A DNA stretch of 64,000 nt from a virus: the IMG/VR virus record IMGVR_UViG_3300043466_003828, positions 1 to 64,000 of that record; one strand, written 5' to 3'. Below are positions 1-64,000 of this stretch, one piece after another (the stretch's first letter is position 1; every line of letters starts with the position of its first letter). The notes under the pieces are model-generated. The model ran no database searches. It saw only the letters and a list, made by a program, of their open reading frames with translations, and was not told the DNA's origin. The translations under genes were made by a program, and so were the position numbers.

Positions 1-179
1 TAGTTCATTTCAGTAACTGGCCTCAAGAAGTACTCGTCTATTAAAAACCAAGAGTACAATTTTTTAGGAAGCACTGGTTTTACAAGCTTCGCGTAGAATG
101 GAAAGAAGTCTGTATTGAACCATAAATGCTCTACGCTAGAAAATAATATACAGAGTAAGATTAAAATTAATATTGACAT
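1..179 (-). CDS. partial membrane-anchored protein, N-terminus only
   Basis: A minus-strand reading frame opens at ATG 179 and stays open to the left edge of the window (59 codons). The first 15 residues (MSILILILLCILFSS) form a hydrophobic segment that could be a signal anchor. An aromatic-rich stretch with WFNTDFFPFY follows. The C-terminus lies outside the window. It is divergent from the sigma-factor gene at 351. I recognise no family. A TATACT lies almost directly before the ATG on the minus strand. Confidence 0.55.
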   Translation of the reverse strand, partial: MSILILILLCILFSSVEHLWFNTDFFPFYAKLVKPVLPKKLYSWFLIDEYFLRPVTEMN

Positions 180-224
180 AAGTATAAAAATATTTATATA
201 TAGGTATATATTCGGTTATTGAAT

Positions 225-262
225 GTTCGCAAGCTCACATCCAATATTTACTCGCTACGCTC
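225..262. repeat. imperfect short tandem repeat in divergent intergenic region
   Basis: GTTCGCAAGCTCA (225-237) and CTCGCTACGCTCA (251-263) are related GC-rich words in an otherwise very AT-rich 170-nt spacer between two divergent genes. They could be a protein-binding site or a small degenerate repeat. Nothing else is seen in this spacer apart from the promoter at 313-341. Confidence 0.35.
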
Positions 263-312
263 ATAAATGTTTATTTAATTATAATTTTTAATAATAAATA
301 AATCAAATGTAA

Positions 313-341
313 TTGACGTAAGGTAAAAAAAGATATATTAT
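313..341 (+). promoter_or_regulatory. sigma-70-type promoter of the phage sigma-factor gene
   Basis: TTGACG (313-318), 17-nt spacer, TATTAT (336-341). The ATG at 351 begins 9 nt after the -10 box, so the predicted transcript has at most a few untranslated bases. Confidence 0.7.
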
Positions 342-350
342 TCGATCTGA

Positions 351-962
351 ATGAAAACAGGAAAACCAAAAAAGACAGTTGATGACAACTATCTAATAGA
401 ACAGATAAAATTAAAGTCATGCAATGATAGTCTTCTAGAACTCATATCTAGGCATAGTGGAATATGTTTCTCGATAGGTAAAAAATTCTTAGCCTCCTTT
501 CCAGTTCATCTAAACGAGCTTAGCGATAATAAAGACTGGATAATTTACTCGTCTGCCGTATCGTTCAATCCGGACATGGGGTCAAAATTTTCAACATGGC
601 TGGCAAATAATGTAAAATATTTTTGCTTAAACTTGAAAAACAAGGTATCAAAATATGTAAACTCAGAACAAGATCTCCTTGAGTTCTTAATAAACAAGAA
701 CAATAGCGAGGTAAAAGAATCAAACTCTAATAAAAATGAAATCATCAATGCCATTACAGATCTGCTAGACAAGGTTAAAGATGAAAATGTAAAGAATGCA
801 ATCTACTATAGATATTTATCAAATAAAAATAGAATTTTAAATTATGCGGAAGTTGCTAGTATCTTAAACGTTACGCCTCAAACAGCGTTGAATTGGCACA
901 ACAAATTTATAAATTTAGCTAAAAAAAAGTTGACATCACTAAACAATAGTACTATAATTTAA
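351..962 (+). CDS. sigma-70 family RNA polymerase sigma factor (phage)
   Basis: A 203-residue protein that probably redirects host RNA polymerase to phage promoters. Residues 60-95 resemble sigma region 2, with FNPDMGSKFSTWLANNVK (72-89) matching the usual F-D-P-x-x-G-x-K-F-S-T-Y/W-A core of region 2. Residues 164-193 form a region-4-like helix-turn-helix (NYAEVASILNVTPQTALNWH). Region 1 and most of region 3 are absent, as in short phage or ECF-like sigma factors. It has its own promoter, and the next gene's promoter lies inside its 3' end. It probably drives a late class of genes, but its target promoters are not proven here. Confidence 0.75.
   Translation: MKTGKPKKTVDDNYLIEQIKLKSCNDSLLELISRHSGICFSIGKKFLASFPVHLNELSDNKDWIIYSSAVSFNPDMGSKFSTWLANNVKYFCLNLKNKVSKYVNSEQDLLEFLINKNNSEVKESNSNKNEIINAITDLLDKVKDENVKNAIYYRYLSNKNRILNYAEVASILNVTPQTALNWHNKFINLAKKKLTSLNNSTII
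930..958 (+). promoter_or_regulatory. perfect-consensus sigma-70 promoter
   Basis: TTGACA (930-935), 17-nt spacer, TATAAT (953-958). It lies in the last codons of the sigma gene. The ATG at 969 is 10 nt after the -10 box. This is the only promoter in the window that matches both consensus hexamers exactly, so the small gene that follows is probably strongly expressed. Confidence 0.8.
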
Positions 963-968
963 AATGTT

Positions 969-1244
969 ATGGAAAACACAAATACAGCAAATAAGCCAAA
1001 ACTAGAAGAAGCTGGCGCGCTATGGAAGCGCGTTAGTAAGAGCGGCACTACGTATCTCAATGGTACGGTAAAGACCAAGGATGGTCAGGAAATCAAGTTA
1101 CTTATCTTCAGTAACTCCAACAAAACAGACGGCTCTAATCAGCCAGACTACAGGGTTTATTTCGATAATCCAATTGGATCGAATGCAGGCTCTGAAACCC
1201 CAAAGGCAGCTAAGAGCAATAAGTCAGACGAGATCCCCTTCTAA
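969..1244 (+). CDS. small protein with SSB-like acidic C-terminal tip
   Basis: 91 residues, probably cytosolic. Residues 14-67 (ALWKRVSKSGTTYLNG and following) look like a compact beta-strand domain of the kind seen in many short phage proteins annotated near DUF736. The extreme C-terminus, DEIPF, is almost identical to the DDIPF tip by which bacterial SSB recruits partners. This suggests a single-strand-binding or replisome-docking protein, but the domain is shorter than a standard SSB OB fold (about 110 residues). It sits under a perfect consensus promoter. Function is inferred. Confidence 0.55.
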   Translation: MENTNTANKPKLEEAGALWKRVSKSGTTYLNGTVKTKDGQEIKLLIFSNSNKTDGSNQPDYRVYFDNPIGSNAGSETPKAAKSNKSDEIPF

Positions 1245-1247
1245 GTT

Positions 1248-2336
1248 GTGAGTATTGCCCTACATTTACCTCTTAACTCAACTTCGTTAGGGCAGGTTTC
1301 GTATTCCATCCTGCGAGAAATTTACTCTCGCGGGATGGATGCTGTCCTTTTCCCTATTGGGGAAATAGATATATCTTCGCAAAAGATAGACCAAAATTTT
1401 GCGGATTGGATTAAAAATGCCGCTACTGATGCGGTAAAAAAACACGATAGAAAAAATCCCATATTCAAGTTATGGCATATCCAAGGCAGCTTGGAAAGCT
1501 TTTCTGAAAAACAAGTTCTTCTTAGTTTTTACGAACTAGACTCTCCCACGCCAACAGAAATAAATATTGTAAAAAATAACTCAAGCGTATTACTTTCTAG
1601 TAATTATTCTGTCAATATATTCAATAATATGGGGCTTGACAATGTAAAGTTTGTTCCATTAGCATTTGATGATACTCATTTTAATTTAATACCTAAAGAT
1701 AACGCAACTGGAGACATTCAGTTTGGAATGTTCGGAAAACTTGAGCCAAGCAGAAAACGGCACTTGAAAATTCTAACTTCTTGGGTTAAGAAGTATGGAA
1801 ACAGACCGGGATACATGCTGAATTGTAATGTATTTAATAGATTTCTTGATCCGAATATTCAGTCAAAGATTATTATGGAAGCCTTAAATGGCAATAGATA
1901 TTGGAATGTAAATTTCCTTCCTCATATGGAAAGCAATGCTACATACAATAAGTTTATAAATAACAATGATATTGCTATCGCAATGAGCGGCGGCGAAGGT
2001 TGGGGGCTTCCAGAATTCCAAAGCGTAGCACTTGGAAAGCACTGCGTGGGATTGAATGCCCATGCCTATAAAGATTGGATGAACGAAAAAAATGCTATTT
2101 TAATTAATCCAAGTAGCAAAATCCCAGTTTATGACAATATGTTCTTTAGACAAGGAGCAGAAACAAATCAAGGAAATATCTTTGACTGGAATGAAGAAGA
2201 ATTTATTAGCGGCCTTGAGCAAGCAGAAAAAAGATTTAAAGAGAACCCTGTAAACACAGAAGGCTTAAAACTAAGAGAACAGTTTACTTACAAAAAGACC
2301 GTAGACTCAATACTTCAAATAATGAATTCTTTATGA
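1248..2336 (+). CDS. glycosyltransferase, GT-B fold (GT4-like)
   Basis: 362 residues with a GTG start 3 nt after the previous stop. The nucleotide-sugar half contains GKLEPSRKRH (163-172) and the signature SGGEGWGLPE (247-256), which corresponds to the E-x-F/W-G-L-P-x-x-E motif of GT4 retaining enzymes. It should transfer a sugar from a nucleotide donor, and the acceptor is unknown. It lies outside the main sugar island (8.7-17.8 kb) but probably serves the same glycan. The stop codon overlaps the start of the next small gene (ATGA). Confidence 0.78.
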   Translation: MSIALHLPLNSTSLGQVSYSILREIYSRGMDAVLFPIGEIDISSQKIDQNFADWIKNAATDAVKKHDRKNPIFKLWHIQGSLESFSEKQVLLSFYELDSPTPTEINIVKNNSSVLLSSNYSVNIFNNMGLDNVKFVPLAFDDTHFNLIPKDNATGDIQFGMFGKLEPSRKRHLKILTSWVKKYGNRPGYMLNCNVFNRFLDPNIQSKIIMEALNGNRYWNVNFLPHMESNATYNKFINNNDIAIAMSGGEGWGLPEFQSVALGKHCVGLNAHAYKDWMNEKNAILINPSSKIPVYDNMFFRQGAETNQGNIFDWNEEEFISGLEQAEKRFKENPVNTEGLKLREQFTYKKTVDSILQIMNSL

Positions 2337-2497
2337 CAACTGATGATAAAAATTTTAAAGATCTAGAACTAATTAAATCCGCCGCAAAGTCTCTAGAGCA
2401 GATAACATTTAAAGATGGCACTTCTTATTTTAGAATGCCGAATGGACAACTAGTTAGGTCGTCTAAACGCGCATATATAATTAGAAAAGAAAAATAA
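2333..2497 (+). CDS. hypothetical protein, 54 residues
   Basis: A short frame starting at ATG 2333, which overlaps the TGA of the glycosyltransferase gene, and ending at TAA 2495-2497. The sequence begins MTTDDKNFKDLELIK and ends AYIIRKEK. It has no Cys and a basic C-terminus. The ATGA overlap and the 4-nt gap to the next gene support a real coupled gene. I recognise no family. Confidence 0.6.
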   Translation: MTTDDKNFKDLELIKSAAKSLEQITFKDGTSYFRMPNGQLVRSSKRAYIIRKEK

Positions 2498-2501
2498 AGC
2501 C

Positions 2502-2819
2502 GTGGCAATATACGTATTCGAAAATCCAAATACTGGAGAGACAATAGAGTTGTCTTTTGGCATGAATGATAAAAAATCATATATTGACCAGAATGGCGTA
2601 GAATGGGAGCGTGTATATTTCCCCACATTGTTTGCATTTGATACAAAAATAGACCCACATGACTCAAAAGCCTTTGTTAAAAAGACGGATAAAGCTGGAA
2701 CAATTGGTGACATCATGGACTTGTCTAAAGAGATGAGCGAAAGGCGTGGCGGTAAAAAAAATGACCCAGTAAAGAAAGAATTCTCTAAAGACTGGAAAAA
2801 ACGCAGAAAAATGAACTAG
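2502..2819 (+). CDS. FmdB-like small protein that has lost its zinc-ribbon cysteines
   Basis: 105 residues from a GTG start. The N-terminus MAIYVFENPNTGETIEL aligns with the MPxYxFxCxxCG opening of FmdB-family zinc ribbons, with Asn and Thr where the first CxxC would be. T4-like phages commonly carry such variants. The C-terminal 30 residues are very basic (ERRGGKKNDPVKKEFSKDWK) and may bind nucleic acid. It follows the 54-residue gene by 4 nt. Role unknown. Confidence 0.6.
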   Translation: MAIYVFENPNTGETIELSFGMNDKKSYIDQNGVEWERVYFPTLFAFDTKIDPHDSKAFVKKTDKAGTIGDIMDLSKEMSERRGGKKNDPVKKEFSKDWKKRRKMN

Positions 2820-2891
2820 TACAATCAAATAATCAAATTATTGCCTTAAAAAAGCACTTCTTGATTTTTTTATTTTCAAATTAATCATTAT

Positions 2892-2912
2892 GTTGTAATA
2901 TACTACTACAAC
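2892..2912 (+). promoter_or_regulatory. candidate operator overlapping the nrdB -10 box
   Basis: GTTGTA (2892-2897) and TACAAC (2907-2912) form an inverted repeat around the -10-like TATACT (2899-2904). A bound repressor would block RNA polymerase at this site. AGAAG at 2919-2923 is one of the few Shine-Dalgarno-like stretches in the window, so this gene appears to have a normal leader of about 20 nt. Confidence 0.5.
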
Positions 2913-2926
2913 CATTTAGAAGAACT

Positions 2927-3898
2927 ATGATATTTGAAGAACAGATTTCCAGAAAACCAAACACCTACCCTTGGACAGAAGAATATATCGAGGCAATGCA
3001 TAATGGATTTTGGACTGATAAAGAATTTAGTTTTAAATCCGACGTTCAACAATTCAAGGTCAACCTCTCTGATCAAGAGAGGGAAATCATAATTCGCACA
3101 CTGTCAGCTATTGGCCAAATAGAGGTTGCAGTTAAAACCTTTTGGGCAAAGTTAGGAGAGAATTTACCCCATCCATCGCTCCAAGATCTTGGATATGTTA
3201 TGGCCAATGTTGAAGTTATTCACAATAATGCTTACGAAAGACTTATTTCAGTTCTTGGGCTAGAAAACGTTTTTGAAGAAAATCTTAAACTAGACTGGAT
3301 ACAGGGTAGAGTTAACTATCTTAGAAAATATACACACAGATTCTATAAAGACTCAAAAAAACAGTACTTATATGCACTAATACTTTTTACTCTTTTTGTG
3401 GAAAATGTATCTTTATTTAGTCAGTTTTATGTTATAAACTGGTTTGCGCGCTTCAAGAATGTACTTAAAGATACCGATCAACAAGTTAAATATACTAGAA
3501 ATGAAGAAAACTTACATGCCTTGGTAGGCATTAAAATAATCAACACTATCAGAAAGGAATATCCAGAACTATTTGATGCCGAACTAGAAAATAAAATTCT
3601 ACTTGAAGCGGGAGAAGCATTTAAATCAGAAAGCAAGATTGTAGACTGGATGGTAAATGGAATAAAAGAGGAAGGCCTTGATGCAAATATTTTAAAAGAA
3701 TTTATTAAAAATCGTATAAATGAATCCCTTTCTCAAATTGGATTTAGAAAAGCCTTCGAAGTCAACAATGAACTACTTAAATCAACAAAGTGGTTTGAGG
3801 AAGAGCTTCTTGGTAATAATATGACTGACTTTTTTCACTCCAGACCCGTAGAGTATTCTAAGAAAAATCAGTCCTTTAACGAAGATGACTTGTTTTAG
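2927..3898 (+). CDS. nrdB: ribonucleoside-diphosphate reductase, beta (R2) subunit
   Basis: 323 residues. Houses the diiron-tyrosyl radical cofactor that starts reduction of ribonucleotides to deoxyribonucleotides. E66 sits in the first metal-ligand helix. E96-x-x-H99-x-x-x-Y103 reproduces the E115/H118/Y122 arrangement of E. coli R2, including the radical tyrosine. A second ligand set lies in NEENLHAL (about 192-199). The acidic tail ending FNEDDLF is the usual R1-docking peptide. The subunit is slightly shorter than E. coli R2 (about 375). nrdA follows 29 nt later with its own promoter. Confidence 0.93.
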   Translation: MIFEEQISRKPNTYPWTEEYIEAMHNGFWTDKEFSFKSDVQQFKVNLSDQEREIIIRTLSAIGQIEVAVKTFWAKLGENLPHPSLQDLGYVMANVEVIHNNAYERLISVLGLENVFEENLKLDWIQGRVNYLRKYTHRFYKDSKKQYLYALILFTLFVENVSLFSQFYVINWFARFKNVLKDTDQQVKYTRNEENLHALVGIKIINTIRKEYPELFDAELENKILLEAGEAFKSESKIVDWMVNGIKEEGLDANILKEFIKNRINESLSQIGFRKAFEVNNELLKSTKWFEEELLGNNMTDFFHSRPVEYSKKNQSFNEDDLF

Positions 3899-3918
3899 TA
3901 TTCAAAAATTTGTATCCT
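3890..3918 (+). promoter_or_regulatory. sigma-70-type promoter of nrdA
   Basis: TTGTTT (3890-3895, inside the end of nrdB), 17-nt spacer, TATCCT (3913-3918), then 9 nt to ATG 3928. It supports ATG 3928 over the upstream TTG at 3910 as the nrdA start. Confidence 0.55.
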
Positions 3919-3927
3919 TACAAAAGC

Positions 3928-5589
3928 ATGACAACTGAAACTGATAGTAATATTTACTGGTTAAATAAAGACTCTAGAAAATTCCTTCAAAGAGGATATC
4001 TTCTAGAAGATGAAACAGCAGAGCAAAGAATTAATGATATAGCAAAAACTGCTGAAAAAATTTTAGGTCAAAAAGGTTTTGCAAAAAAATTTGAAGATTA
4101 CATGCATAGAGGTTTTTATTCCCTCGCCTCACCAATTTGGTCTAATTTTGGTCGTAAGCGCGGATTGCCAATTTCATGCTTTGGATCTTTTGTGCCAGAC
4201 ACAATGGAAGGCATTATGGAAAAGGTTGCCGAAGTAGCCGTGATGACCAAGCATGGAGGTGGAACCAGCGCTTATTTTGGGAAATTAAGAAACAGGGGAG
4301 CGAATATTTCTTCTGGAGGAGAGTCAACCGGATCTGTGCATTTCATGGAATTATTTGACAAACTAATGAATGTAGTTTCTCAAGGCAATGTACGTCGTGG
4401 CTCTTTTGCGTCATACCTACCAATAGATCATGGGGACATAGAAGAGTTTTTAAAGATAAAATCCGAAGGTAATGAAATTCAAGATCTCTCTATTGGCGTT
4501 ACCATTTCTGATGAGTGGATGAAATCAATGGTAGATGGCGATAAAGAAAAGCGTAGAATATGGGGACTAGTTCTAAAAAAGCGCTTTGAATCTGGATATC
4601 CATATTTATTCTTTACTGACAACGTAAATAAACAAGCGCCGCAAGTTTACAAGGATAAAAAACTTAAGATTAATCACTCCAATCTTTGTAGTGAAATAAT
4701 GCTTCCTAATTCTGAAGACGAATCTTTTGTGTGCGACCTTTCATCAATGAACCTTGAAAGGTGGGAAGATTGGAAAGATACAGATGCGGTAGAAACAATG
4801 GTATTTTTCTTAGATGCAGTTATGACAGAGTTCATAACCAAAACTGAAGGAGTAAAGTTTATGGAAGCTCCTAGAAAATTTGCAGTTCGTCATCGCGCAT
4901 TGGGGCTTGGAGTTCTTGGTTGGCATTCACTGCTACAATCACAAATGATACCATTTGAATCAATGGAGGCAAAAATTCTTAATAATACTATTTGGAAAAC
5001 CATTAGACAGAAAGCAGACAAGGCTAGTGGAGAACTGGCAACGCTTTTTGGAGAGCCAGAAGTTCTAAAGGGGTATGGTCGTAGAAATACAACCACGCTT
5101 GCCGTAGCACCCACAACTTCAAGTTCATTCATTCTTGGCCAAGTGTCACCAAGCATTGAACCATTAAATAGTAATTATTATGTAAAAGATCTTGCAAAGG
5201 GAAAATTTTCCTACAAGAATCCATATCTTAAAAAACTATTAAAAGAAAAAAATCAAAATACAGATGAAGTTTGGAAGTCTATATTAATTAATTCTGGTTC
5301 AGTACAACATTTAGATTTTCTTTCTCAAAATGAAAAAGATACATTTAAAACTTTCGAAGAAACCTCACAGCGAGAAATTATTATACAGGCGGCAAGCCGT
5401 CAAAAACACATAGATCAAGGACAGAGTCTTAACCTAATGATTCCAGCTGGCACCCCACCTAAACTGGTTAACGAGCTTATTATTTTTGCTTGGGAGCAGG
5501 GTATTAAAAGCCTTTATTACCAGAGGTCTACAAACCCAGCCCAAACTCTAGCAAGATCTATAATGTCCTGTAAGAGTTGTGAAGCATAA
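3928..5589 (+). CDS. nrdA: ribonucleoside-diphosphate reductase, alpha (R1) subunit, short form
   Basis: 553 residues from ATG 3928. Catalytic subunit of class I RNR. C84 (PISCFGS) and C269 (FVCDLSS) form the active-site redox pair. N252-L-C254-S-E256 is the catalytic N-x-C-x-E motif. Y530-Y531 match the radical-transfer tyrosines, and the tail SCKSCEA carries the two shuttle cysteines (C548, C551). It is about 200 residues shorter than E. coli NrdA, with no N-terminal ATP-cone, so dATP feedback is probably lost. It starts 29 nt after nrdB. Confidence 0.92.
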   Translation: MTTETDSNIYWLNKDSRKFLQRGYLLEDETAEQRINDIAKTAEKILGQKGFAKKFEDYMHRGFYSLASPIWSNFGRKRGLPISCFGSFVPDTMEGIMEKVAEVAVMTKHGGGTSAYFGKLRNRGANISSGGESTGSVHFMELFDKLMNVVSQGNVRRGSFASYLPIDHGDIEEFLKIKSEGNEIQDLSIGVTISDEWMKSMVDGDKEKRRIWGLVLKKRFESGYPYLFFTDNVNKQAPQVYKDKKLKINHSNLCSEIMLPNSEDESFVCDLSSMNLERWEDWKDTDAVETMVFFLDAVMTEFITKTEGVKFMEAPRKFAVRHRALGLGVLGWHSLLQSQMIPFESMEAKILNNTIWKTIRQKADKASGELATLFGEPEVLKGYGRRNTTTLAVAPTTSSSFILGQVSPSIEPLNSNYYVKDLAKGKFSYKNPYLKKLLKEKNQNTDEVWKSILINSGSVQHLDFLSQNEKDTFKTFEETSQREIIIQAASRQKHIDQGQSLNLMIPAGTPPKLVNELIIFAWEQGIKSLYYQRSTNPAQTLARSIMSCKSCEA

Positions 5590-5606
5590 CAATTTAATGC
5601 CAGCAT

Positions 5607-5975
5607 ATGGACTATAATGACAGCGATACTGTTAATATTGACGAATTAATAGAAAAAAAGCTTTTTGATAACCTTAAATGGTCAATGTTGCTATTTGTAT
5701 TTAACCAAGTTTGCGATAATGTTGCTAACGATGGAGAAGATAATAAAATAAGCACACAAAAGCTATTCTTTAAGGAATGGAAGAAGTTTGTTATAACTAA
5801 TATGGTTCAGGATGATCTGAATACCATTAACAAAACCTTGAACTCTCCACTTAATATGTTTTTTTCAGTTCTTCAAAACAAGGGAGACGAAATTAAAACA
5901 ACAGAAGAGTACCAAGAGAAGTATAATAAAATTATTAAAAAAATCGAAAAAGAATTTAATGAAAACTTTGAATAA
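5607..5975 (+). CDS. hypothetical protein, 122 residues
   Basis: Acidic, helical-looking protein with a charged C-terminal helix (EKYNKIIKKIEKEFNENFE). It follows nrdA by 17 nt and precedes gmd by 45 nt. No signal peptide, Cys motif or recognisable fold is visible. It may be co-transcribed with nrdA. Confidence 0.6.
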   Translation: MDYNDSDTVNIDELIEKKLFDNLKWSMLLFVFNQVCDNVANDGEDNKISTQKLFFKEWKKFVITNMVQDDLNTINKTLNSPLNMFFSVLQNKGDEIKTTEEYQEKYNKIIKKIEKEFNENFE

Positions 5976-5977
5976 GT

Positions 5978-6016
5978 TTATAATTATTAGAATTACATTA
6001 AACCAAAAATTATAAT
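5978..6016 (+). promoter_or_regulatory. candidate gmd promoter with flanking inverted repeat
   Basis: TATAAT (6011-6016) lies 4 nt before the gmd ATG. TTATAATT (5978-5985) and AATTATAA (6008-6015) form an 8-bp inverted repeat that overlaps it. The -35 is poor. It could be a promoter with an operator, or a weak AT-only hairpin. Confidence 0.4.
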
Positions 6017-6020
6017 TTGC

Positions 6021-7085
6021 ATGAGCAAAAAAGTAGTAGTAACAGGCATTACCGGGCAAGATGGAAGTTATATGGTAGATTTCTTGCTTAAGAATACAGA
6101 TTATATAATATATGGAATGGTGAGGAGAGCTTCCACTCTAAACACTACCAATATTTCCCAATTTTTAACAAACGATAGGTTTAAATTAATAACTGGAGAT
6201 TTATCTGATGGGCAATCTATAGCCAATATTGTTAGTGAAGTTGTTCCAGACTATTTCATTAATTTAGCCGCACAAAGCTTTGTAGGCAGCAGTTGGCAAA
6301 TTCCAGAGCAAACTTTTGATGTTGGTGCAATGGGCGTATTGCGTTGCCTAGAAGCAATTAGAAAATACGCGCCAAATTGCAGGTTCTATAACGCTGGATC
6401 CAGTGAAGAGCTTGGTAATGTAGATTATTACCCACAGGATGATAAACATCCCTTGAAGCCAAGAAGTCCATATGGAGCCGCGAAAGCTGCCGCAAGGCAC
6501 CTTGTTAAGGTTTACAGGGAAAGTTATGATTTGTATGCAATACAGGGACTATTGTATAATCATGAATCGCAACGCCGTGGAGAAGAATTTGTTACTAGAA
6601 AGATTACAAAGGGTGTTGCTAGAATTTTAAAATGCATTAAAAATAATGAAAAGTTTGAGCCTATACATTTGGGCAATATAGATGCAAAACGCGATTGGAG
6701 CCACGCAATGGATTTTGTAGAGGGTATCTGGTTAATGCTAAATCAGAGCGAACCAAGGGAATATATTCTATCGTCAGGAGAAACGCACTCTGTTAGGGAG
6801 TTCGTATCACTTGCGTTTAAAGCAGCTGGCATAGAAGGAAATTGGAATTTCGTTAATGGAAACGAGCCCATAAATGAAGAATTTTTAACAACCGACGGCG
6901 ACTCTGTCGCAACTTTAGTAAAAATCAATCCAGAATTTTACAGGCCCGCAGAGGTAGACCTATTATTGGGTGACTCAACTCCAGCCAGAAAAGAATTAAA
7001 CTGGACTCCTAGGATTTCTTTTACAGATCTTGTAAAATTAATGGTAGAAAACGATTTAAATCTTGAAAACTGTGTAAATATATAA
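6021..7085 (+). CDS. gmd: GDP-mannose 4,6-dehydratase
   Basis: 354 residues, short-chain dehydrogenase/reductase fold. Converts GDP-D-mannose to GDP-4-keto-6-deoxy-D-mannose, the branch point for fucose, colitose, perosamine and rhamnose. Visible features are the NADP-binding GITGQDGSY (9-17), RR at 35-36, the S128/E129 region of NAGSSEELG, and the catalytic Y151-x-x-x-K155 (YGAAK). Length is close to the usual 350-370. Product use is suggested by the ColD-like gene at 15900. No fucose synthase is seen in the window. Confidence 0.93.
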   Translation: MSKKVVVTGITGQDGSYMVDFLLKNTDYIIYGMVRRASTLNTTNISQFLTNDRFKLITGDLSDGQSIANIVSEVVPDYFINLAAQSFVGSSWQIPEQTFDVGAMGVLRCLEAIRKYAPNCRFYNAGSSEELGNVDYYPQDDKHPLKPRSPYGAAKAAARHLVKVYRESYDLYAIQGLLYNHESQRRGEEFVTRKITKGVARILKCIKNNEKFEPIHLGNIDAKRDWSHAMDFVEGIWLMLNQSEPREYILSSGETHSVREFVSLAFKAAGIEGNWNFVNGNEPINEEFLTTDGDSVATLVKINPEFYRPAEVDLLLGDSTPARKELNWTPRISFTDLVKLMVENDLNLENCVNI

Positions 7086-7091
7086 TATATT
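7063..7091 (+). promoter_or_regulatory. sigma-70-type promoter before two overlapping frames
   Basis: TTGAAA (7063-7068), 17-nt spacer, TATATT (7086-7091), then 7 nt to ATG 7099. A perfect TATAAT (7081-7086), without a matching -35, ends 8 nt before ATG 7095. The two candidate -10 boxes therefore favour the two different start codons. Confidence 0.6.
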
Positions 7092-7094
7092 CCT

Positions 7095-7280
7095 ATGAAT
7101 GGAGAAGAAAAACTCAGTAATTGTAAATTCCGCTCACAGGACGAGCAGGAAAGAGTTATTACAAGGTGTTCTTGCAGGGGTGGAAATTACACAGACAAAG
7201 GATTCATCTGTGAAAAAAGAGAAATCTTCAAAGTCACGCAAGAAGTCTGTCAAGACTGCGGCGAATACGAGCCTAAATAA
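7095..7280 (+). CDS. Cys-rich putative zinc-binding small protein (overlapping frame)
   Basis: 61 residues with six Cys: C9, C25, C27, C39, C53 and C56 (RCSCRGG, GFICEKREIF, VCQDCGEY). The pattern looks like a small metal-binding module, and the composition is that of a real protein rather than a random frame. It is entirely overlapped by the 7099 frame, whose first 60 residues are low-complexity K/S-rich. Either this is the real gene here and the larger protein starts later, or both are made from start codons 4 nt apart. Confidence 0.5.
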   Translation: MNGEEKLSNCKFRSQDEQERVITRCSCRGGNYTDKGFICEKREIFKVTQEVCQDCGEYEPK

Positions 7281-7617
7281 AAGAAACTTTGTTTTAAGAT
7301 TTTTAAAATCTGATGCCAAGATTATTTGGCCTAGAGAGATGAAGATAGTTAATTCTCTCTTAAAAATATTCCCAAATGAAATATTTTGGGAATCATTGAC
7401 TTTGAGGTTTCAATTAAATAGCCTTTGTTGGTTCCTATCCGATGAGGGAAGAAGGCTACTAAATATAGAGTATAAGAAATTCATTTTTGAACCAGAAAAG
7501 CCGCAGAGTTTCATTATAGAAAATAATAATATTGAATTTAAGGGAAAAATAGGTGAAACTGTACAAGCACCTATAACAGTGCGAGAATTTTTAAATTTAT
7601 GGCAAAAGAAGAAATAA
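7099..7617 (+). CDS. hypothetical protein, 172 residues, with dual-coding N-terminus
   Basis: Residues 66-172 (from NFVLRFLKSDAKIIWP onward) look like a folded domain. Residues 1-60 are K/S-rich and share their DNA with the Cys-rich 7095 frame. ATG 7099 fits the promoter spacing rule (7 nt after the -10 box). The only internal ATG gives residue 81, which would cut into the apparent domain. The 3' end overlaps the uvsX start by 19 nt, suggesting translational coupling and a recombination-related role, but no family is recognised. Confidence 0.55.
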   Translation: MEKKNSVIVNSAHRTSRKELLQGVLAGVEITQTKDSSVKKEKSSKSRKKSVKTAANTSLNKRNFVLRFLKSDAKIIWPREMKIVNSLLKIFPNEIFWESLTLRFQLNSLCWFLSDEGRRLLNIEYKKFIFEPEKPQSFIIENNNIEFKGKIGETVQAPITVREFLNLWQKKK

Positions 7618-8699
7618 AATCAAACTCCAGTCAATCAGTACTATCGTCCTTCCTAAAGAGCACAAAAGGTGAACATTATAACTTTGAAGATGAAAAGATT
7701 TTCAATGTATCTACCGGATCTCTTCTTTTAGATTCCGAGATGGGTGGGTCTTTGGAGGTTCCAGCGATCTTGCGCTTTACTGGAGTAAGCGGAGGTGGAA
7801 AAACTAGCTCGGCTCTTCTTATTATGAAGAATTTCCTAGATACGGTTCCCAAGGGAAAGGGTTTTCTAGTAAAGGCGGAAGGTAGGCTTAATTCCAATGT
7901 AAAGAACGTGTCTGGAGTAAAGTTTGTAGATAAGGCTGAGGATTGGGTTGACGGAACCTGCTTCGTATTACGCACAAATATTTATGAGAATGTTGCTAGT
8001 ATTATTCTAGAACTTATTAAAAATAATCCAGATGATTCAAGGTATTATTTTCTAATTGATAGCATGGATGCTCTTATCGCTAAGAACGATGCGGCAAAAG
8101 GTTTTGAAGACAGTCAAAAGGTTGCCGCTGGTGCGGTTATTAGCTCGCATTTTCTTAAGATGATCATGTTACCATTGTCAACTTTTGGTCATGTTTGCGC
8201 CCTAATTTCACAAGTTCGTTCGAATGTTCAAATTAATCCTTATGCGAAAACAGATCCAAAGCTTACAAACAGTTCTGGTGGTAACGCTTTACAGCATTAT
8301 GCGGATTGGATTTTTGAATTCCAGCCTAGATACAAAGCAGATCAAATAGTAGAAGATGGAAAAATAATCGGCCATTGGGCAAAAATAGTTCTCCGTAAAA
8401 CTACTAATGAAAAAGAAGGAACAGAAATATTATACCCAATTCGTCATGGCAGAACAGGAGGAAATAGCATCTGGATTGAGTATGAAGTATCTGACATGTT
8501 AATTCAATGGGGATTTGCAAAAAAGTCTGGCGCATGGATCAATCTTGACTCCAAGCTCGTAGACGAAGTTTCGAAAGAAACTGGTCAAGCAGTGCCAAGT
8601 ACAATACAAGGAATGGAAAAACTAAGAACCTTTTTAGAAGAAAATAAAGAAATCTGTCTTTACTTATTTAATAAGTTTAAAGGGGCGCTAGCAAAGTGA
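7599..8699 (+). CDS. uvsX: UvsX/RecA-like recombinase
   Basis: 366 residues. ATP-dependent strand-exchange protein for recombination-dependent replication and repair. Walker A is GVSGGGKT (62-69) and Walker B is YYFLIDS (149-155). ISQVR (about 202-206) and NSSGGNAL (about 225-232) resemble the L1/L2 DNA-binding region of the RecA/UvsX core. Length is closer to T4 UvsX (391) than to bacterial RecA (about 350). The following glycosyltransferase gene begins within its stop codon (GTGA). Confidence 0.85.
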   Translation: MAKEEIKSNSSQSVLSSFLKSTKGEHYNFEDEKIFNVSTGSLLLDSEMGGSLEVPAILRFTGVSGGGKTSSALLIMKNFLDTVPKGKGFLVKAEGRLNSNVKNVSGVKFVDKAEDWVDGTCFVLRTNIYENVASIILELIKNNPDDSRYYFLIDSMDALIAKNDAAKGFEDSQKVAAGAVISSHFLKMIMLPLSTFGHVCALISQVRSNVQINPYAKTDPKLTNSSGGNALQHYADWIFEFQPRYKADQIVEDGKIIGHWAKIVLRKTTNEKEGTEILYPIRHGRTGGNSIWIEYEVSDMLIQWGFAKKSGAWINLDSKLVDEVSKETGQAVPSTIQGMEKLRTFLEENKEICLYLFNKFKGALAK

Positions 8700-9649
8700 A
8701 GATAGCAGTTAGATTGGAGGGTGGACTAGGCGACCATTTGCTTGCAAATCGATTTGTTCATGCAATCAAAGAAAAATATCCAAATAGTAAAATACACGCA
8801 TTTTCCGACACGGAGGGAAATTCACGCTCAATTGAATTACTGCAACAGTTATTTCCTTCAAAATATGATATTATATCTACATGCGAAAAAAGAAAAAATC
8901 AAAATTTTGAAATTAAAACCCCATTCGGGGTTGAAAACTATCCTGCATATATAACAAATTTACCAGACCGTTCTTTATTAGAAATAAATTCGTGCGATAA
9001 ATTTTATGATTTGCATATTGATAGTTTAAATTGGTTAAATTATGATTTTGATTGGTTAAGATATTACTACTTTTTTCCTAAACCAGAAATTGAACTAGTA
9101 TCCCCATACAAATCGGGATATATAATGGCCCATCTATATTCAAGACCAGATTCTCCGTATAATTTAGAGCAATGGTACACAATACAGCTTTTATCAAAAC
9201 TATCAGAAAACAATAAAATTGTAGTGGTGACGCAAAACCAGCATAAAGACTATTACTCGGAACTTTTTAATAATAAAAATATAATTATTAATACAGCAGA
9301 TAGCGTTATTGAAATATGTAGAATAGCACAAGGCTGCAGCTGTTTTATTGGTATTGATAGTGGCATTAGATATATTCCATATTATTTCTCTAAACCAGTT
9401 TTTGTTTTTTCAAAATATTGTCAAGAATATGGATCTGTAGGATATTCACATTTAATAAGATGGTTAATTTTTCCTAAAATGGTTTTGCCAATGCATTTTA
9501 ATATTGATATCGTAAAAAAAATGATATATCATTCTATTAATAACCCAGCCAACATATTGTTTCCGGAGCTACTAGAAAATTCTAATCTCTATACAGTAAA
9601 TAGATTTGCGTACAATAGGACAACTAATAATGATAGCCTTAATCAATAA
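8696..9649 (+). CDS. glycosyltransferase family 9-like (heptosyltransferase fold)
   Basis: 317 residues from a GTG start overlapping the uvsX stop. N-terminal RLEGGLGDHLLANRF (6-20) is the GGxGD-type phosphate loop of GT9 enzymes. The second half has the donor-binding CSCFIGIDSGIRYI stretch (the usual G-x-D-S-G motif). It probably adds a sugar to a lipopolysaccharide-like or virion glycan. It is the first gene of a run of overlapping sugar genes to 17822. Donor and acceptor are unknown. Confidence 0.7.
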   Translation: MKIAVRLEGGLGDHLLANRFVHAIKEKYPNSKIHAFSDTEGNSRSIELLQQLFPSKYDIISTCEKRKNQNFEIKTPFGVENYPAYITNLPDRSLLEINSCDKFYDLHIDSLNWLNYDFDWLRYYYFFPKPEIELVSPYKSGYIMAHLYSRPDSPYNLEQWYTIQLLSKLSENNKIVVVTQNQHKDYYSELFNNKNIIINTADSVIEICRIAQGCSCFIGIDSGIRYIPYYFSKPVFVFSKYCQEYGSVGYSHLIRWLIFPKMVLPMHFNIDIVKKMIYHSINNPANILFPELLENSNLYTVNRFAYNRTTNNDSLNQ

Positions 9650-10346
9650 CGCACAAGGAATAGGGGATAAAATACAATTCTCATCTCTTCCGGAAATTAT
9701 ATTTCACAATACAAATAGAAAAGTTATAGATTATAATAATTGTTGGGTATTTGACCACAATCCTTACGTTATTAGGGGTAATCATGATTACGATAAAATC
9801 ATAAATCCTTGGGATATATCTCATTCATATAAGGCAGATTATTATCTCTCTATTTCTGAAAGATTTTTTAAAAACAGCGAGTTTTCAGATTTTAAAATAA
9901 CTTTAAGACATCCTAGATTATATAAGTTTGAAGATATAAAAATTATACCCAATAGAGTAGTTATTCATACAACAGGCAAAAGTGAGGGAGGGCAAATTAA
10001 TGACGAGGTACTCCATCATATTAAAAATACTTATTCAAATTTCGAGATTATTCAAATAGGTGGTTTAGATGACAAGCCAACAGAATTTATAAATAAATTA
10101 GGATTGAGTCTCTGGGAGACTACTGAAATTATTGCCAGCTCGTCTATTTTTATAGGGGTAAACAGCGGTATGATGAATATTGCAAACTGTTACCCAAGAA
10201 TAAATAGAAAAATAATATTAAATAGAGATGATTTAGATACCATATCGCCACTCAATCCAAATACCGGATGGCTTGATTATAATGTTCAATATTTCAATCA
10301 AACACAATTTGATATCGGTACTACATACTCATTTTTAAAACTATGA
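9630..10346 (+). CDS. glycosyltransferase family 9-like, short form
   Basis: 238 residues from ATG 9630, which gives the natural N-terminus MIALINNAQGIGDKIQF. An in-frame ATG at 9606 would add 8 poorly fitting residues. GIGDKI matches the GT9 loop, and ETTEIIASSSIFIGVNSGMM near the C-terminus matches the donor-binding motif (usually G-V-D-S-G, here with Asn). It is shorter than typical GT9 (about 320), so the acceptor domain is reduced. Overlaps both neighbours by 4-20 nt. Confidence 0.65.
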   Translation: MIALINNAQGIGDKIQFSSLPEIIFHNTNRKVIDYNNCWVFDHNPYVIRGNHDYDKIINPWDISHSYKADYYLSISERFFKNSEFSDFKITLRHPRLYKFEDIKIIPNRVVIHTTGKSEGGQINDEVLHHIKNTYSNFEIIQIGGLDDKPTEFINKLGLSLWETTEIIASSSIFIGVNSGMMNIANCYPRINRKIILNRDDLDTISPLNPNTGWLDYNVQYFNQTQFDIGTTYSFLKL

Positions 10347-11158
10347 TAATAGATTGCTTCACATTCTGGAAAGAGCTAGATATTTTAGAAATAAGGCTCA
10401 ACGAACTATATTCCACTGTTGATTATTTTGTGCTCGTGGAAGCCACCCACACACAAAGTCTGCAGCCAAAGCCATTATATTTTGAAGAAAATAAACAAAA
10501 GTTTTCTAAGTTTCTAGACAAGATTATACATATAAAGGTAGAAAATACCGTAGATATTTCTCAATATCCTTGGGCCTTCGAGAACTATCAAAGATCCTGT
10601 ATATCCCAAGGCTTAAATCGGCTTAATCTTGATGACAATGATATTGTCCTTATTTCGGATGTTGATGAGATACCGAGCGCAAACGCACTTAAAAATTACC
10701 TACCAAATCTAAATGAAATTTTATGCTTTGGAATGACATACAATGTTTATTATTTAAATTTAATCATGAGACATAAAGTGTGGACTGGCACCGTGGCAAC
10801 AAAATGGAAATTTGCCAAACAAATAGACCCACACCCCCTTATTAAGGTAAGAGACAGGCTTCCTCAAAGTTTAATAATACCAAATACCGGATGGCATTTG
10901 GGGTACCAAGGTGGAGAAGAGATAATCTTTGAAAAATATTTTTCATGTATAGAGCCATTTAATAAAAACGACATTCCGTCGAAAGAACTGTTTTCACAAG
11001 TATTTAAAGAATATGCCAGAAATGGTGGATGTTTTATTTTCTGTGACAACTTATCTCGCAAAGATTTGACGCTAGATCAAATAGAAATTAAGTCTGGAAA
11101 CTTACCAGATTTTATTATAAACAATCAAGATAAATTTAAATCTTATTTACTATCATGA
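10343..11158 (+). CDS. glycosyltransferase family 17-like
   Basis: 271 residues. MIIDCFTFWKELDILEIRLN (1-20), PKPLYFEEN (42-50) and the metal-binding SDVDE (105-109) are characteristic of GT17, the family of beta-1,4-mannosyl-glycoprotein N-acetylglucosaminyltransferases. Bacterial and phage members act on unknown acceptors. GWHLGYQGG (about 182-190) matches the later conserved block. Overlaps its neighbours by 4 nt at both ends, so it is part of a coupled operon. Confidence 0.85.
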   Translation: MIIDCFTFWKELDILEIRLNELYSTVDYFVLVEATHTQSLQPKPLYFEENKQKFSKFLDKIIHIKVENTVDISQYPWAFENYQRSCISQGLNRLNLDDNDIVLISDVDEIPSANALKNYLPNLNEILCFGMTYNVYYLNLIMRHKVWTGTVATKWKFAKQIDPHPLIKVRDRLPQSLIIPNTGWHLGYQGGEEIIFEKYFSCIEPFNKNDIPSKELFSQVFKEYARNGGCFIFCDNLSRKDLTLDQIEIKSGNLPDFIINNQDKFKSYLLS

Positions 11159-12129
11159 GAATCGGACTAATTGGTTTTGGCTATTGGGGGCCAAATGTAG
11201 CAAAAAACCTATGCTTAATAGAAGATATTAGCTTTAATGTCATTGTGGATAAAGAGAAAAAAAATAGAGAAAAAGCTAAAAAACTTTTTCCTAATATAAA
11301 TATACACCAAGATATGAAAGACGCATTGCAACATGCGGATGCCTTCATAATTGCAACACCCATTGAATCCCACTTTCCAATTGCGAGATTTTTACTAGAA
11401 AACCAGAAGCATGTTTTAATTCAAAAACCGATGGCACATTCTGAAGAATGCTGTTCTATATTGAACTCTATTGCTAAAAATAATAAATTGATACTAATGG
11501 TAGCACATACATTTTTATTTTCGCCATCAATACGAAAAATAAAAAAAGATATAGAAAATAAGGAATATGGTAATTTAAATTATATATCATCTTGTCGAGT
11601 AAACCTTGGGTTATTTCAGCGACATCATAACGTTATATGGGATTTAGCTCCACACGATTTCAGCATAATACGATACCTCTATAATCGAAAACCCAAATAT
11701 ATTTCAGCAATCGGCCAATCACATACTCCATCAAAACTAATAGATTGTGCAAATATTACAATTGGTTATGACACTAATTTTCTAGCCATGATCAATATCA
11801 ACTGGCTATCTGCGATTAAAATTAGAGATATTGTTATTGGTGGAGATAAAAAAATGGCACTATACGACGACAGCTCATTAGAAAAAGTTAAAATCTATGA
11901 TTCTGGAGTAGAATATAATAATGATGTTTTTACATATCGAAAGGGAGATATTTATATTCCTAAACTAGAAGAAAAAGAATCTATTTATTTTGAATGTTTG
12001 GAATTTATAAACTCAATTAAAAAGAAAAAACAACCAATTTCAAATGGACTTTTTGGACAAGAAGTGGTAAAAATGATTGAAGCAACAAACGAATCTATCA
12101 AAAAAAACGGTCAACCAATCTATTTATGA
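11155..12129 (+). CDS. Gfo/Idh/MocA-family sugar dehydrogenase (WbpB/WlbA-like)
   Basis: 324 residues. The Rossmann motif GLIGFGYWGPNVAKN (4-18) binds NAD(P). K91 in IQKPM is the conserved catalytic lysine of the E-K-P motif, with Gln replacing the usual Glu. DLAPHDFS (about 163-170) carries the active-site His. Directly upstream of an acetyltransferase and an aminotransferase, it most likely oxidises C3 of a nucleotide sugar, as WbpB/WlbA do in 2,3-diacetamido uronic acid synthesis. The exact substrate is inferred from context. Confidence 0.8.
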   Translation: MRIGLIGFGYWGPNVAKNLCLIEDISFNVIVDKEKKNREKAKKLFPNINIHQDMKDALQHADAFIIATPIESHFPIARFLLENQKHVLIQKPMAHSEECCSILNSIAKNNKLILMVAHTFLFSPSIRKIKKDIENKEYGNLNYISSCRVNLGLFQRHHNVIWDLAPHDFSIIRYLYNRKPKYISAIGQSHTPSKLIDCANITIGYDTNFLAMININWLSAIKIRDIVIGGDKKMALYDDSSLEKVKIYDSGVEYNNDVFTYRKGDIYIPKLEEKESIYFECLEFINSIKKKKQPISNGLFGQEVVKMIEATNESIKKNGQPIYL

Positions 12130-12569
12130 AAAACGTCTCTTTAGGAAAAAATGTCACAATACATCCATATACAAATATATATGGATGCCATATAGGAGAT
12201 AATACAGCCGTGGGGCCATTTGTCGAAATACAAAGTAATGTTAAAATTGGCAAAAACTGCAAAATACAGTCGCATTCTTTTATTTGCGAAGGCGTTAAAA
12301 TAAAAGATAATTGTTTTGTTGGTCACGGAGTAATATTTTGCAATGATAAATTACCAAGAGCAACAGTTAATGGTAAGTTAAAAAGCAAAGATGACTGGAC
12401 TCTAGACGAAACCATAGTTCAAAATGGCGCATCAATAGGAAGCAACTCTACAATATTGGGCGGCATTACAATTGGCCAAAATTCACTAATCGGCGCAGGA
12501 AGCGTTGTTACTAAAAATATTCCATCCAATCAAATTTGGGCGGGTAATCCAGCTAAATTTATAAAATAA
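12126..12569 (+). CDS. left-handed beta-helix sugar N-acetyltransferase (WbpD/WlbB-like)
   Basis: 147 residues made of hexapeptide repeats (IGDNTAVGPFVEIQ, IGKNCKIQSHSFI, IGSNSTILGGITIG, GAGSVVTKNIP), the fold of trimeric acetyl-CoA-dependent transferases. The ending IWAGNPAKFI is typical of WbpD/WlbB and FdtC-type enzymes, which acetylate a 3-amino sugar nucleotide. It is coupled to the dehydrogenase before it (4-nt overlap) and the aminotransferase after it (1-nt gap). Confidence 0.85.
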   Translation: MKNVSLGKNVTIHPYTNIYGCHIGDNTAVGPFVEIQSNVKIGKNCKIQSHSFICEGVKIKDNCFVGHGVIFCNDKLPRATVNGKLKSKDDWTLDETIVQNGASIGSNSTILGGITIGQNSLIGAGSVVTKNIPSNQIWAGNPAKFIK

Positions 12570-12570
12570 T

Positions 12571-13665
12571 ATGAAAGTTAATTTTTTTGACTTAAATCCA
12601 ATAAACTCACTAATTAAAGATGAGGTTATAAAAAAAATATCCACATTAATTGACTCCAGCTCCTTTATTGATGGCAATGCGGTAAAAAATTTTGAGCAAG
12701 AATTCGCAGATTTTTGTGGAGCTAAATATTGTGTTTGTGTGAACAATGGCACCAGTGCGCTTCATCTGGCATTAAAAAGTATTGGTAAAAATTTATCAAC
12801 AAACAAAGTTGCAACTCCGCCGAATTCATTTTTTGCAACATCTGCCGCAATAAAATACTGCAACATAGACCCACTATTCATAGATACCAATGATAGTCAA
12901 AACATTGATACGAAAAAGTTATCTGAACAAATAAATGAATATGATGGAGTTCTGCCTGTTAGTTTATATGGAAACCCTTGTGACCTATCATCAATAGACA
13001 GTCTAGCAAAAAATAATAAGAAGTTTGTTATTCACGATGCCTGTCAAGCACACGGAGCTAAACATAATGGTGAAAATATTTGTAACTATTCAGACGCTAC
13101 ATGCTTTAGCTTTTATCCATCAAAAAACCTTGGAACCTTTGGAGAGGGCGGGGCTATATTAACCAACAATCAATCGCTATATGAAGAGCTGGTTCAATTA
13201 AAAAATCATGGGCAAAAAACAAGATATTATCATGATATAATTGGCTATAACTATAGAATGAACGAGATTCAGGCAGAGGTTCTCTCTGTTAAATTAAAAT
13301 ATCTAAACGAATGGACTGATGAAAGAATAACCATAGCCAATAGATATAGAAAGAATCTATCGTCTAATTCTAAAATTAGACTTTTAAATGTAAACAGCAA
13401 CGATAAATGCGTATATCACCTATTTCCAATCTTCACGGAATACAAACAGGATTTAATCAATTTATTTAATAAAGCAAATATTCAATACGGCTTTCATTAT
13501 CCCGTCCCCATATACGACCAAAAACCCTTTGAATATCTAAATCTGAACAAAAAACTGTTTCCAAAAACCGAAAGCTCAAAAAATGAGCAAATCAGTCTTC
13601 CTCTTTACGTGGGAATGACAAATGATGAGATTGACTATGTTAGCGAAGTGGTTAATAGGTTATAG
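12571..13665 (+). CDS. DegT/DnrJ/EryC1 sugar aminotransferase (WbpE/WlbC-like)
   Basis: 364 residues. PLP enzyme that converts a keto-sugar nucleotide to an amino sugar. NNGTSALHLAL (58-68) binds the PLP phosphate, D156 in HDACQAHG contacts the pyridine nitrogen, and K185 in FYPSKNLG forms the Schiff base, so it should be active as a transaminase. GEGGAI follows. With the two genes upstream it completes an oxidise-aminate-acetylate set for a 3-acetamido sugar. Confidence 0.88.
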   Translation: MKVNFFDLNPINSLIKDEVIKKISTLIDSSSFIDGNAVKNFEQEFADFCGAKYCVCVNNGTSALHLALKSIGKNLSTNKVATPPNSFFATSAAIKYCNIDPLFIDTNDSQNIDTKKLSEQINEYDGVLPVSLYGNPCDLSSIDSLAKNNKKFVIHDACQAHGAKHNGENICNYSDATCFSFYPSKNLGTFGEGGAILTNNQSLYEELVQLKNHGQKTRYYHDIIGYNYRMNEIQAEVLSVKLKYLNEWTDERITIANRYRKNLSSNSKIRLLNVNSNDKCVYHLFPIFTEYKQDLINLFNKANIQYGFHYPVPIYDQKPFEYLNLNKKLFPKTESSKNEQISLPLYVGMTNDEIDYVSEVVNRL

Positions 13666-13692
13666 GTTTTTTTATTATTATCAATTATTTAT

Positions 13693-14556
13693 ATGAAAAT
13701 ATGGGGAACTAGATTCAGTCTAATTGGTGATATTATAATGTCCTTGCCAATACTAGAGTATATTCACGAGCAGTATGGAGAATACTATTCGTATTTTTGC
13801 GTGGCACAAAAATGCCAACAGGCTATACCATTATTTCTTAATCAGCCATTGATTAATGAAATTAAAATAAGCGATCATTATGAAGATTTAGGCGATCTTG
13901 ATAGAGAAATTATTTCTAAATGTGATTTAGCGCTCAACGTCAAGCCATCCGTTCCATTCGAGAAAAGTGGAATGCAAGACTGGTACAATTATAGGTCTTG
14001 TGTTGAAGAAGTCGCATTGATGGCCGGGTTTGATCCACATAACTTTACGAATAGGGTTCCAAAATTAATACAATACTGGGAAGATGATATAATCGCAAAA
14101 GATGACTCAAAACGTATTGTTATATGGCCATTTGCTGGATATGGGCAAGGAACACAAAGAAGCCCATCGGCAAGTTGGTGGCAAAAATGTGTTCATATAT
14201 TAATAAATGACTTTAATTATAAAATAATTCATGCGGGGGTAGACTCTGAGCCCACAATAATAGATCACCCCAATTATACAAGAATTACATCCTTATCGTT
14301 TTTTAAGCAAATTCAAGAATCACTTAAATGCGATATGGCAATAGGAACAGATTCTGGGTCGATGTGGGTTATTGGCGCATATTCCAAAATACCACAAATT
14401 AACCTATTAACAAACTGGTTTTTTTATCATCACACGAATCCGCTAGCACTTGCTCCGGCTGGCAATAAAACTATTAATTTATTTGCACCAAACGGTTGTG
14501 ATAACATTAGTATAAACGAATTAATACAAAAAATAAATGAAAATATTTGCATATAA
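13693..14556 (+). CDS. glycosyltransferase family 9-like
   Basis: 287 residues. N-terminal MKIWGTRFSLIGDIIMSLPI has the GD loop of GT9 heptosyltransferases. IVIWPFAGYGQGTQRSPS (about 133-150) and MAIGTDSGSMWV (about 215-226) match the donor-binding half, including the D-S-G motif. Third GT9-like gene in the cluster. It is separated from the aminotransferase by 27 nt and overlaps the next gene by 20 nt. Confidence 0.7.
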   Translation: MKIWGTRFSLIGDIIMSLPILEYIHEQYGEYYSYFCVAQKCQQAIPLFLNQPLINEIKISDHYEDLGDLDREIISKCDLALNVKPSVPFEKSGMQDWYNYRSCVEEVALMAGFDPHNFTNRVPKLIQYWEDDIIAKDDSKRIVIWPFAGYGQGTQRSPSASWWQKCVHILINDFNYKIIHAGVDSEPTIIDHPNYTRITSLSFFKQIQESLKCDMAIGTDSGSMWVIGAYSKIPQINLLTNWFFYHHTNPLALAPAGNKTINLFAPNGCDNISINELIQKINENICI

Positions 14557-15556
14557 CGCACAATTAAACGATACTAAAGAATTTGGATCATTCACGGTTG
14601 TAGCGAGAAAATTAAACGAACAATTTAAAAAACTAAACGTATTAGGAGAAGAGAGCGATCCAGATACATTTGTTATTTTTCCCGAAGTTTTTGCTACAGA
14701 AAAAAGATGGAACAAACAAATTCCGCTTTTGGCTTGTGAATATAGCCTATCACCACAGATAGTTATTGATAAATTAAAAGCCTATAATCCACAAGTTTTG
14801 GCAATAAGTGATTTTGCAAAGAAAAACCTAATAAATTCTGGATATGAAAAAGTAGAAACTGTTCACTTGGGCACCGACCCAGATACATGGCATAGAACTA
14901 AGCATGAAAAATTTCCTACATTTACATACTTAACTGTAAATAGTAGCAATGACCGAAGTGGATTTGAAAAACTCTTACCTGCATTTATTGAATTTAGCAA
15001 AGATAAAAATGTTAATCTAATAATTAAAGATGGGCAAAACAGCAGTTTTGAAAACTATATTAAATCATTAAATAATACAAATATAATATATATAGGGGGC
15101 ATACTAGCTGAGGAGAAGCTACGAGAGCTATATAATAGGTGTCATATATTTATATATGCAAACAATACCACTTCTTTTGGGATGAATATTTTAGACGCCG
15201 CATTATGCGAAATACCTATTATAGCCACATTAGGATCCGCAGTAAAAGAATTTTTACCAGAATGGACACAACCCATCAAGATAAAAACCGAAATAAAAAA
15301 ACTTGACGCACAATCCATACGGGAGTGGAATTCAATTGGTATAAATAGTTTTCCAGAAAGTTTTTTATCAATATTTGGAGGAGATATATATGCAGAAAGG
15401 GTCATACAACAAGATATCTTTAACTCTCTAGAGTTTTCTTTTAAAAACTATCAGGACTATTGTATAATTTCTAAACAGTATAGAGATTTTGTTTTAGCGA
15501 ATTATACTTGGGAAATTTGCGCAAAAAACATAGTCAATAAACTATCAAATTTATGA
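14537..15556 (+). CDS. glycosyltransferase, GT-B fold (GT4-like)
   Basis: 339 residues. C-terminal half contains YIGGILAEEKLRELYNRCHI and ANNTTSFGMNILDAALCEIP, the S/E-x-F-G-x-x-x-L-E/D-A motif of GT4 enzymes that contacts the nucleotide sugar. The N-terminal acceptor domain is unusual for the family. The start overlaps the previous gene by 20 nt, and the stop overlaps the next start. Confidence 0.75.
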   Translation: MKIFAYNAQLNDTKEFGSFTVVARKLNEQFKKLNVLGEESDPDTFVIFPEVFATEKRWNKQIPLLACEYSLSPQIVIDKLKAYNPQVLAISDFAKKNLINSGYEKVETVHLGTDPDTWHRTKHEKFPTFTYLTVNSSNDRSGFEKLLPAFIEFSKDKNVNLIIKDGQNSSFENYIKSLNNTNIIYIGGILAEEKLRELYNRCHIFIYANNTTSFGMNILDAALCEIPIIATLGSAVKEFLPEWTQPIKIKTEIKKLDAQSIREWNSIGINSFPESFLSIFGGDIYAERVIQQDIFNSLEFSFKNYQDYCIISKQYRDFVLANYTWEICAKNIVNKLSNL

Positions 15557-15897
15557 TAAATCTTCAAGTAGACGAGGCCTATGCATTTGATTATCTTTCA
15601 ATAATGGAAGTAAAAAAGAACCTTGCGCCCTCGCCATTAAGGGCAGAAGGGTACGAAAAATGTCTTAATTTCCTGCGCGGTCAGGTATCAGATATCGATG
15701 CAATACTTTCCTCCCAAGAGTATAAAAAACTTTATGAATCAAATGTTTATACGTTTGGTCTAGTAGATAAGGCAAGAAACAACCAACATGTATCAGCTAA
15801 AGAAGTAGATGATGCAAACATGGAAAGATTCCACTGTAAGCAAGCTTTGCAAAAATCATTTTTCTCTACAAACCTTGTAGAGACTAAGATACTATAA
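15553..15897 (+). CDS. hypothetical protein, 114 residues
   Basis: Begins MINLQVDEAYAFDYLSIMEV. Mostly helical in appearance, with no signal peptide or catalytic motif. It sits inside the sugar cluster, overlapping the GT4 gene by 4 nt and followed after 2 nt by the ColD-like gene. Its codon use is less AAA/ATA-biased than its neighbours (for example AAG and GAG are frequent), so it may be an older phage gene between sugar genes. Function unknown. Confidence 0.6.
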   Translation: MINLQVDEAYAFDYLSIMEVKKNLAPSPLRAEGYEKCLNFLRGQVSDIDAILSSQEYKKLYESNVYTFGLVDKARNNQHVSAKEVDDANMERFHCKQALQKSFFSTNLVETKIL

Positions 15898-15899
15898 AT

Positions 15900-17072
15900 A
15901 TGAAATGGTTCTTAAATATAAATAACTTCTCAATATTTGATAAAATCAAAATTTGCTTATTTTTACTAAACCCTAAAAATAGGTGGACTCAAGATAATCA
16001 AGTTAAGTTATTTGAGAAAAAGTTTGCGAAATTTGTTGGATCTAAGTATGCAGTATTTGTCTCTAGCGGATCAACGGCGAATACCTTAATCGCGCAATAT
16101 TACAAAAGTATACAGAAAAATAATAATAAAAATATCATAGTACTACCTTCTACTACATGGCAGACATCATGTGCGCCTTGGGTTCAGGCTGGTTTCGAGC
16201 CACATTTTATAGATATATCTATGACAGATTTTAGTATAGATAAGATTAAACTTGAAGAATACGTTAAGAATAACCATGAAAAAATTGCCTGCATTTTCCC
16301 TACTTCTTTGATTGGATATGTTCCAGATATGCAGTTTTATTTAAATTTAAAAAACACATATAATGTTAAGATAGCCTTTGATAACTGCGAGAATACTCTC
16401 GGAACCTATAACAATAATAACATTTCTTCATTTTTTACTTCATCTACTTCTACGTATTTTGGGCATCAAGTTCAATCAATAGAAGGCGGATTTATTTTTA
16501 CAAATTCAGATAAGGAATACCATTTTTATCTAATGAATAGAAACCACGGAATGACAAGAAGTCTTTCTGTATATGGAATTGATAATAGTAAATATATAAA
16601 TAAAAAAGTTGACTCGCTATTTGATTTTTATTCTCTAGGAAATAATTTCAGAAATACAGACTTAAATGCATTTATTGGGCAATTAGATTTTAATAGAATT
16701 AATTTTTACACAACAAAAAGAAAAGAACTTTATTCTTACTTTAATCTAGATCCTACAAAATTTTACCTACCAAATCCAAATAGAAATAATGTAACTTCAG
16801 ATGTTCCATTTTGCTTTCCCATAATTATAAAGGACTCCAATACAGAGTTATTCAATAAAGCTCTGGAATTATGTAAAAAAAATGGTATTGAATATCGTCC
16901 AATCATTTCCGGATATTTAGGATATCAAACTTGTTATAAAAAATTCTTTAAGTCCCAAAAGGACTATCCTAATTCTATCTATATCCATAAACATGGGTTT
17001 TATGTTGGCTTGCATTCCGGCGTAACAAAACAACAAATCATTAATTTTGTAGATAAATTAAACAATTTGTGA
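15900..17072 (+). CDS. colD: ColD-like GDP-4-keto-6-deoxy-D-mannose 3-dehydratase
   Basis: 390 residues, PLP-dependent DegT fold. FVSSGSTANT (53-62) binds phosphate, and D161 (FDNCENTLG) contacts the PLP ring. Where aminotransferases carry the Schiff-base lysine, this protein has H189 (STYFGHQVQSIEGG), the hallmark of ColD, whose catalytic base is H188 in a 388-residue protein. It has no C-terminal Fe-S cysteines, so it is not RfbH-like. It should remove the C3 hydroxyl from the Gmd product using PMP and glutamate. The reductase/epimerase ColC that would finish GDP-colitose is not in the window. Confidence 0.78.
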   Translation: MKWFLNINNFSIFDKIKICLFLLNPKNRWTQDNQVKLFEKKFAKFVGSKYAVFVSSGSTANTLIAQYYKSIQKNNNKNIIVLPSTTWQTSCAPWVQAGFEPHFIDISMTDFSIDKIKLEEYVKNNHEKIACIFPTSLIGYVPDMQFYLNLKNTYNVKIAFDNCENTLGTYNNNNISSFFTSSTSTYFGHQVQSIEGGFIFTNSDKEYHFYLMNRNHGMTRSLSVYGIDNSKYINKKVDSLFDFYSLGNNFRNTDLNAFIGQLDFNRINFYTTKRKELYSYFNLDPTKFYLPNPNRNNVTSDVPFCFPIIIKDSNTELFNKALELCKKNGIEYRPIISGYLGYQTCYKKFFKSQKDYPNSIYIHKHGFYVGLHSGVTKQQIINFVDKLNNL

Positions 17073-17078
17073 TATAGT
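17050..17078 (+). promoter_or_regulatory. promoter of the FkbM-like gene (extended -10)
   Basis: TAGATA (17050-17055), 17-nt spacer, TATAGT (17073-17078) preceded by TGA (TGn extended -10), then exactly 6 nt to ATG 17085. Confidence 0.6.
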
Positions 17079-17084
17079 AAACAC

Positions 17085-17822
17085 ATGATAGAGAGGATTA
17101 AAAATTTACTAACGCCATATTATATAAATGATTTAAAAAGATATGGTGGAAATTCTGATGGGGGCTATATATTAAGCGAGTCTTTACTTAATAATTCTAA
17201 TATCATATACTCTTATGGAGTTGGGCCAGAGGAGCATTATATTAATTTTGACAAGCATATGTCGTTTTTAAATAAAAAGGTTTATTTATACGATGCATCA
17301 ATAAATGGCCTTTGGGGAAATGATCCAAATTTCATCTTTAAAAAAGAGTATGTTAACTCTAAAAACATACTAACCCATATAAGTGAGAATGGGCACTCCT
17401 CTGAAACGGAAATGGTTCTTAAAATGGATATTGAAGGAAATGAATTTGAAACTATTATTAATAGCGAATCAACACTGTTTAAATATTTTAATCAAATTAC
17501 CATTGAAGTTCATGATATATTAAATTCACATGACGAAGCAAATTTGGTTATCAACAATGACAACGAAGAAAAAAGATGGCTCAATAAGATCAACTTGTTT
17601 GAAAAATTAAATACCTACTATAAATTAGTTCATATTCATGGCAATAATTATTCTAGAGCAAAAACTAACGGAATTTGCGATGTAGTTGAATTAACTTACA
17701 TTAGAAATGATACATTTAATAATGATCTGGAAATTTCAAAATTACAATGTCCAATTCCAGACTTAGATTTTCCCAATAACCCATACGATAATGATGTACA
17801 AATGAACTGGTGGATTAAATGA
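17085..17822 (+). CDS. FkbM-like SAM-dependent methyltransferase
   Basis: 245 residues. GGYILSESLLNNSNIIYSYG (26-45) is an early glycine-containing block with the SAM-site G-V-G-P-E just after it. VLKMDIEGNEFETI (about 111-124) is the strand-5 motif of FkbM-type O-methyltransferases (L-K-I-D-V-E-G-x-E). It probably methylates a sugar hydroxyl, capping the glycan built by the neighbouring genes. Overlaps the next gene by 4 nt. It ends the sugar island. Confidence 0.7.
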   Translation: MIERIKNLLTPYYINDLKRYGGNSDGGYILSESLLNNSNIIYSYGVGPEEHYINFDKHMSFLNKKVYLYDASINGLWGNDPNFIFKKEYVNSKNILTHISENGHSSETEMVLKMDIEGNEFETIINSESTLFKYFNQITIEVHDILNSHDEANLVINNDNEEKRWLNKINLFEKLNTYYKLVHIHGNNYSRAKTNGICDVVELTYIRNDTFNNDLEISKLQCPIPDLDFPNNPYDNDVQMNWWIK

Positions 17823-18235
17823 AATTCAAAAATATATACGGCAGGGAAGTTAATAAAAACATTATTCCCTATATAGTTAACTGGCAAAAAAAGGTTGGCA
17901 GTAATGCACAGACTAATGTCAAAAAATTCTTTGCTCAATACTGGGCTGGTCACATAGTTTGTGAAGAGTTTCCAGTACTGGGAAGCAAGATGAGATGTGA
18001 TCTCATTAATTTTACAAAAAAAATTGCCATAGAGACACATGGTCAACAGCACGATAAATTCGTACCATTCTTCCACAAGAATAGGACAAACTTTAAAAAT
18101 AGCTTTAAACGAGACTTGGTCAAGCACAATTGGCTTGAACTTAATGGCTTTAAAGTAATTGAAATATTTGACAACGAAATCAAGCACTTGACCCCAGATT
18201 GGGTCAAAGAAAAATTTGGAATAGAAATAATTTAA
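17819..18235 (+). CDS. Vsr/DUF559-like PD-(D/E)XK endonuclease
   Basis: 138 residues. E50, D61 (MRCDLINF) and E72-T-H-G-Q-Q-H78 (IAIETHGQQHDKF) match the acidic metal-binding core and E-x-x-G-x-x-H motif of very-short-patch-repair and DUF559-type nucleases. RDLVKHNWLELNGFKVIEI (98-116) matches the following conserved helix-strand unit. It probably nicks or cuts DNA, and similar free-standing nucleases in phages act as homing enzymes. It starts inside the FkbM-like stop and marks the boundary between sugar and replication genes. Confidence 0.65.
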   Translation: MKFKNIYGREVNKNIIPYIVNWQKKVGSNAQTNVKKFFAQYWAGHIVCEEFPVLGSKMRCDLINFTKKIAIETHGQQHDKFVPFFHKNRTNFKNSFKRDLVKHNWLELNGFKVIEIFDNEIKHLTPDWVKEKFGIEII

Positions 18236-18271
18236 TTTACATACGGATAAATATACTCTATCATTGAAGGT

Positions 18272-18880
18272 ATGAGTATTTTTTATATAGGTATAGGAGG
18301 AGTTGCGAGATCTGGCAAGGACAGTTTTGCTAACAATCTTCTAGATATTTTAAAAGAAAACAATTTTAATGCAATTAAAAGCTCGCTAGCAGAGCCCTTG
18401 AAGCACGATTGCAAAGAATTTATTTCATCTAAACTTGGTCTCGATGTCTGGACGGACAAAACAGAAGAAAAGGCTATTTTTAGAGAGATGTTGGTATGGT
18501 ATGGAAAAGTCAAAAGACAACAATCAGAAGGCCAATATTGGACAAATCTTCTAACAAAAAGAGTCGAAATGGCCGCTCCAGAGATCTGTATTGTTCCAGA
18601 TGTGAGATACCTCCAATATCCAGAAGACGAGGTTTTTTGGCTGAAAAACAAGATGAATGGAATTCTTATTCATATAGAAAGAAAAGACATCAATGGAGAC
18701 ATTGTTCCGCCAGCAAATATGGACGAATCAATTAATGATAAATTAATTAAAGACAATGCTGATTACTCTGTAGTCTGGCCCACATATGCTCCAGATGATC
18801 TTTCTAGTCTTGCCAACGAAGTAAAAAAGGTTTACCATGAGTTTATAGAAAAAAATATATATGCAGCAAAAAATTCGTAG
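18272..18880 (+). CDS. deoxynucleoside monophosphate kinase
   Basis: 202 residues. Phosphorylates dNMPs to dNDPs for phage DNA synthesis. P-loop GVARSGKDS (10-18) and the CIVPDVRYLQYPEDE stretch (about 107-121) resemble T4 gene 1 kinase and related proteins. Upstream TATACT (18252-18257) is 14 nt before the ATG, a longer gap than the leaderless set. The 3' end overlaps the helicase start by 20 nt. Confidence 0.82.
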   Translation: MSIFYIGIGGVARSGKDSFANNLLDILKENNFNAIKSSLAEPLKHDCKEFISSKLGLDVWTDKTEEKAIFREMLVWYGKVKRQQSEGQYWTNLLTKRVEMAAPEICIVPDVRYLQYPEDEVFWLKNKMNGILIHIERKDINGDIVPPANMDESINDKLIKDNADYSVVWPTYAPDDLSSLANEVKKVYHEFIEKNIYAAKNS

Positions 18881-20348
18881 CGTTAATGTAGAAAAACACG
18901 TACTTGCGGGCTTTATTAAGCATCCAAAGGTATACCACGATGTTTCTCATTTTATAAATGAGCAGGATTTCACTAATGGGCATAAGACTATTTTTAGTGT
19001 CGTCAAAAATCAGATCATGCATAACCAGCCATTGGATGCGGTGATCCTGTCAGAAAAGATTAAAAATCTAGGCATTACATTTAACAAACAGGATTTCAAT
19101 ATCTTTGACTACATTGAAGGGTTGTCATTTATCAAAATCAGCGAAAAGTCTCTTTTAGAAGCATGCAAGGAGCTTAAGACAGTCACTATTCGTAGGGAAA
19201 TTTTTGAAACATCGTCACAAATCCAAGAGGCAATGTTAAATTCTGGAGATCAGAATCCAGATCAAATTATCAGTTTGGCGGATAAGATGTACAATGATAA
19301 GATAAGTGCATATGATCTAGATGTAAAGCCAGAAGACTTGTTTGCAAATATCGAGCAACTAATCGAGGAAAGAGCAAACGCTCCAGTAGCCGAACTCGGA
19401 TACATGACCCCCTACAAGCAATTTAATCAAATGTATGGTGGATTAAGGCCCGGCGAACTCTACGCTTGGGTATCTAGGCCAAAGCACGGTAAAAGCACTA
19501 TCCTAAACGACATCGCAACCAAGTCTACTGTTATTAATCCTAACATGCGCGCATTGATTCTTGATACGGAAATGCAGACTAATGTCATGAAGTTTCGTAT
19601 CGCCAGCAGTATAACTGGTATACCAATGTGGTATCTAGAAACTGGTAATTTTAAAAACAATAAAGAACTATTGGCAAGATGGAACAGCAAGAAGACAGAG
19701 CTTTCCCTAATTCAAGGAAGAGTTAATCATATGCAGGTAGCTGGAAAACCAGTTCAAGAAATTGAATCTATTATCCAAAGGTGGTATTTAAGTGAAGTTG
19801 GTCGGGGCAATCCAGCTATGGTTGTTTATGACTATATCAAACTAACTGGCGAAACCGGAGATAAAAACAAACAAGAATATCAATTAATTGGCGACAAGGT
19901 AGACTCTTTGAAAAATCTATCAGTTAGATTAAATATTCCATTATTAACGGCTTGTCAGCTAAATAGAAATGCCGAAAACGGGGCAGATGACAGTTCCGCT
20001 ATTTCTCAGAGTGATCGCTTGCAATGGTTCGCCGCATACGTTGGAATCTTTAGAAGGAAAACCTTAGAAGAACAAGCCGAGGATGGTATTCAGTATGGCA
20101 CACACAAAATGATTGAACTTGCGGCCAGATATCAAGGCAAAAACGCTCATGGGCACAGCGACCTGATTAAGGTCAAAGATGGAAACCAGTTCAAGTATAA
20201 AAAGAATTTCATTTCATTTAATGTAAATAATTTCGATGTACAAGAGAAGGGAACCTTGCAGGACATTGTAGATTCAAAGTCTGGCGTAAAGGTTGATATT
20301 TTTGATCGGGATTATAAAGAGGACGATGACAATGGGGAATTACTATGA
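18861..20348 (+). CDS. dnaB: replicative DNA helicase, DnaB family
   Basis: 495 residues. Residues 1-150 form the DnaB-like N-terminal helical domain. TPYKQFNQMYGGLRPGELYA (183-202) is the conserved entry to the RecA-like ATPase. Walker A is SRPKHGKST (205-213), a variant lacking the usual middle glycine. LILDTEM (232-238) and the later TACQLNR motif follow. It should unwind the fork as a hexamer and recruit the primase encoded next (4-nt overlap). Confidence 0.9.
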   Translation: MQQKIRSVNVEKHVLAGFIKHPKVYHDVSHFINEQDFTNGHKTIFSVVKNQIMHNQPLDAVILSEKIKNLGITFNKQDFNIFDYIEGLSFIKISEKSLLEACKELKTVTIRREIFETSSQIQEAMLNSGDQNPDQIISLADKMYNDKISAYDLDVKPEDLFANIEQLIEERANAPVAELGYMTPYKQFNQMYGGLRPGELYAWVSRPKHGKSTILNDIATKSTVINPNMRALILDTEMQTNVMKFRIASSITGIPMWYLETGNFKNNKELLARWNSKKTELSLIQGRVNHMQVAGKPVQEIESIIQRWYLSEVGRGNPAMVVYDYIKLTGETGDKNKQEYQLIGDKVDSLKNLSVRLNIPLLTACQLNRNAENGADDSSAISQSDRLQWFAAYVGIFRRKTLEEQAEDGIQYGTHKMIELAARYQGKNAHGHSDLIKVKDGNQFKYKKNFISFNVNNFDVQEKGTLQDIVDSKSGVKVDIFDRDYKEDDDNGELL

Positions 20349-21247
20349 ACCTAGTCGAGTTGCTCAAAAACGCTGGCTGTAAACCCAAGAGTCATGGTAC
20401 ATATTTAACATGTACGGCAAAATATCGTGGCGGAGATGATCCAACTTCCGTAGCGGTTTATCTTCAGACAAATACTGTTCATGACTTTGTTACTAGTAAA
20501 ACAATGTCGCTTGAGGAGTTCTTGAAAAAGACTCTAAACTTAAAGTCACATGAGCAATTAGATAAAATAATCAATGGAACGAAAGAATACTATTCTTCTT
20601 GCTTTTCCACTGTAGACAACGATGATCCGTTTAGCAAAACAGTAAAATATTACTCAAGTGATGATATGTTATCATTAAAAGACGAACATTCCTACTGGAA
20701 TGGCAGAGGCATAAGTAGCGAAATCTTAAAAACATTTCAGAGTGGAACATGCTATACTGGCAAAATGAAGAATAGGTATGTTTTCCCAATTTTTAATTCT
20801 CGAAAAAAAATAGAAGGGTTTTCTGGTAGAGATGTTTCCGGAGCTTCTAAAATCAAGTGGAAGCACATTGGTAAAAAAAATGATTGGGCATATCCATTGG
20901 TTTTTAGTCATAAATATATAACAGATAAAAATGAAATAATATTAACTGAAAGCATAGGGGACATGCTATCACTGTGGAGATCTGGTATAAAAAACACAGG
21001 AATAACATTTGGCACTGATATAGGAACTGGTTTAATAAAAGCAATATTGCGTCTAGATCCAAAAAGTATTATCATTGCAACTAATAATGATCAAAATCAA
21101 GCAGGACAAAATGCGGCAAAGGGGATCAAAACAAAACTAATGGAGTTTTTTGACGATAACCAAATCAAAATTGCACATCCTATTAAAAATGATTTTGGCG
21201 AACAAGACGATGAAGAAAATTTACTTTGGTACAATAATTTAAAATAA
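20345..21247 (+). CDS. DnaG-type DNA primase (Toprim)
   Basis: 300 residues, far shorter than bacterial DnaG (about 580). The N-terminal zinc-ribbon equivalent keeps only C12 and C23 of the metal ligands. YWNGRGISSEIL (117-128) is the DnaG core helix. GFSGRDVSG (158-166), E202 (LTESIGDM) and N247-N-D249-x-x-x-x-G254 form the Toprim active site, with Asn where the first Asp of D-x-D is expected. It lacks a C-terminal helicase-binding domain. The overlapping start couples it to the helicase. Confidence 0.82.
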   Translation: MNLVELLKNAGCKPKSHGTYLTCTAKYRGGDDPTSVAVYLQTNTVHDFVTSKTMSLEEFLKKTLNLKSHEQLDKIINGTKEYYSSCFSTVDNDDPFSKTVKYYSSDDMLSLKDEHSYWNGRGISSEILKTFQSGTCYTGKMKNRYVFPIFNSRKKIEGFSGRDVSGASKIKWKHIGKKNDWAYPLVFSHKYITDKNEIILTESIGDMLSLWRSGIKNTGITFGTDIGTGLIKAILRLDPKSIIIATNNDQNQAGQNAAKGIKTKLMEFFDDNQIKIAHPIKNDFGEQDDEENLLWYNNLK

Positions 21248-21248
21248 T

Positions 21249-21734
21249 ATGAACTGGACAGAATACTACATGCGCCACCAATATCTGGCGTCCGAAAAAA
21301 GCAAAGACCCAAGTACCAAGATTGGTGCCGTATTGGTTCGTGGTGATAATATTGTATCTATTGGCTACAATGGTTTTCCAAGAGGAATTAATGATTCTCC
21401 GGAAAGACTTAATAACAGAGAAGAAAAGTATTTCTATGTTGTACATGCTGAATCCAACGCAATTTTAAATGCGGCAAGAAACGGCATCGCAACAAAAGGT
21501 GCCATACTTTACACCTCTGGTATGCCATGTAATGAGTGTGCTAAAGCCATCATTCAGGCCGGGGTGCAAACTGTTTATCTTCACAAACAGTATCCTAGCC
21601 TATCACATGGCAAATGGTCAAAGTCTGTAAGCAAGGCCCAAGAAATGTTTTATGAGGCTGGAGTATTTGTCACAGAATTAGACCAGCAACTTAATATTAA
21701 CTGCATTATTAATGGAGAAACAGTCAGCGTATGA
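21249..21734 (+). CDS. dCMP deaminase
   Basis: 161 residues. Converts dCMP to dUMP, the substrate for ThyX. Zinc site: H66-A-E68 and P93-C94-N-E-C97. The region around 28-55 (LVRGDNIVSIGYNGFPRG) is the usual substrate loop. Starts 1 nt after the primase stop and overlaps the nuclease gene by 4 nt. Confidence 0.92.
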   Translation: MNWTEYYMRHQYLASEKSKDPSTKIGAVLVRGDNIVSIGYNGFPRGINDSPERLNNREEKYFYVVHAESNAILNAARNGIATKGAILYTSGMPCNECAKAIIQAGVQTVYLHKQYPSLSHGKWSKSVSKAQEMFYEAGVFVTELDQQLNINCIINGETVSV

Positions 21735-22732
21735 GCGAAGAACTTGTAAGACTATCTGCTAGCCGAATTAAAACTTTGCAGTCATGCAGTTGGAGCTACT
21801 ATGCAAACTATGTACTAAAATTACCTCAGACAAATAATTCTGGAGCAATGCGTGGAACCATTGCACACTTAATATTTGAAACCCTGTCCAATTCAAGGCA
21901 TCACAAATATGTAAAAAAAATTGTTAAAAAGAACACGTGCGAAGCAGTTCCCAGTGTGTGGCGTTTAATATTTAAAACTGCAAAAAAAATCGGCCTAGAT
22001 TTAGACGAGATGGTTAAACCATTGAAAAAAGAGCCAGAAATTACTAATTTAAAGTGCATAGATGAAATGATTCTAGTTGGATTAGAATTTGATTTCATGG
22101 ATATTAATGGCTTTATTGGCAGTGAGTGGGCATTTGACATCGTGAATGAAAGCCCAAAGTATCGTATAGTTGGATTCGTAGATAGATTAGTAAAAGAAAA
22201 GGATGGAAGATTAACGGTTAGAGATTATAAAAGTAGTAAAAAGCCATTTGATGCAGAAGAGCTTGAAAGCAATCTTCAAAGCATGATGTACACACTTGCG
22301 CTAAAGAAGAAGTACCCAAATGAATACAAAGAAATCGTTGCGAAGTTTCTCTTTTTAAGATACCCAAAGGATCCAGAAAAATCCTCTCCAGTTTTTTCTG
22401 ATATAGAGCTAGAGGGGTTCGAGCATTATCTCGAACATATATCAAAATATTTACAGAACTTTAACGATGAACATGCAAAAACTAATTTTGCAAAGCATGA
22501 CTTTAGTAAGAAGTGGATGTGTAAAACAAAATCTGGCTGGAAATGCCCATACTTGGAGCCAATATCCTACAAGGTTTTAGTTGATAAAGATAAAAAAATA
22601 ATTAAATCAGTGTTCGCAACGCAAGAAATAGATCCAGAAGATATTAAAGAAGGATTCACGATTGAAAACCGTGAATACTCAGGATGTCCAGCTTGGGAAG
22701 TCAAAAAGCAGAAAGATGCATTTGACTTTTAA
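21731..22732 (+). CDS. RecB/Cas4-type PD-(D/E)XK exonuclease with Fe-S cysteines
   Basis: 333 residues. ASRIKTLQSCSWSYYANYV (10-28) is the opening of the RecB-like nuclease family. H46, D151 (GFVDRL) and D165-Y-K167 (RDYKSS) are the catalytic metal residues. C19, C264, C272 and C319 reproduce the one-plus-three cysteine pattern that holds a [4Fe-4S] cluster in AddB and Cas4. It probably processes DNA ends for UvsX-mediated recombination. Coupled to the dCMP deaminase by a 4-nt overlap. Confidence 0.8.
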   Translation: MSEELVRLSASRIKTLQSCSWSYYANYVLKLPQTNNSGAMRGTIAHLIFETLSNSRHHKYVKKIVKKNTCEAVPSVWRLIFKTAKKIGLDLDEMVKPLKKEPEITNLKCIDEMILVGLEFDFMDINGFIGSEWAFDIVNESPKYRIVGFVDRLVKEKDGRLTVRDYKSSKKPFDAEELESNLQSMMYTLALKKKYPNEYKEIVAKFLFLRYPKDPEKSSPVFSDIELEGFEHYLEHISKYLQNFNDEHAKTNFAKHDFSKKWMCKTKSGWKCPYLEPISYKVLVDKDKKIIKSVFATQEIDPEDIKEGFTIENREYSGCPAWEVKKQKDAFDF

Positions 22733-22750
22733 ATAAAATACTGGTAACAT
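22722..22750 (+). promoter_or_regulatory. promoter of the ClpP-like gene and polymerase operon
   Basis: TTGACT (22722-22727), 17-nt spacer, TAACAT (22745-22750) preceded by TGG (extended -10), exactly 6 nt to ATG 22757. The -35 box overlaps the last codons of the nuclease gene. Confidence 0.75.
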
Positions 22751-22756
22751 CAGAGT

Positions 22757-23317
22757 ATGCAATATATCTGCGTAAATCAAATCAACGAACATGGTCTTAG
22801 GAAGTTTCGCCAAGAATTTTGGAATATAGATAGAAATACAGATCAGCCAATCATACCAATAGTTATTGATTGTTATGGTGGTGAAGTATATTCAGTATTG
22901 GGGATGGTGAGCATTATAAAAAGCACTGAGAAGCAGGTTTGCACTATAGTTGACTCCAAAGCCATGAGTGCCGCCGCCATCTTGTTAAGCTGTGGAACCA
23001 AGGGCTTGAGATTCGCAAGTGAATATGCTCATATCATGGTACATGAAGTGCTAACTGGAACTGGACAAACGAAAGTGAGTGATGTCAATATTGATACAAA
23101 TCACGCACTCGCTTTAAATAAGCAGTTATTTTCAATTCTCGACAAGAACTGCGGCAAGACAAGCGGCTTCTTCTACAAGGCTGTAGAGAGCAACAAGAAT
23201 AGCAATCTATACCTAAACGCCAAACAGGCAAAGAAATATGGCATTATTGATCACATCGACAGCCCAAGGCTAAACATCTCCAGAGAATATTCAATATCTA
23301 CTTTAACCAATCAGTAA
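22757..23317 (+). CDS. ClpP-like serine protease
   Basis: 186 residues. CYGGEV (39-44) replaces the SPGG substrate-binding loop. S71 (KAMSAAAILLSCG) and H96 (HIMVHEVL) align with the catalytic Ser and His of ClpP. The conserved Asp of the triad appears to be Asn (NKNSNLYLNA, 147-154), followed by the family's AKxYGIID ending. It may be a capsid-maturation-type protease, a weakened ClpP, or a partner that modulates host ClpP. It starts the operon carrying the polymerase parts. Confidence 0.72.
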   Translation: MQYICVNQINEHGLRKFRQEFWNIDRNTDQPIIPIVIDCYGGEVYSVLGMVSIIKSTEKQVCTIVDSKAMSAAAILLSCGTKGLRFASEYAHIMVHEVLTGTGQTKVSDVNIDTNHALALNKQLFSILDKNCGKTSGFFYKAVESNKNSNLYLNAKQAKKYGIIDHIDSPRLNISREYSISTLTNQ

Positions 23318-24064
23318 ATGATTCCAATATTCAGATCCAATTATTCGTTGACCTCGATCCTTACCTTGGACAAGGCAACCAATATAAATGAAAGAAAGAA
23401 AAATCGTGCAGATTCTATTTTTGACATTTGTAATGATCAGGGTCTTGAAGACGTATTTATTGCTGATAATAATTTAAGTGGAATGGTAGAGGCTTATGAA
23501 AACGCCTCTAGCGCTGGTTTAAACTTGCGCTATGGATTCAGAGTCAGCGTCTGCAATAACATTGAAGATAAAACAGACGCATCCACACAAACAGAAGGCA
23601 AATTAATTATCTTCGCCAAGAAGGAAAACTTTACAGACTTGGTTAAACTTCACAATGTCGCCAATACTGTTGGCAGTTTCAATGGTAAACCTAGGCTTGA
23701 TTATAATATTCTAAAAAAGAATTGGAGCAAGAATCTATTAATGTTAATACCATTTTATGATTCATTTATATTCAATAATTTATTGCATGGCCATTGCTGC
23801 ATTCCAGATATTGATTTTGCAAATCCTTACATTTCAATAGAAAATAATAACTTGCCATTTGACAATACTATTAAGAAACAAATACAATCAAATATAAAAT
23901 ACGATCAGATTGAAAGCAAAACTATCTACTATAAGAACAGGTCTGATTTTAATGCTTATATGACTTATAGATGTATTTTAAATAGAACAAACTTTCAAAA
24001 GCCAGAATTGGCCCACTTTGGAAGCAGGGAATTCTGTATGGAGGCAATAAACAATGCAAGATAA
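23318..24064 (+). CDS. free-standing, degenerate PHP domain of Pol III alpha
   Basis: 248 residues. The layout (SNYSLTSIL at 7-15, FIADNNLSGMVEAYENASSA at 47-66, then GFRVSV at 73-78) follows the PHP domain that opens bacterial DnaE: H-S-x-Y-S-L-L, A-L-T-D-H-G, and the A-x-K-A-G-I-K-P-I-x-G helix and strand. The metal-binding His and Asp residues are replaced, so it is probably structural and not catalytic. It begins right after the ClpP-like stop and overlaps the exonuclease gene by 11 nt. Confidence 0.65.
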   Translation: MIPIFRSNYSLTSILTLDKATNINERKKNRADSIFDICNDQGLEDVFIADNNLSGMVEAYENASSAGLNLRYGFRVSVCNNIEDKTDASTQTEGKLIIFAKKENFTDLVKLHNVANTVGSFNGKPRLDYNILKKNWSKNLLMLIPFYDSFIFNNLLHGHCCIPDIDFANPYISIENNNLPFDNTIKKQIQSNIKYDQIESKTIYYKNRSDFNAYMTYRCILNRTNFQKPELAHFGSREFCMEAINNAR

Positions 24065-24686
24065 TCTTTTACGTTTTCAGAAAAAGCAAAAGTATTTGGT
24101 CTTTGATCTGGAAACCGAATCATTAAATCTTGCTAACTCTAGACCTTGGCAAATTTCTTGGTTAATTGCAGAGGGCAATAAAATCATTAAAAATGAAGAT
24201 AGGTTCGTTTATTGGGACGACCTAAAAATGTCTGATGGTGCTGCAAAGATAACGCGCTTCGATAGAGCCGCTTGGGCTAAAAAAGCAGAAGATCCTAAAA
24301 AGGTTGTTACTGATTTTGATAAATATCTTTATAATAAAGATTATATAATTATTGGCGCAAACCTACTTGGTTTCGATGTTTATCAACACAATAACTTAAG
24401 AAGGGCAGTAGGACTAGAGACAGATTATTCTTATGTAGATAGAATTCTTGATGTACAATCAATACAAAAGAGTATATACTTGGGTATTAAATCAATACCA
24501 GAAGATCGTTCTGGTTGGAATTTCCAAATGCAAAACTTTAGACAGCGAGGACTCAAAACATCGGTAAAACATCTTTCTAGCGTATATGAAATACCATACG
24601 ATGAAAATCGTGCGCACGATGCTATTTACGATAACGAGCTAGTGTTTTCTATTTTTAAAAAACAAATTTTTTCAATTGAAGTATGA
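24054..24686 (+). CDS. DnaQ-like 3'-5' exonuclease (DEDDh), proofreading
   Basis: 210 residues. D18-x-E20 (VFDLETESL), D108 (NLLGFDVYQH), H188 and D193 (AHDAIYDNEL) form the DEDDh active site. It probably provides proofreading for the polymerase encoded next, in place of a fused or host epsilon subunit. Its position between the PHP and polymerase genes recalls PolC, where the exonuclease is inserted into the PHP domain. Overlaps at both ends (11 and 4 nt) point to equimolar synthesis. Confidence 0.85.
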   Translation: MQDNLLRFQKKQKYLVFDLETESLNLANSRPWQISWLIAEGNKIIKNEDRFVYWDDLKMSDGAAKITRFDRAAWAKKAEDPKKVVTDFDKYLYNKDYIIIGANLLGFDVYQHNNLRRAVGLETDYSYVDRILDVQSIQKSIYLGIKSIPEDRSGWNFQMQNFRQRGLKTSVKHLSSVYEIPYDENRAHDAIYDNELVFSIFKKQIFSIEV

Positions 24687-27220
24687 GCGATAAATTTCTT
24701 AAAGAATTCGGCACAATAAAGATTGACAACGTAAACCTTGTCCGTCTTCCTAGTATTAATCTTACCGATGAGGAAAAGACAGTTATTAAAAAATCTGTAA
24801 CTAATAATGACGAGTTTTTACAACAATTAATTAATAAGGGCTGGGTGTCTTTTAGGGATAAGGTAGACAAGACTCTGTGGCCTACATATATCGAAAGACT
24901 GCAAGAGGAGTTCTCTATTGTTCAGGAACTTGGATTCGTTGATTATTTTCTATTGGTTTGGAGAGTAATTAACAAGGCCAGACAAATGGGAGCGTTCATT
25001 GATTGGGGTCGTGGAAGTGCCGCTGGTAGTTTGATATTCTTTTTAATTGGAGTAACAGGAGTTGATCCAATAGATAAGAAACTATTCTTTACAAGATTCA
25101 TTTCCAAGGTAAGAGCAAAAAAAGAAATTATTGACGGTGTAACATATATACAAGGAGATTTGGCACCAGATGTTGATATTAACTTGGGCGGGGTTAGAGA
25201 AGAAATAATCGAATGGTTAAAATCATGTTATCCTAATAAGGTTGCCAAGATTTCAGCCCTATCAACATTCTCTGGCAAGATTCTAGTTAAAGATGTTTTT
25301 AAGATAATAAATGAGGCAACAGAAGAAATGGCGTCCGATCTTGCGGATACGATTGGCAAGGCCTTTGGAGTAGTTGAAGATATTGAAGATTCCTACAATA
25401 ATAGCGAAAAATTTAAAGAATGGGCGGACGCATATCCAGAGTCTTATGGCATAGCGTTAAAATTACGTGACCTAATCCGTGGAAAATCCACACATGCAAG
25501 TGGGTACTTTATTTCATATTATCCATTAAATGAATTTATTCCTATTGAGCTAAATAAGGAAGGAGAAACAAGCATTTCATACGAAATGAATACAGCGGCA
25601 AAGTTTGGTATTAAACTAGATCTGCTTGGTTTAACAAGTAATGAAATTATTAAGGATATCTTTGAGAACATTCCCGAAACAATTAACGATATCGATCTTG
25701 ATACAAATATCGACGTTTATAAACATTTACAGAGTGATAACTTAAAGCCATATGGCCTTTATCAAATTAGTGCTGATTGCGCATATCGTGTTTGTCAGAA
25801 AATTAAACCAGCAAATATTCAAGAGCTTAGTGACGTAAACGCCATAGCAAGGCCCGGCGCTTTGGCCTATGAGGACAAGTATGTTTGTATGTCCGGTGAG
25901 CCACCGCATGAAAAATTAAGAGAAGTGTTCGCGGAAAGTAGAAACCTACCTCTATATCAAGAGCAACTTATTCAAAGCCTTGTTGCAGTAGGGTTTTCTG
26001 CAGATGAAGGAGAAATTATTCGTCGAGTTATTGGAAAAAAGAAAAGAGACGAAATGCCAAAATGGAAAGACAAGGTTTTTGAAACGTGCAAAAATAATGG
26101 TTTTGGCGAACAGGTCGCGGAAGCGATTTGGAAAGTTTGCAGTGATTCGGCAGATTATTCATTTAATAAGTCACATTCAATGGCCACGGCCTATCTTGGT
26201 GCACTTACGGTCTATCTTAAATATAAATATCCATTACAATTTTTTACGGCATGCCTAAATGCTAGTCAAAGGCTTCCAGAACCAATGGAGGAAATCAGAA
26301 AAATACAACAAGAGTTGCCATATTTTAAAATTAAGCTACTGCCACCACACTTGCTTAAGTCTGATATGAAATTCACGATTGATGGAAACAATATTCGTTA
26401 TGGATTAAGTGCAATCAAGGGAGTTTCAGATAGCGCCATGGAAAAATTAATTAAATTCCGTGGGGAGTATGACAGCAAGGTAGATTGTTTTGTTGCGGCA
26501 AAACAGGCCGGACTAAATATTGGCGTACTATCTTCATTAATACAGGCCGGAGCTTTGGACGAACTGGATACAAAAAGAACAAGACTTGTTCTTGAGGCAC
26601 AAACTTACAATCTATTAACAGATCGTGAAAAACGTCTAGTTAAAGATATACATGATCAGACTGAAAATAAAGACGTTCTTTCAATTATAAAGTTTTTGAA
26701 TGAAAAAGCCCAAATCAAAGACAGTAGGTTCGAAACCATTAAGGGCAAGTACAATACTTACAAAGACATCTATACTCTAAATAGCAGAAATGAAGAGGTT
26801 ACAAACTACTTCTACGAACGTAACTGCCTAGGTTTTAGCTACAGTCAGAACTTAACAAAGCTTTTTAAAAAGAAAAACGCTGAATTTAATACGGTTGAAT
26901 ACATCAAAGAGAATAAGAAAGAAAACGATAGAGTGCTTATAGTCGGACAAGTGCTTGAATGCAAACAGTCCAAATCCAAGAATGGTAATAAATTCTATAA
27001 AGCGGTAGTTGCAGATGACACGGGAACAATTACTTGTTTACTATTTGATGGCAAGCAAGGCTTGTTAGATGAGTGCAAGCATGACAATGGTGGAATACTA
27101 CCAGAAGAGGATGATATTGTTGCTATAAAGGGTAGATTTAAGGGTAACGATGCGATTTTCGCAGACAAGATAATAAAGCAAGACTGTAAAATATATAAGA
27201 ACATGCGTGACTTGAAATAA
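24683..27220 (+). CDS. dnaE: DNA polymerase III alpha subunit, polymerase core without PHP
   Basis: 845 residues against about 1160 for DnaE. GRGSAAGS (109-116) binds the incoming nucleotide. D163 and D165 (APDVDINLGG) and D313 (KLDLLGL) are the catalytic aspartates. HASG (271-274), KKKRDEMPKWKD and FNKSHSMATAYL follow in the usual order. A C-terminal OB fold (VLIVGQVLECKQSKSKNGNK onward, about 751-830) is present. The PHP domain is absent here and encoded separately upstream. No intein is seen. Confidence 0.92.
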   Translation: MSDKFLKEFGTIKIDNVNLVRLPSINLTDEEKTVIKKSVTNNDEFLQQLINKGWVSFRDKVDKTLWPTYIERLQEEFSIVQELGFVDYFLLVWRVINKARQMGAFIDWGRGSAAGSLIFFLIGVTGVDPIDKKLFFTRFISKVRAKKEIIDGVTYIQGDLAPDVDINLGGVREEIIEWLKSCYPNKVAKISALSTFSGKILVKDVFKIINEATEEMASDLADTIGKAFGVVEDIEDSYNNSEKFKEWADAYPESYGIALKLRDLIRGKSTHASGYFISYYPLNEFIPIELNKEGETSISYEMNTAAKFGIKLDLLGLTSNEIIKDIFENIPETINDIDLDTNIDVYKHLQSDNLKPYGLYQISADCAYRVCQKIKPANIQELSDVNAIARPGALAYEDKYVCMSGEPPHEKLREVFAESRNLPLYQEQLIQSLVAVGFSADEGEIIRRVIGKKKRDEMPKWKDKVFETCKNNGFGEQVAEAIWKVCSDSADYSFNKSHSMATAYLGALTVYLKYKYPLQFFTACLNASQRLPEPMEEIRKIQQELPYFKIKLLPPHLLKSDMKFTIDGNNIRYGLSAIKGVSDSAMEKLIKFRGEYDSKVDCFVAAKQAGLNIGVLSSLIQAGALDELDTKRTRLVLEAQTYNLLTDREKRLVKDIHDQTENKDVLSIIKFLNEKAQIKDSRFETIKGKYNTYKDIYTLNSRNEEVTNYFYERNCLGFSYSQNLTKLFKKKNAEFNTVEYIKENKKENDRVLIVGQVLECKQSKSKNGNKFYKAVVADDTGTITCLLFDGKQGLLDECKHDNGGILPEEDDIVAIKGRFKGNDAIFADKIIKQDCKIYKNMRDLK

Positions 27221-27245
27221 ATATTGATTTTTTTTAATTAAAAGT

Positions 27246-27260
27246 GTAATAATATATTAC
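27246..27260 (+). promoter_or_regulatory. 15-bp palindrome with -10-like element before the head-gene block
   Basis: GTAATA-ATA-TATTAC is a perfect inverted repeat. It lies 16 nt downstream of the run TTGATTTTTTTT. TAATAT within it could be a -10 box, giving a leader of about 12-18 nt before ATG 27274. Possibly an operator or a late-promoter element. Confidence 0.45.
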
Positions 27261-27273
27261 AAGACAATTATAT

Positions 27274-27666
27274 ATGAAGATCAATACAGAAATCAAGGCG
27301 TCCGAAGCAACTGGAGCGTTTTGCGCTACATTACTAAACGCTGCTACTGTAGCTCATATATTACATTTTCAGACCCGCAGTTTTTCACATCACGAGGCTT
27401 TAGGTGATTTATACGAAGGGTTGCCAGATTTTATAGATTCAATCGTTGAGGCATTTCAGGGAAAGACACAGTCTTTACTTCAATTTCCAGCACAATCAGT
27501 AACTACTCCAGCCAATGCCTTAGATTTTGTTATTTCACTAAACAGTTACTTATCATCCAATAGATATGTAGCATTCTCTGATAAGGACACAGAAATTCAG
27601 AATATTATAGATGAAATCGTAGTTCTCTTAGAGAAAACCATTTACAAATTAACATTCCTAGCCTAA
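27274..27666 (+). CDS. DUF5856-like helical protein
   Basis: 130 residues. HILHFQTRSFSHHEALGDLY (28-47) followed by LPDFIDSIVEAFQGK resembles DUF5856 proteins, which look like short ferritin/Dps-type helical bundles (H-x-x-x-x-x-H-x-A-L). This class is frequent beside head genes of large phages. The function is not established. It could bind DNA or metal, or be a minor virion component. A palindromic regulatory site lies 14 nt upstream. Confidence 0.55.
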   Translation: MKINTEIKASEATGAFCATLLNAATVAHILHFQTRSFSHHEALGDLYEGLPDFIDSIVEAFQGKTQSLLQFPAQSVTTPANALDFVISLNSYLSSNRYVAFSDKDTEIQNIIDEIVVLLEKTIYKLTFLA

Positions 27667-27673
27667 TAACCTT

Positions 27674-28510
27674 ATGCCACTACCAAAACCCAAAAATCAA
27701 GAAAAACGTTCGGAATTTGTATCTCGTTGTATTGGCGATGACCAAACAGCAAAAGACTTTCCAGATCAGAAGCAAAGAATTGCTATTTGCTATACACAGT
27801 GGGAATCTGCAAAGAAAGAGGCAACTGCCATAGTAGGTAGTGGAGATAACGAAGTCTTGTTTTCCGCCCAAAAAACTTATGGCGGCAAAAAGCGTAGCGA
27901 ATTAAAGAATAGCGATTTTCTTTACCCAAATGAAAGAAGCTTTCCTATCGTAACGCCAGCCGACGTTCAAGATGCCGTTAGTAGCTTTGGGCGCAGTAAA
28001 GGCAAAGATTATAATGATTTTAAGCGTAGGCTAGTAAAAAGAGTAAGATCAAAGGGTGCTAACTTTGTAAAAGCACTACCACAGTCTATTAAGGACGAAT
28101 ATAAAATCAAAGCATCGGAAGATAGTATTGAGGACTATCAAAGCGAATTCTTTGGCATGTCATTATCCTCATTAAAATCAATTAAATCTAGGGTTGATGC
28201 TATTTTGGCCGCAGTAGAAGTTGACGAAAATGTTAAGTACAACCTAACAGAACCTTGGTTACAGGGAAAGATTGCTGTTATTGATGACAATCTTAAGGGT
28301 GTTGCTGATTACATACTATTTACGGATGAATCCGAGGAAAGCGAAAGCGAATCTGAATCTGAAACAGAAAATGACGACATGATGGATACAGAAGATTCGA
28401 ATGAAATGGAAAACGAGTCCGAAGAAGAGACCGAGAACGAGTCGGAAGAAGACACTGAAGATGAAACAGAAGACCAAATGGGAAGTTCTCTTGGCATAAG
28501 CAATCTATAA
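27674..28510 (+). CDS. putative head-assembly protein with acidic tail
   Basis: 278 residues. Residues 18-43 carry the R-C-I-x-x-x-x-x-x-K-D-F-P-D-x-x-Q-R-I-A-I-C-Y-x-x-W pattern that opens many phage head proteins. Residues 80-135 (NSDFLYPNERSFPIVTPADV onward) resemble a DUF6582-type module. The last 60 residues are almost entirely Glu, Ser, Asp, Thr and Asn, like scaffold or DNA-mimic tails. A role in prohead assembly is inferred. Confidence 0.55.
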   Translation: MPLPKPKNQEKRSEFVSRCIGDDQTAKDFPDQKQRIAICYTQWESAKKEATAIVGSGDNEVLFSAQKTYGGKKRSELKNSDFLYPNERSFPIVTPADVQDAVSSFGRSKGKDYNDFKRRLVKRVRSKGANFVKALPQSIKDEYKIKASEDSIEDYQSEFFGMSLSSLKSIKSRVDAILAAVEVDENVKYNLTEPWLQGKIAVIDDNLKGVADYILFTDESEESESESESETENDDMMDTEDSNEMENESEEETENESEEDTEDETEDQMGSSLGISNL

Positions 28511-28522
28511 TCATTACTAATA

Positions 28523-29119
28523 ATGAGCATTAAATCGCAAATCCATAATAAAGAATTAATATTTGTTGTTAGTTTTTGCGATGATTGCGAGGAAAATTTT
28601 AGTAACGATCTAGCTGCAGAAGAGCTTACTGCTGATAATCTTTATATTCCAGAAGAGAGCGAGTACGTAAGCAGGGAAGAAATTGCTTTTGACGAAGCAA
28701 GTATTCTTGAATATGACATTGCAAAAGAAAGGCCCGGACTTTGGGAAAATATAAGACGTAAGAAAAAAAGGGAAGGCAAAAATTATAAACCAGCTAAAGT
28801 TGGAGATAAAGACCGTCCTTCTCCAGATGCTTGGAAAAAAGCTCAGGGTGCCGAATATCAAGGTCAAAAGGTCACATTAAACAGGCCATTCAGAACTCCA
28901 AAAGGCCCAAAAAAATTTGCAGTATATACCAAAAACCAAGGTGGCAATGTTGTTATTGTAAGATTTGGTGATCCAAATATGGAAATCAAGCGCGACAATC
29001 CTCAGCGTAGAAAAAATTTTAGATCAAGACATAATTGCAATAACCCCGGCCCAAAATGGAAGGCAAGGTATTGGTCTTGCCAGTGGTCTTGGTCTCCTAA
29101 CAAAGGCGTTGGGGCATAA
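28523..29119 (+). CDS. putative prohead/head protein with conserved Cys-Trp C-terminal domain
   Basis: 198 residues. The second half (FAVYTKNQGGNVVIVRFGDP and on) ends in RSRHNCNNPGPKWKARYWSC, a conserved C-terminal module found at the end of several large-phage head-region proteins. The first 60 residues are acidic, the middle basic. It follows the acidic-tailed protein by 12 nt and probably works with it in capsid assembly. Precise role unknown. Confidence 0.6.
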   Translation: MSIKSQIHNKELIFVVSFCDDCEENFSNDLAAEELTADNLYIPEESEYVSREEIAFDEASILEYDIAKERPGLWENIRRKKKREGKNYKPAKVGDKDRPSPDAWKKAQGAEYQGQKVTLNRPFRTPKGPKKFAVYTKNQGGNVVIVRFGDPNMEIKRDNPQRRKNFRSRHNCNNPGPKWKARYWSCQWSWSPNKGVGA

Positions 29120-29125
29120 TATAGA

Positions 29126-29154
29126 TTGACATAGTATTAATTTTGTTTTATACT
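29126..29154 (+). promoter_or_regulatory. sigma-70-type promoter
   Basis: TTGACA (29126-29131), 17-nt spacer, TATACT (29149-29154), 7 nt to ATG 29162. Strong match with almost no room for a leader. Confidence 0.82.
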
Positions 29155-29161
29155 TAACAGT

Positions 29162-29446
29162 ATGAATGCATTATGGACAATTGAAGGATGTGACTGGCAG
29201 GAACATTTGGTTGCGCCAATAGATTCGAACCCTATAGAAATAGCAACTAGAGCGTTAGAATCCATACTTGATAATAATATGTATGACAACGAACTCTCCC
29301 TTGGTATGATCATAATGATCACGCATGATAAGATGAAATCCATAGACGAAACATTTGTTTGCTACATGCCCACGATTTTGGCAAATGCAGGATATTACAC
29401 TGAATCCGATAACCTTCAGAAAAAGATTGACCTAGTTCTAAAATAG
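29162..29446 (+). CDS. hypothetical protein, 94 residues
   Basis: Acidic cytosolic protein starting MNALWTIEGCDWQEHLVAPI. Methionine-rich centre (LGMIIMITHDKM). It has its own strong promoter, and another promoter lies in its last codons for the next gene. No family recognised. Confidence 0.62.
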   Translation: MNALWTIEGCDWQEHLVAPIDSNPIEIATRALESILDNNMYDNELSLGMIIMITHDKMKSIDETFVCYMPTILANAGYYTESDNLQKKIDLVLK

Positions 29447-29455
29447 CAATATTCT
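29427..29455 (+). promoter_or_regulatory. sigma-70-type promoter of the secreted protein gene
   Basis: TTGACC (29427-29432), 17-nt spacer, TATTCT (29450-29455), exactly 6 nt to ATG 29462. It lies in the 3' end of the preceding gene. Confidence 0.7.
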
Positions 29456-29461
29456 TATCTC

Positions 29462-29716
29462 ATGAAAACAATTACCGTATTGGCGCTCATGAGTCTTGCA
29501 AACCTTGCTATTGCTTCTGACATCAAACCAACAGAATATAGACAGGTTACAATTATTGGTATTGGTAACAACTCTTTTAATGCTTGTAACGATGCAAATA
29601 ATAGGGCGTTTAATAGTAAAAAAGTTTTTGTAGGAACTCCTAATGTAGATCTTCGGCCCCTACCGAACGGTGGCTATATCTCTATTATTACTAGAACAGA
29701 AAAAGTAACACATTGA
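29462..29716 (+). CDS. small exported protein with signal peptide
   Basis: 84 residues. MKTITVLALMSLANLAIAS is a clear Sec signal peptide with a likely cut after AIAS (19) and a mature chain of about 65 residues containing one Cys. It should reach the periplasm or cell surface. Possible roles are lysis timing or superinfection exclusion, but nothing in the sequence decides. The next gene starts 1 nt after its stop. Confidence 0.6.
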   Translation: MKTITVLALMSLANLAIASDIKPTEYRQVTIIGIGNNSFNACNDANNRAFNSKKVFVGTPNVDLRPLPNGGYISIITRTEKVTH

Positions 29717-29717
29717 T

Positions 29718-30971
29718 ATGTTGGAACTCTTGAGCTTTAACGAGTATCAGAAAATTCTAAACTCCTTAGTAAATCATCATGCAGTTTTTTATCAATTTTG
29801 GAGGTTAGTAAAACCTAGATATTGTAAAACAATAGACACTGCTTGCGTTAGTTTCAATAATGATGGTAAATGCGTAGACTTTTTAATTAATAAAGATTTT
29901 TGGGATTCGATCTCCGAAGAGAAAAAACAATTTGTTATTTGTCATGAATGCATGCATGTAATTAATTCGCACGGCAAACGCATTGCCAAAAAGTTTGATC
30001 AATATGCCGAACAAGCAAATTGCGCTATGGATATTGTGGTAAATGAATCACTGATAAAGTATTTTGGCTTTAATAAAACGTCGATAGATCCCAAGAATGA
30101 ATACGCTTGGTTTGATTCTTTTTTTAAAGATAGAAATGACATTGTAAAAAACAATAGTTTTGAATATTATTTAAATAAAATTATAGAAGAAAATATAGAA
30201 GTGCCACAGGATTCGCGGTCTTATGTAAATAAACATACTGGGCTTAATATCCCTAATAAATTTGCACAAGAAATAATAAATGCTCTTTCAGATGAGGAAG
30301 CAGAGGTTCTTAAAAACATTGCCGAACGAGCCGAAAATGGTAAAAAAGAAGATTCAAATGATAAAATCGCCGGAAGTGGTACTGGAGATTTGATTAAAAC
30401 CTTGGACAAGAAACCCATGAAAAAGAAAAGCAAATGGGAATCTATTATTAAAAAGTTTGTTAAAAGTTTTGGGAAAGAAGAAACAGATGAATCTCACTGG
30501 CTAGTAAGAGATCGCAGAATGCACAACTTAAGCTCAAGCATATTTCTACCATCCGAAATAGAATGTGAAGTAAGGAAAACAAATAAAGAGAAAATTAAAA
30601 CTTATTTCTTTATGGACACTAGCGGTTCTTGCGAAGGGTTGGCTCAACGTTTTTTTAATGCGGCCAAAAGCATTGACCCTAATAAATTTGATGTAGAATA
30701 TTACTGTTTTGATACTCAAGTATTTAAGGTAGATATTAAAAAAAATAAACTATTTGGCTTTGGTGGCACTAGCTTTAAATGTATAAGTGATTTTGTATAT
30801 AAACAAAAGAATGCAAATCCTTATGTTTGGGTATTGACAGATGGTTGGGGAGACTATCCCCCCATACCTGATAAAGAACAAGAAAAGTGGAGTTGGTTTT
30901 TAACTAAAGATAATTGCCAAAGATACATTCCGAGAGGGTGTAAAACATATCTTTTAGAAAATTTTGAGTAG
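29718..30971 (+). CDS. metallopeptidase-like plus VWA domain protein (DUF2201-type)
   Basis: 417 residues. Residues 1-165 hold a putative metallopeptidase domain with H76-E-C-M-H80. A charged linker follows. Residues 290-417 form a VWA-like domain with the MIDAS motif D300-T-S-G-S304, T351 (GGTSF) and D375 (LTDGWGDYP). Such proteins act as substrate adaptors of MoxR AAA+ ATPases, and one is encoded next. The pair probably remodels or activates a protein complex, host or viral. Peptidase activity is not proven. Confidence 0.8.
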   Translation: MLELLSFNEYQKILNSLVNHHAVFYQFWRLVKPRYCKTIDTACVSFNNDGKCVDFLINKDFWDSISEEKKQFVICHECMHVINSHGKRIAKKFDQYAEQANCAMDIVVNESLIKYFGFNKTSIDPKNEYAWFDSFFKDRNDIVKNNSFEYYLNKIIEENIEVPQDSRSYVNKHTGLNIPNKFAQEIINALSDEEAEVLKNIAERAENGKKEDSNDKIAGSGTGDLIKTLDKKPMKKKSKWESIIKKFVKSFGKEETDESHWLVRDRRMHNLSSSIFLPSEIECEVRKTNKEKIKTYFFMDTSGSCEGLAQRFFNAAKSIDPNKFDVEYYCFDTQVFKVDIKKNKLFGFGGTSFKCISDFVYKQKNANPYVWVLTDGWGDYPPIPDKEQEKWSWFLTKDNCQRYIPRGCKTYLLENFE

Positions 30972-30997
30972 ACATATCATTCAAGATGTGATATATT
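30969..30997 (+). promoter_or_regulatory. promoter of the MoxR-like gene (extended -10)
   Basis: TAGACA (30969-30974, overlapping the VWA gene stop), 17-nt spacer, TATATT (30992-30997) preceded by TGA, 8 nt to ATG 31006. Confidence 0.75.
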
Positions 30998-31005
30998 GAT
31001 TAGTA

Positions 31006-32040
31006 ATGAATCAATCATTTGAACAAATTGAGAAAAAACTTGTACAGTATTTAAAATTGGGCAAAAATGTCTTATTAGAAGGAAAGCATGGAACTGGCAA
31101 GACGAGTCTTATTCAGAAAGTTTTTCAAGAAAACTGTAAAAATTGGTTGTATTTTTCTGGATCGACTTTAGATCCTTGGGTTGATTTTGTTGGCATACCA
31201 AAAGAAACAAAAAAGAACGGAGAGAGTGTACTTTCCTTTGTTTTGCCGGAAAAGATGACAGACGATTCTATCGAGGCTATATTTATAGATGAGTATAACC
31301 GTAGTCACAAAAAAATCCGTAATGCAACAATGGAGTTGATTCAATTTAAAAGCATTAATGGTAGAAAGTTTCCCAATTTAAAAGTAGTTTGGGGCGCCAT
31401 CAATCCAAGTGACGATGAAGATGAGAGTTACGATGTAGAAACATTAGATCCAGCACAATCTGATCGTTTTCAAGTTCATATTAAAATACCATATATTCCA
31501 GACTTTCAATATTTTGAAAATAAATTTGGTAAAAAAATGGCAATTGCGGCAATAGAATGGTGGGACGGTCTACCAAAAGAAGCCAAGCAACTCGTGTCTC
31601 CTAGAAGGCTAGATTATGCCTTGGAGATTTACAATGAAGGTGGCGATATCTTTGACGTTCTAAAAGAACAAACAAACCCAACAAAACTATTGGTTACATT
31701 ACAGGTTGGAAGTTTAGAGGGAAAGATCAAGCAGCTTTTTGAAGAAAAAAATGGCAAGGAAACAAGAGAGTTTTTTACAAATGAAAACAACTTTCAAGGA
31801 GCATTGCCTATTATTAAAAGAAATAAAGATTACTTGAAGTTTTTCTTGCCACTAATTAATAACGAACGCTTGGCCGCAGTATTTTTTTCTGATGATAAGT
31901 CTCAAAAATATATACTAGAAAACTCGCAAATGTTTAAAGATGCCCTAGAAGAAATATCAAAACTAAAAGCGATAGACCCAGTAGTTTTATCCAAGATAAA
32001 CCACTCGCTTAAAAAAATTGGCAACGTACAGTATTTTTAG
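31006..32040 (+). CDS. MoxR-type AAA+ ATPase
   Basis: 344 residues. Walker A GKHGTGKTS (26-34), Walker B AIFIDEYNR (91-99), sensor-1 region WGAINPS (129-135) and arginine-finger segment SDRF (152-155) follow the order of MoxR/RavA ATPases. The partner VWA protein is encoded just upstream. MoxR-VWA pairs serve as chaperones for metal insertion or complex maturation in bacteria. The role in phage is unknown. Its stop lies in a hairpin shared with the convergent gene. Confidence 0.82.
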   Translation: MNQSFEQIEKKLVQYLKLGKNVLLEGKHGTGKTSLIQKVFQENCKNWLYFSGSTLDPWVDFVGIPKETKKNGESVLSFVLPEKMTDDSIEAIFIDEYNRSHKKIRNATMELIQFKSINGRKFPNLKVVWGAINPSDDEDESYDVETLDPAQSDRFQVHIKIPYIPDFQYFENKFGKKMAIAAIEWWDGLPKEAKQLVSPRRLDYALEIYNEGGDIFDVLKEQTNPTKLLVTLQVGSLEGKIKQLFEEKNGKETREFFTNENNFQGALPIIKRNKDYLKFFLPLINNERLAAVFFSDDKSQKYILENSQMFKDALEEISKLKAIDPVVLSKINHSLKKIGNVQYF

Positions 32041-32060
32041 AAATTTAAAATATTTCTAAA
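32036..32060. terminator. hairpin between convergent genes
   Basis: TTTAGAAAT (32036-32044), 7-nt loop, ATTTCTAAA (32052-32060): a perfect 9-bp stem. The plus-strand stop TAG and the minus-strand stop TAA both fall in the left arm. It is AT-rich with no long T tract, so it may be a weak bidirectional terminator. Confidence 0.45.
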
Positions 32061-32249
32061 GAAAGACCAAACCGCCAAACCAGTGAGTCCATAAGAACCT
32101 ATCATTGCCGCACCAACCGTAGCGCCAATGGCTACATATAATAAAGTGAATAAAAGAGCAATTATACTTAATATAAGTAATAAATCAAAAACTGTACAAA
32201 TAGCCCTGATTTTTCTCCTTTTGCTAATTGCTGTAATATTTTTTTGCAT
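32037..32249 (-). CDS. small integral membrane protein, 70 residues
   Basis: Two hydrophobic segments, LLLILSIIALLFTLLYVAIG (about 23-42) and a second ending GLTGLAVW, separated by a glycine-rich turn, with a basic N-terminus (KNITAISKRRKIR). Its size and topology fit a holin-like or superinfection-exclusion protein. It follows a one-TM coiled-coil protein by 4 nt, so they form a two-gene minus-strand unit. Confidence 0.55.
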   Translation of the reverse strand: MQKNITAISKRRKIRAICTVFDLLLILSIIALLFTLLYVAIGATVGAAMIGSYGLTGLAVWSFFRNILNF

Positions 32250-32253
32250 TTTA

Positions 32254-32580
32254 TTAATTTTTTATTTGTTCAGCAAGACGCAATAAGACTGCGGCGGTTT
32301 TTTCTAAGTCTCTAATTCTGTTGTCAATAACCTGCAATTGGGCAGTTTGGGTGGCATCTATTTGGTTTTTAATCTCTAATTGCGCTAATACTAACTCAAT
32401 TTTTTGAACCCTTGCATCCATGCGCTCAAATTGCGCTCTGCTGGTATAGTTCTGTTGCAAATACAAATTTGCCGCCATAAAGGCCAAAACAGAAATTTTC
32501 CATATATTATCTACTGAAAAGATACCATCTAACTTTGATTTTTTGACAAAATCATTAGCACTTGAGGGGTGGGTAGGCAT
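32254..32580 (-). CDS. membrane-anchored coiled-coil protein, 108 residues
   Basis: A hydrophobic stretch (IWKISVLAFMAANLYLQQ, about 26-43) is followed by a long heptad-rich helix (FERMDARVQKIELVLAQLEI and on). Together with the neighbouring two-TM protein it could form a holin/spanin-like lysis pair or a membrane-bound tether. No cysteine or lipobox is present. Function is inferred only from topology. Confidence 0.55.
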   Translation of the reverse strand: MPTHPSSANDFVKKSKLDGIFSVDNIWKISVLAFMAANLYLQQNYTSRAQFERMDARVQKIELVLAQLEIKNQIDATQTAQLQVIDNRIRDLEKTAAVLLRLAEQIKN

Positions 32581-32716
32581 ATATATATTTACATTTAAAT
32601 AAAACCAATTAACAATTTAATTGTACTTTTTATTAAAAATTACTGAATAATCCACAACATATAGAAGAATAACTATATTATTGCTTTATCTTTAAATAAA
32701 GAGCATATATATAAAT

Positions 32717-33235
32717 ATGCACTATCAAAACAAAGTCAAGGAATTCATGAAGGTTTTTGGTCAAGATTGTCCTGATATCCCAACAATTCCAGATATAAAT
32801 ACTAGAATTTTAAGAGTAAAGCTTCTTTTGGAAGAGGTATTAGAACTTGCGGAGGCAAGCGGGGTAGAGATAATTGATACATTTAATGCGCCGCTAGACA
32901 CAAGCTCTATCAAAACTAATAAAATTAAATTCAAAGAAATTGAAAATTCCGCCACATCCTTAGTTGGAGTGGCTGATGCGATTGCGGATATTTCCTACGT
33001 TAATTACGGCGCGGCAAATGCCTATGGAATAAACATAGAGCCAATCGAAGAAGAGGTTCACAGATCAAATATGACCAAGTTATTCTCCTTAGATGAAATA
33101 AGCAAGCTGGATCAGAATAATTTTAAAATCACCAAGATTAGCGACAACCAGTTTTTAGTCAAGGCGCTTGACGGCAAAGTACAAAAAAGCCCAAGTTATT
33201 CCTCAGCTAACATAGATATTCTATTAAACAAGTAA
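32717..33235 (+). CDS. MazG-like nucleotide pyrophosphohydrolase
   Basis: 172 residues of the all-alpha NTP pyrophosphatase type. E39-E40-x-x-E43 (LLLEEVLELAEA) and D87-x-x-x-D91 (GVADAIADISYVNYG) are the metal-binding helices. VHRSNMTK (about 117-124) follows as in phage MazG-related proteins. It probably hydrolyses non-canonical or alarmone-like nucleotides or tunes dNTP pools. TTGCTT (32681-32686) with TATATA (32706-32711) may be its promoter. It is transcribed with thyX. Confidence 0.78.
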   Translation: MHYQNKVKEFMKVFGQDCPDIPTIPDINTRILRVKLLLEEVLELAEASGVEIIDTFNAPLDTSSIKTNKIKFKEIENSATSLVGVADAIADISYVNYGAANAYGINIEPIEEEVHRSNMTKLFSLDEISKLDQNNFKITKISDNQFLVKALDGKVQKSPSYSSANIDILLNK

Positions 33236-33254
33236 CTAATATTATAAAAACTTA

Positions 33255-33899
33255 ATGAAAGTAGAACTTTTAAACCATTTTGGTGACGATTTAATGATAG
33301 CTAACATTGCTAGGGTGTCTTATGATAAAGAAAGTGCAGAACTATCGGAAAAAGATGAGAAATTAATTAAATTTTTAGCAGAGCACAAACATACTTCACC
33401 ATTTAGACATGCACAGCTTCAATTTAGAATTCAATGCCCTATATTCGTAGAGCGACAATTGTTTACGCATCAAATAGGCTGGGCTAGAAATAGTATTTCT
33501 GGTAGATATGTGGACTTTTCTGATTCATACGATGTACCAACTAAGCTAAGATACCAATCTAAAAGCAGTAAGCAGGGTAGTGATGGAGAGTTATCCGATA
33601 CAGATAATAAGTATTTTCAAGAAAAAATACAAAATATAATTAACATTTCCAAAGACCTGTACAAGGAAATGAGTGATTTTGGAATTGCCAAGGAACTTTG
33701 CAGAGTTCATTTACCATTAGCCCTAGAGACAAAATTTATTTGGACTGGTAGTTTTCAAGCATTTATACATCTTTGCTCGTTGCGTTTAAAAAACGACACG
33801 CAAAAAGAAACCAGAGAAATAGTAACAGAAATGCTTATACTTACTAAGCTTATTAAAGGAAACCCATTTAAATACTCTATTCTAGCATTTAATTTATGA
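33255..33899 (+). CDS. thyX: flavin-dependent thymidylate synthase with divergent signature
   Basis: 214 residues. Makes dTMP from dUMP with FAD, NADPH and methylene-folate. HTSPFRH (46-52) and QLFTHQIGWARNSISGRYVD (68-87) locate the ThyX motif, usually R-H-R-x7-S with N-E-x-S-x-R-Y. Here T71 and Q73 replace the two arginines and S80 replaces the Glu, while N79, S82, R84 and Y85 remain. It follows the MazG-like gene by 19 nt, and its substrate dUMP would come from the dCMP deaminase at 21249. Confidence 0.85.
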   Translation: MKVELLNHFGDDLMIANIARVSYDKESAELSEKDEKLIKFLAEHKHTSPFRHAQLQFRIQCPIFVERQLFTHQIGWARNSISGRYVDFSDSYDVPTKLRYQSKSSKQGSDGELSDTDNKYFQEKIQNIINISKDLYKEMSDFGIAKELCRVHLPLALETKFIWTGSFQAFIHLCSLRLKNDTQKETREIVTEMLILTKLIKGNPFKYSILAFNL

Positions 33900-33911
33900 T
33901 TTATTTCACCA

Positions 33912-34457
33912 TTATTTACAGAACTGCAAGTTCCCAAGCGTAGACTTACCAAGGGTCTGTGGTCTTTTATTTAAATAGTCACTTGGGTTACTGCAAGCAT
34001 TGTGTGCCACAGTACCTGTAATTCCTATACACATTTTAACTTCAACACATTTCTTACTAGACTCGAAGTCACTAGCCTCAAAAACTTGTCGATCATTAAG
34101 CAAATCTTGAAGGCTTTTATTGTTGTCTTTAAAACCTTTTGCAAGATACCACCATTCTTCATTTAATAATTTGTATAACACGTTAGGATATTTACCTCCC
34201 GGTTGATTGCTTTCAAACAAAAGGCTGATAGCAGTTTTTTCTGTTTCAGAAAGTTGTCCTAAACGACCACTAAGCGATAGGTTTACAGGAGAATCGAGAC
34301 TAAGAGTCTCTATAGCTGTTTCTATATCCTCTACCCAAGTTACTTCAACTTTTGGCACTTCACCTTCCACTCCCCTAAAGGGAATTGGGGTTGCTACCGA
34401 TTTATAATGAAATTGAAACGAACCGCAAAGATTTAAACTGTATGTACATTGTGTCAT
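33912..34457 (-). CDS. hypothetical protein of the virion gene block, 181 residues
   Basis: Last gene of a minus-strand operon behind a beta-propeller fibre protein. Contains seven Cys spread along the chain (for example TQCTYSLNLCG at the start and NLQFCK at the end) and a WWYLAKGF segment. No transmembrane segment. Position suggests a minor virion or fibre-assembly protein. No family recognised. Confidence 0.55.
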   Translation of the reverse strand: MTQCTYSLNLCGSFQFHYKSVATPIPFRGVEGEVPKVEVTWVEDIETAIETLSLDSPVNLSLSGRLGQLSETEKTAISLLFESNQPGGKYPNVLYKLLNEEWWYLAKGFKDNNKSLQDLLNDRQVFEASDFESSKKCVEVKMCIGITGTVAHNACSNPSDYLNKRPQTLGKSTLGNLQFCK

Positions 34458-34474
34458 ATTTTTTATATATATTT

Positions 34475-36943
34475 TTAAGCAAAGCTCACAAATCCAGTTT
34501 CTATAGAAGTGGAAGTTAAATTTTTCAATAAGTACTTTTGACTTTCAATATCTTTAGTGGCTTTTAAAAAGGCTAGACCCATTGAAGAATCCTCGGAAGC
34601 GGCCAGCCCATATGCATAACCACTATATTCTGTTAAAAATAGATTATCTATTATAAATGATAATTCTCCAGTAATTGATGATGGTATACCTCCAGACGCG
34701 AACCCACCAGAAGCAAAATTATTACTATATAAATAACTTATGCCAGTGTTATATACAACAAGATCCGTGTGACTATTATAATATCCACCAGTGCTTAAAA
34801 TTGAAATAGAATATGGGGTTCCACTTGGAATTAAACCATTCCATACGTTACCAGAATTTACATTGCCATACTTATTTCCATATAATCTGTAAAAACTAGT
34901 ACCAGTTAAATTTATAGATTGTTTTAAATAATCATTAAATCCAGTTATTGCCAAGCCAGAACCAAAAGATATCCTCATGCCACTTGGAATGGCATTTTGC
35001 CTATTGTAACTCGTAACACCAGAATACGTGCCCTCACCATAACTTGCGCTATAAGTTTTGCCGCTAACTACGTCATGATCAGATATAAATACTATTCTTT
35101 CGCCGCTACCAATACCAGTTTTTACGCATAGTACGCCATCTACTGCTCCAGAACAAAACCCATAATAATTATTTGGATATATATAAGCGCCAAAATCTAG
35201 TGCTCCATAGTTTTGAGAATTAATGTTATTAAATTGAGTAAGTAAATTAGAACTAAATAAGTTAAATACTTTTACCTTTCTTCGATTGTCAATATTATCA
35301 AATATATTATTACTATATATTTGCTCTACAACGCAGGCACGATTTCCAGAAGCACTAAGTATTGCCTTAAATGATAAATTATTATCACCAGTCACCGAAC
35401 CTGAAATATCATAACCTAATTGCTGCCAATCTGGATCTTGATATTTAAAAACTATAAATGGGTTTTGATTGGTGTTTATATCTGCAGCAACAATTGACAA
35501 TTCTGCGCCACCAATTGACAATAAATCTCCATTTCTATTAAGCGAGATTCCACCAAAACCGAAAGTGCCACTAACTTTTTGTCCATAAATTGTTTTTCCT
35601 AACTGTTCCCAGTCAGATTGCAATTCATTATATTTAAATATTTTTAAAGCACCTGCAGCTGCTTTTCCAGTTTGTATTGTTATATCTGCCCCCGGATAGC
35701 TTATAGCTATTATATCACCAGAACCATTCATAGATATCGAAGTGCCACAGTACTCATTCTTTTTACCATAGAAAGTTTCACCCAAGTCTACCCATCTAGA
35801 CCCCTTGTATTCATACGCTTTAGCATAGCCATCTTGCGGCAAAGAGTCTTGCAAAGAATACATTGACGAAAGTGGAGATGACACTATGATTCTGTCACCA
35901 ATTGAATTAATAGCAGTTAAAAAAGTAGATTGAGCGTTTACTGCCCCTGTTATCACTTGACCTAATCTAACCCATTGATTGTTACCACTAAATTCATAAA
36001 CACTGGCCTCTTGAGCAATACCACTCAAAAGATTACTTGGGAAACCAGCTACAAAGCGATTACCAGACTCATTTAATGACACCGAAACTCCGCGATACTC
36101 GCTAGGAATTTGTCCAGAAATTGTTTGACCTATTTGATTCCAAGTATTTCCACTATAATTATACACTCTTACTGCACTAAAATTATTAATTCCACTTAAA
36201 TTATTATAATTAGTACCTATCACTACTCTATCACCAGCACCATTCAGTGAAACAGTATTATTAGCAATAGATATCTCAAAAGGATTTCTTCCAGTAAAGA
36301 ATTGCTGCCCAATAACTACCCCATCTATCTGCATAATATCCATCGAATATACGAAACTCCTACCTCCAACTTTATTATCAATTGCATTACCCAAACGAGA
36401 CCACTGCGCTCCACTATACTGGAAAATTTCTACTCTTTGGGTAGAATTAGGAGAATCACCACTGATGTTGCACACTGCAGCCACTCTGGATCCATCAGCA
36501 TTGATTGATACACATTCAAATTCCACATCACGTATACCACTATTCAAAAAAATATCTTGATTTATTTTTTCTATAGCCTGTCTTTTTGTTACGTCCCAAG
36601 AACCATTATCATCATCCGTTGTTTTTAAGGAATTTGGTATCACAAATTTCTGATACTCACCATATTGCACTTCTGGCCCATACACGTATTCAGAAGAGTA
36701 TAGAATATTAGAGCTATCTTGATTTAAAACAGAAAAAGCATAACCAGAGCTTGTTTCTACTAGAGAAATACTGGGAGTTGCCACGCCTTCATTGTCTATT
36801 AACTTGATTGAGTTTTTATTGCTAGCAAAATTTAAATTATTATCGAAATAATTAGAATCAGAAAATAATTTAAGACCCTTTAATGCCGAAAGATATAAAG
36901 AATCTCCTAATTTTTTGTAAATTGTTTCTGTATTTAATGACAT
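34475..36943 (-). CDS. large virion protein with FG-GAP/beta-propeller-like repeats
   Basis: 822 residues. Between about 110 and 570 there are six or seven units of the type V-x-x-Y-x-Y-S-G-x-x-W-x-Q-L-G-x-x-I-x-G followed by S-x-S-x-N-x-x-G-D-R, for example VRVYNYSGNTWNQIGQTISG and AKAYEYKGSRWVDLG. This is a beta-propeller of the integrin-like type. The C-terminal 250 residues are Gly/Ser/Tyr-rich (GTYSGVTSYNRQ, ASGGFASGGIPS). A tail-fibre or receptor-binding role is likely. Confidence 0.68.
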   Translation of the reverse strand: MSLNTETIYKKLGDSLYLSALKGLKLFSDSNYFDNNLNFASNKNSIKLIDNEGVATPSISLVETSSGYAFSVLNQDSSNILYSSEYVYGPEVQYGEYQKFVIPNSLKTTDDDNGSWDVTKRQAIEKINQDIFLNSGIRDVEFECVSINADGSRVAAVCNISGDSPNSTQRVEIFQYSGAQWSRLGNAIDNKVGGRSFVYSMDIMQIDGVVIGQQFFTGRNPFEISIANNTVSLNGAGDRVVIGTNYNNLSGINNFSAVRVYNYSGNTWNQIGQTISGQIPSEYRGVSVSLNESGNRFVAGFPSNLLSGIAQEASVYEFSGNNQWVRLGQVITGAVNAQSTFLTAINSIGDRIIVSSPLSSMYSLQDSLPQDGYAKAYEYKGSRWVDLGETFYGKKNEYCGTSISMNGSGDIIAISYPGADITIQTGKAAAGALKIFKYNELQSDWEQLGKTIYGQKVSGTFGFGGISLNRNGDLLSIGGAELSIVAADINTNQNPFIVFKYQDPDWQQLGYDISGSVTGDNNLSFKAILSASGNRACVVEQIYSNNIFDNIDNRRKVKVFNLFSSNLLTQFNNINSQNYGALDFGAYIYPNNYYGFCSGAVDGVLCVKTGIGSGERIVFISDHDVVSGKTYSASYGEGTYSGVTSYNRQNAIPSGMRISFGSGLAITGFNDYLKQSINLTGTSFYRLYGNKYGNVNSGNVWNGLIPSGTPYSISILSTGGYYNSHTDLVVYNTGISYLYSNNFASGGFASGGIPSSITGELSFIIDNLFLTEYSGYAYGLAASEDSSMGLAFLKATKDIESQKYLLKNLTSTSIETGFVSFA

Positions 36944-36962
36944 ATTATTAAAATGTTAATTA

Positions 36963-37925
36963 TTACCAAGTGATAATACCAATCCCTCCAGCTTCCGATT
37001 CGTTGATGCCAGTAATTGGTTGACTAGTTTTTGGAGTGGATAACACGGAATAGAACATCTCGGCGTTGGAGTTGGCCCTGTTAACTACTATTTCCCAAAG
37101 ATTTGGATCTGGGAAGTCTTTATAAACAGAACCCTCAAAATCTGGATTTAAACTCGTGGCCCATTCTGGTGCTGTTCCAGAGAATTGAACTGTTCCAGTA
37201 AGTGCAGGTAATCCAAGATGAGGGTACAGGTCTTCAACCCCACTAAAGAATACACTCACCACGTTTGGATAGACTACAGGCGTTGGCGTAGGTGGTGGCA
37301 CTGCTATTGAAACTACTCCACTATTTAAAGGATTTAGCTCAAACTGTTCACCATATAAAGAAAATTTATGTCTTGCATCTATTTCAATTTTATTGTTTAC
37401 ATCCCTAACTCGTGATGAGTAAGTGTATAAATTAAAATTTCTTCCAGATCCTTTTGCCACGCCTAATAAAGCATTTACCCCAGCGCCAGTTAAAACTACC
37501 ATTTCCGAGAAATAACCAGATGGCAGATCGGCATTTTGCCCAGTAGAATATTCATACCCATTATATTGAACTGACTGCCACAAGTCATTATATCCTAACT
37601 TTTTTAATTCATTTTTATCGTAAATAAAATTACCTGTTTCATTTGTAGCAACCAATTGGTTTTCAGTAGAAAGAATACCACTAAACGCTTGCTCACTATC
37701 AAAAAATGCTTGCTTGGATGTATATCTGCTAAAACTAGGATATTTTACTATTATCGTTGGCGGTGCTTCTAATTGATTTGGGTCGTTATAAATTGATAAC
37801 GATGGAACATTTTCAGCAGATGCGGAAAATACGTTACTAAAGGAAGCTGCCTCAATTTTAGAAAACCTATTTAATAAATAGGATATTTTTGACTTTCCTG
37901 CTTGCTTGTTATTGTTGATATTCAT
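36963..37925 (-). CDS. putative virion structural protein, 320 residues
   Basis: Lies between the 185-residue virion protein (1-nt overlap of termini) and the propeller protein. Contains a proline-rich hinge (VAVPPPTPTPVVYP, about 205-218) joining an N-terminal domain to a beta-rich C-terminal domain with VFFSGVEDLYPHLG. The hinge and gene order suggest a fibre-attachment or decoration protein. No firm family match. Confidence 0.58.
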   Translation of the reverse strand: MNINNNKQAGKSKISYLLNRFSKIEAASFSNVFSASAENVPSLSIYNDPNQLEAPPTIIVKYPSFSRYTSKQAFFDSEQAFSGILSTENQLVATNETGNFIYDKNELKKLGYNDLWQSVQYNGYEYSTGQNADLPSGYFSEMVVLTGAGVNALLGVAKGSGRNFNLYTYSSRVRDVNNKIEIDARHKFSLYGEQFELNPLNSGVVSIAVPPPTPTPVVYPNVVSVFFSGVEDLYPHLGLPALTGTVQFSGTAPEWATSLNPDFEGSVYKDFPDPNLWEIVVNRANSNAEMFYSVLSTPKTSQPITGINESEAGGIGIITW

Positions 37926-38482
37926 TATAGGTCAATTTTTACAAGCGCATAACCATCTGTACCGACGGTGCTTAAAAATTTTCCAATTACAATAATACCA
38001 TCCGTAGCAATTTTTCCATCGTTACCAGCGTATGCTGCGTCACCAACGTCTGGAAGGCCACCACCAGCACCACGGTCAGTAGTGTCAATATCATTTATTA
38101 AAACTAGTCCCTTTGTTAAAATTGGAACTGCCTGATGTGGTAGCACGGCATCCATCTCGGCTAACTTTCTTTGATTAAAAATAAGCGGCTCGCCATTTTC
38201 ATCCAACTCTCTTACGTCTTTTAATAAGATTCCCATTGGTGCCGGAACTGTATTGTAAAGAGCGGTTGTCGTAACGTCTGCTACCACATCAAACCTAGCT
38301 GACAAGGAATTAGCAACTGGAGAAATATTTGTTGCACTTTGAGAAACACCGCCATCCGTATTTTTCCAAGTGAATACAGGCGTTACCAATGTTCCCTTAT
38401 TTACCGGAGACTGTCCAGAATACGAATATAGATTTATAACATCATGTTCACTGTAGTCACGAAATGGTTTTAAATTTGGCAT
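37925..38482 (-). CDS. conserved virion structural protein, 185 residues
   Basis: The opening MPNLKPFRDYSEHDVINLYS is typical of a small structural protein conserved in T4-like and other large aquatic phages. The chain is beta-rich and Gly/Asp-rich with no Cys. First gene of the minus-strand operon 38482-33912. AGTGTAAAATACT lies 21 nt upstream of the start and may be part of its promoter. Confidence 0.65.
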   Translation of the reverse strand: MPNLKPFRDYSEHDVINLYSYSGQSPVNKGTLVTPVFTWKNTDGGVSQSATNISPVANSLSARFDVVADVTTTALYNTVPAPMGILLKDVRELDENGEPLIFNQRKLAEMDAVLPHQAVPILTKGLVLINDIDTTDRGAGGGLPDVGDAAYAGNDGKIATDGIIVIGKFLSTVGTDGYALVKIDL

Positions 38483-38560
38483 AAAATCGAATAGTTATAA
38501 AGTATTTTACACTTTTTTATGGATTATTATCTAATAATGGTTAAAATATTTTAACAACAC

Positions 38561-38998
38561 ATGACAATGGAAGACGAGCAGTTGGAGTTAGTTAACAATT
38601 TAATTGTAAATATTTTATTTTGTGCTACCCCAAAATCTCCTGTTACTATTAGTAGAAATAAGAAAATTATAAAAAACGCATTTTATAATATATTTGGCTT
38701 ATACATAAAAAATACTAGCCAATACGTAGTTTTTGTTAAGATATTCACTATTTCTAGCAGAAAATATAGCAATAATTCACATGTTAATATGAAACATAAT
38801 GATACACTTGTTTTCGATACAAAAGAACAAGTTTTCTCCTATCTTTCCAGTTTTATAGCTGATATCGAAGAACACGAACGTTTTTTAAACGAAGATATCG
38901 TAAATAATGACAATATTACTGGCGCAAAGGCGGTCTTTTTAATGACCGAATGGCAAAAAATTATAACAGATTACTTTAATAAAAAAAGCAATTGGTGA
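38561..38998 (+). CDS. hypothetical protein, 145 residues
   Basis: Plus-strand gene placed between two minus-strand virion genes. Begins MTMEDEQLELVNNLIVNILF. Mixed helical protein with acidic C-terminal half (IEEHERFLNEDIVNNDN). A start at the second Met (38567) is also possible. It ends 3 nt before the convergent gene. No family recognised. Confidence 0.55.
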   Translation: MTMEDEQLELVNNLIVNILFCATPKSPVTISRNKKIIKNAFYNIFGLYIKNTSQYVVFVKIFTISSRKYSNNSHVNMKHNDTLVFDTKEQVFSYLSSFIADIEEHERFLNEDIVNNDNITGAKAVFLMTEWQKIITDYFNKKSNW

Positions 38999-39001
38999 AA
39001 A

Positions 39002-39346
39002 CTAGTTCTGCAAGCTAGCGTAACCCCAAATATTATTACCACTTACGTTACTGTAAAGTCTAATGTGGCTTACTGGAGAATCCATAAACGCGGCTGGTGC
39101 ATAACCAGAACTAACACTAGTAAACTCATATAAATCAACACCTTCTGCAACGCCACCAATATCAAAAACTGGCGACCCACTTAAGGCTGTTCTTGTTTGA
39201 AGGTCAACAGGAACGATTCCGGTTCTGTTACCATACACAACAAGCATAATATTTCTAGCAGCTGCAACGTTAACCCACTCACCAGTAAAAGGAGTGGCCT
39301 GTCCTGTTGCTAAACTTACTGTTCCGATAAATGAAGAAGCTGGCAT
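39002..39346 (-). CDS. small virion-like protein, 114 residues
   Basis: Beta-rich, Gly/Ala/Val-rich protein starting MPASSFIGTVSLATGQATPF, with ISxGxxx-like strands and a closing IWGYASLQN. It resembles small head or fibre-tip proteins by composition. Stand-alone minus-strand gene with its own TAATAT -10 element exactly 6 nt before the ATG. Confidence 0.5.
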   Translation of the reverse strand: MPASSFIGTVSLATGQATPFTGEWVNVAAARNIMLVVYGNRTGIVPVDLQTRTALSGSPVFDIGGVAEGVDLYEFTSVSSGYAPAAFMDSPVSHIRLYSNVSGNNIWGYASLQN

Positions 39347-39352
39347 ATATAA

Positions 39353-39358
39353 ATATTA
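39353..39358 (-). promoter_or_regulatory. -10 element before a virion gene (candidate late promoter)
   Basis: On the minus strand TGTGTAATAT ends 6 nt before ATG 39346. No -35 box is evident. The same TGTGTAATAT word precedes the virion gene at 62033. Confidence 0.5.
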
Positions 39359-39367
39359 CACACGATT

Positions 39368-39395
39368 TTGAAATTTACCTATAAATTCATATAAT
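39368..39395 (+). promoter_or_regulatory. promoter of the GT60-like gene
   Basis: TTGAAA (39368-39373), 16-nt spacer, TATAAT (39390-39395), 4 nt to ATG 39400. The closest -10-to-ATG spacing among the confident plus-strand promoters. Confidence 0.6.
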
Positions 39396-39399
39396 TTAT

Positions 39400-40611
39400 A
39401 TGAAAAAAGAAAATAATACTATTTTCATACAGATAGCCTCATATAGAGATCCAGAACTGCTTCCTACAATAAGAGATTGTATTAATAAGGCAAAATATCC
39501 AAATAATTTAACATTTGGAATTTGCTGGCAGAGAGATGAGAGCGAATCATTAGAAGAATTTCAACAAGATAGCAGATTTAAAATCATAGATGTTCCTTGG
39601 AATGAAAGCAGGGGAGCGTGTTGGGCTAGAAGTTTAGTACAAAAACTTTGGAATGGCGAAAAATACACAATGCAGTTAGATTCTCATCACAGGTTTTTAC
39701 AAGATTGGGATGTGGAACTTATTGAAATGATGAAAATGACAGGATCAAAAAAACCAATTATTACATCATACGTTGGTATGTATAAACCAAGCACAAACGA
39801 ACTTGTCAATATAGAACCATATAAAATGGTTGCGCAGCGATTTAATAGGGATGGACTAGTTTTATTTCTTCCGAATGTAATACCAAAATGGCAAAACTTA
39901 TCTTCTCCAATTCCGGCTCGTTTTATAAGTGGACATTTTTATTTTACCCTAGGCGAACATTGTATAGAGTGCAAATATGATCCCAACTTATATTTTCATG
40001 GAGAAGAAATCTCTTTAAGCGTACGATCCTATACATCAGGATATGACTTATTTCATCCACATAAGACAATAATTTGGCACGAATACACTAGAGAGGGAAG
40101 AACAAAACATTGGGACGATTTTAACAATGAAAATCAAAAAATAGGAAAAATAAAAAATCAATGGTGGGAGACGGACGTTTTAAGTAAAAAAAGAGTTAGA
40201 AATTTATTTGGCCAAGAAGACAATCAAATAGACTCAGCAGAGTATGGATTTGGCGACACAAGAACTTTTAGCGATTATGAATTTTATGCTGGAATTCATT
40301 TTAAAAATCAAAAAGTTCATCCAGAGACCTTAGCTGGAAAAGATCCACCAATTAACGACGCTTCCGACTGGTTTAATATCGAAGAAAAATCTTATAACTT
40401 TAGTTTAGATATACCAAAAACAGATAATTTTAAATTTATTTATATAGGAATTGAAGATATTAATGGAAAGCAAATATACAGAACAGATTTGAAAGAATAT
40501 AAACCAAAAATAACATTAGAGTTTAAATCTTTCTCTGAGCCATACAAATGGATATATTGGCCAGTTGACAATAATGACAATTGGCATAACAGAAAAGATA
40601 CTATCTTATGA
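39400..40611 (+). CDS. GlcNAc-transferase-like glycosyltransferase (GT60-like)
   Basis: 403 residues. IFIQIASYRDPELLPTIRDC (8-27) and MQLDSHHRFLQDWD (91-104), with the D94-x-H96 metal site, identify the Skp1-type GlcNAc transferase family (GT60). ARFISGHFYF and FHGEEISLSVRSYTSGYDLF give the later conserved blocks. Eukaryotic members glycosylate hydroxyproline; phage members probably decorate a virion or surface glycan. The last 90 residues form an extra beta-rich domain. Overlaps the next gene by 4 nt. Confidence 0.82.
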   Translation: MKKENNTIFIQIASYRDPELLPTIRDCINKAKYPNNLTFGICWQRDESESLEEFQQDSRFKIIDVPWNESRGACWARSLVQKLWNGEKYTMQLDSHHRFLQDWDVELIEMMKMTGSKKPIITSYVGMYKPSTNELVNIEPYKMVAQRFNRDGLVLFLPNVIPKWQNLSSPIPARFISGHFYFTLGEHCIECKYDPNLYFHGEEISLSVRSYTSGYDLFHPHKTIIWHEYTREGRTKHWDDFNNENQKIGKIKNQWWETDVLSKKRVRNLFGQEDNQIDSAEYGFGDTRTFSDYEFYAGIHFKNQKVHPETLAGKDPPINDASDWFNIEEKSYNFSLDIPKTDNFKFIYIGIEDINGKQIYRTDLKEYKPKITLEFKSFSEPYKWIYWPVDNNDNWHNRKDTIL

Positions 40612-41027
40612 AAAAAATTACCGCACAAAAAATATTGAGAAATATATGTGTGGATTATTCTATAAAAATACGTTTTCAAAAAAAATTAAAAAACGATACG
40701 GGGGCAGTAGTCGATGGATTGTGTTCAATTTCTCCAGAAAAACGGGTTATTTATATTAATAAAAGCTTTTGTAATAATAGAATGGCCTCTGCCGTATTTC
40801 ACGAGCTTGGACACATGTATTGCATGGATCATGGTATATGGAAAAAATTTCACGAAGAAACCGTTTCACCAGAAATTGCTTTTAAAGTGGAAAATTGGAT
40901 AGAATGGTGGGCAAAAAAAGAATGGGACTCAAGAAAGATGAGAAAATTATTCGGCCATTACAGTTTCTCCTATTCCAAATCAAGAGAAAAAGAAATATTG
41001 CGGTGGTTGAAAAAGCATTACAATTAA
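40608..41027 (+). CDS. HExxH putative metallopeptidase, 139 residues
   Basis: H65-E-L-G-H69 (SAVFHELGHMYCMDHG) with D74/H75 close behind fits a small zincin. The protein is basic and has a Trp-rich helix (NWIEWWAKKEW). No signal peptide, so it acts inside the cell if at all. Coupled by a 4-nt overlap to the GT60-like gene. Substrate unknown. It is unrelated in sequence to the two other HExxH proteins in the window. Confidence 0.65.
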   Translation: MKKITAQKILRNICVDYSIKIRFQKKLKNDTGAVVDGLCSISPEKRVIYINKSFCNNRMASAVFHELGHMYCMDHGIWKKFHEETVSPEIAFKVENWIEWWAKKEWDSRKMRKLFGHYSFSYSKSREKEILRWLKKHYN

Positions 41028-41034
41028 AATTGTG

Positions 41035-41063
41035 TTGACTTTTTATAAAATTTTAATGATCAT
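41035..41063 (+). promoter_or_regulatory. promoter of a metallophosphoesterase gene
   Basis: TTGACT (41035-41040), 17-nt spacer, GATCAT (41058-41063), exactly 6 nt to ATG 41070. The -10 box is weak, but the position matches the rule seen elsewhere. Confidence 0.5.
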
Positions 41064-41069
41064 CAATAA

Positions 41070-41855
41070 ATGCGAAGCGTTATTGCAATAGGAGACATTC
41101 ACAACCATTGGGTTGAGGCAGAGGCTATTGCATCGAAGTATGATGATACTCATACCATTGTCTTTACTGGAGATTATTTTGACAACTTCGGTGACTCCGC
41201 CATTGACGCAGATCAGACTGCTCGTTGGCTAAAGACATCACTAGGTAAATCTAATCGAATTCATTTGATGGGTAATCATGACATTAATTATTCCTATTTT
41301 AACTTGAGACATGGTTCTAGAATTGGTGATCAGATTTATATTTGCTCTGGTTATAGTCCGGCCAAGGACGATGCTATTAATAGGATCATGTCTAATGAAG
41401 ATTGGGATAAGATTAAGTTTGGTCATAAAGAGAATGGTTTCTGGTTCTCTCATGCTGGGTTCCATCCTTTTTGGTTCTCTAGCCCTCCTTATGGAATGGA
41501 TGATGAAATCATTGAGATTAAGCTTAAGAAGATTCAGAAGGCTATTCAGGACAGAGAGTTCAGTAATGAGCTTGGTGCTGCTGGAAAGTGTAGAGGTGGA
41601 ATGAATCGAGTGGGGGGATTGATTTGGAGAGATCATGTAAGAGAGTCTTATGCTGGTTCTTATTGGAATGACCAGTCTGGTATTAAGCAAGTATGTGGTC
41701 ATACTCCTATGATAAATGGCATTGATATTGAAGAGACTCGAAATAAGGGACTCTGTATTGATATTGATTGTGGATTGTCTCAGGTGCTTGAAATCCTAGA
41801 AGATGGTACCTATAATATTATTGACACTGGACTTCAGAACTTTTATAAAAAATAA
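41070..41855 (+). CDS. calcineurin-like metallophosphoesterase
   Basis: 261 residues. G-D9-I-H11, G34-D35 and G68-N-H70-D71 are the first three metal-site motifs, followed by SHAGFHPFW and VCGHTP. A complete two-metal site is therefore present. It may act on phosphoproteins, cyclic nucleotides or nucleic acids. Codon choice (frequent AAG, TCT, CCT) differs from the AAA/ATA-rich sugar island. Confidence 0.85.
   Translation: MRSVIAIGDIHNHWVEAEAIASKYDDTHTIVFTGDYFDNFGDSAIDADQTARWLKTSLGKSNRIHLMGNHDINYSYFNLRHGSRIGDQIYICSGYSPAKDDAINRIMSNEDWDKIKFGHKENGFWFSHAGFHPFWFSSPPYGMDDEIIEIKLKKIQKAIQDREFSNELGAAGKCRGGMNRVGGLIWRDHVRESYAGSYWNDQSGIKQVCGHTPMINGIDIEETRNKGLCIDIDCGLSQVLEILEDGTYNIIDTGLQNFYKK
41821..41849 (+). 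promoter_or_regulatory. sigma-70-type promoter with short leader
   Basis: TTGACA (41821-41826), 17-nt spacer, TATAAA (41844-41849), inside the end of the phosphoesterase gene. The ATG at 41871 is 21 nt away, so unlike most others this transcript would have a leader of about 14 nt. Confidence 0.55.
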
Positions 41856-41870
41856 TAAGCTAAACAAATC

Positions 41871-42065
41871 ATGAAAACTATTAGACTAGAAGTTGAATTG
41901 ACATATAATAATAATATTATGCATGAAGATGATTCAGATGGTATTGAATGGTTTTATAGAGATGTTCTAGGAAAAGTATGTGAAGATGGGTCTCCTAATC
42001 TAATATTACATTCTAATGAACTAGGTGATGAGGTTGGTGTTATTAATGTATTAAAGATTTTATGA
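41871..42065 (+). CDS. hypothetical protein, 64 residues
   Basis: Acidic small protein (IMHEDDSDGIEWFYRDV). Stop codon overlaps the next start (ATGA). First of a run of short genes. No family recognised. Confidence 0.6.
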   Translation: MKTIRLEVELTYNNNIMHEDDSDGIEWFYRDVLGKVCEDGSPNLILHSNELGDEVGVINVLKIL

Positions 42066-42454
42066 AGAAGATACTAAAACCAAAACAACATGAACAAGCT
42101 GTTTACTTTTCTGACTTTACAGGTCAGCCCTTTGGGGGTCTTTATCATCCTCCTGTAGAGCTGAAGATGACATTTAACTATGGATCAAATTATGATGGGT
42201 CTGATATTACTTTACATTTGTCTCATAAGGATATAGAACCTATTTTAGATCTTATTCAATCTAAACTTAATCCTGATTATAAAAAAGATCTCAGACAAAC
42301 ATTAGATTATAATAATGAAGAATTAGATATGGCGGCAGATTCAAGAGACCCAATGATGTATGAATATTATATCTCTTGCAATAGTCTTATTAGGAAACTT
42401 TTAGGTCCAGTAGATTCGACTGATTTTATTTCTGAAGATAGAGATAGAGGATGA
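42062..42454 (+). CDS. hypothetical protein, 130 residues
   Basis: Contains a Pro/Gly-rich N-terminal half (SDFTGQPFGGLYHPPVELKM) and an acidic C-terminus. Coupled by 4-nt overlaps to the genes on both sides. No signal peptide or motif recognised. Confidence 0.6.
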   Translation: MKKILKPKQHEQAVYFSDFTGQPFGGLYHPPVELKMTFNYGSNYDGSDITLHLSHKDIEPILDLIQSKLNPDYKKDLRQTLDYNNEELDMAADSRDPMMYEYYISCNSLIRKLLGPVDSTDFISEDRDRG

Positions 42455-42579
42455 AATGGTTTAAAAGATTTCTCTATATAACTAGTGGTAAATCATGGAG
42501 AACAAGATTTTATTTTCTTAGCTGTGCCTATATGCCTTGGTTAATCCATAGAGTAATTTGGAGAGGATATAAAGAATAA
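42451..42579 (+). CDS. basic small protein, 42 residues
   Basis: ATG 42451 overlaps the previous TGA, and TAA is at 42577-42579. Starts MKWFKRFLYITSGK and ends RVIWRGYKE. Rich in Trp, Arg and Tyr, with a short hydrophobic middle (FLSCAYMPWLI). It could associate with membranes or RNA. The tight coupling argues that it is real. Confidence 0.55.
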   Translation: MKWFKRFLYITSGKSWRTRFYFLSCAYMPWLIHRVIWRGYKE

Positions 42580-42581
42580 GC

Positions 42582-42610
42582 TTGACTAATCCTTTAAGAA
42601 TCTCTATTAT
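42582..42610 (+). promoter_or_regulatory. sigma-70-type promoter of a HAD-like gene
   Basis: TTGACT (42582-42587), 17-nt spacer, TATTAT (42605-42610), exactly 6 nt to ATG 42617. Confidence 0.8.
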
Positions 42611-42616
42611 AGACAG

Positions 42617-43039
42617 ATGAACAGGGAAATTATCTGCTTTGACTTTGACTACACTTTAGCCATTGAAGAAGTGTCTGGAGGGTGGATTGCTGTAGGTACA
42701 GGTGTTCTAAAGCCTATTCAAAAGATTGTTGATATGGTTCTAGAGAAGGATAGAGAAGGATTTGATTGTCATATTGTAACTTTTAGAAAGGAAGAAGATA
42801 TCCCAGAAGTAGAAGAGTTTGTAAAGAAGCACAATTTGCCTATTAAGGGTATTCACAGTACATCAGGAAGATCAAAGATTCCTATTCTAAAGAAGCTCAA
42901 TTGTACTTTGATGATTGATGATCAGGTAGAAGTCTGTACAGCTTGTATAATGAATGATATTCCCTGTTTACTTGTTGATCATGGATTCTCAGGAACAAAT
43001 AATGTTGTCGCAGATAGAATGGATAAAATCAAAGTTTAG
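42617..43039 (+). CDS. HAD-superfamily phosphatase-like protein
   Basis: 140 residues. D9-F-D11-Y-T-L (ICFDFDYTL) is HAD motif I, VTFRK (about 53-57) is motif II, K86/K91 region motif III, and LMIDDQ (about 97-102) is motif IV. No large cap domain, so it probably dephosphorylates or hydrolyses a small or polymeric substrate. Stand-alone transcript by promoter position. Confidence 0.75.
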   Translation: MNREIICFDFDYTLAIEEVSGGWIAVGTGVLKPIQKIVDMVLEKDREGFDCHIVTFRKEEDIPEVEEFVKKHNLPIKGIHSTSGRSKIPILKKLNCTLMIDDQVEVCTACIMNDIPCLLVDHGFSGTNNVVADRMDKIKV

Positions 43040-43041
43040 GC

Positions 43042-43070
43042 TTGAAGTGTCCTAAAAATACCTATATTAT
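43042..43070 (+). promoter_or_regulatory. TGTCCTAAA-type promoter cassette, copy 1
   Basis: TTGAAG (43042-43047), 17-nt spacer beginning TGTCCTAAA, TATTAT (43065-43070), exactly 6 nt to ATG 43077. Confidence 0.8.
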
Positions 43071-43076
43071 AAAGGC

Positions 43077-43268
43077 ATGAAGAACAAGGAGCAGATCGAA
43101 GAAGTGATGCATAAAATTATTAAGATGAAGGAAGAACTTAAAGGTCTTTATAGTACTCTTGAAACTGTGCTCATTTGTAATGATTACAAATACCAACCAT
43201 CTCTTGGTACATATGACACTGATGAGAATATAGATAAAAAGATGAATGAAATTTTAGATACAGTTTAG
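43077..43268 (+). CDS. hypothetical protein, 63 residues
   Basis: Short, charged and helical (KNKEQIEEVMHKIIKMKEEL). Lysine is written mainly AAG here, unlike the AAA-rich sugar island. Own promoter cassette. No family recognised. Confidence 0.62.
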   Translation: MKNKEQIEEVMHKIIKMKEELKGLYSTLETVLICNDYKYQPSLGTYDTDENIDKKMNEILDTV

Positions 43269-43270
43269 GC

Positions 43271-43299
43271 TTGAAGTGTCCTAAAAGTTCCTATAGACT
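43271..43299 (+). promoter_or_regulatory. TGTCCTAAA-type promoter cassette, copy 2
   Basis: TTGAAG (43271-43276), 17-nt spacer, TAGACT (43294-43299), exactly 6 nt to ATG 43306. It begins 2 nt after the stop of the previous gene. Confidence 0.8.
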
Positions 43300-43305
43300 A
43301 TATAT

Positions 43306-43563
43306 ATGGCCAAGAACATCTGGAAAGAAGCAATTATTGAGGAGATGATGACTACTGGCATCTACACTGAAGAGTGGGCAAAGGATCCTAAGAAAGCTTT
43401 ACATCATCTTGCCTGTTGGTATACTGAGTGTGGAATGCATTTTGCTAAAGAAGAGAGATGGCATAAGAGCTTTAGGAGGATGTGGATTAGTCTTTGGTAT
43501 AGTACACCATTTCCTTATTGGTACTGGAGAATGAAGTATAGAAATAACCAGCCACCCTTTTAA
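43306..43563 (+). CDS. Trp/Tyr-rich hypothetical protein, 85 residues
   Basis: Contains HHLACWYTECGMHFAKEERW and a C-terminal ISLWYSTPFPYWYWRMKYR, unusually rich in Trp and Tyr. Two Cys and several His could bind a metal. Followed after 1 nt by the next gene. No family recognised. Confidence 0.62.
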   Translation: MAKNIWKEAIIEEMMTTGIYTEEWAKDPKKALHHLACWYTECGMHFAKEERWHKSFRRMWISLWYSTPFPYWYWRMKYRNNQPPF

Positions 43564-43564
43564 T

Positions 43565-43858
43565 ATGAATTGCCCTTATGACTATGATGACCCAGAGTTT
43601 AGACTCGAATGGTTTGAAGACAGGCTAGAAAAAGTAGAACTAGAAAGAGATGCTCTGTGGGTTAAGACTCAAGAGGATGAGAGGATTATAAATGATCTGA
43701 ATGATGCTGTAACTGAAAAGAAAAGGCAGATAGATGAAGCTATTGAACTAGTTAAAGAACTAATGCCTTTTGCTACATTTGATTTAGATACTGATAGGTT
43801 TGGTTTGATTACAGAACTTCAGACTAGGTTTGAAGAATTGATACTTGAAGTGTCCTAA
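43565..43858 (+). CDS. coiled-coil hypothetical protein, 97 residues
   Basis: Residues 15-65 form a charged coiled coil (EDRLEKVELERDALWVKTQE, then EDERIINDLNDAV). The stop codon TAA lies inside the spacer of the next promoter. No family recognised. Confidence 0.62.
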   Translation: MNCPYDYDDPEFRLEWFEDRLEKVELERDALWVKTQEDERIINDLNDAVTEKKRQIDEAIELVKELMPFATFDLDTDRFGLITELQTRFEELILEVS

Positions 43859-43873
43859 AAATTCCTATAGCAT
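43845..43873 (+). promoter_or_regulatory. TGTCCTAAA-type promoter cassette, copy 3
   Basis: TTGAAG (43845-43850), 17-nt spacer containing the upstream stop TAA, TAGCAT (43868-43873), 8 nt to ATG 43882. Confidence 0.75.
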
Positions 43874-43881
43874 ATAAGAGT

Positions 43882-44115
43882 ATGAAAGTATTACCAAATC
43901 TCAAAGCTGTTTGTGATGGATGTATCTCAGAAAGAGAGATACTAAAAGCAATGCCTGAAGATCTTGTTCCTGTTTGGGAGAAGTATATGAGAGGTAAAAC
44001 AGTTCAAGAAATTGGATTTGATGATTGGGGTGTACCAGAGAGTGATTATGAATCATTTAGGAGGCATATTATTAATCATTGTTTGAAGCATATGTCTGAA
44101 GAAGAAAAGGCTTGA
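43882..44115 (+). CDS. hypothetical protein, 77 residues
   Basis: Begins MKVLPNLKAVCDGCISEREI. One CxxC pair (C11, C14) and a late C72-region His/Cys could form a small metal site. The stop TGA (44113-44115) is embedded in the -35 box of the next promoter. Confidence 0.62.
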   Translation: MKVLPNLKAVCDGCISEREILKAMPEDLVPVWEKYMRGKTVQEIGFDDWGVPESDYESFRRHIINHCLKHMSEEEKA

Positions 44116-44140
44116 AGTGTCCTAAAGAATCATATAGACT
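44112..44140 (+). promoter_or_regulatory. TGTCCTAAA-type promoter cassette, copy 4
   Basis: TTGAAG (44112-44117), 17-nt spacer, TAGACT (44135-44140), exactly 6 nt to ATG 44147. Confidence 0.8.
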
Positions 44141-44146
44141 AAGAGT

Positions 44147-44809
44147 ATGAAGAATAACAAAAAGGAATATAAGAAGGTGACTATAACCTTTGATGAAAGG
44201 CATTTGCCAGTGATCAATAGAGCATTAGAATGTTACATGAGACTTCGTAGTGGTCAGATTGTTATGGCTATGGATGAAGTCTATTCTGATAAGCAGTCTA
44301 AGATGTTAAAGGATAAGAACTATCATCACTATGATGATAACAAGGCTATTGAAACCTTTATTAGATCTGTGTACTTTAAAGACCTTGATAGTCCTAATGC
44401 AGCTTGGGGAATTGGTCAGTATGGACATGGTGGTGAAGAAGCCTATATGATATCAAAGACTCTTAGGCAGTATATGGCTTATGAGAGAAATGATGGTTAT
44501 TCTGGTTCTGGAAGAGACTTTGATACAACTTGGGGTTCTTATTCAGATGTTCCTAATCCAGTTGTAGAAGGTTTTAGTACTAGGAAATTCTTTGAGGCTC
44601 CTAAAAGTTTGCAAAAGAAACTTTATTTATTGGTTTATAATGGAGCTTATAAAGAAGCTTTTGTTCTCATTGATAAAAAGTGGAAGACCTTACCTAGAGG
44701 TGACAAGTATGAGATTGGAATTGAAAAAGAATATGATGGTGATAATATGCCAGTATCAATTGTTGGCGTATGGGTAACAGCACCAAGAAAGAAAGAGGAG
44801 GGCTGGTAA
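44147..44809 (+). CDS. hypothetical protein, 220 residues
   Basis: The largest product of the promoter-cassette group. It contains a Gly-rich central segment (GIGQYGHGGEEAYM, YSGSGRDFDTTWGSYSD) and a basic C-terminus. It has no signal peptide or known motif. The following 36-residue gene begins 1 nt after its stop. Confidence 0.62.
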   Translation: MKNNKKEYKKVTITFDERHLPVINRALECYMRLRSGQIVMAMDEVYSDKQSKMLKDKNYHHYDDNKAIETFIRSVYFKDLDSPNAAWGIGQYGHGGEEAYMISKTLRQYMAYERNDGYSGSGRDFDTTWGSYSDVPNPVVEGFSTRKFFEAPKSLQKKLYLLVYNGAYKEAFVLIDKKWKTLPRGDKYEIGIEKEYDGDNMPVSIVGVWVTAPRKKEEGW

Positions 44810-44810
44810 T

Positions 44811-44921
44811 ATGATAAACCTTTGGCATAAATTCATAGATTGGAAGAGAGATTATTTTGATGTATATGAGATTGCTGAAAAGAAGATGGGTGATGCAAAT
44901 GATGAGGGGATGATTGATTAA
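44811..44921 (+). CDS. small hypothetical protein, 36 residues
   Basis: ATG 44811 to TAA 44919-44921. Starts MINLWHKFIDWKRDYFDVYE and ends in an acidic tail (DANDEGMID). It is tightly packed between two genes (1-nt gap before, 1-nt gap to ATG 44923). Short but consistent with operon structure. Confidence 0.5.
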   Translation: MINLWHKFIDWKRDYFDVYEIAEKKMGDANDEGMID

Positions 44922-44922
44922 T

Positions 44923-45204
44923 ATGCCTCCTTATATACATAAACCATCGAAAGAAGTTGTTGGTGCATCAAAGAGAGCAGCTATTAGAGAAGCTCTTTTA
45001 GAACTCTTAATCAAAGAGAAGAAAGCAAATATTACTATTAAATGTGGACTCAGAGTATTGGATCAGGTTCTTCTTATGCCAGAATGTATGAGAACTATTG
45101 ATGAAGCATTTCTAGAAATTGCTGGTTGTGTAATTCAAGTAAAAATAGACTTTGAATTAGATCCTTGGAAAGTAGTGTATGAGGATGAAGTAATTTTTAA
45201 TTGA
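44923..45204 (+). CDS. hypothetical protein, 93 residues
   Basis: ATG 44923 (MPPYIHKPSKEVVGASKR) is preferred over an in-frame TTG at 44914, which lies inside the previous gene. The product appears to be a mixed alpha/beta chain with two Cys. The stop TGA (45202-45204) is embedded in the TTGACA of the next promoter. Confidence 0.6.
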   Translation: MPPYIHKPSKEVVGASKRAAIREALLELLIKEKKANITIKCGLRVLDQVLLMPECMRTIDEAFLEIAGCVIQVKIDFELDPWKVVYEDEVIFN

Positions 45205-45229
45205 CACCTCCTCCTAAAGCATATAGAAT
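45201..45229 (+). promoter_or_regulatory. CCTCCTCCTAAA-type promoter, copy 1
   Basis: TTGACA (45201-45206), 17-nt spacer CCTCCTCCTAAAGCATA, TAGAAT (45224-45229), exactly 6 nt (AAGATT) to ATG 45236. Nearly identical to the promoter at 51798. Confidence 0.82.
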
Positions 45230-45235
45230 AAGATT

Positions 45236-45526
45236 ATGAATGAGCCAAAGTATACAATTGTTTACGATGAGATGTCCTGCTATGATTGGGGATACTCTAT
45301 TAATGGTGTATGGAGAAGTGGAGAAGTGGATGAAGGTGTCAAACAACCTGAAGAAGATGACGAGCTTCTTGACTATCTTCTTCTAAAACTAAAAGAAGGA
45401 ATCAAGGATGGTACTTGTTCATTTATGAATCTTGTAGAATGCTTTCAATCAGATGATACAGAATTTGCAAAACATTCCTGTGATGATTGTGGTCATTCTG
45501 GACACAGAACAACTTGGAAGATTTAA
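45236..45526 (+). CDS. hypothetical protein with C-terminal Cys pair, 96 residues
   Basis: Acidic body followed by HSCDDCGHSGHRTTWKI, where CxxC plus two His could bind zinc. Own promoter. Followed after 3 nt by the next gene. No family recognised. Confidence 0.62.
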   Translation: MNEPKYTIVYDEMSCYDWGYSINGVWRSGEVDEGVKQPEEDDELLDYLLLKLKEGIKDGTCSFMNLVECFQSDDTEFAKHSCDDCGHSGHRTTWKI

Positions 45527-45529
45527 ATT

Positions 45530-45757
45530 ATGAAGGTTAAACAGCTAATTGAAATGCTACAGAAGTTTGATCCAGAACTACCTGTATTTGTAGATGGTTA
45601 TGAAGGGGGTTATGATACACCTCAATTACCTTTTCAATCACCTATGAAGCTAAATGTTCATGATTATGAAAATGAATGGTATTATGGAATACATGAACTT
45701 CATAGAATATCTGATATAGTGAAAGCAGATTGTGAAGCTGTAATAATTTCAAGGTAA
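45530..45757 (+). CDS. conserved phage hypothetical protein, 75 residues
   Basis: MKVKQLIEMLQKFDPELPVF followed by VDGYEGGYDTP is a pattern common in short uncharacterised proteins of many phages (K-x-x-x-L-I-x-x-L-x-x-x-D-P-E-L-P-V). Probably cytosolic. Function not known. Confidence 0.68.
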   Translation: MKVKQLIEMLQKFDPELPVFVDGYEGGYDTPQLPFQSPMKLNVHDYENEWYYGIHELHRISDIVKADCEAVIISR

Positions 45758-45762
45758 TCCTC

Positions 45763-45791
45763 TTGCCTTATTATAAAATTTCTTATATACT
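45763..45791 (+). promoter_or_regulatory. sigma-70-type promoter of second phosphoesterase gene
   Basis: TTGCCT (45763-45768), 17-nt spacer, TATACT (45786-45791), 9 nt to ATG 45801. Confidence 0.7.
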
Positions 45792-45800
45792 TTATAGATT

Positions 45801-46466
45801 ATGAAGGAATTGTTTTACAAGCCTGTAAAAATTTCAAGTACAGATCATGATGTTCTGTTTTGGGGATGTATGCACTATGGTCACGATCCAAAGTGGGATG
45901 TTCCTATTTGGAAGACCAGAGGATACAATAGTTCCTTTGAACACGATGAGGGATTAATTCGTAATTGGAACAAGAAAGCTAGCGCAAGCACTATTGGGTT
46001 TCTTCTTGGCGATACGATCTTTGGTCATAATGCTGATGAAAGATTGATTAGCCTTTTCCGTAGATTAGACTTTAAGGAATTATACATTTTACCCGGCAAC
46101 CACCAAGCTGGTTATAAACAACTGATTGAAAGGGCGCAGGATAACATCCTTCTGCCTTCTGCTTCTGAATACAAGCAAGTTCATTTTGTTCCAAATTATT
46201 TGGAGACTGTAGTAAATGGACAAGCTATTGTAATGAGTCATTATCCTATTCTATCTTGGAATGGAGCAGGAAAGGGAGCATATCATATTTTTGCCCATGT
46301 ACATGGTAATCTTAACAGATCAGAGCTTGGTAGGATGTATCTAAAGACAGGACTAAACTATGAAGTATCTGTTGAGAATTGCCCAAGTCCTATTACCTTT
46401 GGGGAACTAAGGGCTGAGATGAGAAAGAAAGTGCAAAGCTGTCCAGATCATCATAATGAAGCTTGA
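45801..46466 (+). CDS. calcineurin-like metallophosphoesterase with altered first motif
   Basis: 221 residues. GCMHYGHDP (22-30) stands where D-x-H is usual, with Cys replacing the metal-binding Asp. FLLGDTIFGHN (about 68-78), LPGNHQAG (about 97-104), MSHYPILSW and FAHVHGN supply the remaining metal ligands. It is related in plan to the protein at 49143 but diverged. Stop TGA is embedded in the next -35 box. Confidence 0.8.
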   Translation: MKELFYKPVKISSTDHDVLFWGCMHYGHDPKWDVPIWKTRGYNSSFEHDEGLIRNWNKKASASTIGFLLGDTIFGHNADERLISLFRRLDFKELYILPGNHQAGYKQLIERAQDNILLPSASEYKQVHFVPNYLETVVNGQAIVMSHYPILSWNGAGKGAYHIFAHVHGNLNRSELGRMYLKTGLNYEVSVENCPSPITFGELRAEMRKKVQSCPDHHNEA

Positions 46467-46491
46467 CATTATTACTAAAATATACTATTAT
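46463..46491 (+). promoter_or_regulatory. sigma-70-type promoter
   Basis: TTGACA (46463-46468), 17-nt spacer, TATTAT (46486-46491), exactly 6 nt to ATG 46498. The upstream gene's TGA (46464-46466) lies in the -35 box. Confidence 0.82.
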
Positions 46492-46497
46492 TAAATA

Positions 46498-46872
46498 ATG
46501 AAATATCAAATTCGCAAAGCTGAACAATACACTGTATGGCAAGCAACTGAAGTTGCAAATCTTGATCCAGAAGACTTTAAGAATCTTGAAGAAAATCCAT
46601 ACGCAGGGGATTCTGAAGAGGAGTTCCTAAAGTATATTGCTGAATTTATAAATACCTGCCGTTGGGATGGATTCCCTAGTGATCTTAATAGTGCCGCTAC
46701 TAAAGAGCTTGATAAGATGGTAGAGAATGTTAACTGGACAGAGTATCATAACTCCTCATTTGATGGAGAGGAATCTTGGTACGAAATCGGAGAGGCAGAC
46801 GAATCATATCGTAAGAGTGGAGGATTTAATTCCCGCTTTGATACCATTCAAAATACAAACACCGATTGGTAA
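46498..46872 (+). CDS. hypothetical protein, 124 residues
   Basis: Acidic protein, MKYQIRKAEQYTVWQATEVA at the N-terminus, with many Asn, Asp and Trp and no Cys other than one. The stop shares one base with the ATG of the nucleotidase gene (TAATG). No family recognised. Confidence 0.62.
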   Translation: MKYQIRKAEQYTVWQATEVANLDPEDFKNLEENPYAGDSEEEFLKYIAEFINTCRWDGFPSDLNSAATKELDKMVENVNWTEYHNSSFDGEESWYEIGEADESYRKSGGFNSRFDTIQNTNTDW

Positions 46873-47429
46873 TGCAAACAAAATGCTATCTTGATATGGA
46901 TGGCGTTTTGGCCAACCTGTTTGATTTTATTTCTATTAAAATTCTTGGCAAGGAATACAAAGCAATTGAAACGCCCGAAGAAAAGTTAAAACTAAAAAAA
47001 ATTTGGACTGATAAAGACTTATTTATCGAAAAACTAGGAAAGCCAGCTGATTTATTCATAAATCTTAGTCCATATAGTACTAACGATGTGCTAATAAATA
47101 AAGTAATAGAAAAGTTTAATGGTTTTTATATTTGTTCGTCTCCAGCGAAAATGTTTCCAGATGAATGCATACTTGGAAAACTGCGATGGATAGGTCAACA
47201 CATTATCCCTAAATATTCCACTTATTTTAAGGGAGCGGTTTTTCCAAGGCAAAAGTCAGAATATGCCATGAATGAAGATAGGTCTAAGAATATTTTGATA
47301 GACGACTATCAGCCTTACATAGATAGCTGGGAAGCTGCCGGGGGCATTCCAATTAAATTACAAAGCTCATTACACGATAGTCAAAGCATTTTAAAACTTC
47401 TTGAGGAAGAATTTAAAAATATTAATTGA
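46872..47429 (+). CDS. 5'(3')-deoxyribonucleotidase-like HAD protein
   Basis: 185 residues from ATG 46872, which overlaps the previous stop. D8-M-D10-G-V (CYLDMDGVLANL) is HAD motif I of the NT5C family. YICSSPAKM (about 95-103) is motif II, K-x-E region motif III, and ILIDDY (about 145-150) is motif IV. It probably dephosphorylates deoxynucleotides, adjusting pools during infection. Stop TGA (47427-47429) is embedded in the next TTGACA. Confidence 0.75.
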   Translation: MQTKCYLDMDGVLANLFDFISIKILGKEYKAIETPEEKLKLKKIWTDKDLFIEKLGKPADLFINLSPYSTNDVLINKVIEKFNGFYICSSPAKMFPDECILGKLRWIGQHIIPKYSTYFKGAVFPRQKSEYAMNEDRSKNILIDDYQPYIDSWEAAGGIPIKLQSSLHDSQSILKLLEEEFKNIN

Positions 47430-47454
47430 CATTAATGTAAATATTAATAATAAT
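47426..47454 (+). promoter_or_regulatory. sigma-70-type promoter that sets the start at 47461
   Basis: TTGACA (47426-47431), 17-nt spacer, AATAAT (47449-47454), exactly 6 nt to ATG 47461. Confidence 0.65.
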
Positions 47455-47460
47455 AAAATT

Positions 47461-48093
47461 ATGGGCATGTTTGATACTATACTAGCAAAAAGAAAACTTC
47501 CACTCACAAAGGAAATCAAGAAGGCTTTTCCTGATACCGATTGGGCTCAGGAAAGTTTTCAAACGAAGTCATTAGACAATACAATGACCACTTATACCAT
47601 TAAAGGTACTGGTCTTTATTGGTCTAAGGTAGAAGGAGAGTATGTCAGGACAATGACAGAAGAGGAAGAGAAGAAGGCCAAAAAGAGTAGGAAGTGGGTA
47701 TGGCCTTATGAATTTGTTGAATATAGTCGGAAGACTGTAAACGTTCCATTTCATGGAACTATTAACTTTTATTCCTATAAGGAAGACAAGGATAATAATA
47801 CTTGGGACATAGAGTTCGATGCACTTTTTAATACTGGTAAGCTTGTGAGCATTAAGCTCGTGAAGGGCGAGATCTCAACCACAGCGGAAGAAAACGCCGC
47901 TAGAGACAAGGAGTGGCGGGATAGACTAGATGCCCATGAAAACCATCCTTGGACAAAGACTAAGAAGATTCTGAATAAGATTACTTTTGGCTATTGGACA
48001 AAGTTCTGGAGTAGCTATGTATCTAGAGGTCTTTACTGGATTTCCCAAAAGACGCAAAAGCTTCAGCTTTGGGTTATTCGAACGCTCGCTTAA
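47461..48093 (+). CDS. hypothetical protein, 210 residues
   Basis: ATG 47461 is favoured by the promoter spacing; an open frame extends 20 codons upstream but overlaps the previous gene and the promoter. MGMFDTILAKRKLPLTKEIK is a plausible natural N-terminus, and similar MGMFDxI openings occur in uncharacterised phage proteins. Contains a long charged mid-section and an aromatic C-terminal helix. Function unknown. Confidence 0.62.
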   Translation: MGMFDTILAKRKLPLTKEIKKAFPDTDWAQESFQTKSLDNTMTTYTIKGTGLYWSKVEGEYVRTMTEEEEKKAKKSRKWVWPYEFVEYSRKTVNVPFHGTINFYSYKEDKDNNTWDIEFDALFNTGKLVSIKLVKGEISTTAEENAARDKEWRDRLDAHENHPWTKTKKILNKITFGYWTKFWSSYVSRGLYWISQKTQKLQLWVIRTLA

Positions 48094-48094
48094 C

Positions 48095-48199
48095 ATGAGA
48101 GGGGACTATATTCCTTTATTGTCATGGCTTTCTGCTATGTTGATAGGCATGGTGATTTGGTTTTATTTAATTAAATTTATATGGCTCATTTTTGCTTAA
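48095..48199 (+). CDS. single-span small membrane protein, 34 residues
   Basis: ATG 48095 starts 1 nt after the previous stop. MRGDYIPLLSWLSAMLIGMV continues into a Trp/Ile/Phe-rich hydrophobic span to the end. It overlaps the next gene's first codons by 19 nt. Small membrane proteins of this size are common in phage early regions. Role unknown. Confidence 0.5.
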   Translation: MRGDYIPLLSWLSAMLIGMVIWFYLIKFIWLIFA

Positions 48200-48798
48200 A
48201 CGCCCCTGTCTCTCAGCATATTTATGGCTATGTTGATAAAGCGATACTTCATGGAAGCCTTACTCCACAGCACGAATACGAACCTTGCATTATATTTGGC
48301 ATAACATCCATCCCATCACGGGCTTTACATTTTTCAATATTGTGCGAGTCAGGAGCGCAGTGGGCAAGAATACCAATTCATATGTTAAGGCATGAAAAGC
48401 CAACCTACTCCTTATCAAAAACACATGATCTGAGTAATTTGCAAATGTGGGATAATCATGGTTGGGATTTTAGCGTTGTTCACTATGACTTCTTGAGAGA
48501 AATGGGCTGTGAGTATATCAACAAAGATAATATTAAAATACCAGCACGTTATTGGTTTACTTTAGATCATACGGACAATGGTTATTCGCAATACCCATCA
48601 CAACATAAATGTTATCATTTATTGTTACTGGAAGATGGTAGCGGCCAAATAGCCGCACAACCAAATAATAGAATTTTATGGAAAGAACATTCGTTTGTCA
48701 AGAATGTGGATAAAATAACTTATAAAACAATGTCTCCAAAAACTTGGCATTGTGAGACGGGTAAAAACGCAGACGAAACATCGTTTACAAATAACTAA
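48181..48798 (+). CDS. conserved hypothetical protein, 205 residues
   Basis: MAHFCLNAPVSQHIYGYVDK at the start; His-, Trp- and Cys-rich throughout, with FGITSIPSRALHFSILCESG and WARIPIHMLRH. No HExxH or other clear catalytic motif. Looks like a folded enzyme-size protein. Its codon usage returns to the AT-rich style of the flanking genome. Function unknown. Confidence 0.6.
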   Translation: MAHFCLNAPVSQHIYGYVDKAILHGSLTPQHEYEPCIIFGITSIPSRALHFSILCESGAQWARIPIHMLRHEKPTYSLSKTHDLSNLQMWDNHGWDFSVVHYDFLREMGCEYINKDNIKIPARYWFTLDHTDNGYSQYPSQHKCYHLLLLEDGSGQIAAQPNNRILWKEHSFVKNVDKITYKTMSPKTWHCETGKNADETSFTNN

Positions 48799-48805
48799 TT
48801 TATAT

Positions 48806-49090
48806 ATGAACAAAACTAGGGTAAACAATGAAGTGTATGTAGACATTTCTAAACCCCTGAGTAAAAAAACAAAAAAGCTCCTTAGAAACGCAAAACCCGC
48901 AAAAAAACATTTTTGTTATAATTTGTTTAATAAAAAGATCAGCATCGGGCTTTGGGAGATTCCAGATACAAAATATAAGAATTATCCAAAACTTAGCTTT
49001 GCAAACTTTAAATCATATGCAAAAATAGGAATTTCTTGGAAGAAGAACCTGTTTGAGATTGTTTGGAATAAGAAAACCCGTTCTTATTAA
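48806..49090 (+). CDS. basic hypothetical protein, 94 residues
   Basis: ATG 48806 (MNKTRVNNEVYVDISKPL) is preferred over an in-frame start at 48752 that overlaps the previous gene. Strongly basic (KTKKLLRNAKPAKKHFCYN, ending NKKTRSY), so it probably binds nucleic acid or a phosphorylated partner. The stop TAA sits in the loop of a terminator hairpin. Confidence 0.58.
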   Translation: MNKTRVNNEVYVDISKPLSKKTKKLLRNAKPAKKHFCYNLFNKKISIGLWEIPDTKYKNYPKLSFANFKSYAKIGISWKKNLFEIVWNKKTRSY

Positions 49091-49106
49091 AGAACGGATT
49101 TATTTT
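49078..49106 (+). terminator. intrinsic terminator with stop codon in its loop
   Basis: CCGTTCTT (49078-49085), loop ATTA, AAGAACGG (49090-49097): perfect 8-bp stem followed by ATTTATTTT. The upstream stop TAA (49088-49090) lies in the loop and right-arm edge, and the next -35 box begins 10 nt after the stem. Confidence 0.82.
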
Positions 49107-49107
49107 C

Positions 49108-49136
49108 TTGACATGCACTACTAAAGTATGTAGAAT
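49108..49136 (+). promoter_or_regulatory. sigma-70-type promoter of third phosphoesterase gene
   Basis: TTGACA (49108-49113), 17-nt spacer, TAGAAT (49131-49136), exactly 6 nt to ATG 49143. Begins right at the end of the terminator T tract. Confidence 0.82.
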
Positions 49137-49142
49137 CATATA

Positions 49143-49769
49143 ATGAAAAATGTTTTCATCATTGCAGATCTTCACTTCGGAGACCCTGATATGTGCAACC
49201 TGTTAAAAGCAGATGGCCACCCTATGCGACCATTTAATAGCGTAGAGGAGCATGATGCTACACTGATTGAAAACTGGAACAAGGTTGTTACTGACCCAAG
49301 CGATAAGGTTTATGTTCTTGGTGACGTAGCACAGAAAAGGAAAGACATTGAAAACTTTGGCAAACTCAATGGGAAAAAGATCCTTATCAAGGGCAATCAT
49401 GATATCTATGAGATGAAAGAGTATGCGAAGTATTTCAAAGATATTCGTGCAACTCATAGGTTGGAGAATGGTATTCTTATGAGTCATATTCCGGTTCATC
49501 CCGGCACTTTTGGCAAAGCACATAAGGTAAATGTACATGGTCACATTCATGATAAGAGGATAATGATGCCAGCACCATTTTATCCAGACGGTATGTTAAA
49601 GGTTCCAGATCCCAAGTATTTCTGCGTATCTTGTGAACATATTAACTATACCCCTATGGAACTTGGTGCCATAGAGATAGAAGTCTTCGGATTTGAAAAC
49701 CGTGCAAAGACCTTGGAGGAACTTGCGACACAGGCACAGGAACTTAATATGGGATATGAATTAAAATGA
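49143..49769 (+). CDS. calcineurin-like metallophosphoesterase
   Basis: 208 residues. D9-L-H11 (IADLHFGD), VLGDVAQ (about 59-65), KGNHDIYE (about 82-89), SHIPVHP and VHGHIHD give a complete binuclear metal site. It resembles small phage and bacterial phosphoesterases of the YfcE/2',3'-cyclic type. Third such gene in 9 kb. Its stop overlaps the next start by 4 nt. Confidence 0.85.
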   Translation: MKNVFIIADLHFGDPDMCNLLKADGHPMRPFNSVEEHDATLIENWNKVVTDPSDKVYVLGDVAQKRKDIENFGKLNGKKILIKGNHDIYEMKEYAKYFKDIRATHRLENGILMSHIPVHPGTFGKAHKVNVHGHIHDKRIMMPAPFYPDGMLKVPDPKYFCVSCEHINYTPMELGAIEIEVFGFENRAKTLEELATQAQELNMGYELK

Positions 49770-50140
49770 ACAATCATCAAAAAATTGTAGAACTAAACAA
49801 GATTTGGTATGATCTTATAACTTGCGAGTACCATAAGGACAGGGATTGTCATTTCTATATCATAACTGATTACCAGTATGGTGAGAAGGTTGTTTATACT
49901 GTTCAACACGTTGGGTATATTAATCATCGTTATGATGATACTGACTGGGAGACGATAGCAGAAGCTGAAATAGAACTTATTAAGGTTTTGTCTGAATGCA
50001 TATTAAATGAAGTTGAATGGTACTTAGAACATTACGGAGACCCAAATTGGGATCAGCATGCAAGATATAATAATAAAGAGCTTGAAAGTATAAAGCAAGC
50101 TGTACTTGATATAAAATCTAATGTAAAAGCAGAAAGGTAA
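49766..50140 (+). CDS. hypothetical protein, 124 residues
   Basis: Begins MNNHQKIVELNKIWYDLITC. Acidic, His- and Tyr-rich. Coupled to the phosphoesterase by a 4-nt overlap. No family recognised. Confidence 0.6.
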   Translation: MNNHQKIVELNKIWYDLITCEYHKDRDCHFYIITDYQYGEKVVYTVQHVGYINHRYDDTDWETIAEAEIELIKVLSECILNEVEWYLEHYGDPNWDQHARYNNKELESIKQAVLDIKSNVKAER

Positions 50141-50147
50141 ATAGTAT

Positions 50148-50417
50148 ATGGTCTTAAAAGATATTGTAAGGGAAGTCTCAGGGTCTATCATGTCCCTATG
50201 CTGCTTAATAGGTTCAATGCCTCAGATTTATAAAATCCTTAAGACAAAGCATTCAGCTGACCTTGCGCCAGCTTCTATTCTTATTTCTTTTACTTGTGCT
50301 GTGTCAGGTATGGTCTATATATTGACTGGCACATACTCTTTTTGGTTGTTTTTAAATTGTATAAATGGTGTAATATTATCAACAATCTTATTTTTCTGTT
50401 GGTACAAATACAAATAA
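50148..50417 (+). CDS. SemiSWEET / PQ-loop membrane transporter-like protein
   Basis: 89 residues, the usual SemiSWEET length. Three membrane spans (about 10-28, 42-60, 64-85). CLIGSMPQIYKILKTKHSAD (19-38) contains the P25-Q26 hinge and the following K-T-K-x-S-x-D/E pattern of the PQ-loop family. N70 and N73 in TM3 fit the substrate-site Asn. SemiSWEETs dimerise and move sugars down a gradient across the inner membrane. Start 7 nt after the previous stop. Confidence 0.78.
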   Translation: MVLKDIVREVSGSIMSLCCLIGSMPQIYKILKTKHSADLAPASILISFTCAVSGMVYILTGTYSFWLFLNCINGVILSTILFFCWYKYK

Positions 50418-50425
50418 ATAATAGT

Positions 50426-50629
50426 ATGCAACATAATGATATCCATGTTATTGGCCATGCTGCTATAGGCCTATTAGCATTTGGAATGCTTATGTTCTTC
50501 TGGATGATCTTGAAAGGAGTTAAGAAGGTAAAGAAGAAAGGTAGAAAAGCAGTGAAAAGAACTACTAGATTCGATTTATATCTGGAGGAACTAGAAAATT
50601 TTAAGAAAAACTGGTTTTATGATATTTAA
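50426..50629 (+). CDS. single-span membrane protein with basic tail, 67 residues
   Basis: ATG 50426 (MQHNDIHVIGHAAIGLLAFG) is preferred over an in-frame upstream start inside the SemiSWEET gene. One TM (about 12-32), then a very basic stretch (KGVKKVKKKGRKAVKR) and a charged C-terminus. Overlaps the next gene by 11 nt. Confidence 0.58.
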   Translation: MQHNDIHVIGHAAIGLLAFGMLMFFWMILKGVKKVKKKGRKAVKRTTRFDLYLEELENFKKNWFYDI

Positions 50630-50909
50630 AAATAAATTTATATACAAACTTATAATAATACTGTCTTTAGTGACACTTGGAACTTTAAGTGGCTATGAAA
50701 AGCCAGAATTTAAACTGATTGATTATCTTGATTCTTTCCATAATAGTGGAGATGTTATAGAGGACATGAATAGGTTGCAATCCAAGTATCATCTCAGGGT
50801 ATCCAAGAAGAGAGATTGGCAATTAGGTGGAATTATTATTAGAGACTTTAAGTTTCATGGGGGCAATCAACCTATTGTTACTCAGACTGGATTAATGTTT
50901 GCATTTTAA
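50619..50909 (+). CDS. putative exported or membrane-anchored protein, 96 residues
   Basis: Basic start followed by a hydrophobic stretch (LIIILSLVTLGTLSGYE, about 11-27) that could be a signal peptide or anchor. The remainder is soluble-looking (DSFHNSGDVIEDMNRLQSKY). With its two neighbours it forms a three-gene membrane set. Function unknown. Confidence 0.58.
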   Translation: MIFKNKFIYKLIIILSLVTLGTLSGYEKPEFKLIDYLDSFHNSGDVIEDMNRLQSKYHLRVSKKRDWQLGGIIIRDFKFHGGNQPIVTQTGLMFAF

Positions 50910-50911
50910 TC

Positions 50912-50940
50912 TTGACAGGTTTACCATATATTTATACCAT
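50912..50940 (+). promoter_or_regulatory. sigma-70-type promoter that sets the start at 50947
   Basis: TTGACA (50912-50917), 17-nt spacer, TACCAT (50935-50940), exactly 6 nt to ATG 50947. It begins 2 nt after the upstream stop. Confidence 0.8.
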
Positions 50941-50946
50941 ATTGGT

Positions 50947-51342
50947 ATGTACAATTGGTTTAACTATTCTAGAGTGAAGAAGCAACTTGAGAGTCAACTG
51001 GCTGAAAATGCGGCTCTTAGAGAAGAAAATAAAAATCTAGAAGATATCCTCAAGTCTATTGAGCAGGATGGAACAGAAGAGCATAATAATGCAATAAAGC
51101 TTAGGCAGGAGAATGCAAAGCTTAAGGATGAGATTGCTAAGTGGGAAAAGTCTTGGGAAGAAGCAGCATCTGATTTAGCTTTGAGAGTAATAAAGCTCGA
51201 AAAACAAATAGAAGAGCTTAAAATTGTAAATATAACTAATCCATATAGTGCTATGAAACCTGATGGTACACTTAAAGCTATTAATTGTGTAGGACATATA
51301 CCTACAAATGGGTATGTGCCATCAAATCAAGATGCATTTTAA
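50947..51342 (+). CDS. coiled-coil protein, 131 residues
   Basis: ATG 50947 (MYNWFNYSRVKKQLESQLAE) is chosen because an in-frame ATG at 50899 lies upstream of the promoter and inside the previous gene. Residues 10-90 form a long coiled coil (NAALREENKNLEDILKSIEQ, EKSWEEAASDLALRVIKLEK). The C-terminus is Pro/Gly-rich. Possibly a structural adaptor. No family recognised. Confidence 0.62.
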   Translation: MYNWFNYSRVKKQLESQLAENAALREENKNLEDILKSIEQDGTEEHNNAIKLRQENAKLKDEIAKWEKSWEEAASDLALRVIKLEKQIEELKIVNITNPYSAMKPDGTLKAINCVGHIPTNGYVPSNQDAF

Positions 51343-51348
51343 AATATT

Positions 51349-51579
51349 ATGCCTAAAGCCACAATACAATATAATCTCCCAGAGGAGCAAAGTGAATTTG
51401 ATCTAGCAAATAATGCTTCGAAGTATTATTCTGTTCTATGGGACTTGGATCAATATCTTAGAAACTTTGTCAAGTATCCATCTGATAGAGAAGATCCAAT
51501 TCTTACTGATACTATGGCTAAGGTAAGAGGTGAGCTTTGGAGACTCATGAATGAACACAACCTAAATTTAGACCAATGA
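51349..51579 (+). CDS. conserved phage hypothetical protein, 76 residues
   Basis: MPKATIQYNLPEEQSEFDLA is a sequence type seen in many short uncharacterised phage proteins, with LWDLDQYLRN in the middle. Overlaps the next gene by 4 nt. Function unknown. Confidence 0.65.
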   Translation: MPKATIQYNLPEEQSEFDLANNASKYYSVLWDLDQYLRNFVKYPSDREDPILTDTMAKVRGELWRLMNEHNLNLDQ

Positions 51580-51785
51580 AACCAGAATGGGAATTTAGAA
51601 ATGATAGTGAAGGTAATCTTGACGAGATTGTTGCAGAAGATGTCCAGTTCTTCCATCTAGAAAGAATGGATAATGGCCATTGGTGGCTTGGCGTAACTCT
51701 TCAAGATGGTTCTAGGATTTCGGCCAATCTTATTTCAGATCTTAATAAAAGAATTAATTGTGTAGCACATAAAGAAGAACCTTAA
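51576..51785 (+). CDS. hypothetical protein, 69 residues
   Basis: Begins MKPEWEFRNDSEGNLDEIVA. Small, acidic, beta-rich in appearance (HWWLGVTLQDGSRISANLIS). Coupled to the gene before it. No family recognised. Confidence 0.6.
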   Translation: MKPEWEFRNDSEGNLDEIVAEDVQFFHLERMDNGHWWLGVTLQDGSRISANLISDLNKRINCVAHKEEP

Positions 51786-51797
51786 AATGTTTGAAAA

Positions 51798-51826
51798 TTG
51801 ACACCTCCTCCTAAAAGATATAGAAT
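51798..51826 (+). promoter_or_regulatory. CCTCCTCCTAAA-type promoter, copy 2
   Basis: TTGACA (51798-51803), 17-nt spacer CCTCCTCCTAAAAGATA, TAGAAT (51821-51826), exactly 6 nt (AAGATT) to ATG 51833. Differs from the copy at 45201 by only two spacer positions. Confidence 0.82.
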
Positions 51827-51832
51827 AAGATT

Positions 51833-52183
51833 ATGAATAAAGAACTTTTTGAAGAAATTATCCTAAAGCTTCAGCTAATGCATGAAAAGGGTCGAAAGCT
51901 CTATGAACTTGGAATTGATCTGCTGGAATATACAGAATCATATGAAAGGATTATTGATGTCCTTTTGAAAGCTCATTTCAATGATGATCAGATTGGATGG
52001 ATTGATTGGTATCTTTATGAAAGACCATCTTTGACAGAGAGAGGAAAGTCAAACAAAGCTTATAAGACAGTTGGGAAGAAGAAAGTAGAAATCTGTCACA
52101 CTATTGATTCTTTGTGGGAGACTATTCAGGAATATACCCCTCAAGCAGAATGGGATAAAAGGTGGCCGGGTAGAAACAAATGA
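51833..52183 (+). CDS. hypothetical protein, 116 residues
   Basis: MNKELFEEIILKLQLMHEKG at the start, helical and acidic, with a basic middle (ERGKSNKAYKTVGKKK). Own promoter shared in sequence with the gene at 45236, although the two proteins are not alike. TGA overlaps the next ATG. Confidence 0.62.
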   Translation: MNKELFEEIILKLQLMHEKGRKLYELGIDLLEYTESYERIIDVLLKAHFNDDQIGWIDWYLYERPSLTERGKSNKAYKTVGKKKVEICHTIDSLWETIQEYTPQAEWDKRWPGRNK

Positions 52184-52299
52184 TTAAAGCTTTAACAACT
52201 TGTATAATCCTAGTATGCTTTTGTATACTTGAAGGTTGGTTTACATCTAATCTTATAAAGGTTCTTGCTTATAACGAAGTTATTCTAAATGACAATTAA
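52180..52299 (+). CDS. small hydrophobic protein, 39 residues
   Basis: ATG 52180 overlaps the upstream TGA; TAA is at 52297-52299. MIKALTTCIILVCFCILEGW is a single hydrophobic segment with three Cys, then a short polar tail. It could be membrane-anchored. Overlaps the APS-kinase start by 11 nt. Confidence 0.52.
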   Translation: MIKALTTCIILVCFCILEGWFTSNLIKVLAYNEVILNDN

Positions 52300-52843
52300 A
52301 CCTACAGTAATTTGGTTAACAGGCCTATCTGGTTCTGGAAAGACTTCCATTGCCGAGGCCCTTAACAATAAGCTTAAAGCGAATGGAATTAGATCAGGAG
52401 TAGCAGATAGTGATACTCTAAGACTTGATACTAAAACACTTGTTGGGTTTGATATAGAAGGCAGATGGGTAGCTGTTAATAGAATGATCTATGCTGTTAA
52501 GAATATGATTGAATTCCAAAAGGCAGAAGTTGTTATTGTTGCTAGTATTTCTCCTCTTATAGAGATGAGAAAACAAGCTAGGCATATTCTTACAAATTAT
52601 TCAAACGCTAATTTTATTGAAGTATTCGTTGATACGTCTATTGAGATTTGTGAACAAAGAGATGTTAAAGGTCTCTATAAAAAATTTCGAGATGGTCTGA
52701 TTAAAAATATGTCTGGAATTGATTCTCCATATGAAGCAGATGCAAATGTAGAAGTTTGGCTTCCATATAAAAATCCATATACTGGAGAATTGACAGTTGA
52801 CAACGCCGTAAAGATTATTTACAATGCTATTTATCAATTATGA
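52289..52843 (+). CDS. cysC: adenylylsulfate (APS) kinase-like protein
   Basis: 184 residues. P-loop GLSGSGKT (12-19), then DSDTLRLD (about 40-47) and RMIYAVKNM where APS kinases bind substrate, and EVFVDTSIEICEQRDVKGLY, KNMSGIDSPYE at the C-terminus, all in CysC order. Makes PAPS from APS and ATP, for sulfation or sulfur assimilation. The R-E-N helix is diverged, so a related nucleotide or sugar substrate is possible. Coupled to the next gene by a 4-nt overlap. Confidence 0.8.
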   Translation: MTIKPTVIWLTGLSGSGKTSIAEALNNKLKANGIRSGVADSDTLRLDTKTLVGFDIEGRWVAVNRMIYAVKNMIEFQKAEVVIVASISPLIEMRKQARHILTNYSNANFIEVFVDTSIEICEQRDVKGLYKKFRDGLIKNMSGIDSPYEADANVEVWLPYKNPYTGELTVDNAVKIIYNAIYQL

Positions 52844-53214
52844 TAAAGAAAGTATTACAACCAACTAACGACGCTTTCGTTCAGTTTACCGAAGAAGAAC
52901 TTGAGTCTATTGGCGCAGGACCGGGCACAAAGTTTAGTGTTAAACTTCATGATGATGGGTCTGTTGAGCTTCGACCTTATGTAAAAATGGAAGTTGACAT
53001 TGAGAACTGGTCTAGAGAAGTCCTTGAACTAATAATTAAAGAATCATGCGAACGAGATGTTTCAGTGAATGATGTTATTATTGATTTTATAAAAGAATCA
53101 ATTAATAAAGAAGATATTAGTGCAGAAAACAAGGAAATTTTTGAGGGCAATTTACAGGCCGCATCGTTGGATCCAAATTTCACAAATCAAGACACCAGCG
53201 TTGTTAAATATTAA
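52840..53214 (+). CDS. putative AbrB/RHH-like regulatory protein, 124 residues
   Basis: Residues 1-50 (VLQPTNDAFVQFTEEELESI, then GAGPGTKFSVK) resemble a swapped-hairpin AbrB/MazE-type beta domain. Residues 55-95 (SREVLELIIKESCERDVSVN) resemble a ribbon-helix-helix or helical dimerisation segment. It could regulate transcription. Homologues appear in large phages but without a known role, as far as I can recall. Confidence 0.5.
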   Translation: MIKKVLQPTNDAFVQFTEEELESIGAGPGTKFSVKLHDDGSVELRPYVKMEVDIENWSREVLELIIKESCERDVSVNDVIIDFIKESINKEDISAENKEIFEGNLQAASLDPNFTNQDTSVVKY

Positions 53215-53229
53215 TTATTAAATAATTTT

Positions 53230-53820
53230 GTGAACGACAAGCTAAGGAAAGAAACGGTTTTAGTATTGAACCGCAATTGGCAAGCTATTCATGTTAAAAG
53301 CCCTACCGAGGCGATTACAATGATGTACGCTGAAAACGCCACTGGTCTTGACATAAGAGGAGAAGACAATATGGTTCCATTAAAATGGGCGGATTGGATT
53401 CAATTACCCATTGAAAACGAAACGGACGACTATATTCAAAGTATTCGTGGCAATATTAAAATACCAAAGGTAATTGTTCTTTGTCATTATAATTTAGTTC
53501 CTAGAAAGCGGCCAAAATTTTCCGCTAAAGCCATATGGGAAAGAGACATGGGAACTTGCCAGTATACTGGGCAAAAGTTAATCCCAAATGATGCAAATAT
53601 TGACCATGTAATTCCAAAATCTCGTGGCGGAAAAACCGATTGGTCTAACTGTGTACTCACGCATAAAGATATTAATGCAAAAAAAGCAGACAGGACGCCA
53701 GAAGAAGCTGGGCTACGCTTGATCAAGCGGCCACAAGATCCTAAAGAATTACCCTCTACTTTTTATATTAAAAATAAACACAAGGTTAAAGAATGGGAAC
53801 TATTCTTAAATTGGAATTGA
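53230..53820 (+). CDS. HNH endonuclease
   Basis: 196 residues from a GTG start. Residues 1-90 form the N-terminal domain typical of bacterial HNH family proteins (LVLNRNWQAIHVKSPTEAIT). C110 with N124-I-D125-H126-V-I-P-K, N140 and N149 give the His-Asn-His-type metal finger. May be a homing, repair or packaging-associated nuclease. Its stop TGA (53818-53820) is embedded in the next TTGACA. Confidence 0.82.
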   Translation: MNDKLRKETVLVLNRNWQAIHVKSPTEAITMMYAENATGLDIRGEDNMVPLKWADWIQLPIENETDDYIQSIRGNIKIPKVIVLCHYNLVPRKRPKFSAKAIWERDMGTCQYTGQKLIPNDANIDHVIPKSRGGKTDWSNCVLTHKDINAKKADRTPEEAGLRLIKRPQDPKELPSTFYIKNKHKVKEWELFLNWN

Positions 53821-53845
53821 CATACAATACATATACTGTTATCAT
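53817..53845 (+). promoter_or_regulatory. sigma-70-type promoter (extended -10)
   Basis: TTGACA (53817-53822), 17-nt spacer, TATCAT (53840-53845) preceded by TGT, exactly 6 nt to ATG 53852. Confidence 0.82.
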
Positions 53846-53851
53846 ATATTT

Positions 53852-54601
53852 ATGAATGCGAAAATTATTAAAACCCTAACTAAAAGATTAGAGGGCTCAA
53901 AAATCTTACCCTATATAAAGGTTAATAGTGTGGATGATTATTTTAATTTGCCAAGTTCAGAACGCGAAAGGTGGGGTCTTTATAGACGGCCATTTGCATT
54001 GCCATGTGAATGGCTAGAAACTCGAATGGGCAAAAAGAGCGGCGACCTAAAGCCAGAGAAGAGGGGCTGGGCTTCTTGGCGTGAACAAATTAAGCGCGAA
54101 TATCCTGTTCAGTGGTTCCTACGTGAATGGTGTTTTAGTTACGAAAATCCAATCTATGCCTTTATTAAAGGCGTATACTTTGATTATACGGAAAAGAAAT
54201 ATGCAATAAAGCGTTTTATTAAACCTTTTTATCCACGCTTTCGCAAGTCAATGCCACGGCATAAATATATTGATGTATGCGAAGCTCTGAAGAGAGTCAA
54301 TTTTGCACTTATTTTAGATTTTTGGCACGATGAAATGAGTAGTGGAACTGTTGACTGGGAAGATAACGCCCAGCATAAAAATTTCTATAAGCGGGTAGAG
54401 GCACTAGTTAAATATATTGAAGTTGAACGTCCTGCACTAGAAAAGAAGGCCGACGACGCGCTCACGTTAGCGACCAATAAAAAGACTGGAACATATGAAC
54501 AACGTTATTCAAAATACAATGCAATAGAAGCAAAGATTGCACAAAAAGATACGGATCTTTTAGTATGGGCTATGCAAAATCGTGAGATGTTTTGGACGTA
54601 A
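53852..54601 (+). CDS. conserved phage hypothetical protein, 249 residues
   Basis: Basic, Trp- and Arg-rich (RERWGLYRRPFALPCEWLET, WASWREQIKREYPVQWFLRE). Helical C-terminal half. The basic patch suggests nucleic-acid contact. It follows the HNH gene with its own promoter and precedes the next gene by 4 nt. No confident family. Confidence 0.6.
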   Translation: MNAKIIKTLTKRLEGSKILPYIKVNSVDDYFNLPSSERERWGLYRRPFALPCEWLETRMGKKSGDLKPEKRGWASWREQIKREYPVQWFLREWCFSYENPIYAFIKGVYFDYTEKKYAIKRFIKPFYPRFRKSMPRHKYIDVCEALKRVNFALILDFWHDEMSSGTVDWEDNAQHKNFYKRVEALVKYIEVERPALEKKADDALTLATNKKTGTYEQRYSKYNAIEAKIAQKDTDLLVWAMQNREMFWT

Positions 54602-54605
54602 TACC

Positions 54606-55619
54606 ATGAGTAATGTTCTATTAATAGAAAGTTGCGAAAAAAAGACTATAGAAGAAAACTTTTCTAATACTTCCATAGTACATGTAAGAAATTCGCTAAT
54701 CTTGAAGAAAGAACTTGGCTATGAGCTAGTTACACATATGTCACAAATTCCCAATGCCCTAGAGAAACAATGGGATCATATCGTTTGTTGCTATGCCTCC
54801 CCTTATATGAAATATAAAGCATACATGGATATTATTGATAATAATCCTAATGCAAAACTGTGGTTTCTAGTAAATGATTACGATTTAGAGGATAATGTAT
54901 TATTGCGAAATGTGGTAAAGAAATACCATAAAAAGTATAATGTTATTTGTAATACCGAAAGATCTGGATACCGCCATTGGATTTTGGGCAAGAAGCTTGA
55001 AGAAAAAAAGTTGAATGATTGGATTGATGAGTGGCACGTTGCAAATTTAAATTGTTTAATTTTTAATTATAAAAACAATATCGAACAGCCTTTAGCAAAT
55101 AAAAGTAATTGTATATATTTTGGAACGCCTAGAAAGCATAGGTATAAGGACATGGTGGCCTTTAATGGCATCGAAGATTACTACATATCCTCTTCGGCAA
55201 AAAACCAGCTAAAATACACAAACGCCGGGATTGAGGCTCAGTATATAGATAAACTCGACTGGACTACTGGCAATGAAACCTTGAATGAATATAAATACTC
55301 AATATATTTTGAAGACGTTCATACGCATAATGTATATTCCGGATTAGCGAATAGGTTCTACGAATGCCTAATGTGTGATGTGGTTTTGTTTTTTGACGCT
55401 AAATGCGAAAAAACAGTTCAGAAAGCAAGAGATCACGGCTATAAAATTAGCGATTTTCTACTAGTCAAAGATGCCAAAGATTTAAATTCTAAAATGCAAT
55501 TAATGAATAAAAATCACGAGATGTATTTAGAAGTACTCGGCGCGCAAAGAGAGAATATAGACGTTGCCCTAGTAGATAGGAACATCTGTTTGGATAAAAT
55601 TAATACTATTCTTTCCTAA
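54606..55619 (+). CDS. glycosyltransferase-like protein (GT-B fold suspected)
   Basis: 337 residues from ATG 54606 (an earlier in-frame ATG at 54582 lies inside the previous gene). YSIYFEDVHTHNVYSGLANR followed by FYECLMCDVVLFFD resembles the donor-binding part of GT-B enzymes, and a central IYFGTPRKHRYKDM segment is plausible as a linker. Phage proteins of this type include base or virion glycosyltransferases. The match is weak, so the donor and acceptor are unknown. Confidence 0.5.
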   Translation: MSNVLLIESCEKKTIEENFSNTSIVHVRNSLILKKELGYELVTHMSQIPNALEKQWDHIVCCYASPYMKYKAYMDIIDNNPNAKLWFLVNDYDLEDNVLLRNVVKKYHKKYNVICNTERSGYRHWILGKKLEEKKLNDWIDEWHVANLNCLIFNYKNNIEQPLANKSNCIYFGTPRKHRYKDMVAFNGIEDYYISSSAKNQLKYTNAGIEAQYIDKLDWTTGNETLNEYKYSIYFEDVHTHNVYSGLANRFYECLMCDVVLFFDAKCEKTVQKARDHGYKISDFLLVKDAKDLNSKMQLMNKNHEMYLEVLGAQRENIDVALVDRNICLDKINTILS

Positions 55620-55626
55620 AGCGTGT

Positions 55627-55866
55627 TTAGTATAACTTGTTTTTAATAAAATTTACTGCTTCAATAAAATTAATAATTTTAGAATCGGAAATGCGATTTT
55701 CATTAATCTTATTTACTAAAGTAATATCACCTAGTGGATCTAAATAAAAACTTAAATGAAATGCATTTTCTGAAAAGTTAATTGTAATTTCTTGTTTTTT
55801 AAATAAATTTGTACCAATTTCCTCGAACCCTAGTGATATTATATAATTATAAATAATTTCGTTCAT
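55627..55866 (-). CDS. hypothetical protein, 79 residues
   Basis: Last gene of the minus-strand virion operon, 8 nt after the 1284-residue protein. MNEIIYNYIISLGFEEIGTN opens a small alpha/beta protein. It may be a chaperone for the large fibre protein, as small genes downstream of fibres often are. No family recognised. Confidence 0.52.
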   Translation of the reverse strand: MNEIIYNYIISLGFEEIGTNLFKKQEITINFSENAFHLSFYLDPLGDITLVNKINENRISDSKIINFIEAVNFIKNKLY

Positions 55867-55874
55867 AAACTTGA

Positions 55875-58800
55875 TTACACTCCAAATCCTTTAAAATTCT
55901 TATCTAAATTTCCGCTATAATCCATTGCGGCAGTTGAGCATCTAAAATCTGGATGACGAAGATTTGAAAATAGTCCATGAAAATAAATTCGGTCGTTATT
56001 AAACGAGGCGTCGTAAACAAACATATTTGCAGAACTTGATGATGTACCAAGCTCTTGATTATTCTGGAATGCAAATGTTTGGTTATCTATCACAAAATCA
56101 TAATTAGTAAGATTATTTCCAGTTATTTTATCTTTTAAAGTAATAAAAGAATTTTGTGGAGAGGGCGAATTCATATGCCTATATTCCAACATGTCACCAA
56201 ACTCCCCCACAGTTATTAACTCATCTCCATATGTCTTTATGTCCCATATTTGACCGGGGAACTGGTCTCCAAAACCAAATGGTGGACGTTCTCTAAATAC
56301 GCTATTTGGGCCAGCCCCCCCATAATTTCTAATTATATTACCACTTGTTAAACCTACTAAAAATACGCCTCTAGGACTATTACTATCTCCAGAACCTCCT
56401 ACTGATACAAGGTCTCCTCCTACAAATAAACCACTTGGATGAAGATGTAAAGCTGTAATTCCGTCAGTACCAAGAACATTTCTAGTATTATACCAATAAG
56501 AAGTATTTACAGTATATCCAGAGAAAGGTCTGAATGTTGTTAAGTGTGCAGCTGTATTTGTATCAAATGCAGCTACTCCTACATATGCACTAACTGGCGC
56601 CGCTCCAAATTGTGATGTTGTTCCAGCTGTGTATATAGTATTTCCAGTAATAGCCATTTTTCTTAACACTCCATTAAGAATGCTTGGATTATATGACTCT
56701 AAAGCACCGCCAGAAGCCGCCGAAACGTCAAATCTGCAAATTCTGTTTCTACTCAAACCACTTACCGTAGTGAAGTCACCACAAGCAAACATCTTATTAC
56801 CACTAAACTGTAAATCCCAAACATCAGCATTCATATTTGGGTTCCAGCTATCTAACGTATTATCATTAAGATTAATTCTAGCAATTCTATTCCTTGCTGT
56901 TCCAAGTACAGATGTAAATGTTCCGCCAATATAAAGAAAATTATCTCTTCTTTTTATTGCAAAAACACTATTATTAACATTATAATCAATCCCTGAAATT
57001 CTCTGGTTATTTAAATCAAACCATGCCACTCTATTTCTTGTAACTGTTGACTCATTACTTGTTGTCGGAGACATATTTTGAACAAGTGTAAATTGTCCAC
57101 CGATATACATAAATCCAGATTCCAAGAAACTAGACAATATACCGCCATTCCGAGTACAACGTGGCGCTCCATTATTAATATTACCAGTAATAAGATTTCC
57201 AGAATCTAAGTTATAAGCAAGTTGATTTGCATAAGGCCTAAAATTTTCATTTCCAACTGATATACCCAAACTATTAAATGTTCCGTTGATATATGCATTA
57301 TTATTATATATTTCTATAGTTCTACCAGCGCCTACCTGATTAAGCATTAAACTCAAAACAGGGGTATCTAAAAGAGTGCCACTTTGAATACTGAACATCG
57401 CCATGCCGCCCCTTCTTTCTCCAGCATGCGCAAAACTTCCACAAACTAAAACTCCAGATGGGGTTACCCTGATATTTGTAGGTTCTCTAGGTAATTTTGG
57501 ATCCCATGCTAATAATCCAGTGTTATTTAAATTAATTGCCGCGCCGAAGTTTCTTTCTTGACCCAAGACTCTTCTAAATGCCCCACCTATATACAATGTA
57601 TTAGTACTTGTATCAATATCCATTGCCTTAACTTCACGATCAAGGTTTAAATTAAAATTTGTAATTGCATTATTTTGCAAGTCTAAACAGAATAATCCAT
57701 TTCTAATCAAACCGCTTACTGTACCAAAAGTGCCACCAACATAGAGTCTGTCATTCTGTCTGCGCATGCACGAAATAACGGAATTAGAACTTGGCCCGGT
57801 TTTATTAGAATTAAAGCCAAAATTTTGAACTATTTCAAAATTTGTTCCATATCTCACTTGATTAGTATTTATATCAATACCAGCAAAAGACCTAATTCTA
57901 TTTGGAACCGAACCAGAAACAAAATTTCCACCCATAAATAGAACATTACCGCTTTTTTCTAAACATAAAATGTCGGTGTTAACGCCAAGATCAACATTGA
58001 AATTTGTAGTTAACCCACCAGTTCTCAAGTCTACAATCGCCACAGAATTTCTAATACCCGTAGTAAGTGTTGGCGAGTTTAGGCTATTGAATCTACCACC
58101 AATTGCCAAAGTATTATCTCCAGTATCTAAGTGCATAGACCAAATCCCCTGCGCAAGATTATTTGACGAATAATTACTTGTTGGCGCGCTAACCATTTGA
58201 ATATTTGGATTCCAGTCTAGAATTCTATTTGTATTCAGATCTACAGCAAAAGCATTATTTCTTTTTATTTTTTCAATAAATCCACCATGACTTCTTCCAA
58301 AAATTAGCATGTTATTACCACGTTTTTGATAAGAATCAAATAAAAATCCATTACTTCCATGATAGTAACTATTACCACCACAACCTTGACTTAATCCAGT
58401 GTGTATTGTCAGACCACTCACATTGTCTATAATGTAAGGTGGATTTACAGGATTATGATCATTTGCTATTAATGTTGGATTTGATGTTGAGTTATTAACT
58501 CTATATGTCCAAAGTCTGGACTGGTCAACCCTCAAATCCACAATAACCTTATTTCCAAACTCATTTACATATCCGCACAACACCTGAGGTAAAATGGAAT
58601 TTGGCCTGAATCCAGTCATTATTATTCCATTTTCATAACCAACTCTACATAAAAATTGGTAATTGCCACCAGTTCCGCCTACGTTTGTAAAATCTCCACC
58701 AATGTAAAGGCCGCTTACACCGGTATTCATTGATCTAACAATTCCATTTAAGTTAGGATTAAATGGTAATAAAGTCATATCCGGAAATGTAACTGCGGCA

Positions 58801-59729
58801 ATTCTATTCCTAGTAACCCCACCAACTGTGGTAAAAGTTCCATTAAAGTAAATTTTATTACCAGAACGTATCATGCTATAAATTTCACCATTTGGGCCAG
58901 CCGCAGAAGTAAATCCAGTAATTGCTGTACCGCTAACATAATCTAAACAAACTATGCGGTTCCAACTCCCACCCGCCGCTGTTGTGAAATTTCCACAAAC
59001 CCAAACGCCAGTTCTATTAGGATAAAAATTTCCAGTATCTACAAAATAATCGTTAGAATTTGAATTAGTGCTCGTGCTATTTGAAAAATTTTGAAACCAA
59101 GTTCTATCTGGAATTAAAGACCATCTATAATTATTTGCTGGATTTACTTCTAAGTTCATTTTAACTATAGATTGAGGATACAAACCAAATCCATAGTTAC
59201 CACCATTAATGACACTATTGCCATTAAATACTTGAATATTATTTCCATTGTGTTGGAAAAGAATTCCAGAACCAACCCATTTTAGTAGTCTAGTTGCGTT
59301 ACCGCCTCCCAAACTCATCCCCAGTCCCGTATTAACACCAGAAGGGGTAATTTGTATAAAACCCTCTCTACCACCAAGCATATTTGCTGGGGAAGTAGAT
59401 ATGGATCCATCTGGACGACAAACTTGCGAAATATTATTAAAATTTCTAAAATTGCCACAAAAATACTTATTTCCATATGGATCCACTTCATAACCTACCT
59501 TGGTATAACCAATGCTATCTCCATAAATTTTAGCATCTACATTTGCAGGATATATATTTAAATTTGGATCTATCTCAGCGAAAGGAGAGTAAACTTGGCA
59601 AAGCGAGTTAAAATTGCCTCCAAAATATAAAACATTACCACTAATAGCTGATGCCAAAACTGGCCCATTTGGATATAAAAAGTTTTTTTCGTTAGTATCC
59701 TTATCTAAATTTGAAAACGGGAAAAACAT
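55875..59729 (-). CDS. giant beta-propeller/delta-60-repeat fibre protein
   Basis: 1284 residues built from about 17 units of 65-75 residues with the core hydrophobic-Y-I-G-G-x-F-T-x-V-x-G-x-x-R-N-R-I-A-x-x-D, for example LYIGGTFTSVLGTARNRIAR and IYFNGTFTTVGGVTRNRIAA. This pattern fits beta-propeller repeats of the delta-60/DUF5122 type. No signal peptide. In a minus-strand operon behind two virion genes (3-nt gap), so a tail-fibre or adhesin role is likely. Confidence 0.72.
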   Translation of the reverse strand: MFFPFSNLDKDTNEKNFLYPNGPVLASAISGNVLYFGGNFNSLCQVYSPFAEIDPNLNIYPANVDAKIYGDSIGYTKVGYEVDPYGNKYFCGNFRNFNNISQVCRPDGSISTSPANMLGGREGFIQITPSGVNTGLGMSLGGGNATRLLKWVGSGILFQHNGNNIQVFNGNSVINGGNYGFGLYPQSIVKMNLEVNPANNYRWSLIPDRTWFQNFSNSTSTNSNSNDYFVDTGNFYPNRTGVWVCGNFTTAAGGSWNRIVCLDYVSGTAITGFTSAAGPNGEIYSMIRSGNKIYFNGTFTTVGGVTRNRIAAVTFPDMTLLPFNPNLNGIVRSMNTGVSGLYIGGDFTNVGGTGGNYQFLCRVGYENGIIMTGFRPNSILPQVLCGYVNEFGNKVIVDLRVDQSRLWTYRVNNSTSNPTLIANDHNPVNPPYIIDNVSGLTIHTGLSQGCGGNSYYHGSNGFLFDSYQKRGNNMLIFGRSHGGFIEKIKRNNAFAVDLNTNRILDWNPNIQMVSAPTSNYSSNNLAQGIWSMHLDTGDNTLAIGGRFNSLNSPTLTTGIRNSVAIVDLRTGGLTTNFNVDLGVNTDILCLEKSGNVLFMGGNFVSGSVPNRIRSFAGIDINTNQVRYGTNFEIVQNFGFNSNKTGPSSNSVISCMRRQNDRLYVGGTFGTVSGLIRNGLFCLDLQNNAITNFNLNLDREVKAMDIDTSTNTLYIGGAFRRVLGQERNFGAAINLNNTGLLAWDPKLPREPTNIRVTPSGVLVCGSFAHAGERRGGMAMFSIQSGTLLDTPVLSLMLNQVGAGRTIEIYNNNAYINGTFNSLGISVGNENFRPYANQLAYNLDSGNLITGNINNGAPRCTRNGGILSSFLESGFMYIGGQFTLVQNMSPTTSNESTVTRNRVAWFDLNNQRISGIDYNVNNSVFAIKRRDNFLYIGGTFTSVLGTARNRIARINLNDNTLDSWNPNMNADVWDLQFSGNKMFACGDFTTVSGLSRNRICRFDVSAASGGALESYNPSILNGVLRKMAITGNTIYTAGTTSQFGAAPVSAYVGVAAFDTNTAAHLTTFRPFSGYTVNTSYWYNTRNVLGTDGITALHLHPSGLFVGGDLVSVGGSGDSNSPRGVFLVGLTSGNIIRNYGGAGPNSVFRERPPFGFGDQFPGQIWDIKTYGDELITVGEFGDMLEYRHMNSPSPQNSFITLKDKITGNNLTNYDFVIDNQTFAFQNNQELGTSSSSANMFVYDASFNNDRIYFHGLFSNLRHPDFRCSTAAMDYSGNLDKNFKGFGV

Positions 59730-59731
59730 AT

Positions 59732-60742
59732 TTAGTTACTGAAGTCTTTAACATAAGTTGAATAAAAATTTGAACCAATTCTTAGTACTGTATAAATATC
59801 AACCCTGCTTTGTTGTAAAGTTAATGAAGGAGTTACGCCGCCTGGGAACTTATATGCAAAATTAAATGCCATATTGTTGCTTCCACTAGGACTTTGTTGA
59901 ATTTCAATAATAATACTATCTCCATTAACCATATTAATAGGCGCGTTTAGCGTTGCCGTGGCCCCAGCAACTCCAGTTAAAACATATTCAAAAACCCGTG
60001 CTTCATTTGCGTCTGGAGTAAAATTATTTCCAGTAAAAGATCTTATGTTTCTTAGAAAATAAACAGGTTGGCCACTAACTTGGGGCGTAGTCGTAAAGTT
60101 TTTAAGGCCACTGACTGTTTGATTACCTGTAGTAAACATTATGTTACTAGATGAAGAATTTACATAGCCGCTTAGGTTGTTAATGTTAGTTTGTAGCGTA
60201 GAACCAGTAGAAGCGAGGTTGGCTGGAGTAGCCGCTTCACCACTTAAAACAACGCCTGTTTCGTTAACTAATAAACGCTGATTTGTTCTCCATTGGCCAG
60301 ATAAAACTCTATCTGTCCAAACAAGAGTGGCATCGCTTAACCCTGTCGGACTTGCCGTATTACCCGCTGTTAGGTATCCTTTTTTAGTGATAAAACCTCC
60401 AGCACCAAAAACAATGCCGTATCCATAAGGAGATGGGGCCGTTCCTGCCCTATATATAACAGTCGATCCATTACCAGACTCTATAAATATTTTAGTACCT
60501 AAATCCGTTGCAAAAACTCCCGCGTTACCTAAATTTATAGTTTTACTACCTTCCGTATTTGTTATTGTGAGTGGGGTTGAATTGCCGCTTAAAACAGTTG
60601 CCCCAAGAAAAGTTTTATTTCCAGTGATGGTTTGATCACCAGTCGTAAAAACAACTGATCCCGTAACTGGGACTGGTAGGTAACCAGTCAACTGAGACTT
60701 TAAAGCATACCTACATAAATCATCATAATTAGGTAGTGGCAT
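59732..60742 (-). CDS. tail-fibre-like structural protein, 336 residues
   Basis: Begins MPLPNYDDLCRYALKSQLTG. Contains two similar units, VVFTTGDQTITGNKTFLGAT (about 29-48) and IMFTTGNQTVSGLKNFTTTP (about 205-224), typical of intertwined beta-strand fibre shafts. The C-terminal third is beta-rich and could be the tip. Lies between the 425-residue protein and the giant repeat protein in one operon. Confidence 0.65.
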   Translation of the reverse strand: MPLPNYDDLCRYALKSQLTGYLPVPVTGSVVFTTGDQTITGNKTFLGATVLSGNSTPLTITNTEGSKTINLGNAGVFATDLGTKIFIESGNGSTVIYRAGTAPSPYGYGIVFGAGGFITKKGYLTAGNTASPTGLSDATLVWTDRVLSGQWRTNQRLLVNETGVVLSGEAATPANLASTGSTLQTNINNLSGYVNSSSSNIMFTTGNQTVSGLKNFTTTPQVSGQPVYFLRNIRSFTGNNFTPDANEARVFEYVLTGVAGATATLNAPINMVNGDSIIIEIQQSPSGSNNMAFNFAYKFPGGVTPSLTLQQSRVDIYTVLRIGSNFYSTYVKDFSN

Positions 60743-60755
60743 AAAAAAGAAAAGT

Positions 60756-62033
60756 TTATCTACTTATTTCTTCCCAGTCCATTGTTGCCAATATTTTAGC
60801 TGGACTGCCTCCAGTAGCCGTGCCAGCGGATATAACTAGTGTTAATTCTTGAGCGGCTCCAGTGAGGCCATTACGTTCTAGCTGAAATTTAAAAAGAGCT
60901 TCCTTTAAAATATCAAGCGTTGGATTGGCCTGATTAGTTTGACTAATAAATCCTGCCGCTAAAATTCTACCACCAGAAAGAGTTGTTGCATCCATTTTAT
61001 ATTCTACAGCAGAATTATTGCCAGCACTTAACCAAGTGCCACTGCCGCCACTAGTGGTAGCATTTGCAACTACTTTCCATTTAAAGTTGCCACTTGATAC
61101 TGGTAAGATGCTCAGCGCAGTAAGAATTACAATAGCATCCAATCTGCTTGATTTTAGTCTAATAGTAATTACAGGATAATCAGTATTAGTTGTGGTTATT
61201 AATTCATAAGGAACAGTTACATCCTGACCAATTGCCTGTTGTAACCCCCTTAATTCATAGCCACCTTCTGAAATCACAGACGAACACACTTGCTTTAATG
61301 TACTTGGCCCACTAGTGGCAGATGTGTTTATTATTTCATATCTCAATGGCAATGAAGCAGTAGTGATATAGGTCGAATCAATAATATTCGCATGATGAAA
61401 AGTATGACAAACAATAAATTTACCATTAATAATAAATCCCATACGCACTGATCCAAGACCAAGCCATTCAACGTCCATCCATAAAATTTGCGCCTTACTT
61501 ATATCTAGTGTTAATCCAGAAGCTCCCTTTCCATCTAATTTATCCCCATTCCAATTTGATTTTAATACCCTTGTTTCAGTGGCCGGAGAGCCGTTTATCA
61601 AACTACGCTCTACAAAATTTAAATTATTACCATCTAACTCTAGATACATGCCATTGTCTTGGCCAAAATAACCCACTCTTTGTCTTAAACCAGTTTTTGC
61701 TGGCGACATAACGAATGTGTTGAAAATCAATAAAGATTTGCCCGGCTGATAAGAGAAAACTTTTGTTGTCTCTTTGGTCACAAAAGATCCAGAAGCGTTG
61801 GTTACCCTCATCTCAACCAGTCCTTGATTTTGATTGAAAACACCACTACCACTAACACCACTAGCAATAGACCAAAGATTGTTATCAGCATATCTATGAG
61901 AGGAATCAAATAGAGTTAATGGCTGGGCTACTCTTAAACGACCAAATGCATCTACTGCGCCATCTGGATAACCAGCTATATTAACATAATTGGGATTAGA
62001 GGTTTGAAAATACGTTTCGACTCTATTGATCAT
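60756..62033 (-). CDS. conserved virion structural protein, 425 residues
   Basis: The segment AVDAFGRLRVAQPLTLFDSS (about 26-45) is a conserved word in structural proteins of T4-like and other large phages. The rest is beta-rich with Gly/Ser loops. First gene of the operon 62033-55627. Its start follows a TGTGTAATAT element by 5 nt. Probably a baseplate or tail-fibre component. Confidence 0.68.
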   Translation of the reverse strand: MINRVETYFQTSNPNYVNIAGYPDGAVDAFGRLRVAQPLTLFDSSHRYADNNLWSIASGVSGSGVFNQNQGLVEMRVTNASGSFVTKETTKVFSYQPGKSLLIFNTFVMSPAKTGLRQRVGYFGQDNGMYLELDGNNLNFVERSLINGSPATETRVLKSNWNGDKLDGKGASGLTLDISKAQILWMDVEWLGLGSVRMGFIINGKFIVCHTFHHANIIDSTYITTASLPLRYEIINTSATSGPSTLKQVCSSVISEGGYELRGLQQAIGQDVTVPYELITTTNTDYPVITIRLKSSRLDAIVILTALSILPVSSGNFKWKVVANATTSGGSGTWLSAGNNSAVEYKMDATTLSGGRILAAGFISQTNQANPTLDILKEALFKFQLERNGLTGAAQELTLVISAGTATGGSPAKILATMDWEEISR

Positions 62034-62038
62034 ACAGT

Positions 62039-62048
62039 ATATTACACA
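62039..62048 (-). promoter_or_regulatory. -10 element before the virion operon (candidate late promoter)
   Basis: On the minus strand TGTGTAATAT (62048 to 62039) lies 5 nt before ATG 62033, matching the element before the virion gene at 39346. No -35 is apparent. Confidence 0.5.
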
Positions 62049-62081
62049 GTTTTTAGAAAAAATTAATTTTTAAAAAAATAC

Positions 62082-62110
62082 TTGCTTAACTGTAAAAATA
62101 GGATTACTAT
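62082..62110 (+). promoter_or_regulatory. sigma-70-type promoter of the AT-hook gene
   Basis: TTGCTT (62082-62087), 17-nt spacer, TACTAT (62105-62110), exactly 6 nt to ATG 62117. Divergent from the virion operon. Confidence 0.72.
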
Positions 62111-62116
62111 GGACGA

Positions 62117-62632
62117 ATGAAGAACACTGAAAAAACACAGAAACTTGGCTGGCTACAGGCGGGAGATACGTTTGAAATCCCTTCTCTGAAAGACTTGATG
62201 CGAAATTTGAAGGTTTTGTCTACAAACGAGTCGAGCACTTCTGTACAGGGAGATCGTCGTGACAGCGTTAACGACGAGTGGAGAAGTTTCAGGTTCCCAA
62301 TTTCAAACGATGTAAATGTGATCGTTGTTGAAAGAAATCCGATTAAAGAGACAGTTGACGAAAACGGTTCGAAAAAAATCGAGGAAAAACAGGTTGAGAC
62401 AAAGGCCACGAAGCGCGGCAGGGGTAGACCATCAAATCACGTGAAGTCACTAAACGAAATGAGTGGAACCTCTGGAGAGTTTACAGTTAATGATATTGTT
62501 TCCAAGAATGGCGTTAAAGAGTATCAGGCGCACAATTTAGTGAGGAGTGCCCTTAAGCAAGGCAAGGTGACGGTGGTGAAGGAAATCTCTGGTGGCAGGG
62601 GAAAGCCGAGGAAGGTTTATCGTCTAGCTTAA
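62117..62632 (+). CDS. AT-hook and winged-helix-like DNA-binding protein
   Basis: 171 residues. KRGRGRPSN (99-107) is a classic AT-hook for the minor groove. Residues 119-170 (GEFTVNDIVSKNGVKEYQAH and on to VYRLA) look like a winged helix, ending in a second basic hook-like GGRGKPRKVY. Suited to an AT-rich genome as a transcription regulator or DNA-organising protein. GC use is higher than in its neighbours. Own promoter. Confidence 0.7.
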   Translation: MKNTEKTQKLGWLQAGDTFEIPSLKDLMRNLKVLSTNESSTSVQGDRRDSVNDEWRSFRFPISNDVNVIVVERNPIKETVDENGSKKIEEKQVETKATKRGRGRPSNHVKSLNEMSGTSGEFTVNDIVSKNGVKEYQAHNLVRSALKQGKVTVVKEISGGRGKPRKVYRLA

Positions 62633-62646
62633 TTAATTAAATTAAT

Positions 62647-63066
62647 ATGGAATATAAATATACTCCAGAAAACATAACCTCGTTGGATAAAAATGAGGTT
62701 TTTGTTTTTGGTAGTAACCTTGCTGGAATTCATGGGGCCGGTGCCGCAAAACTTGCCCATACTAATTTTGGCGCAATATATGGAAAGGGAAATGGCATTC
62801 AAGGACAATCCTACGCCATTCCAACAAAAGACTTTGCAATAGAAACACTTGAGTATACTAATATTGAAAAACATGTTCAAGACTTTATTACTTTTGCCAG
62901 AGAAAATCCTAAAAAAATCTTTCTAGTTACTCTAATTGGTTGCGGATTGGCTGGATATAACCCAAAAGATATCGCGCCATTATTTTACTCTGTTCCATTG
63001 AATGTAATTTTACCAAAAGAATTCGCCAGCGATGCCTACAACAAGAGATTCTTTAATGAAGATTAA
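62647..63066 (+). CDS. macro-domain-like protein (A1S_2505-type)
   Basis: 139 residues. YTPENITSLDKNEVFVFGSN then LAGIHGAGAAKLA (25-37) and GQSYAIPT are characteristic of the A1S_2505-type phage macro-like proteins. The G-x-G-A-A loop would bind ADP-ribose or a related nucleotide. A role in countering NAD- or ADP-ribose-based host defence is possible but not shown. It overlaps the next gene by 11 nt. Confidence 0.75.
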   Translation: MEYKYTPENITSLDKNEVFVFGSNLAGIHGAGAAKLAHTNFGAIYGKGNGIQGQSYAIPTKDFAIETLEYTNIEKHVQDFITFARENPKKIFLVTLIGCGLAGYNPKDIAPLFYSVPLNVILPKEFASDAYNKRFFNED

Positions 63067-63742
63067 ATATAAACTAAAAAATATTGGTGAGAATATTTTT
63101 CTCTGCACAATAAATAATCATTACGATCTTTGCATGACGTTTTGTCGTAGTCAAGAGTTTTACGAATCGCCATACAAAGCAATTCGAGGCAAAAATTTTA
63201 AACTTTTAGACTTTATGAGCCTTTACGCAAAGGATAGTGAAGATGGGGTTTTCACATACCCGGCGGATTGGGTTGGATTTAATATACCAAGCAATGTTTT
63301 GGAAAATCTTTACTATAATCCTATTCAAGATATTAATGATTATGATCATACTGTAAAAGAAATACTGACCAAAATCGGTAAAAATCTAAAAACCAAGGAT
63401 AAGCGTTACTATTTAATTGCCGCTGTGCCCAACGATATTGAAACAATTTCACACGAAATTGCACATGCATTATACAATCTAAATAAAAACTATAAAAAAG
63501 ACATGGATGCCCTGACAGATAGCATACCAAAACCAATATACGTTAAACTTTTAGACACTCTTTTTGCCCTTGGCTATTGCAAACAAGTAGCTAAAGATGA
63601 AATTCAAGCTTATTTTTCGAATGATTCTTACATGTTTAATGACAATTTAAAACTCAAGGACAGAAAAAAACTTAAGAAATTTGAGTTACAGTATAAAAGC
63701 ATATATAATAAATACAAAACCAGTCTTAAAATAAAGATTTAA
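63056..63742 (+). CDS. HExxH putative metallopeptidase, 228 residues
   Basis: ATG 63056 (MKIKYKLKNIGENIFLCTIN) is preferred over an in-frame start at 63032. H133-E-I-A-H137 (DIETISHEIAHALYNL) is a zincin motif, followed at a distance by an acidic helix (VAKDEIQAYFSND) that could supply the third ligand. Similar proteins occur in large phages without known substrate. The stop codon directly abuts the tRNA gene. Confidence 0.65.
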   Translation: MKIKYKLKNIGENIFLCTINNHYDLCMTFCRSQEFYESPYKAIRGKNFKLLDFMSLYAKDSEDGVFTYPADWVGFNIPSNVLENLYYNPIQDINDYDHTVKEILTKIGKNLKTKDKRYYLIAAVPNDIETISHEIAHALYNLNKNYKKDMDALTDSIPKPIYVKLLDTLFALGYCKQVAKDEIQAYFSNDSYMFNDNLKLKDRKKLKKFELQYKSIYNKYKTSLKIKI

Positions 63743-63825
63743 TGAGCAGTGGAGGAATTGGTAAACTCGGAGGTCTTTGGAACCTCTGTCGTAAGACGCT
63801 GAACGTTCAAGTCGTTCCTGCTCAG
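63743..63825 (+). tRNA. tRNA with UUG anticodon (Gln) and long variable arm
   Basis: Acceptor stem TGAGCAG (63743-63749) pairs with CTGCTCA (63818-63824), discriminator G63825. D stem GAG/CTC (63752-54/63766-68) with loop containing TTGGT. Anticodon stem GAGGT/ACCTC (63770-74/63782-86), loop CTTTGGA, anticodon TTG (63777-63779). Variable region of 14 nt with a GTC/GAC mini-stem. T stem GAACG/CGTTC with loop TTCAAGT (63801-63817). No CCA is encoded. The U1-A72 pair and G73 suit glutaminyl-tRNA synthetase, but the type-II variable arm is foreign to Gln tRNAs. Confidence 0.8.
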
Positions 63826-63872
63826 CTTTATATTTTTATTCATATTATGAAAATTAATGTGTATTAATTAAT

Positions 63873-64000
63873 ATGACTACCGCTTCAAATAACAGCGTTG
63901 AAAAATGGAGTGGTTTTTATAAAACATCAGACGAAGCACAGGCATCTCTTGAAAAACAAGTTAAAACGATGGCTTTAAAAAAATTAATTATTTCTGCCAA
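63873..64000 (+). CDS. partial hypothetical protein, N-terminus only
   Basis: ATG 63873 opens a frame that stays open to the right edge (42 codons): MTTASNNSVEKWSGFYKTSD and on to KLIISA. Too short to classify. TATTAA (63862-63867) 5 nt before the ATG may be a -10 box, without a clear -35. Confidence 0.5.
   Translation, partial: MTTASNNSVEKWSGFYKTSDEAQASLEKQVKTMALKKLIISA

Follow-up and report, generated by a model that had tools for sequence, protein, structure and literature searches.

Long variable arms are taken as the mark of leucine, serine and bacterial tyrosine tRNAs, and both annotation and isotype models lean on this. A phage gene with the anticodon of glutamine on a long-armed body raises the question of which amino acid the molecule carries and where its body came from. 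We investigated such a gene in a stretch of 64,000 nucleotides (the window), which covers positions 1 to 64,000 of the virus record IMGVR_UViG_3300043466_003828 (65,035 bp). The sequence-only reading had offered three answers: a leucine tRNA whose anticodon drifted, a real glutamine tRNA with a remodelled body, or a mis-charged tRNA that recodes CAA.

Structure, surroundings and conservation of the gene

The tRNA gene lies at 63743-63825 on the plus strand and forms a complete cloverleaf with anticodon UUG, which reads CAA and CAG. ARAGORN, the check proposed beforehand, called a single tRNA in the window, Gln(ttg), at 63743-63826 (+), and the Rfam tRNA model RF00005 scored 63743-63825 at 50.3 bits (gathering score: 29). 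Parsed into standard parts, the molecule forms 23 of 23 helical pairs, including all seven of the acceptor stem TGAGCAG/CTGCTCA with U1-A72. CCA is not encoded; base 63826 is the first after G73. The features of the locus are as follows.

63032..63742 (+): upstream ORF of 236 amino acids without Pfam match; its stop codon is immediately followed by the tRNA gene
63681..63709 (+): promoter-like site TTGAGT-17-TATAAT, about 33 bp upstream of the tRNA; the frequency of such sites in the region is not above chance
63743..63825 (+): type-II (class II) tRNA-Gln(UUG) without encoded CCA; ARAGORN, Rfam RF00005, conservation in four related phage contigs
63743..63749 (+): acceptor 5' strand TGAGCAG with U1 and G2; position 3 is A (G in the related contigs G002 and G004, compensated at 70)
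63752..63768 (+): Leu-like D arm GAGGAATTGGTAAACTC with a 3-bp stem and an 11-nt loop; G10-C25, A14, A15, A20a; parse and profile scores
63775..63781 (+): anticodon loop CTTTGGA on a 5-bp stem; anticodon UUG, G37; ARAGORN and parse
63787..63800 (+): variable arm TGTCGTAAGACGCT, 14 nt, T-GTC-GTAA-GAC-GCT; stem GTC/GAC, loop GTAA
63801..63817 (+): T arm GAACG-TTCAAGT-CGTTC, 5-bp stem
63818..63825 (+): acceptor 3' strand CTGCTCA (A72) and discriminator G73

The sequence-only reading had described a long-armed Gln(UUG) tRNA with U1-A72/G73, a D arm like that of tRNA-Leu and a GTC/GAC stem in a variable arm of 14 nt, and was thus correct in every structural point. As grounds for doubt it had named a variable loop of 5 nt or a sequencing error there; the variable arm has 14 nt, outside the 4-5 nt of a class-I body, and the gene recurs in four other contigs. 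Energy minimization predicts a fold other than the cloverleaf (-27.9 kcal/mol, versus -25.0 for the cloverleaf; z-score -2.2). Folding energy by itself is a weak argument, so covariance-model scores and conservation among relatives carry the case.

The abutting upstream ORF and the tRNA are possibly co-transcribed. Downstream and beyond the window, an HNH-like frame (containing LDHINGERNDNRIENLRILCPNCH) was recognized by eye at L002 18107-18866, corresponding to about 64106-64865 of the record; it sits between the tRNA-Gln and a tRNA-Val(UAC) at 64865-64943 and is possibly a homing endonuclease in a tRNA array. The best protein matches of the phage are scattered: a virion protein points to cyanophages and the ribonucleotide reductase to phages of Alphaproteobacteria and Staphylococcus.

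When 2.9 million viral contigs were scanned by pattern, the same tRNA gene turned up in four further contigs of related phages, namely G002 (140 kb), G003 (58 kb), G004 (154 kb) and G005 (33 kb), of which G003 is essentially the same phage as the window. A DNA similarity search of the tRNA and its flank against 50,697 phage records gave no match. The gene is kept in three divergent lineages of related phages with all helices and identity bases intact. G002 and G004 differ from the window tRNA at four of 83 positions, through a compensated change of 3-70 from A-U to G-C, an anticodon-stem change from A-U to G-U and one base in the variable-arm loop; G005 differs at two of 83, both unpaired and in the variable arm. 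The loop of the arm varies among the relatives (GTAA/GAAA) and its stem is constant. Since the gene recurs in four contigs with differences that keep the structure, the long arm is genuine rather than a sequencing error. The ORF directly upstream shares only 42-44% amino-acid identity with its counterparts in the divergent relatives, while some replication proteins of the same relatives are 86-96% identical. The conservation of the tRNA gene beside this fast-changing neighbour indicates that it is under selection.

These comparisons also bear on the idea of a non-functional pseudo-tRNA or a decoy RNA. The lack of an encoded CCA and the predicted minimum-energy fold would fit it, but the helices are all intact and conserved in divergent phages, and other tRNAs of these phages lack an encoded CCA too. 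We consider a pseudo-tRNA or decoy exceedingly improbable.

A Leu-type body with a Gln-type acceptor end

We compared the window tRNA with position profiles computed from the phage tRNAs of our collection, taking as its core positions 8-9, the D arm, 26, 32, 33, 37, 38 and the T arm. The core of the window tRNA scored highest with a group of short-armed, Leu-like Gln tRNAs (29.8 bits), a similarity that is partly circular as this group was collected by its D-arm pattern. The informative contrast is between type-II Leu, which scored 24.8 bits, and ordinary phage Gln, which stayed below 12.7 bits and outside the top six; in leave-one-out trials these two profiles separated 116 of 116 tRNAs. As expected after remolding, the body is nearer to type-II Leu than to ordinary Gln.

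The acceptor end gave the opposite picture: here the Leu-bodied Gln group scored 11.6 bits and ordinary Gln 6.3, and Leu fell outside the top five. U1-A72 together with G73 is the commonest pattern among phage Gln tRNAs (44 of 79, a partly pattern-selected set) and occurs in none of 117 phage Leu tRNAs. Phage Leu tRNAs carry A73 in 51 of 51 type-I and 62 of 66 type-II cases, versus G73 in the window tRNA; four Leu tRNAs listed with T1-A72/T73 look like off-by-one ARAGORN starts, and the tRNA of L108 is shifted by one base too.

Among the Gln identity elements, U35 and G36 of the anticodon, U1-A72, G73, G2-C71 and G10-C25 are all present; 3-70 is A-U in the window and G-C in G002 and G004. The window tRNA has G37 and A38, versus A37 and U38 in E. 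coli (Gln loops TTTTGAT/TTCTGAT). G37 is common among other phage Gln tRNAs, and this departure is a species detail rather than a disqualifier. The Leu features A15-U48, G18 G19, A20a and the long variable arm are present and the Leu anticodon is absent. We dropped A15-U48 as a Leu marker, as it also occurs in 31 of 50 other phage Gln tRNAs. G73 with a long variable arm is the Ser pattern as well, and the window tRNA has both; the arms of phage Ser tRNAs, however, mostly measure 16-20 nt and their 1-72 pair is G-C in at least 71 of 82 tabulated, as against 14 nt and U-A here. The molecule combines a Leu-type body with the acceptor end and anticodon of a Gln tRNA.

Such a mosaic could also have arisen without any Leu ancestor, if insertion had given a long variable arm to an otherwise ordinary line of phage tRNA-Gln whose D arm resembled that of Leu. 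This D arm is shared by many short-armed phage Gln tRNAs, which provide the best profile match, and their abundance counts against a Leu-to-Gln direction, with the reservation that the similarity is partly circular through the D-arm pattern. On the other hand, the arm has the layout of Leu tRNAs (one base, a 3-bp stem, a GNAA-type loop, two to three bases), and the core matches type-II Leu much more closely than it does ordinary Gln. Moreover, the loop CTTTGGA differs by one base, A35 to U35, from the CTTAGGA loop that Leu(UAG) has in the relative G004, and G37 agrees with such an origin. We regard arm insertion as unlikely. About 75 nt offer too few sites for a reliable tree, and the direction from Leu to Gln is inferred.

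Decoding of CAA and the glutamine slot

In two conserved window proteins, each aligned with three homologues, CAA positions align with Gln in 40 of 76 cases, with Ser in four and with Leu in none, and CAG positions align with Gln in 25 of 36. CAA is the main Gln codon of this AT-rich phage (378 of 540 Gln codons). These data demonstrate that CAA keeps its glutamine meaning and give no sign of recoding; recoding to Leu was rejected, and the earlier proposal of a mis-charged tRNA that changes the meaning of CAA is not supported.

G002 and G004 have near-complete tRNA sets, in which no Gln tRNA other than the type-II one was found; Leu has genes of its own there, for Leu(UAA) and Leu(UAG). We conclude that the type-II tRNA fills the Gln slot. 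Pfam searches of six phage contigs detected neither GlnRS/GluRS-type (PF00749) nor LeuRS-type (PF00133) domains, and charging must therefore be by host enzymes.

Mis-charging would mean that LeuRS, through the body, or SerRS, through G73 and the long arm, loads Leu or Ser, making CAA ambiguous or recoded. The retained Leu-type D arm, A15-U48 and A20a are compatible with this. Identity switches from Leu to Ser through a change of A73 to G73 have been published (PMC9976931), and nematode tRNAs with a long variable arm take Leu in vitro (PMC4300185). Against it stand the alignments above, the frequent use of CAA, the missing A73 and the Gln-type 1-72 pair and U35, and we consider mis-charging very unlikely. 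Partial or low-level mischarging with Ser or Leu is possible and would be invisible to alignments.

The Gln acceptor bases, the conservation, the alignment of CAA with Gln and the position as sole Gln tRNA in broad tRNA sets all favour the second of the three original answers, a real Gln tRNA with a remodelled body. The first, a Leu tRNA with a drifted anticodon, holds as the likely ancestry; as a description of the present identity it fails by the known rules, A73 having been lost.

Origin, distribution and known systems

We propose, with a probability of roughly 0.8, that the gene encodes a functional phage tRNA-Gln(UUG) with a Leu-derived body that arose by alloacceptor remolding and is charged with Gln by host enzymes. 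The body would have come from a tRNA-Leu; the most economical source would be a Leu(UAG) gene, in which exchange of A35 for U35 would turn anticodon UAG into UUG and the acceptor end would be remade to U1-A72/G73. Loss of A73 would take away the key leucine determinant, and acceptor end and anticodon would allow loading with glutamine by host GlnRS, or by GluRS plus GatCAB. Once expressed, the tRNA would read CAA, and CAG by wobble. The long arm would be the inherited Leu arm, presumably neutral and tolerated because GlnRS reads acceptor and anticodon.

According to the identity rules given in PMC9976931, acceptor pairs, G73 and the anticodon are what GlnRS recognizes; the variable loop is absent from the GlnRS determinants named there. 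The same source states that leucylation in E. coli requires A73, and that an amber tRNA-Ser (class II) became a Gln acceptor through two acceptor base-pair changes. The amidotransferase route likewise depends on U1-A72. By these published rules, the gene has the elements for glutaminylation through either route, and its main determinant for leucine is gone. Counted against remolding are the A-U at 3-70 instead of G-C, G37/A38, the retained Leu elements A15-U48 and A20a, and U73 in the type-II Gln tRNAs of L003 and L110, which places some members of the group outside this account.

Further type-II Gln(UUG) genes occur in unrelated phage contigs. We found them in L096/L108 (15-nt arm, U1-A72, G73), in L110 (13-nt arm, U73) and, from the first pattern scan, in L003 (13-nt arm, U73), where the gene adjoins an ordinary class-I Gln tRNA. 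Pseudomonas phage vB_PF_Y1-MI (OR500437.1), an isolate, has a further one, annotated at 10984-11065. Its arm measures 13 nt, it has U1-A72 and G73, CCA is encoded, and the feature table labels it simply tRNA-Gln without remark. In seven representative type-II Gln genes all helices are complete, the distant ones showing 11-13 double-sided pair changes against the window. A looser pattern (Leu-like D arm and YUG anticodon) matched many phage Gln tRNAs, the majority with short variable loops, and had one match among 399 genomes of one phylum. Across 84,980 bacterial and archaeal species genomes (one per species) the strict pattern found zero tRNAs; two matches in contigs of these genomes were rejected as not being tRNAs. 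None of 21 Gln tRNAs in viral contigs chosen by an unrelated tRNA-Pro pattern was of type II, showing that the form is uncommon.

As a separate observation, Leu-bodied Gln(UUG) tRNAs with U73 and odd 1-72 pairs (G-U, A-U, U-U) occur at L003 6106-6188, L110 1250-1333 and L124 1509-1585 (phage Kremar). Judged by their bases, the U73-bearing forms do not fit standard Gln identity.

Other phage tRNAs in our collection also depart from their usual class. A long variable arm is frequent in tRNA-Ile(UAU), with 15 gathered; in the sample selected through tRNA-Pro, six of 27 phage Ile tRNAs have one. The loop of the arm repeatedly contains AGATTA or TAGATGAG, which looks like a conserved feature. Such genes lie at L020 2749-2843 (G002 7982-8076), at G004 138198-138292 (the same gene) and in L082, L096, L152, L162, L176, L187, L198, L211, L224, L229 and L244. 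Conversely, 15 of 47 phage tRNA-Leu in that sample are built on a class-I body, their variable loop measuring 5 nt; across all phage Leu tRNAs of this type tabulated, A73 is kept in 51 of 51. Examples are G002 8401-8478, G004 137798-137873, L066, L075, L085, L102, L110, L187, L198 and others. In one phage (L003/L044, G001), Gln(UUG), Asn(GUU) and His(GUG) each occur as a class-I and as a class-II copy at about 60-64 kb, in an array of about 26 tRNA genes. Adjacent tRNA-Trp (95 nt, 25-nt variable arm) and tRNA-Tyr genes at L048 11168-11262 and 11269-11353 (G005) both have the aberrant T loop AGCGTTA rather than TTCRANN. Finally, tRNA-Ser genes at L056 8130-8220 (G004) and L063 18862-18952 (G002) have anticodon ACU; A34 is an unusual wobble base for AGY codons.

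A reason for the arm would be added, compatibly with remolding, if it were kept to resist host defences that cut tRNAs, either by destroying host tRNA-Gln or by recognizing the class-I variable loop, with the phage copy sustaining translation during infection. The sequence-only reading had already raised escape from host anticodon nucleases. There are precedents: the variable loop of tRNA-Tyr is the site cut by retron-Eco7 and Septu, and its distinctive variable loop makes the T5 tRNA-Tyr resistant to retron-Eco7 (PMC13096335). Phage tRNAs have also been proposed to evade nucleases through changes in the anticodon loop (PMC10264068), and unusual variable arms recur across several isotypes of phage tRNAs. 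However, the absence of long arms from the tRNA-Pro-chosen Gln tRNAs and the short arm of most Leu-bodied Gln tRNAs argue against a general advantage, and we regard this function as doubtful. Equally tentative is the wider suggestion that phages repeatedly uncouple arm class from identity (type-II Gln, Ile(UAU), Asn, His and Trp; type-I Leu), with swapped bodies as an adaptation against tRNA-cutting defences that recognize shape and the tRNA-Gln as one instance.

The remolding process itself is already known, as are long-armed tRNAs with foreign anticodons in nematodes. A conserved phage class-II tRNA-Gln is unreported in the open-access literature that we searched, which is not proof of absence, and examples are already in public records, unremarked. 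In alloacceptor remolding and anticodon shifts (PMC4783518, PMC3923123), a tRNA gene likewise takes the anticodon and identity of another family. Those cases come from metazoan mitochondria and eukaryotic nuclei, whereas here the change is found in phages and leads from class II (Leu) to the normally class-I Gln. A natural, conserved class-II tRNA-Gln would mean that evolution can move a tRNA across the class boundary and leave the code unchanged.

The nematode nev-tRNAs (PMC4300185) similarly join long-armed bodies to anticodons other than those of Leu, Ser or Tyr. They are charged with leucine in vitro, whereas the phage tRNA has a Gln-type acceptor and CAA means Gln; G73 and the CAA alignments make nev-tRNA-like leucine charging appear unlikely here. 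The T5 tRNA-Tyr (PMC13096335) is another phage tRNA with a changed variable region, but Tyr is class II already and resistance is reported for T5 only. A functional precedent, as described in PMC9976931, is the laboratory conversion of an amber tRNA-Ser to Gln, in which a class-II body is charged with Gln once its acceptor pairs are Gln-type. That tRNA is an engineered suppressor; the phage gene is natural, has the normal UUG anticodon and may be the natural counterpart of such Ser-to-Gln identity switches. The tRNA-Gln of vB_PF_Y1-MI shares the natural Gln(UUG) anticodon, long arm, U1-A72, G73 and Leu-like D arm, and differs in its encoded CCA, other stem sequences and 13-nt arm. As this phage is an isolate, charging and nuclease resistance are directly testable in it.
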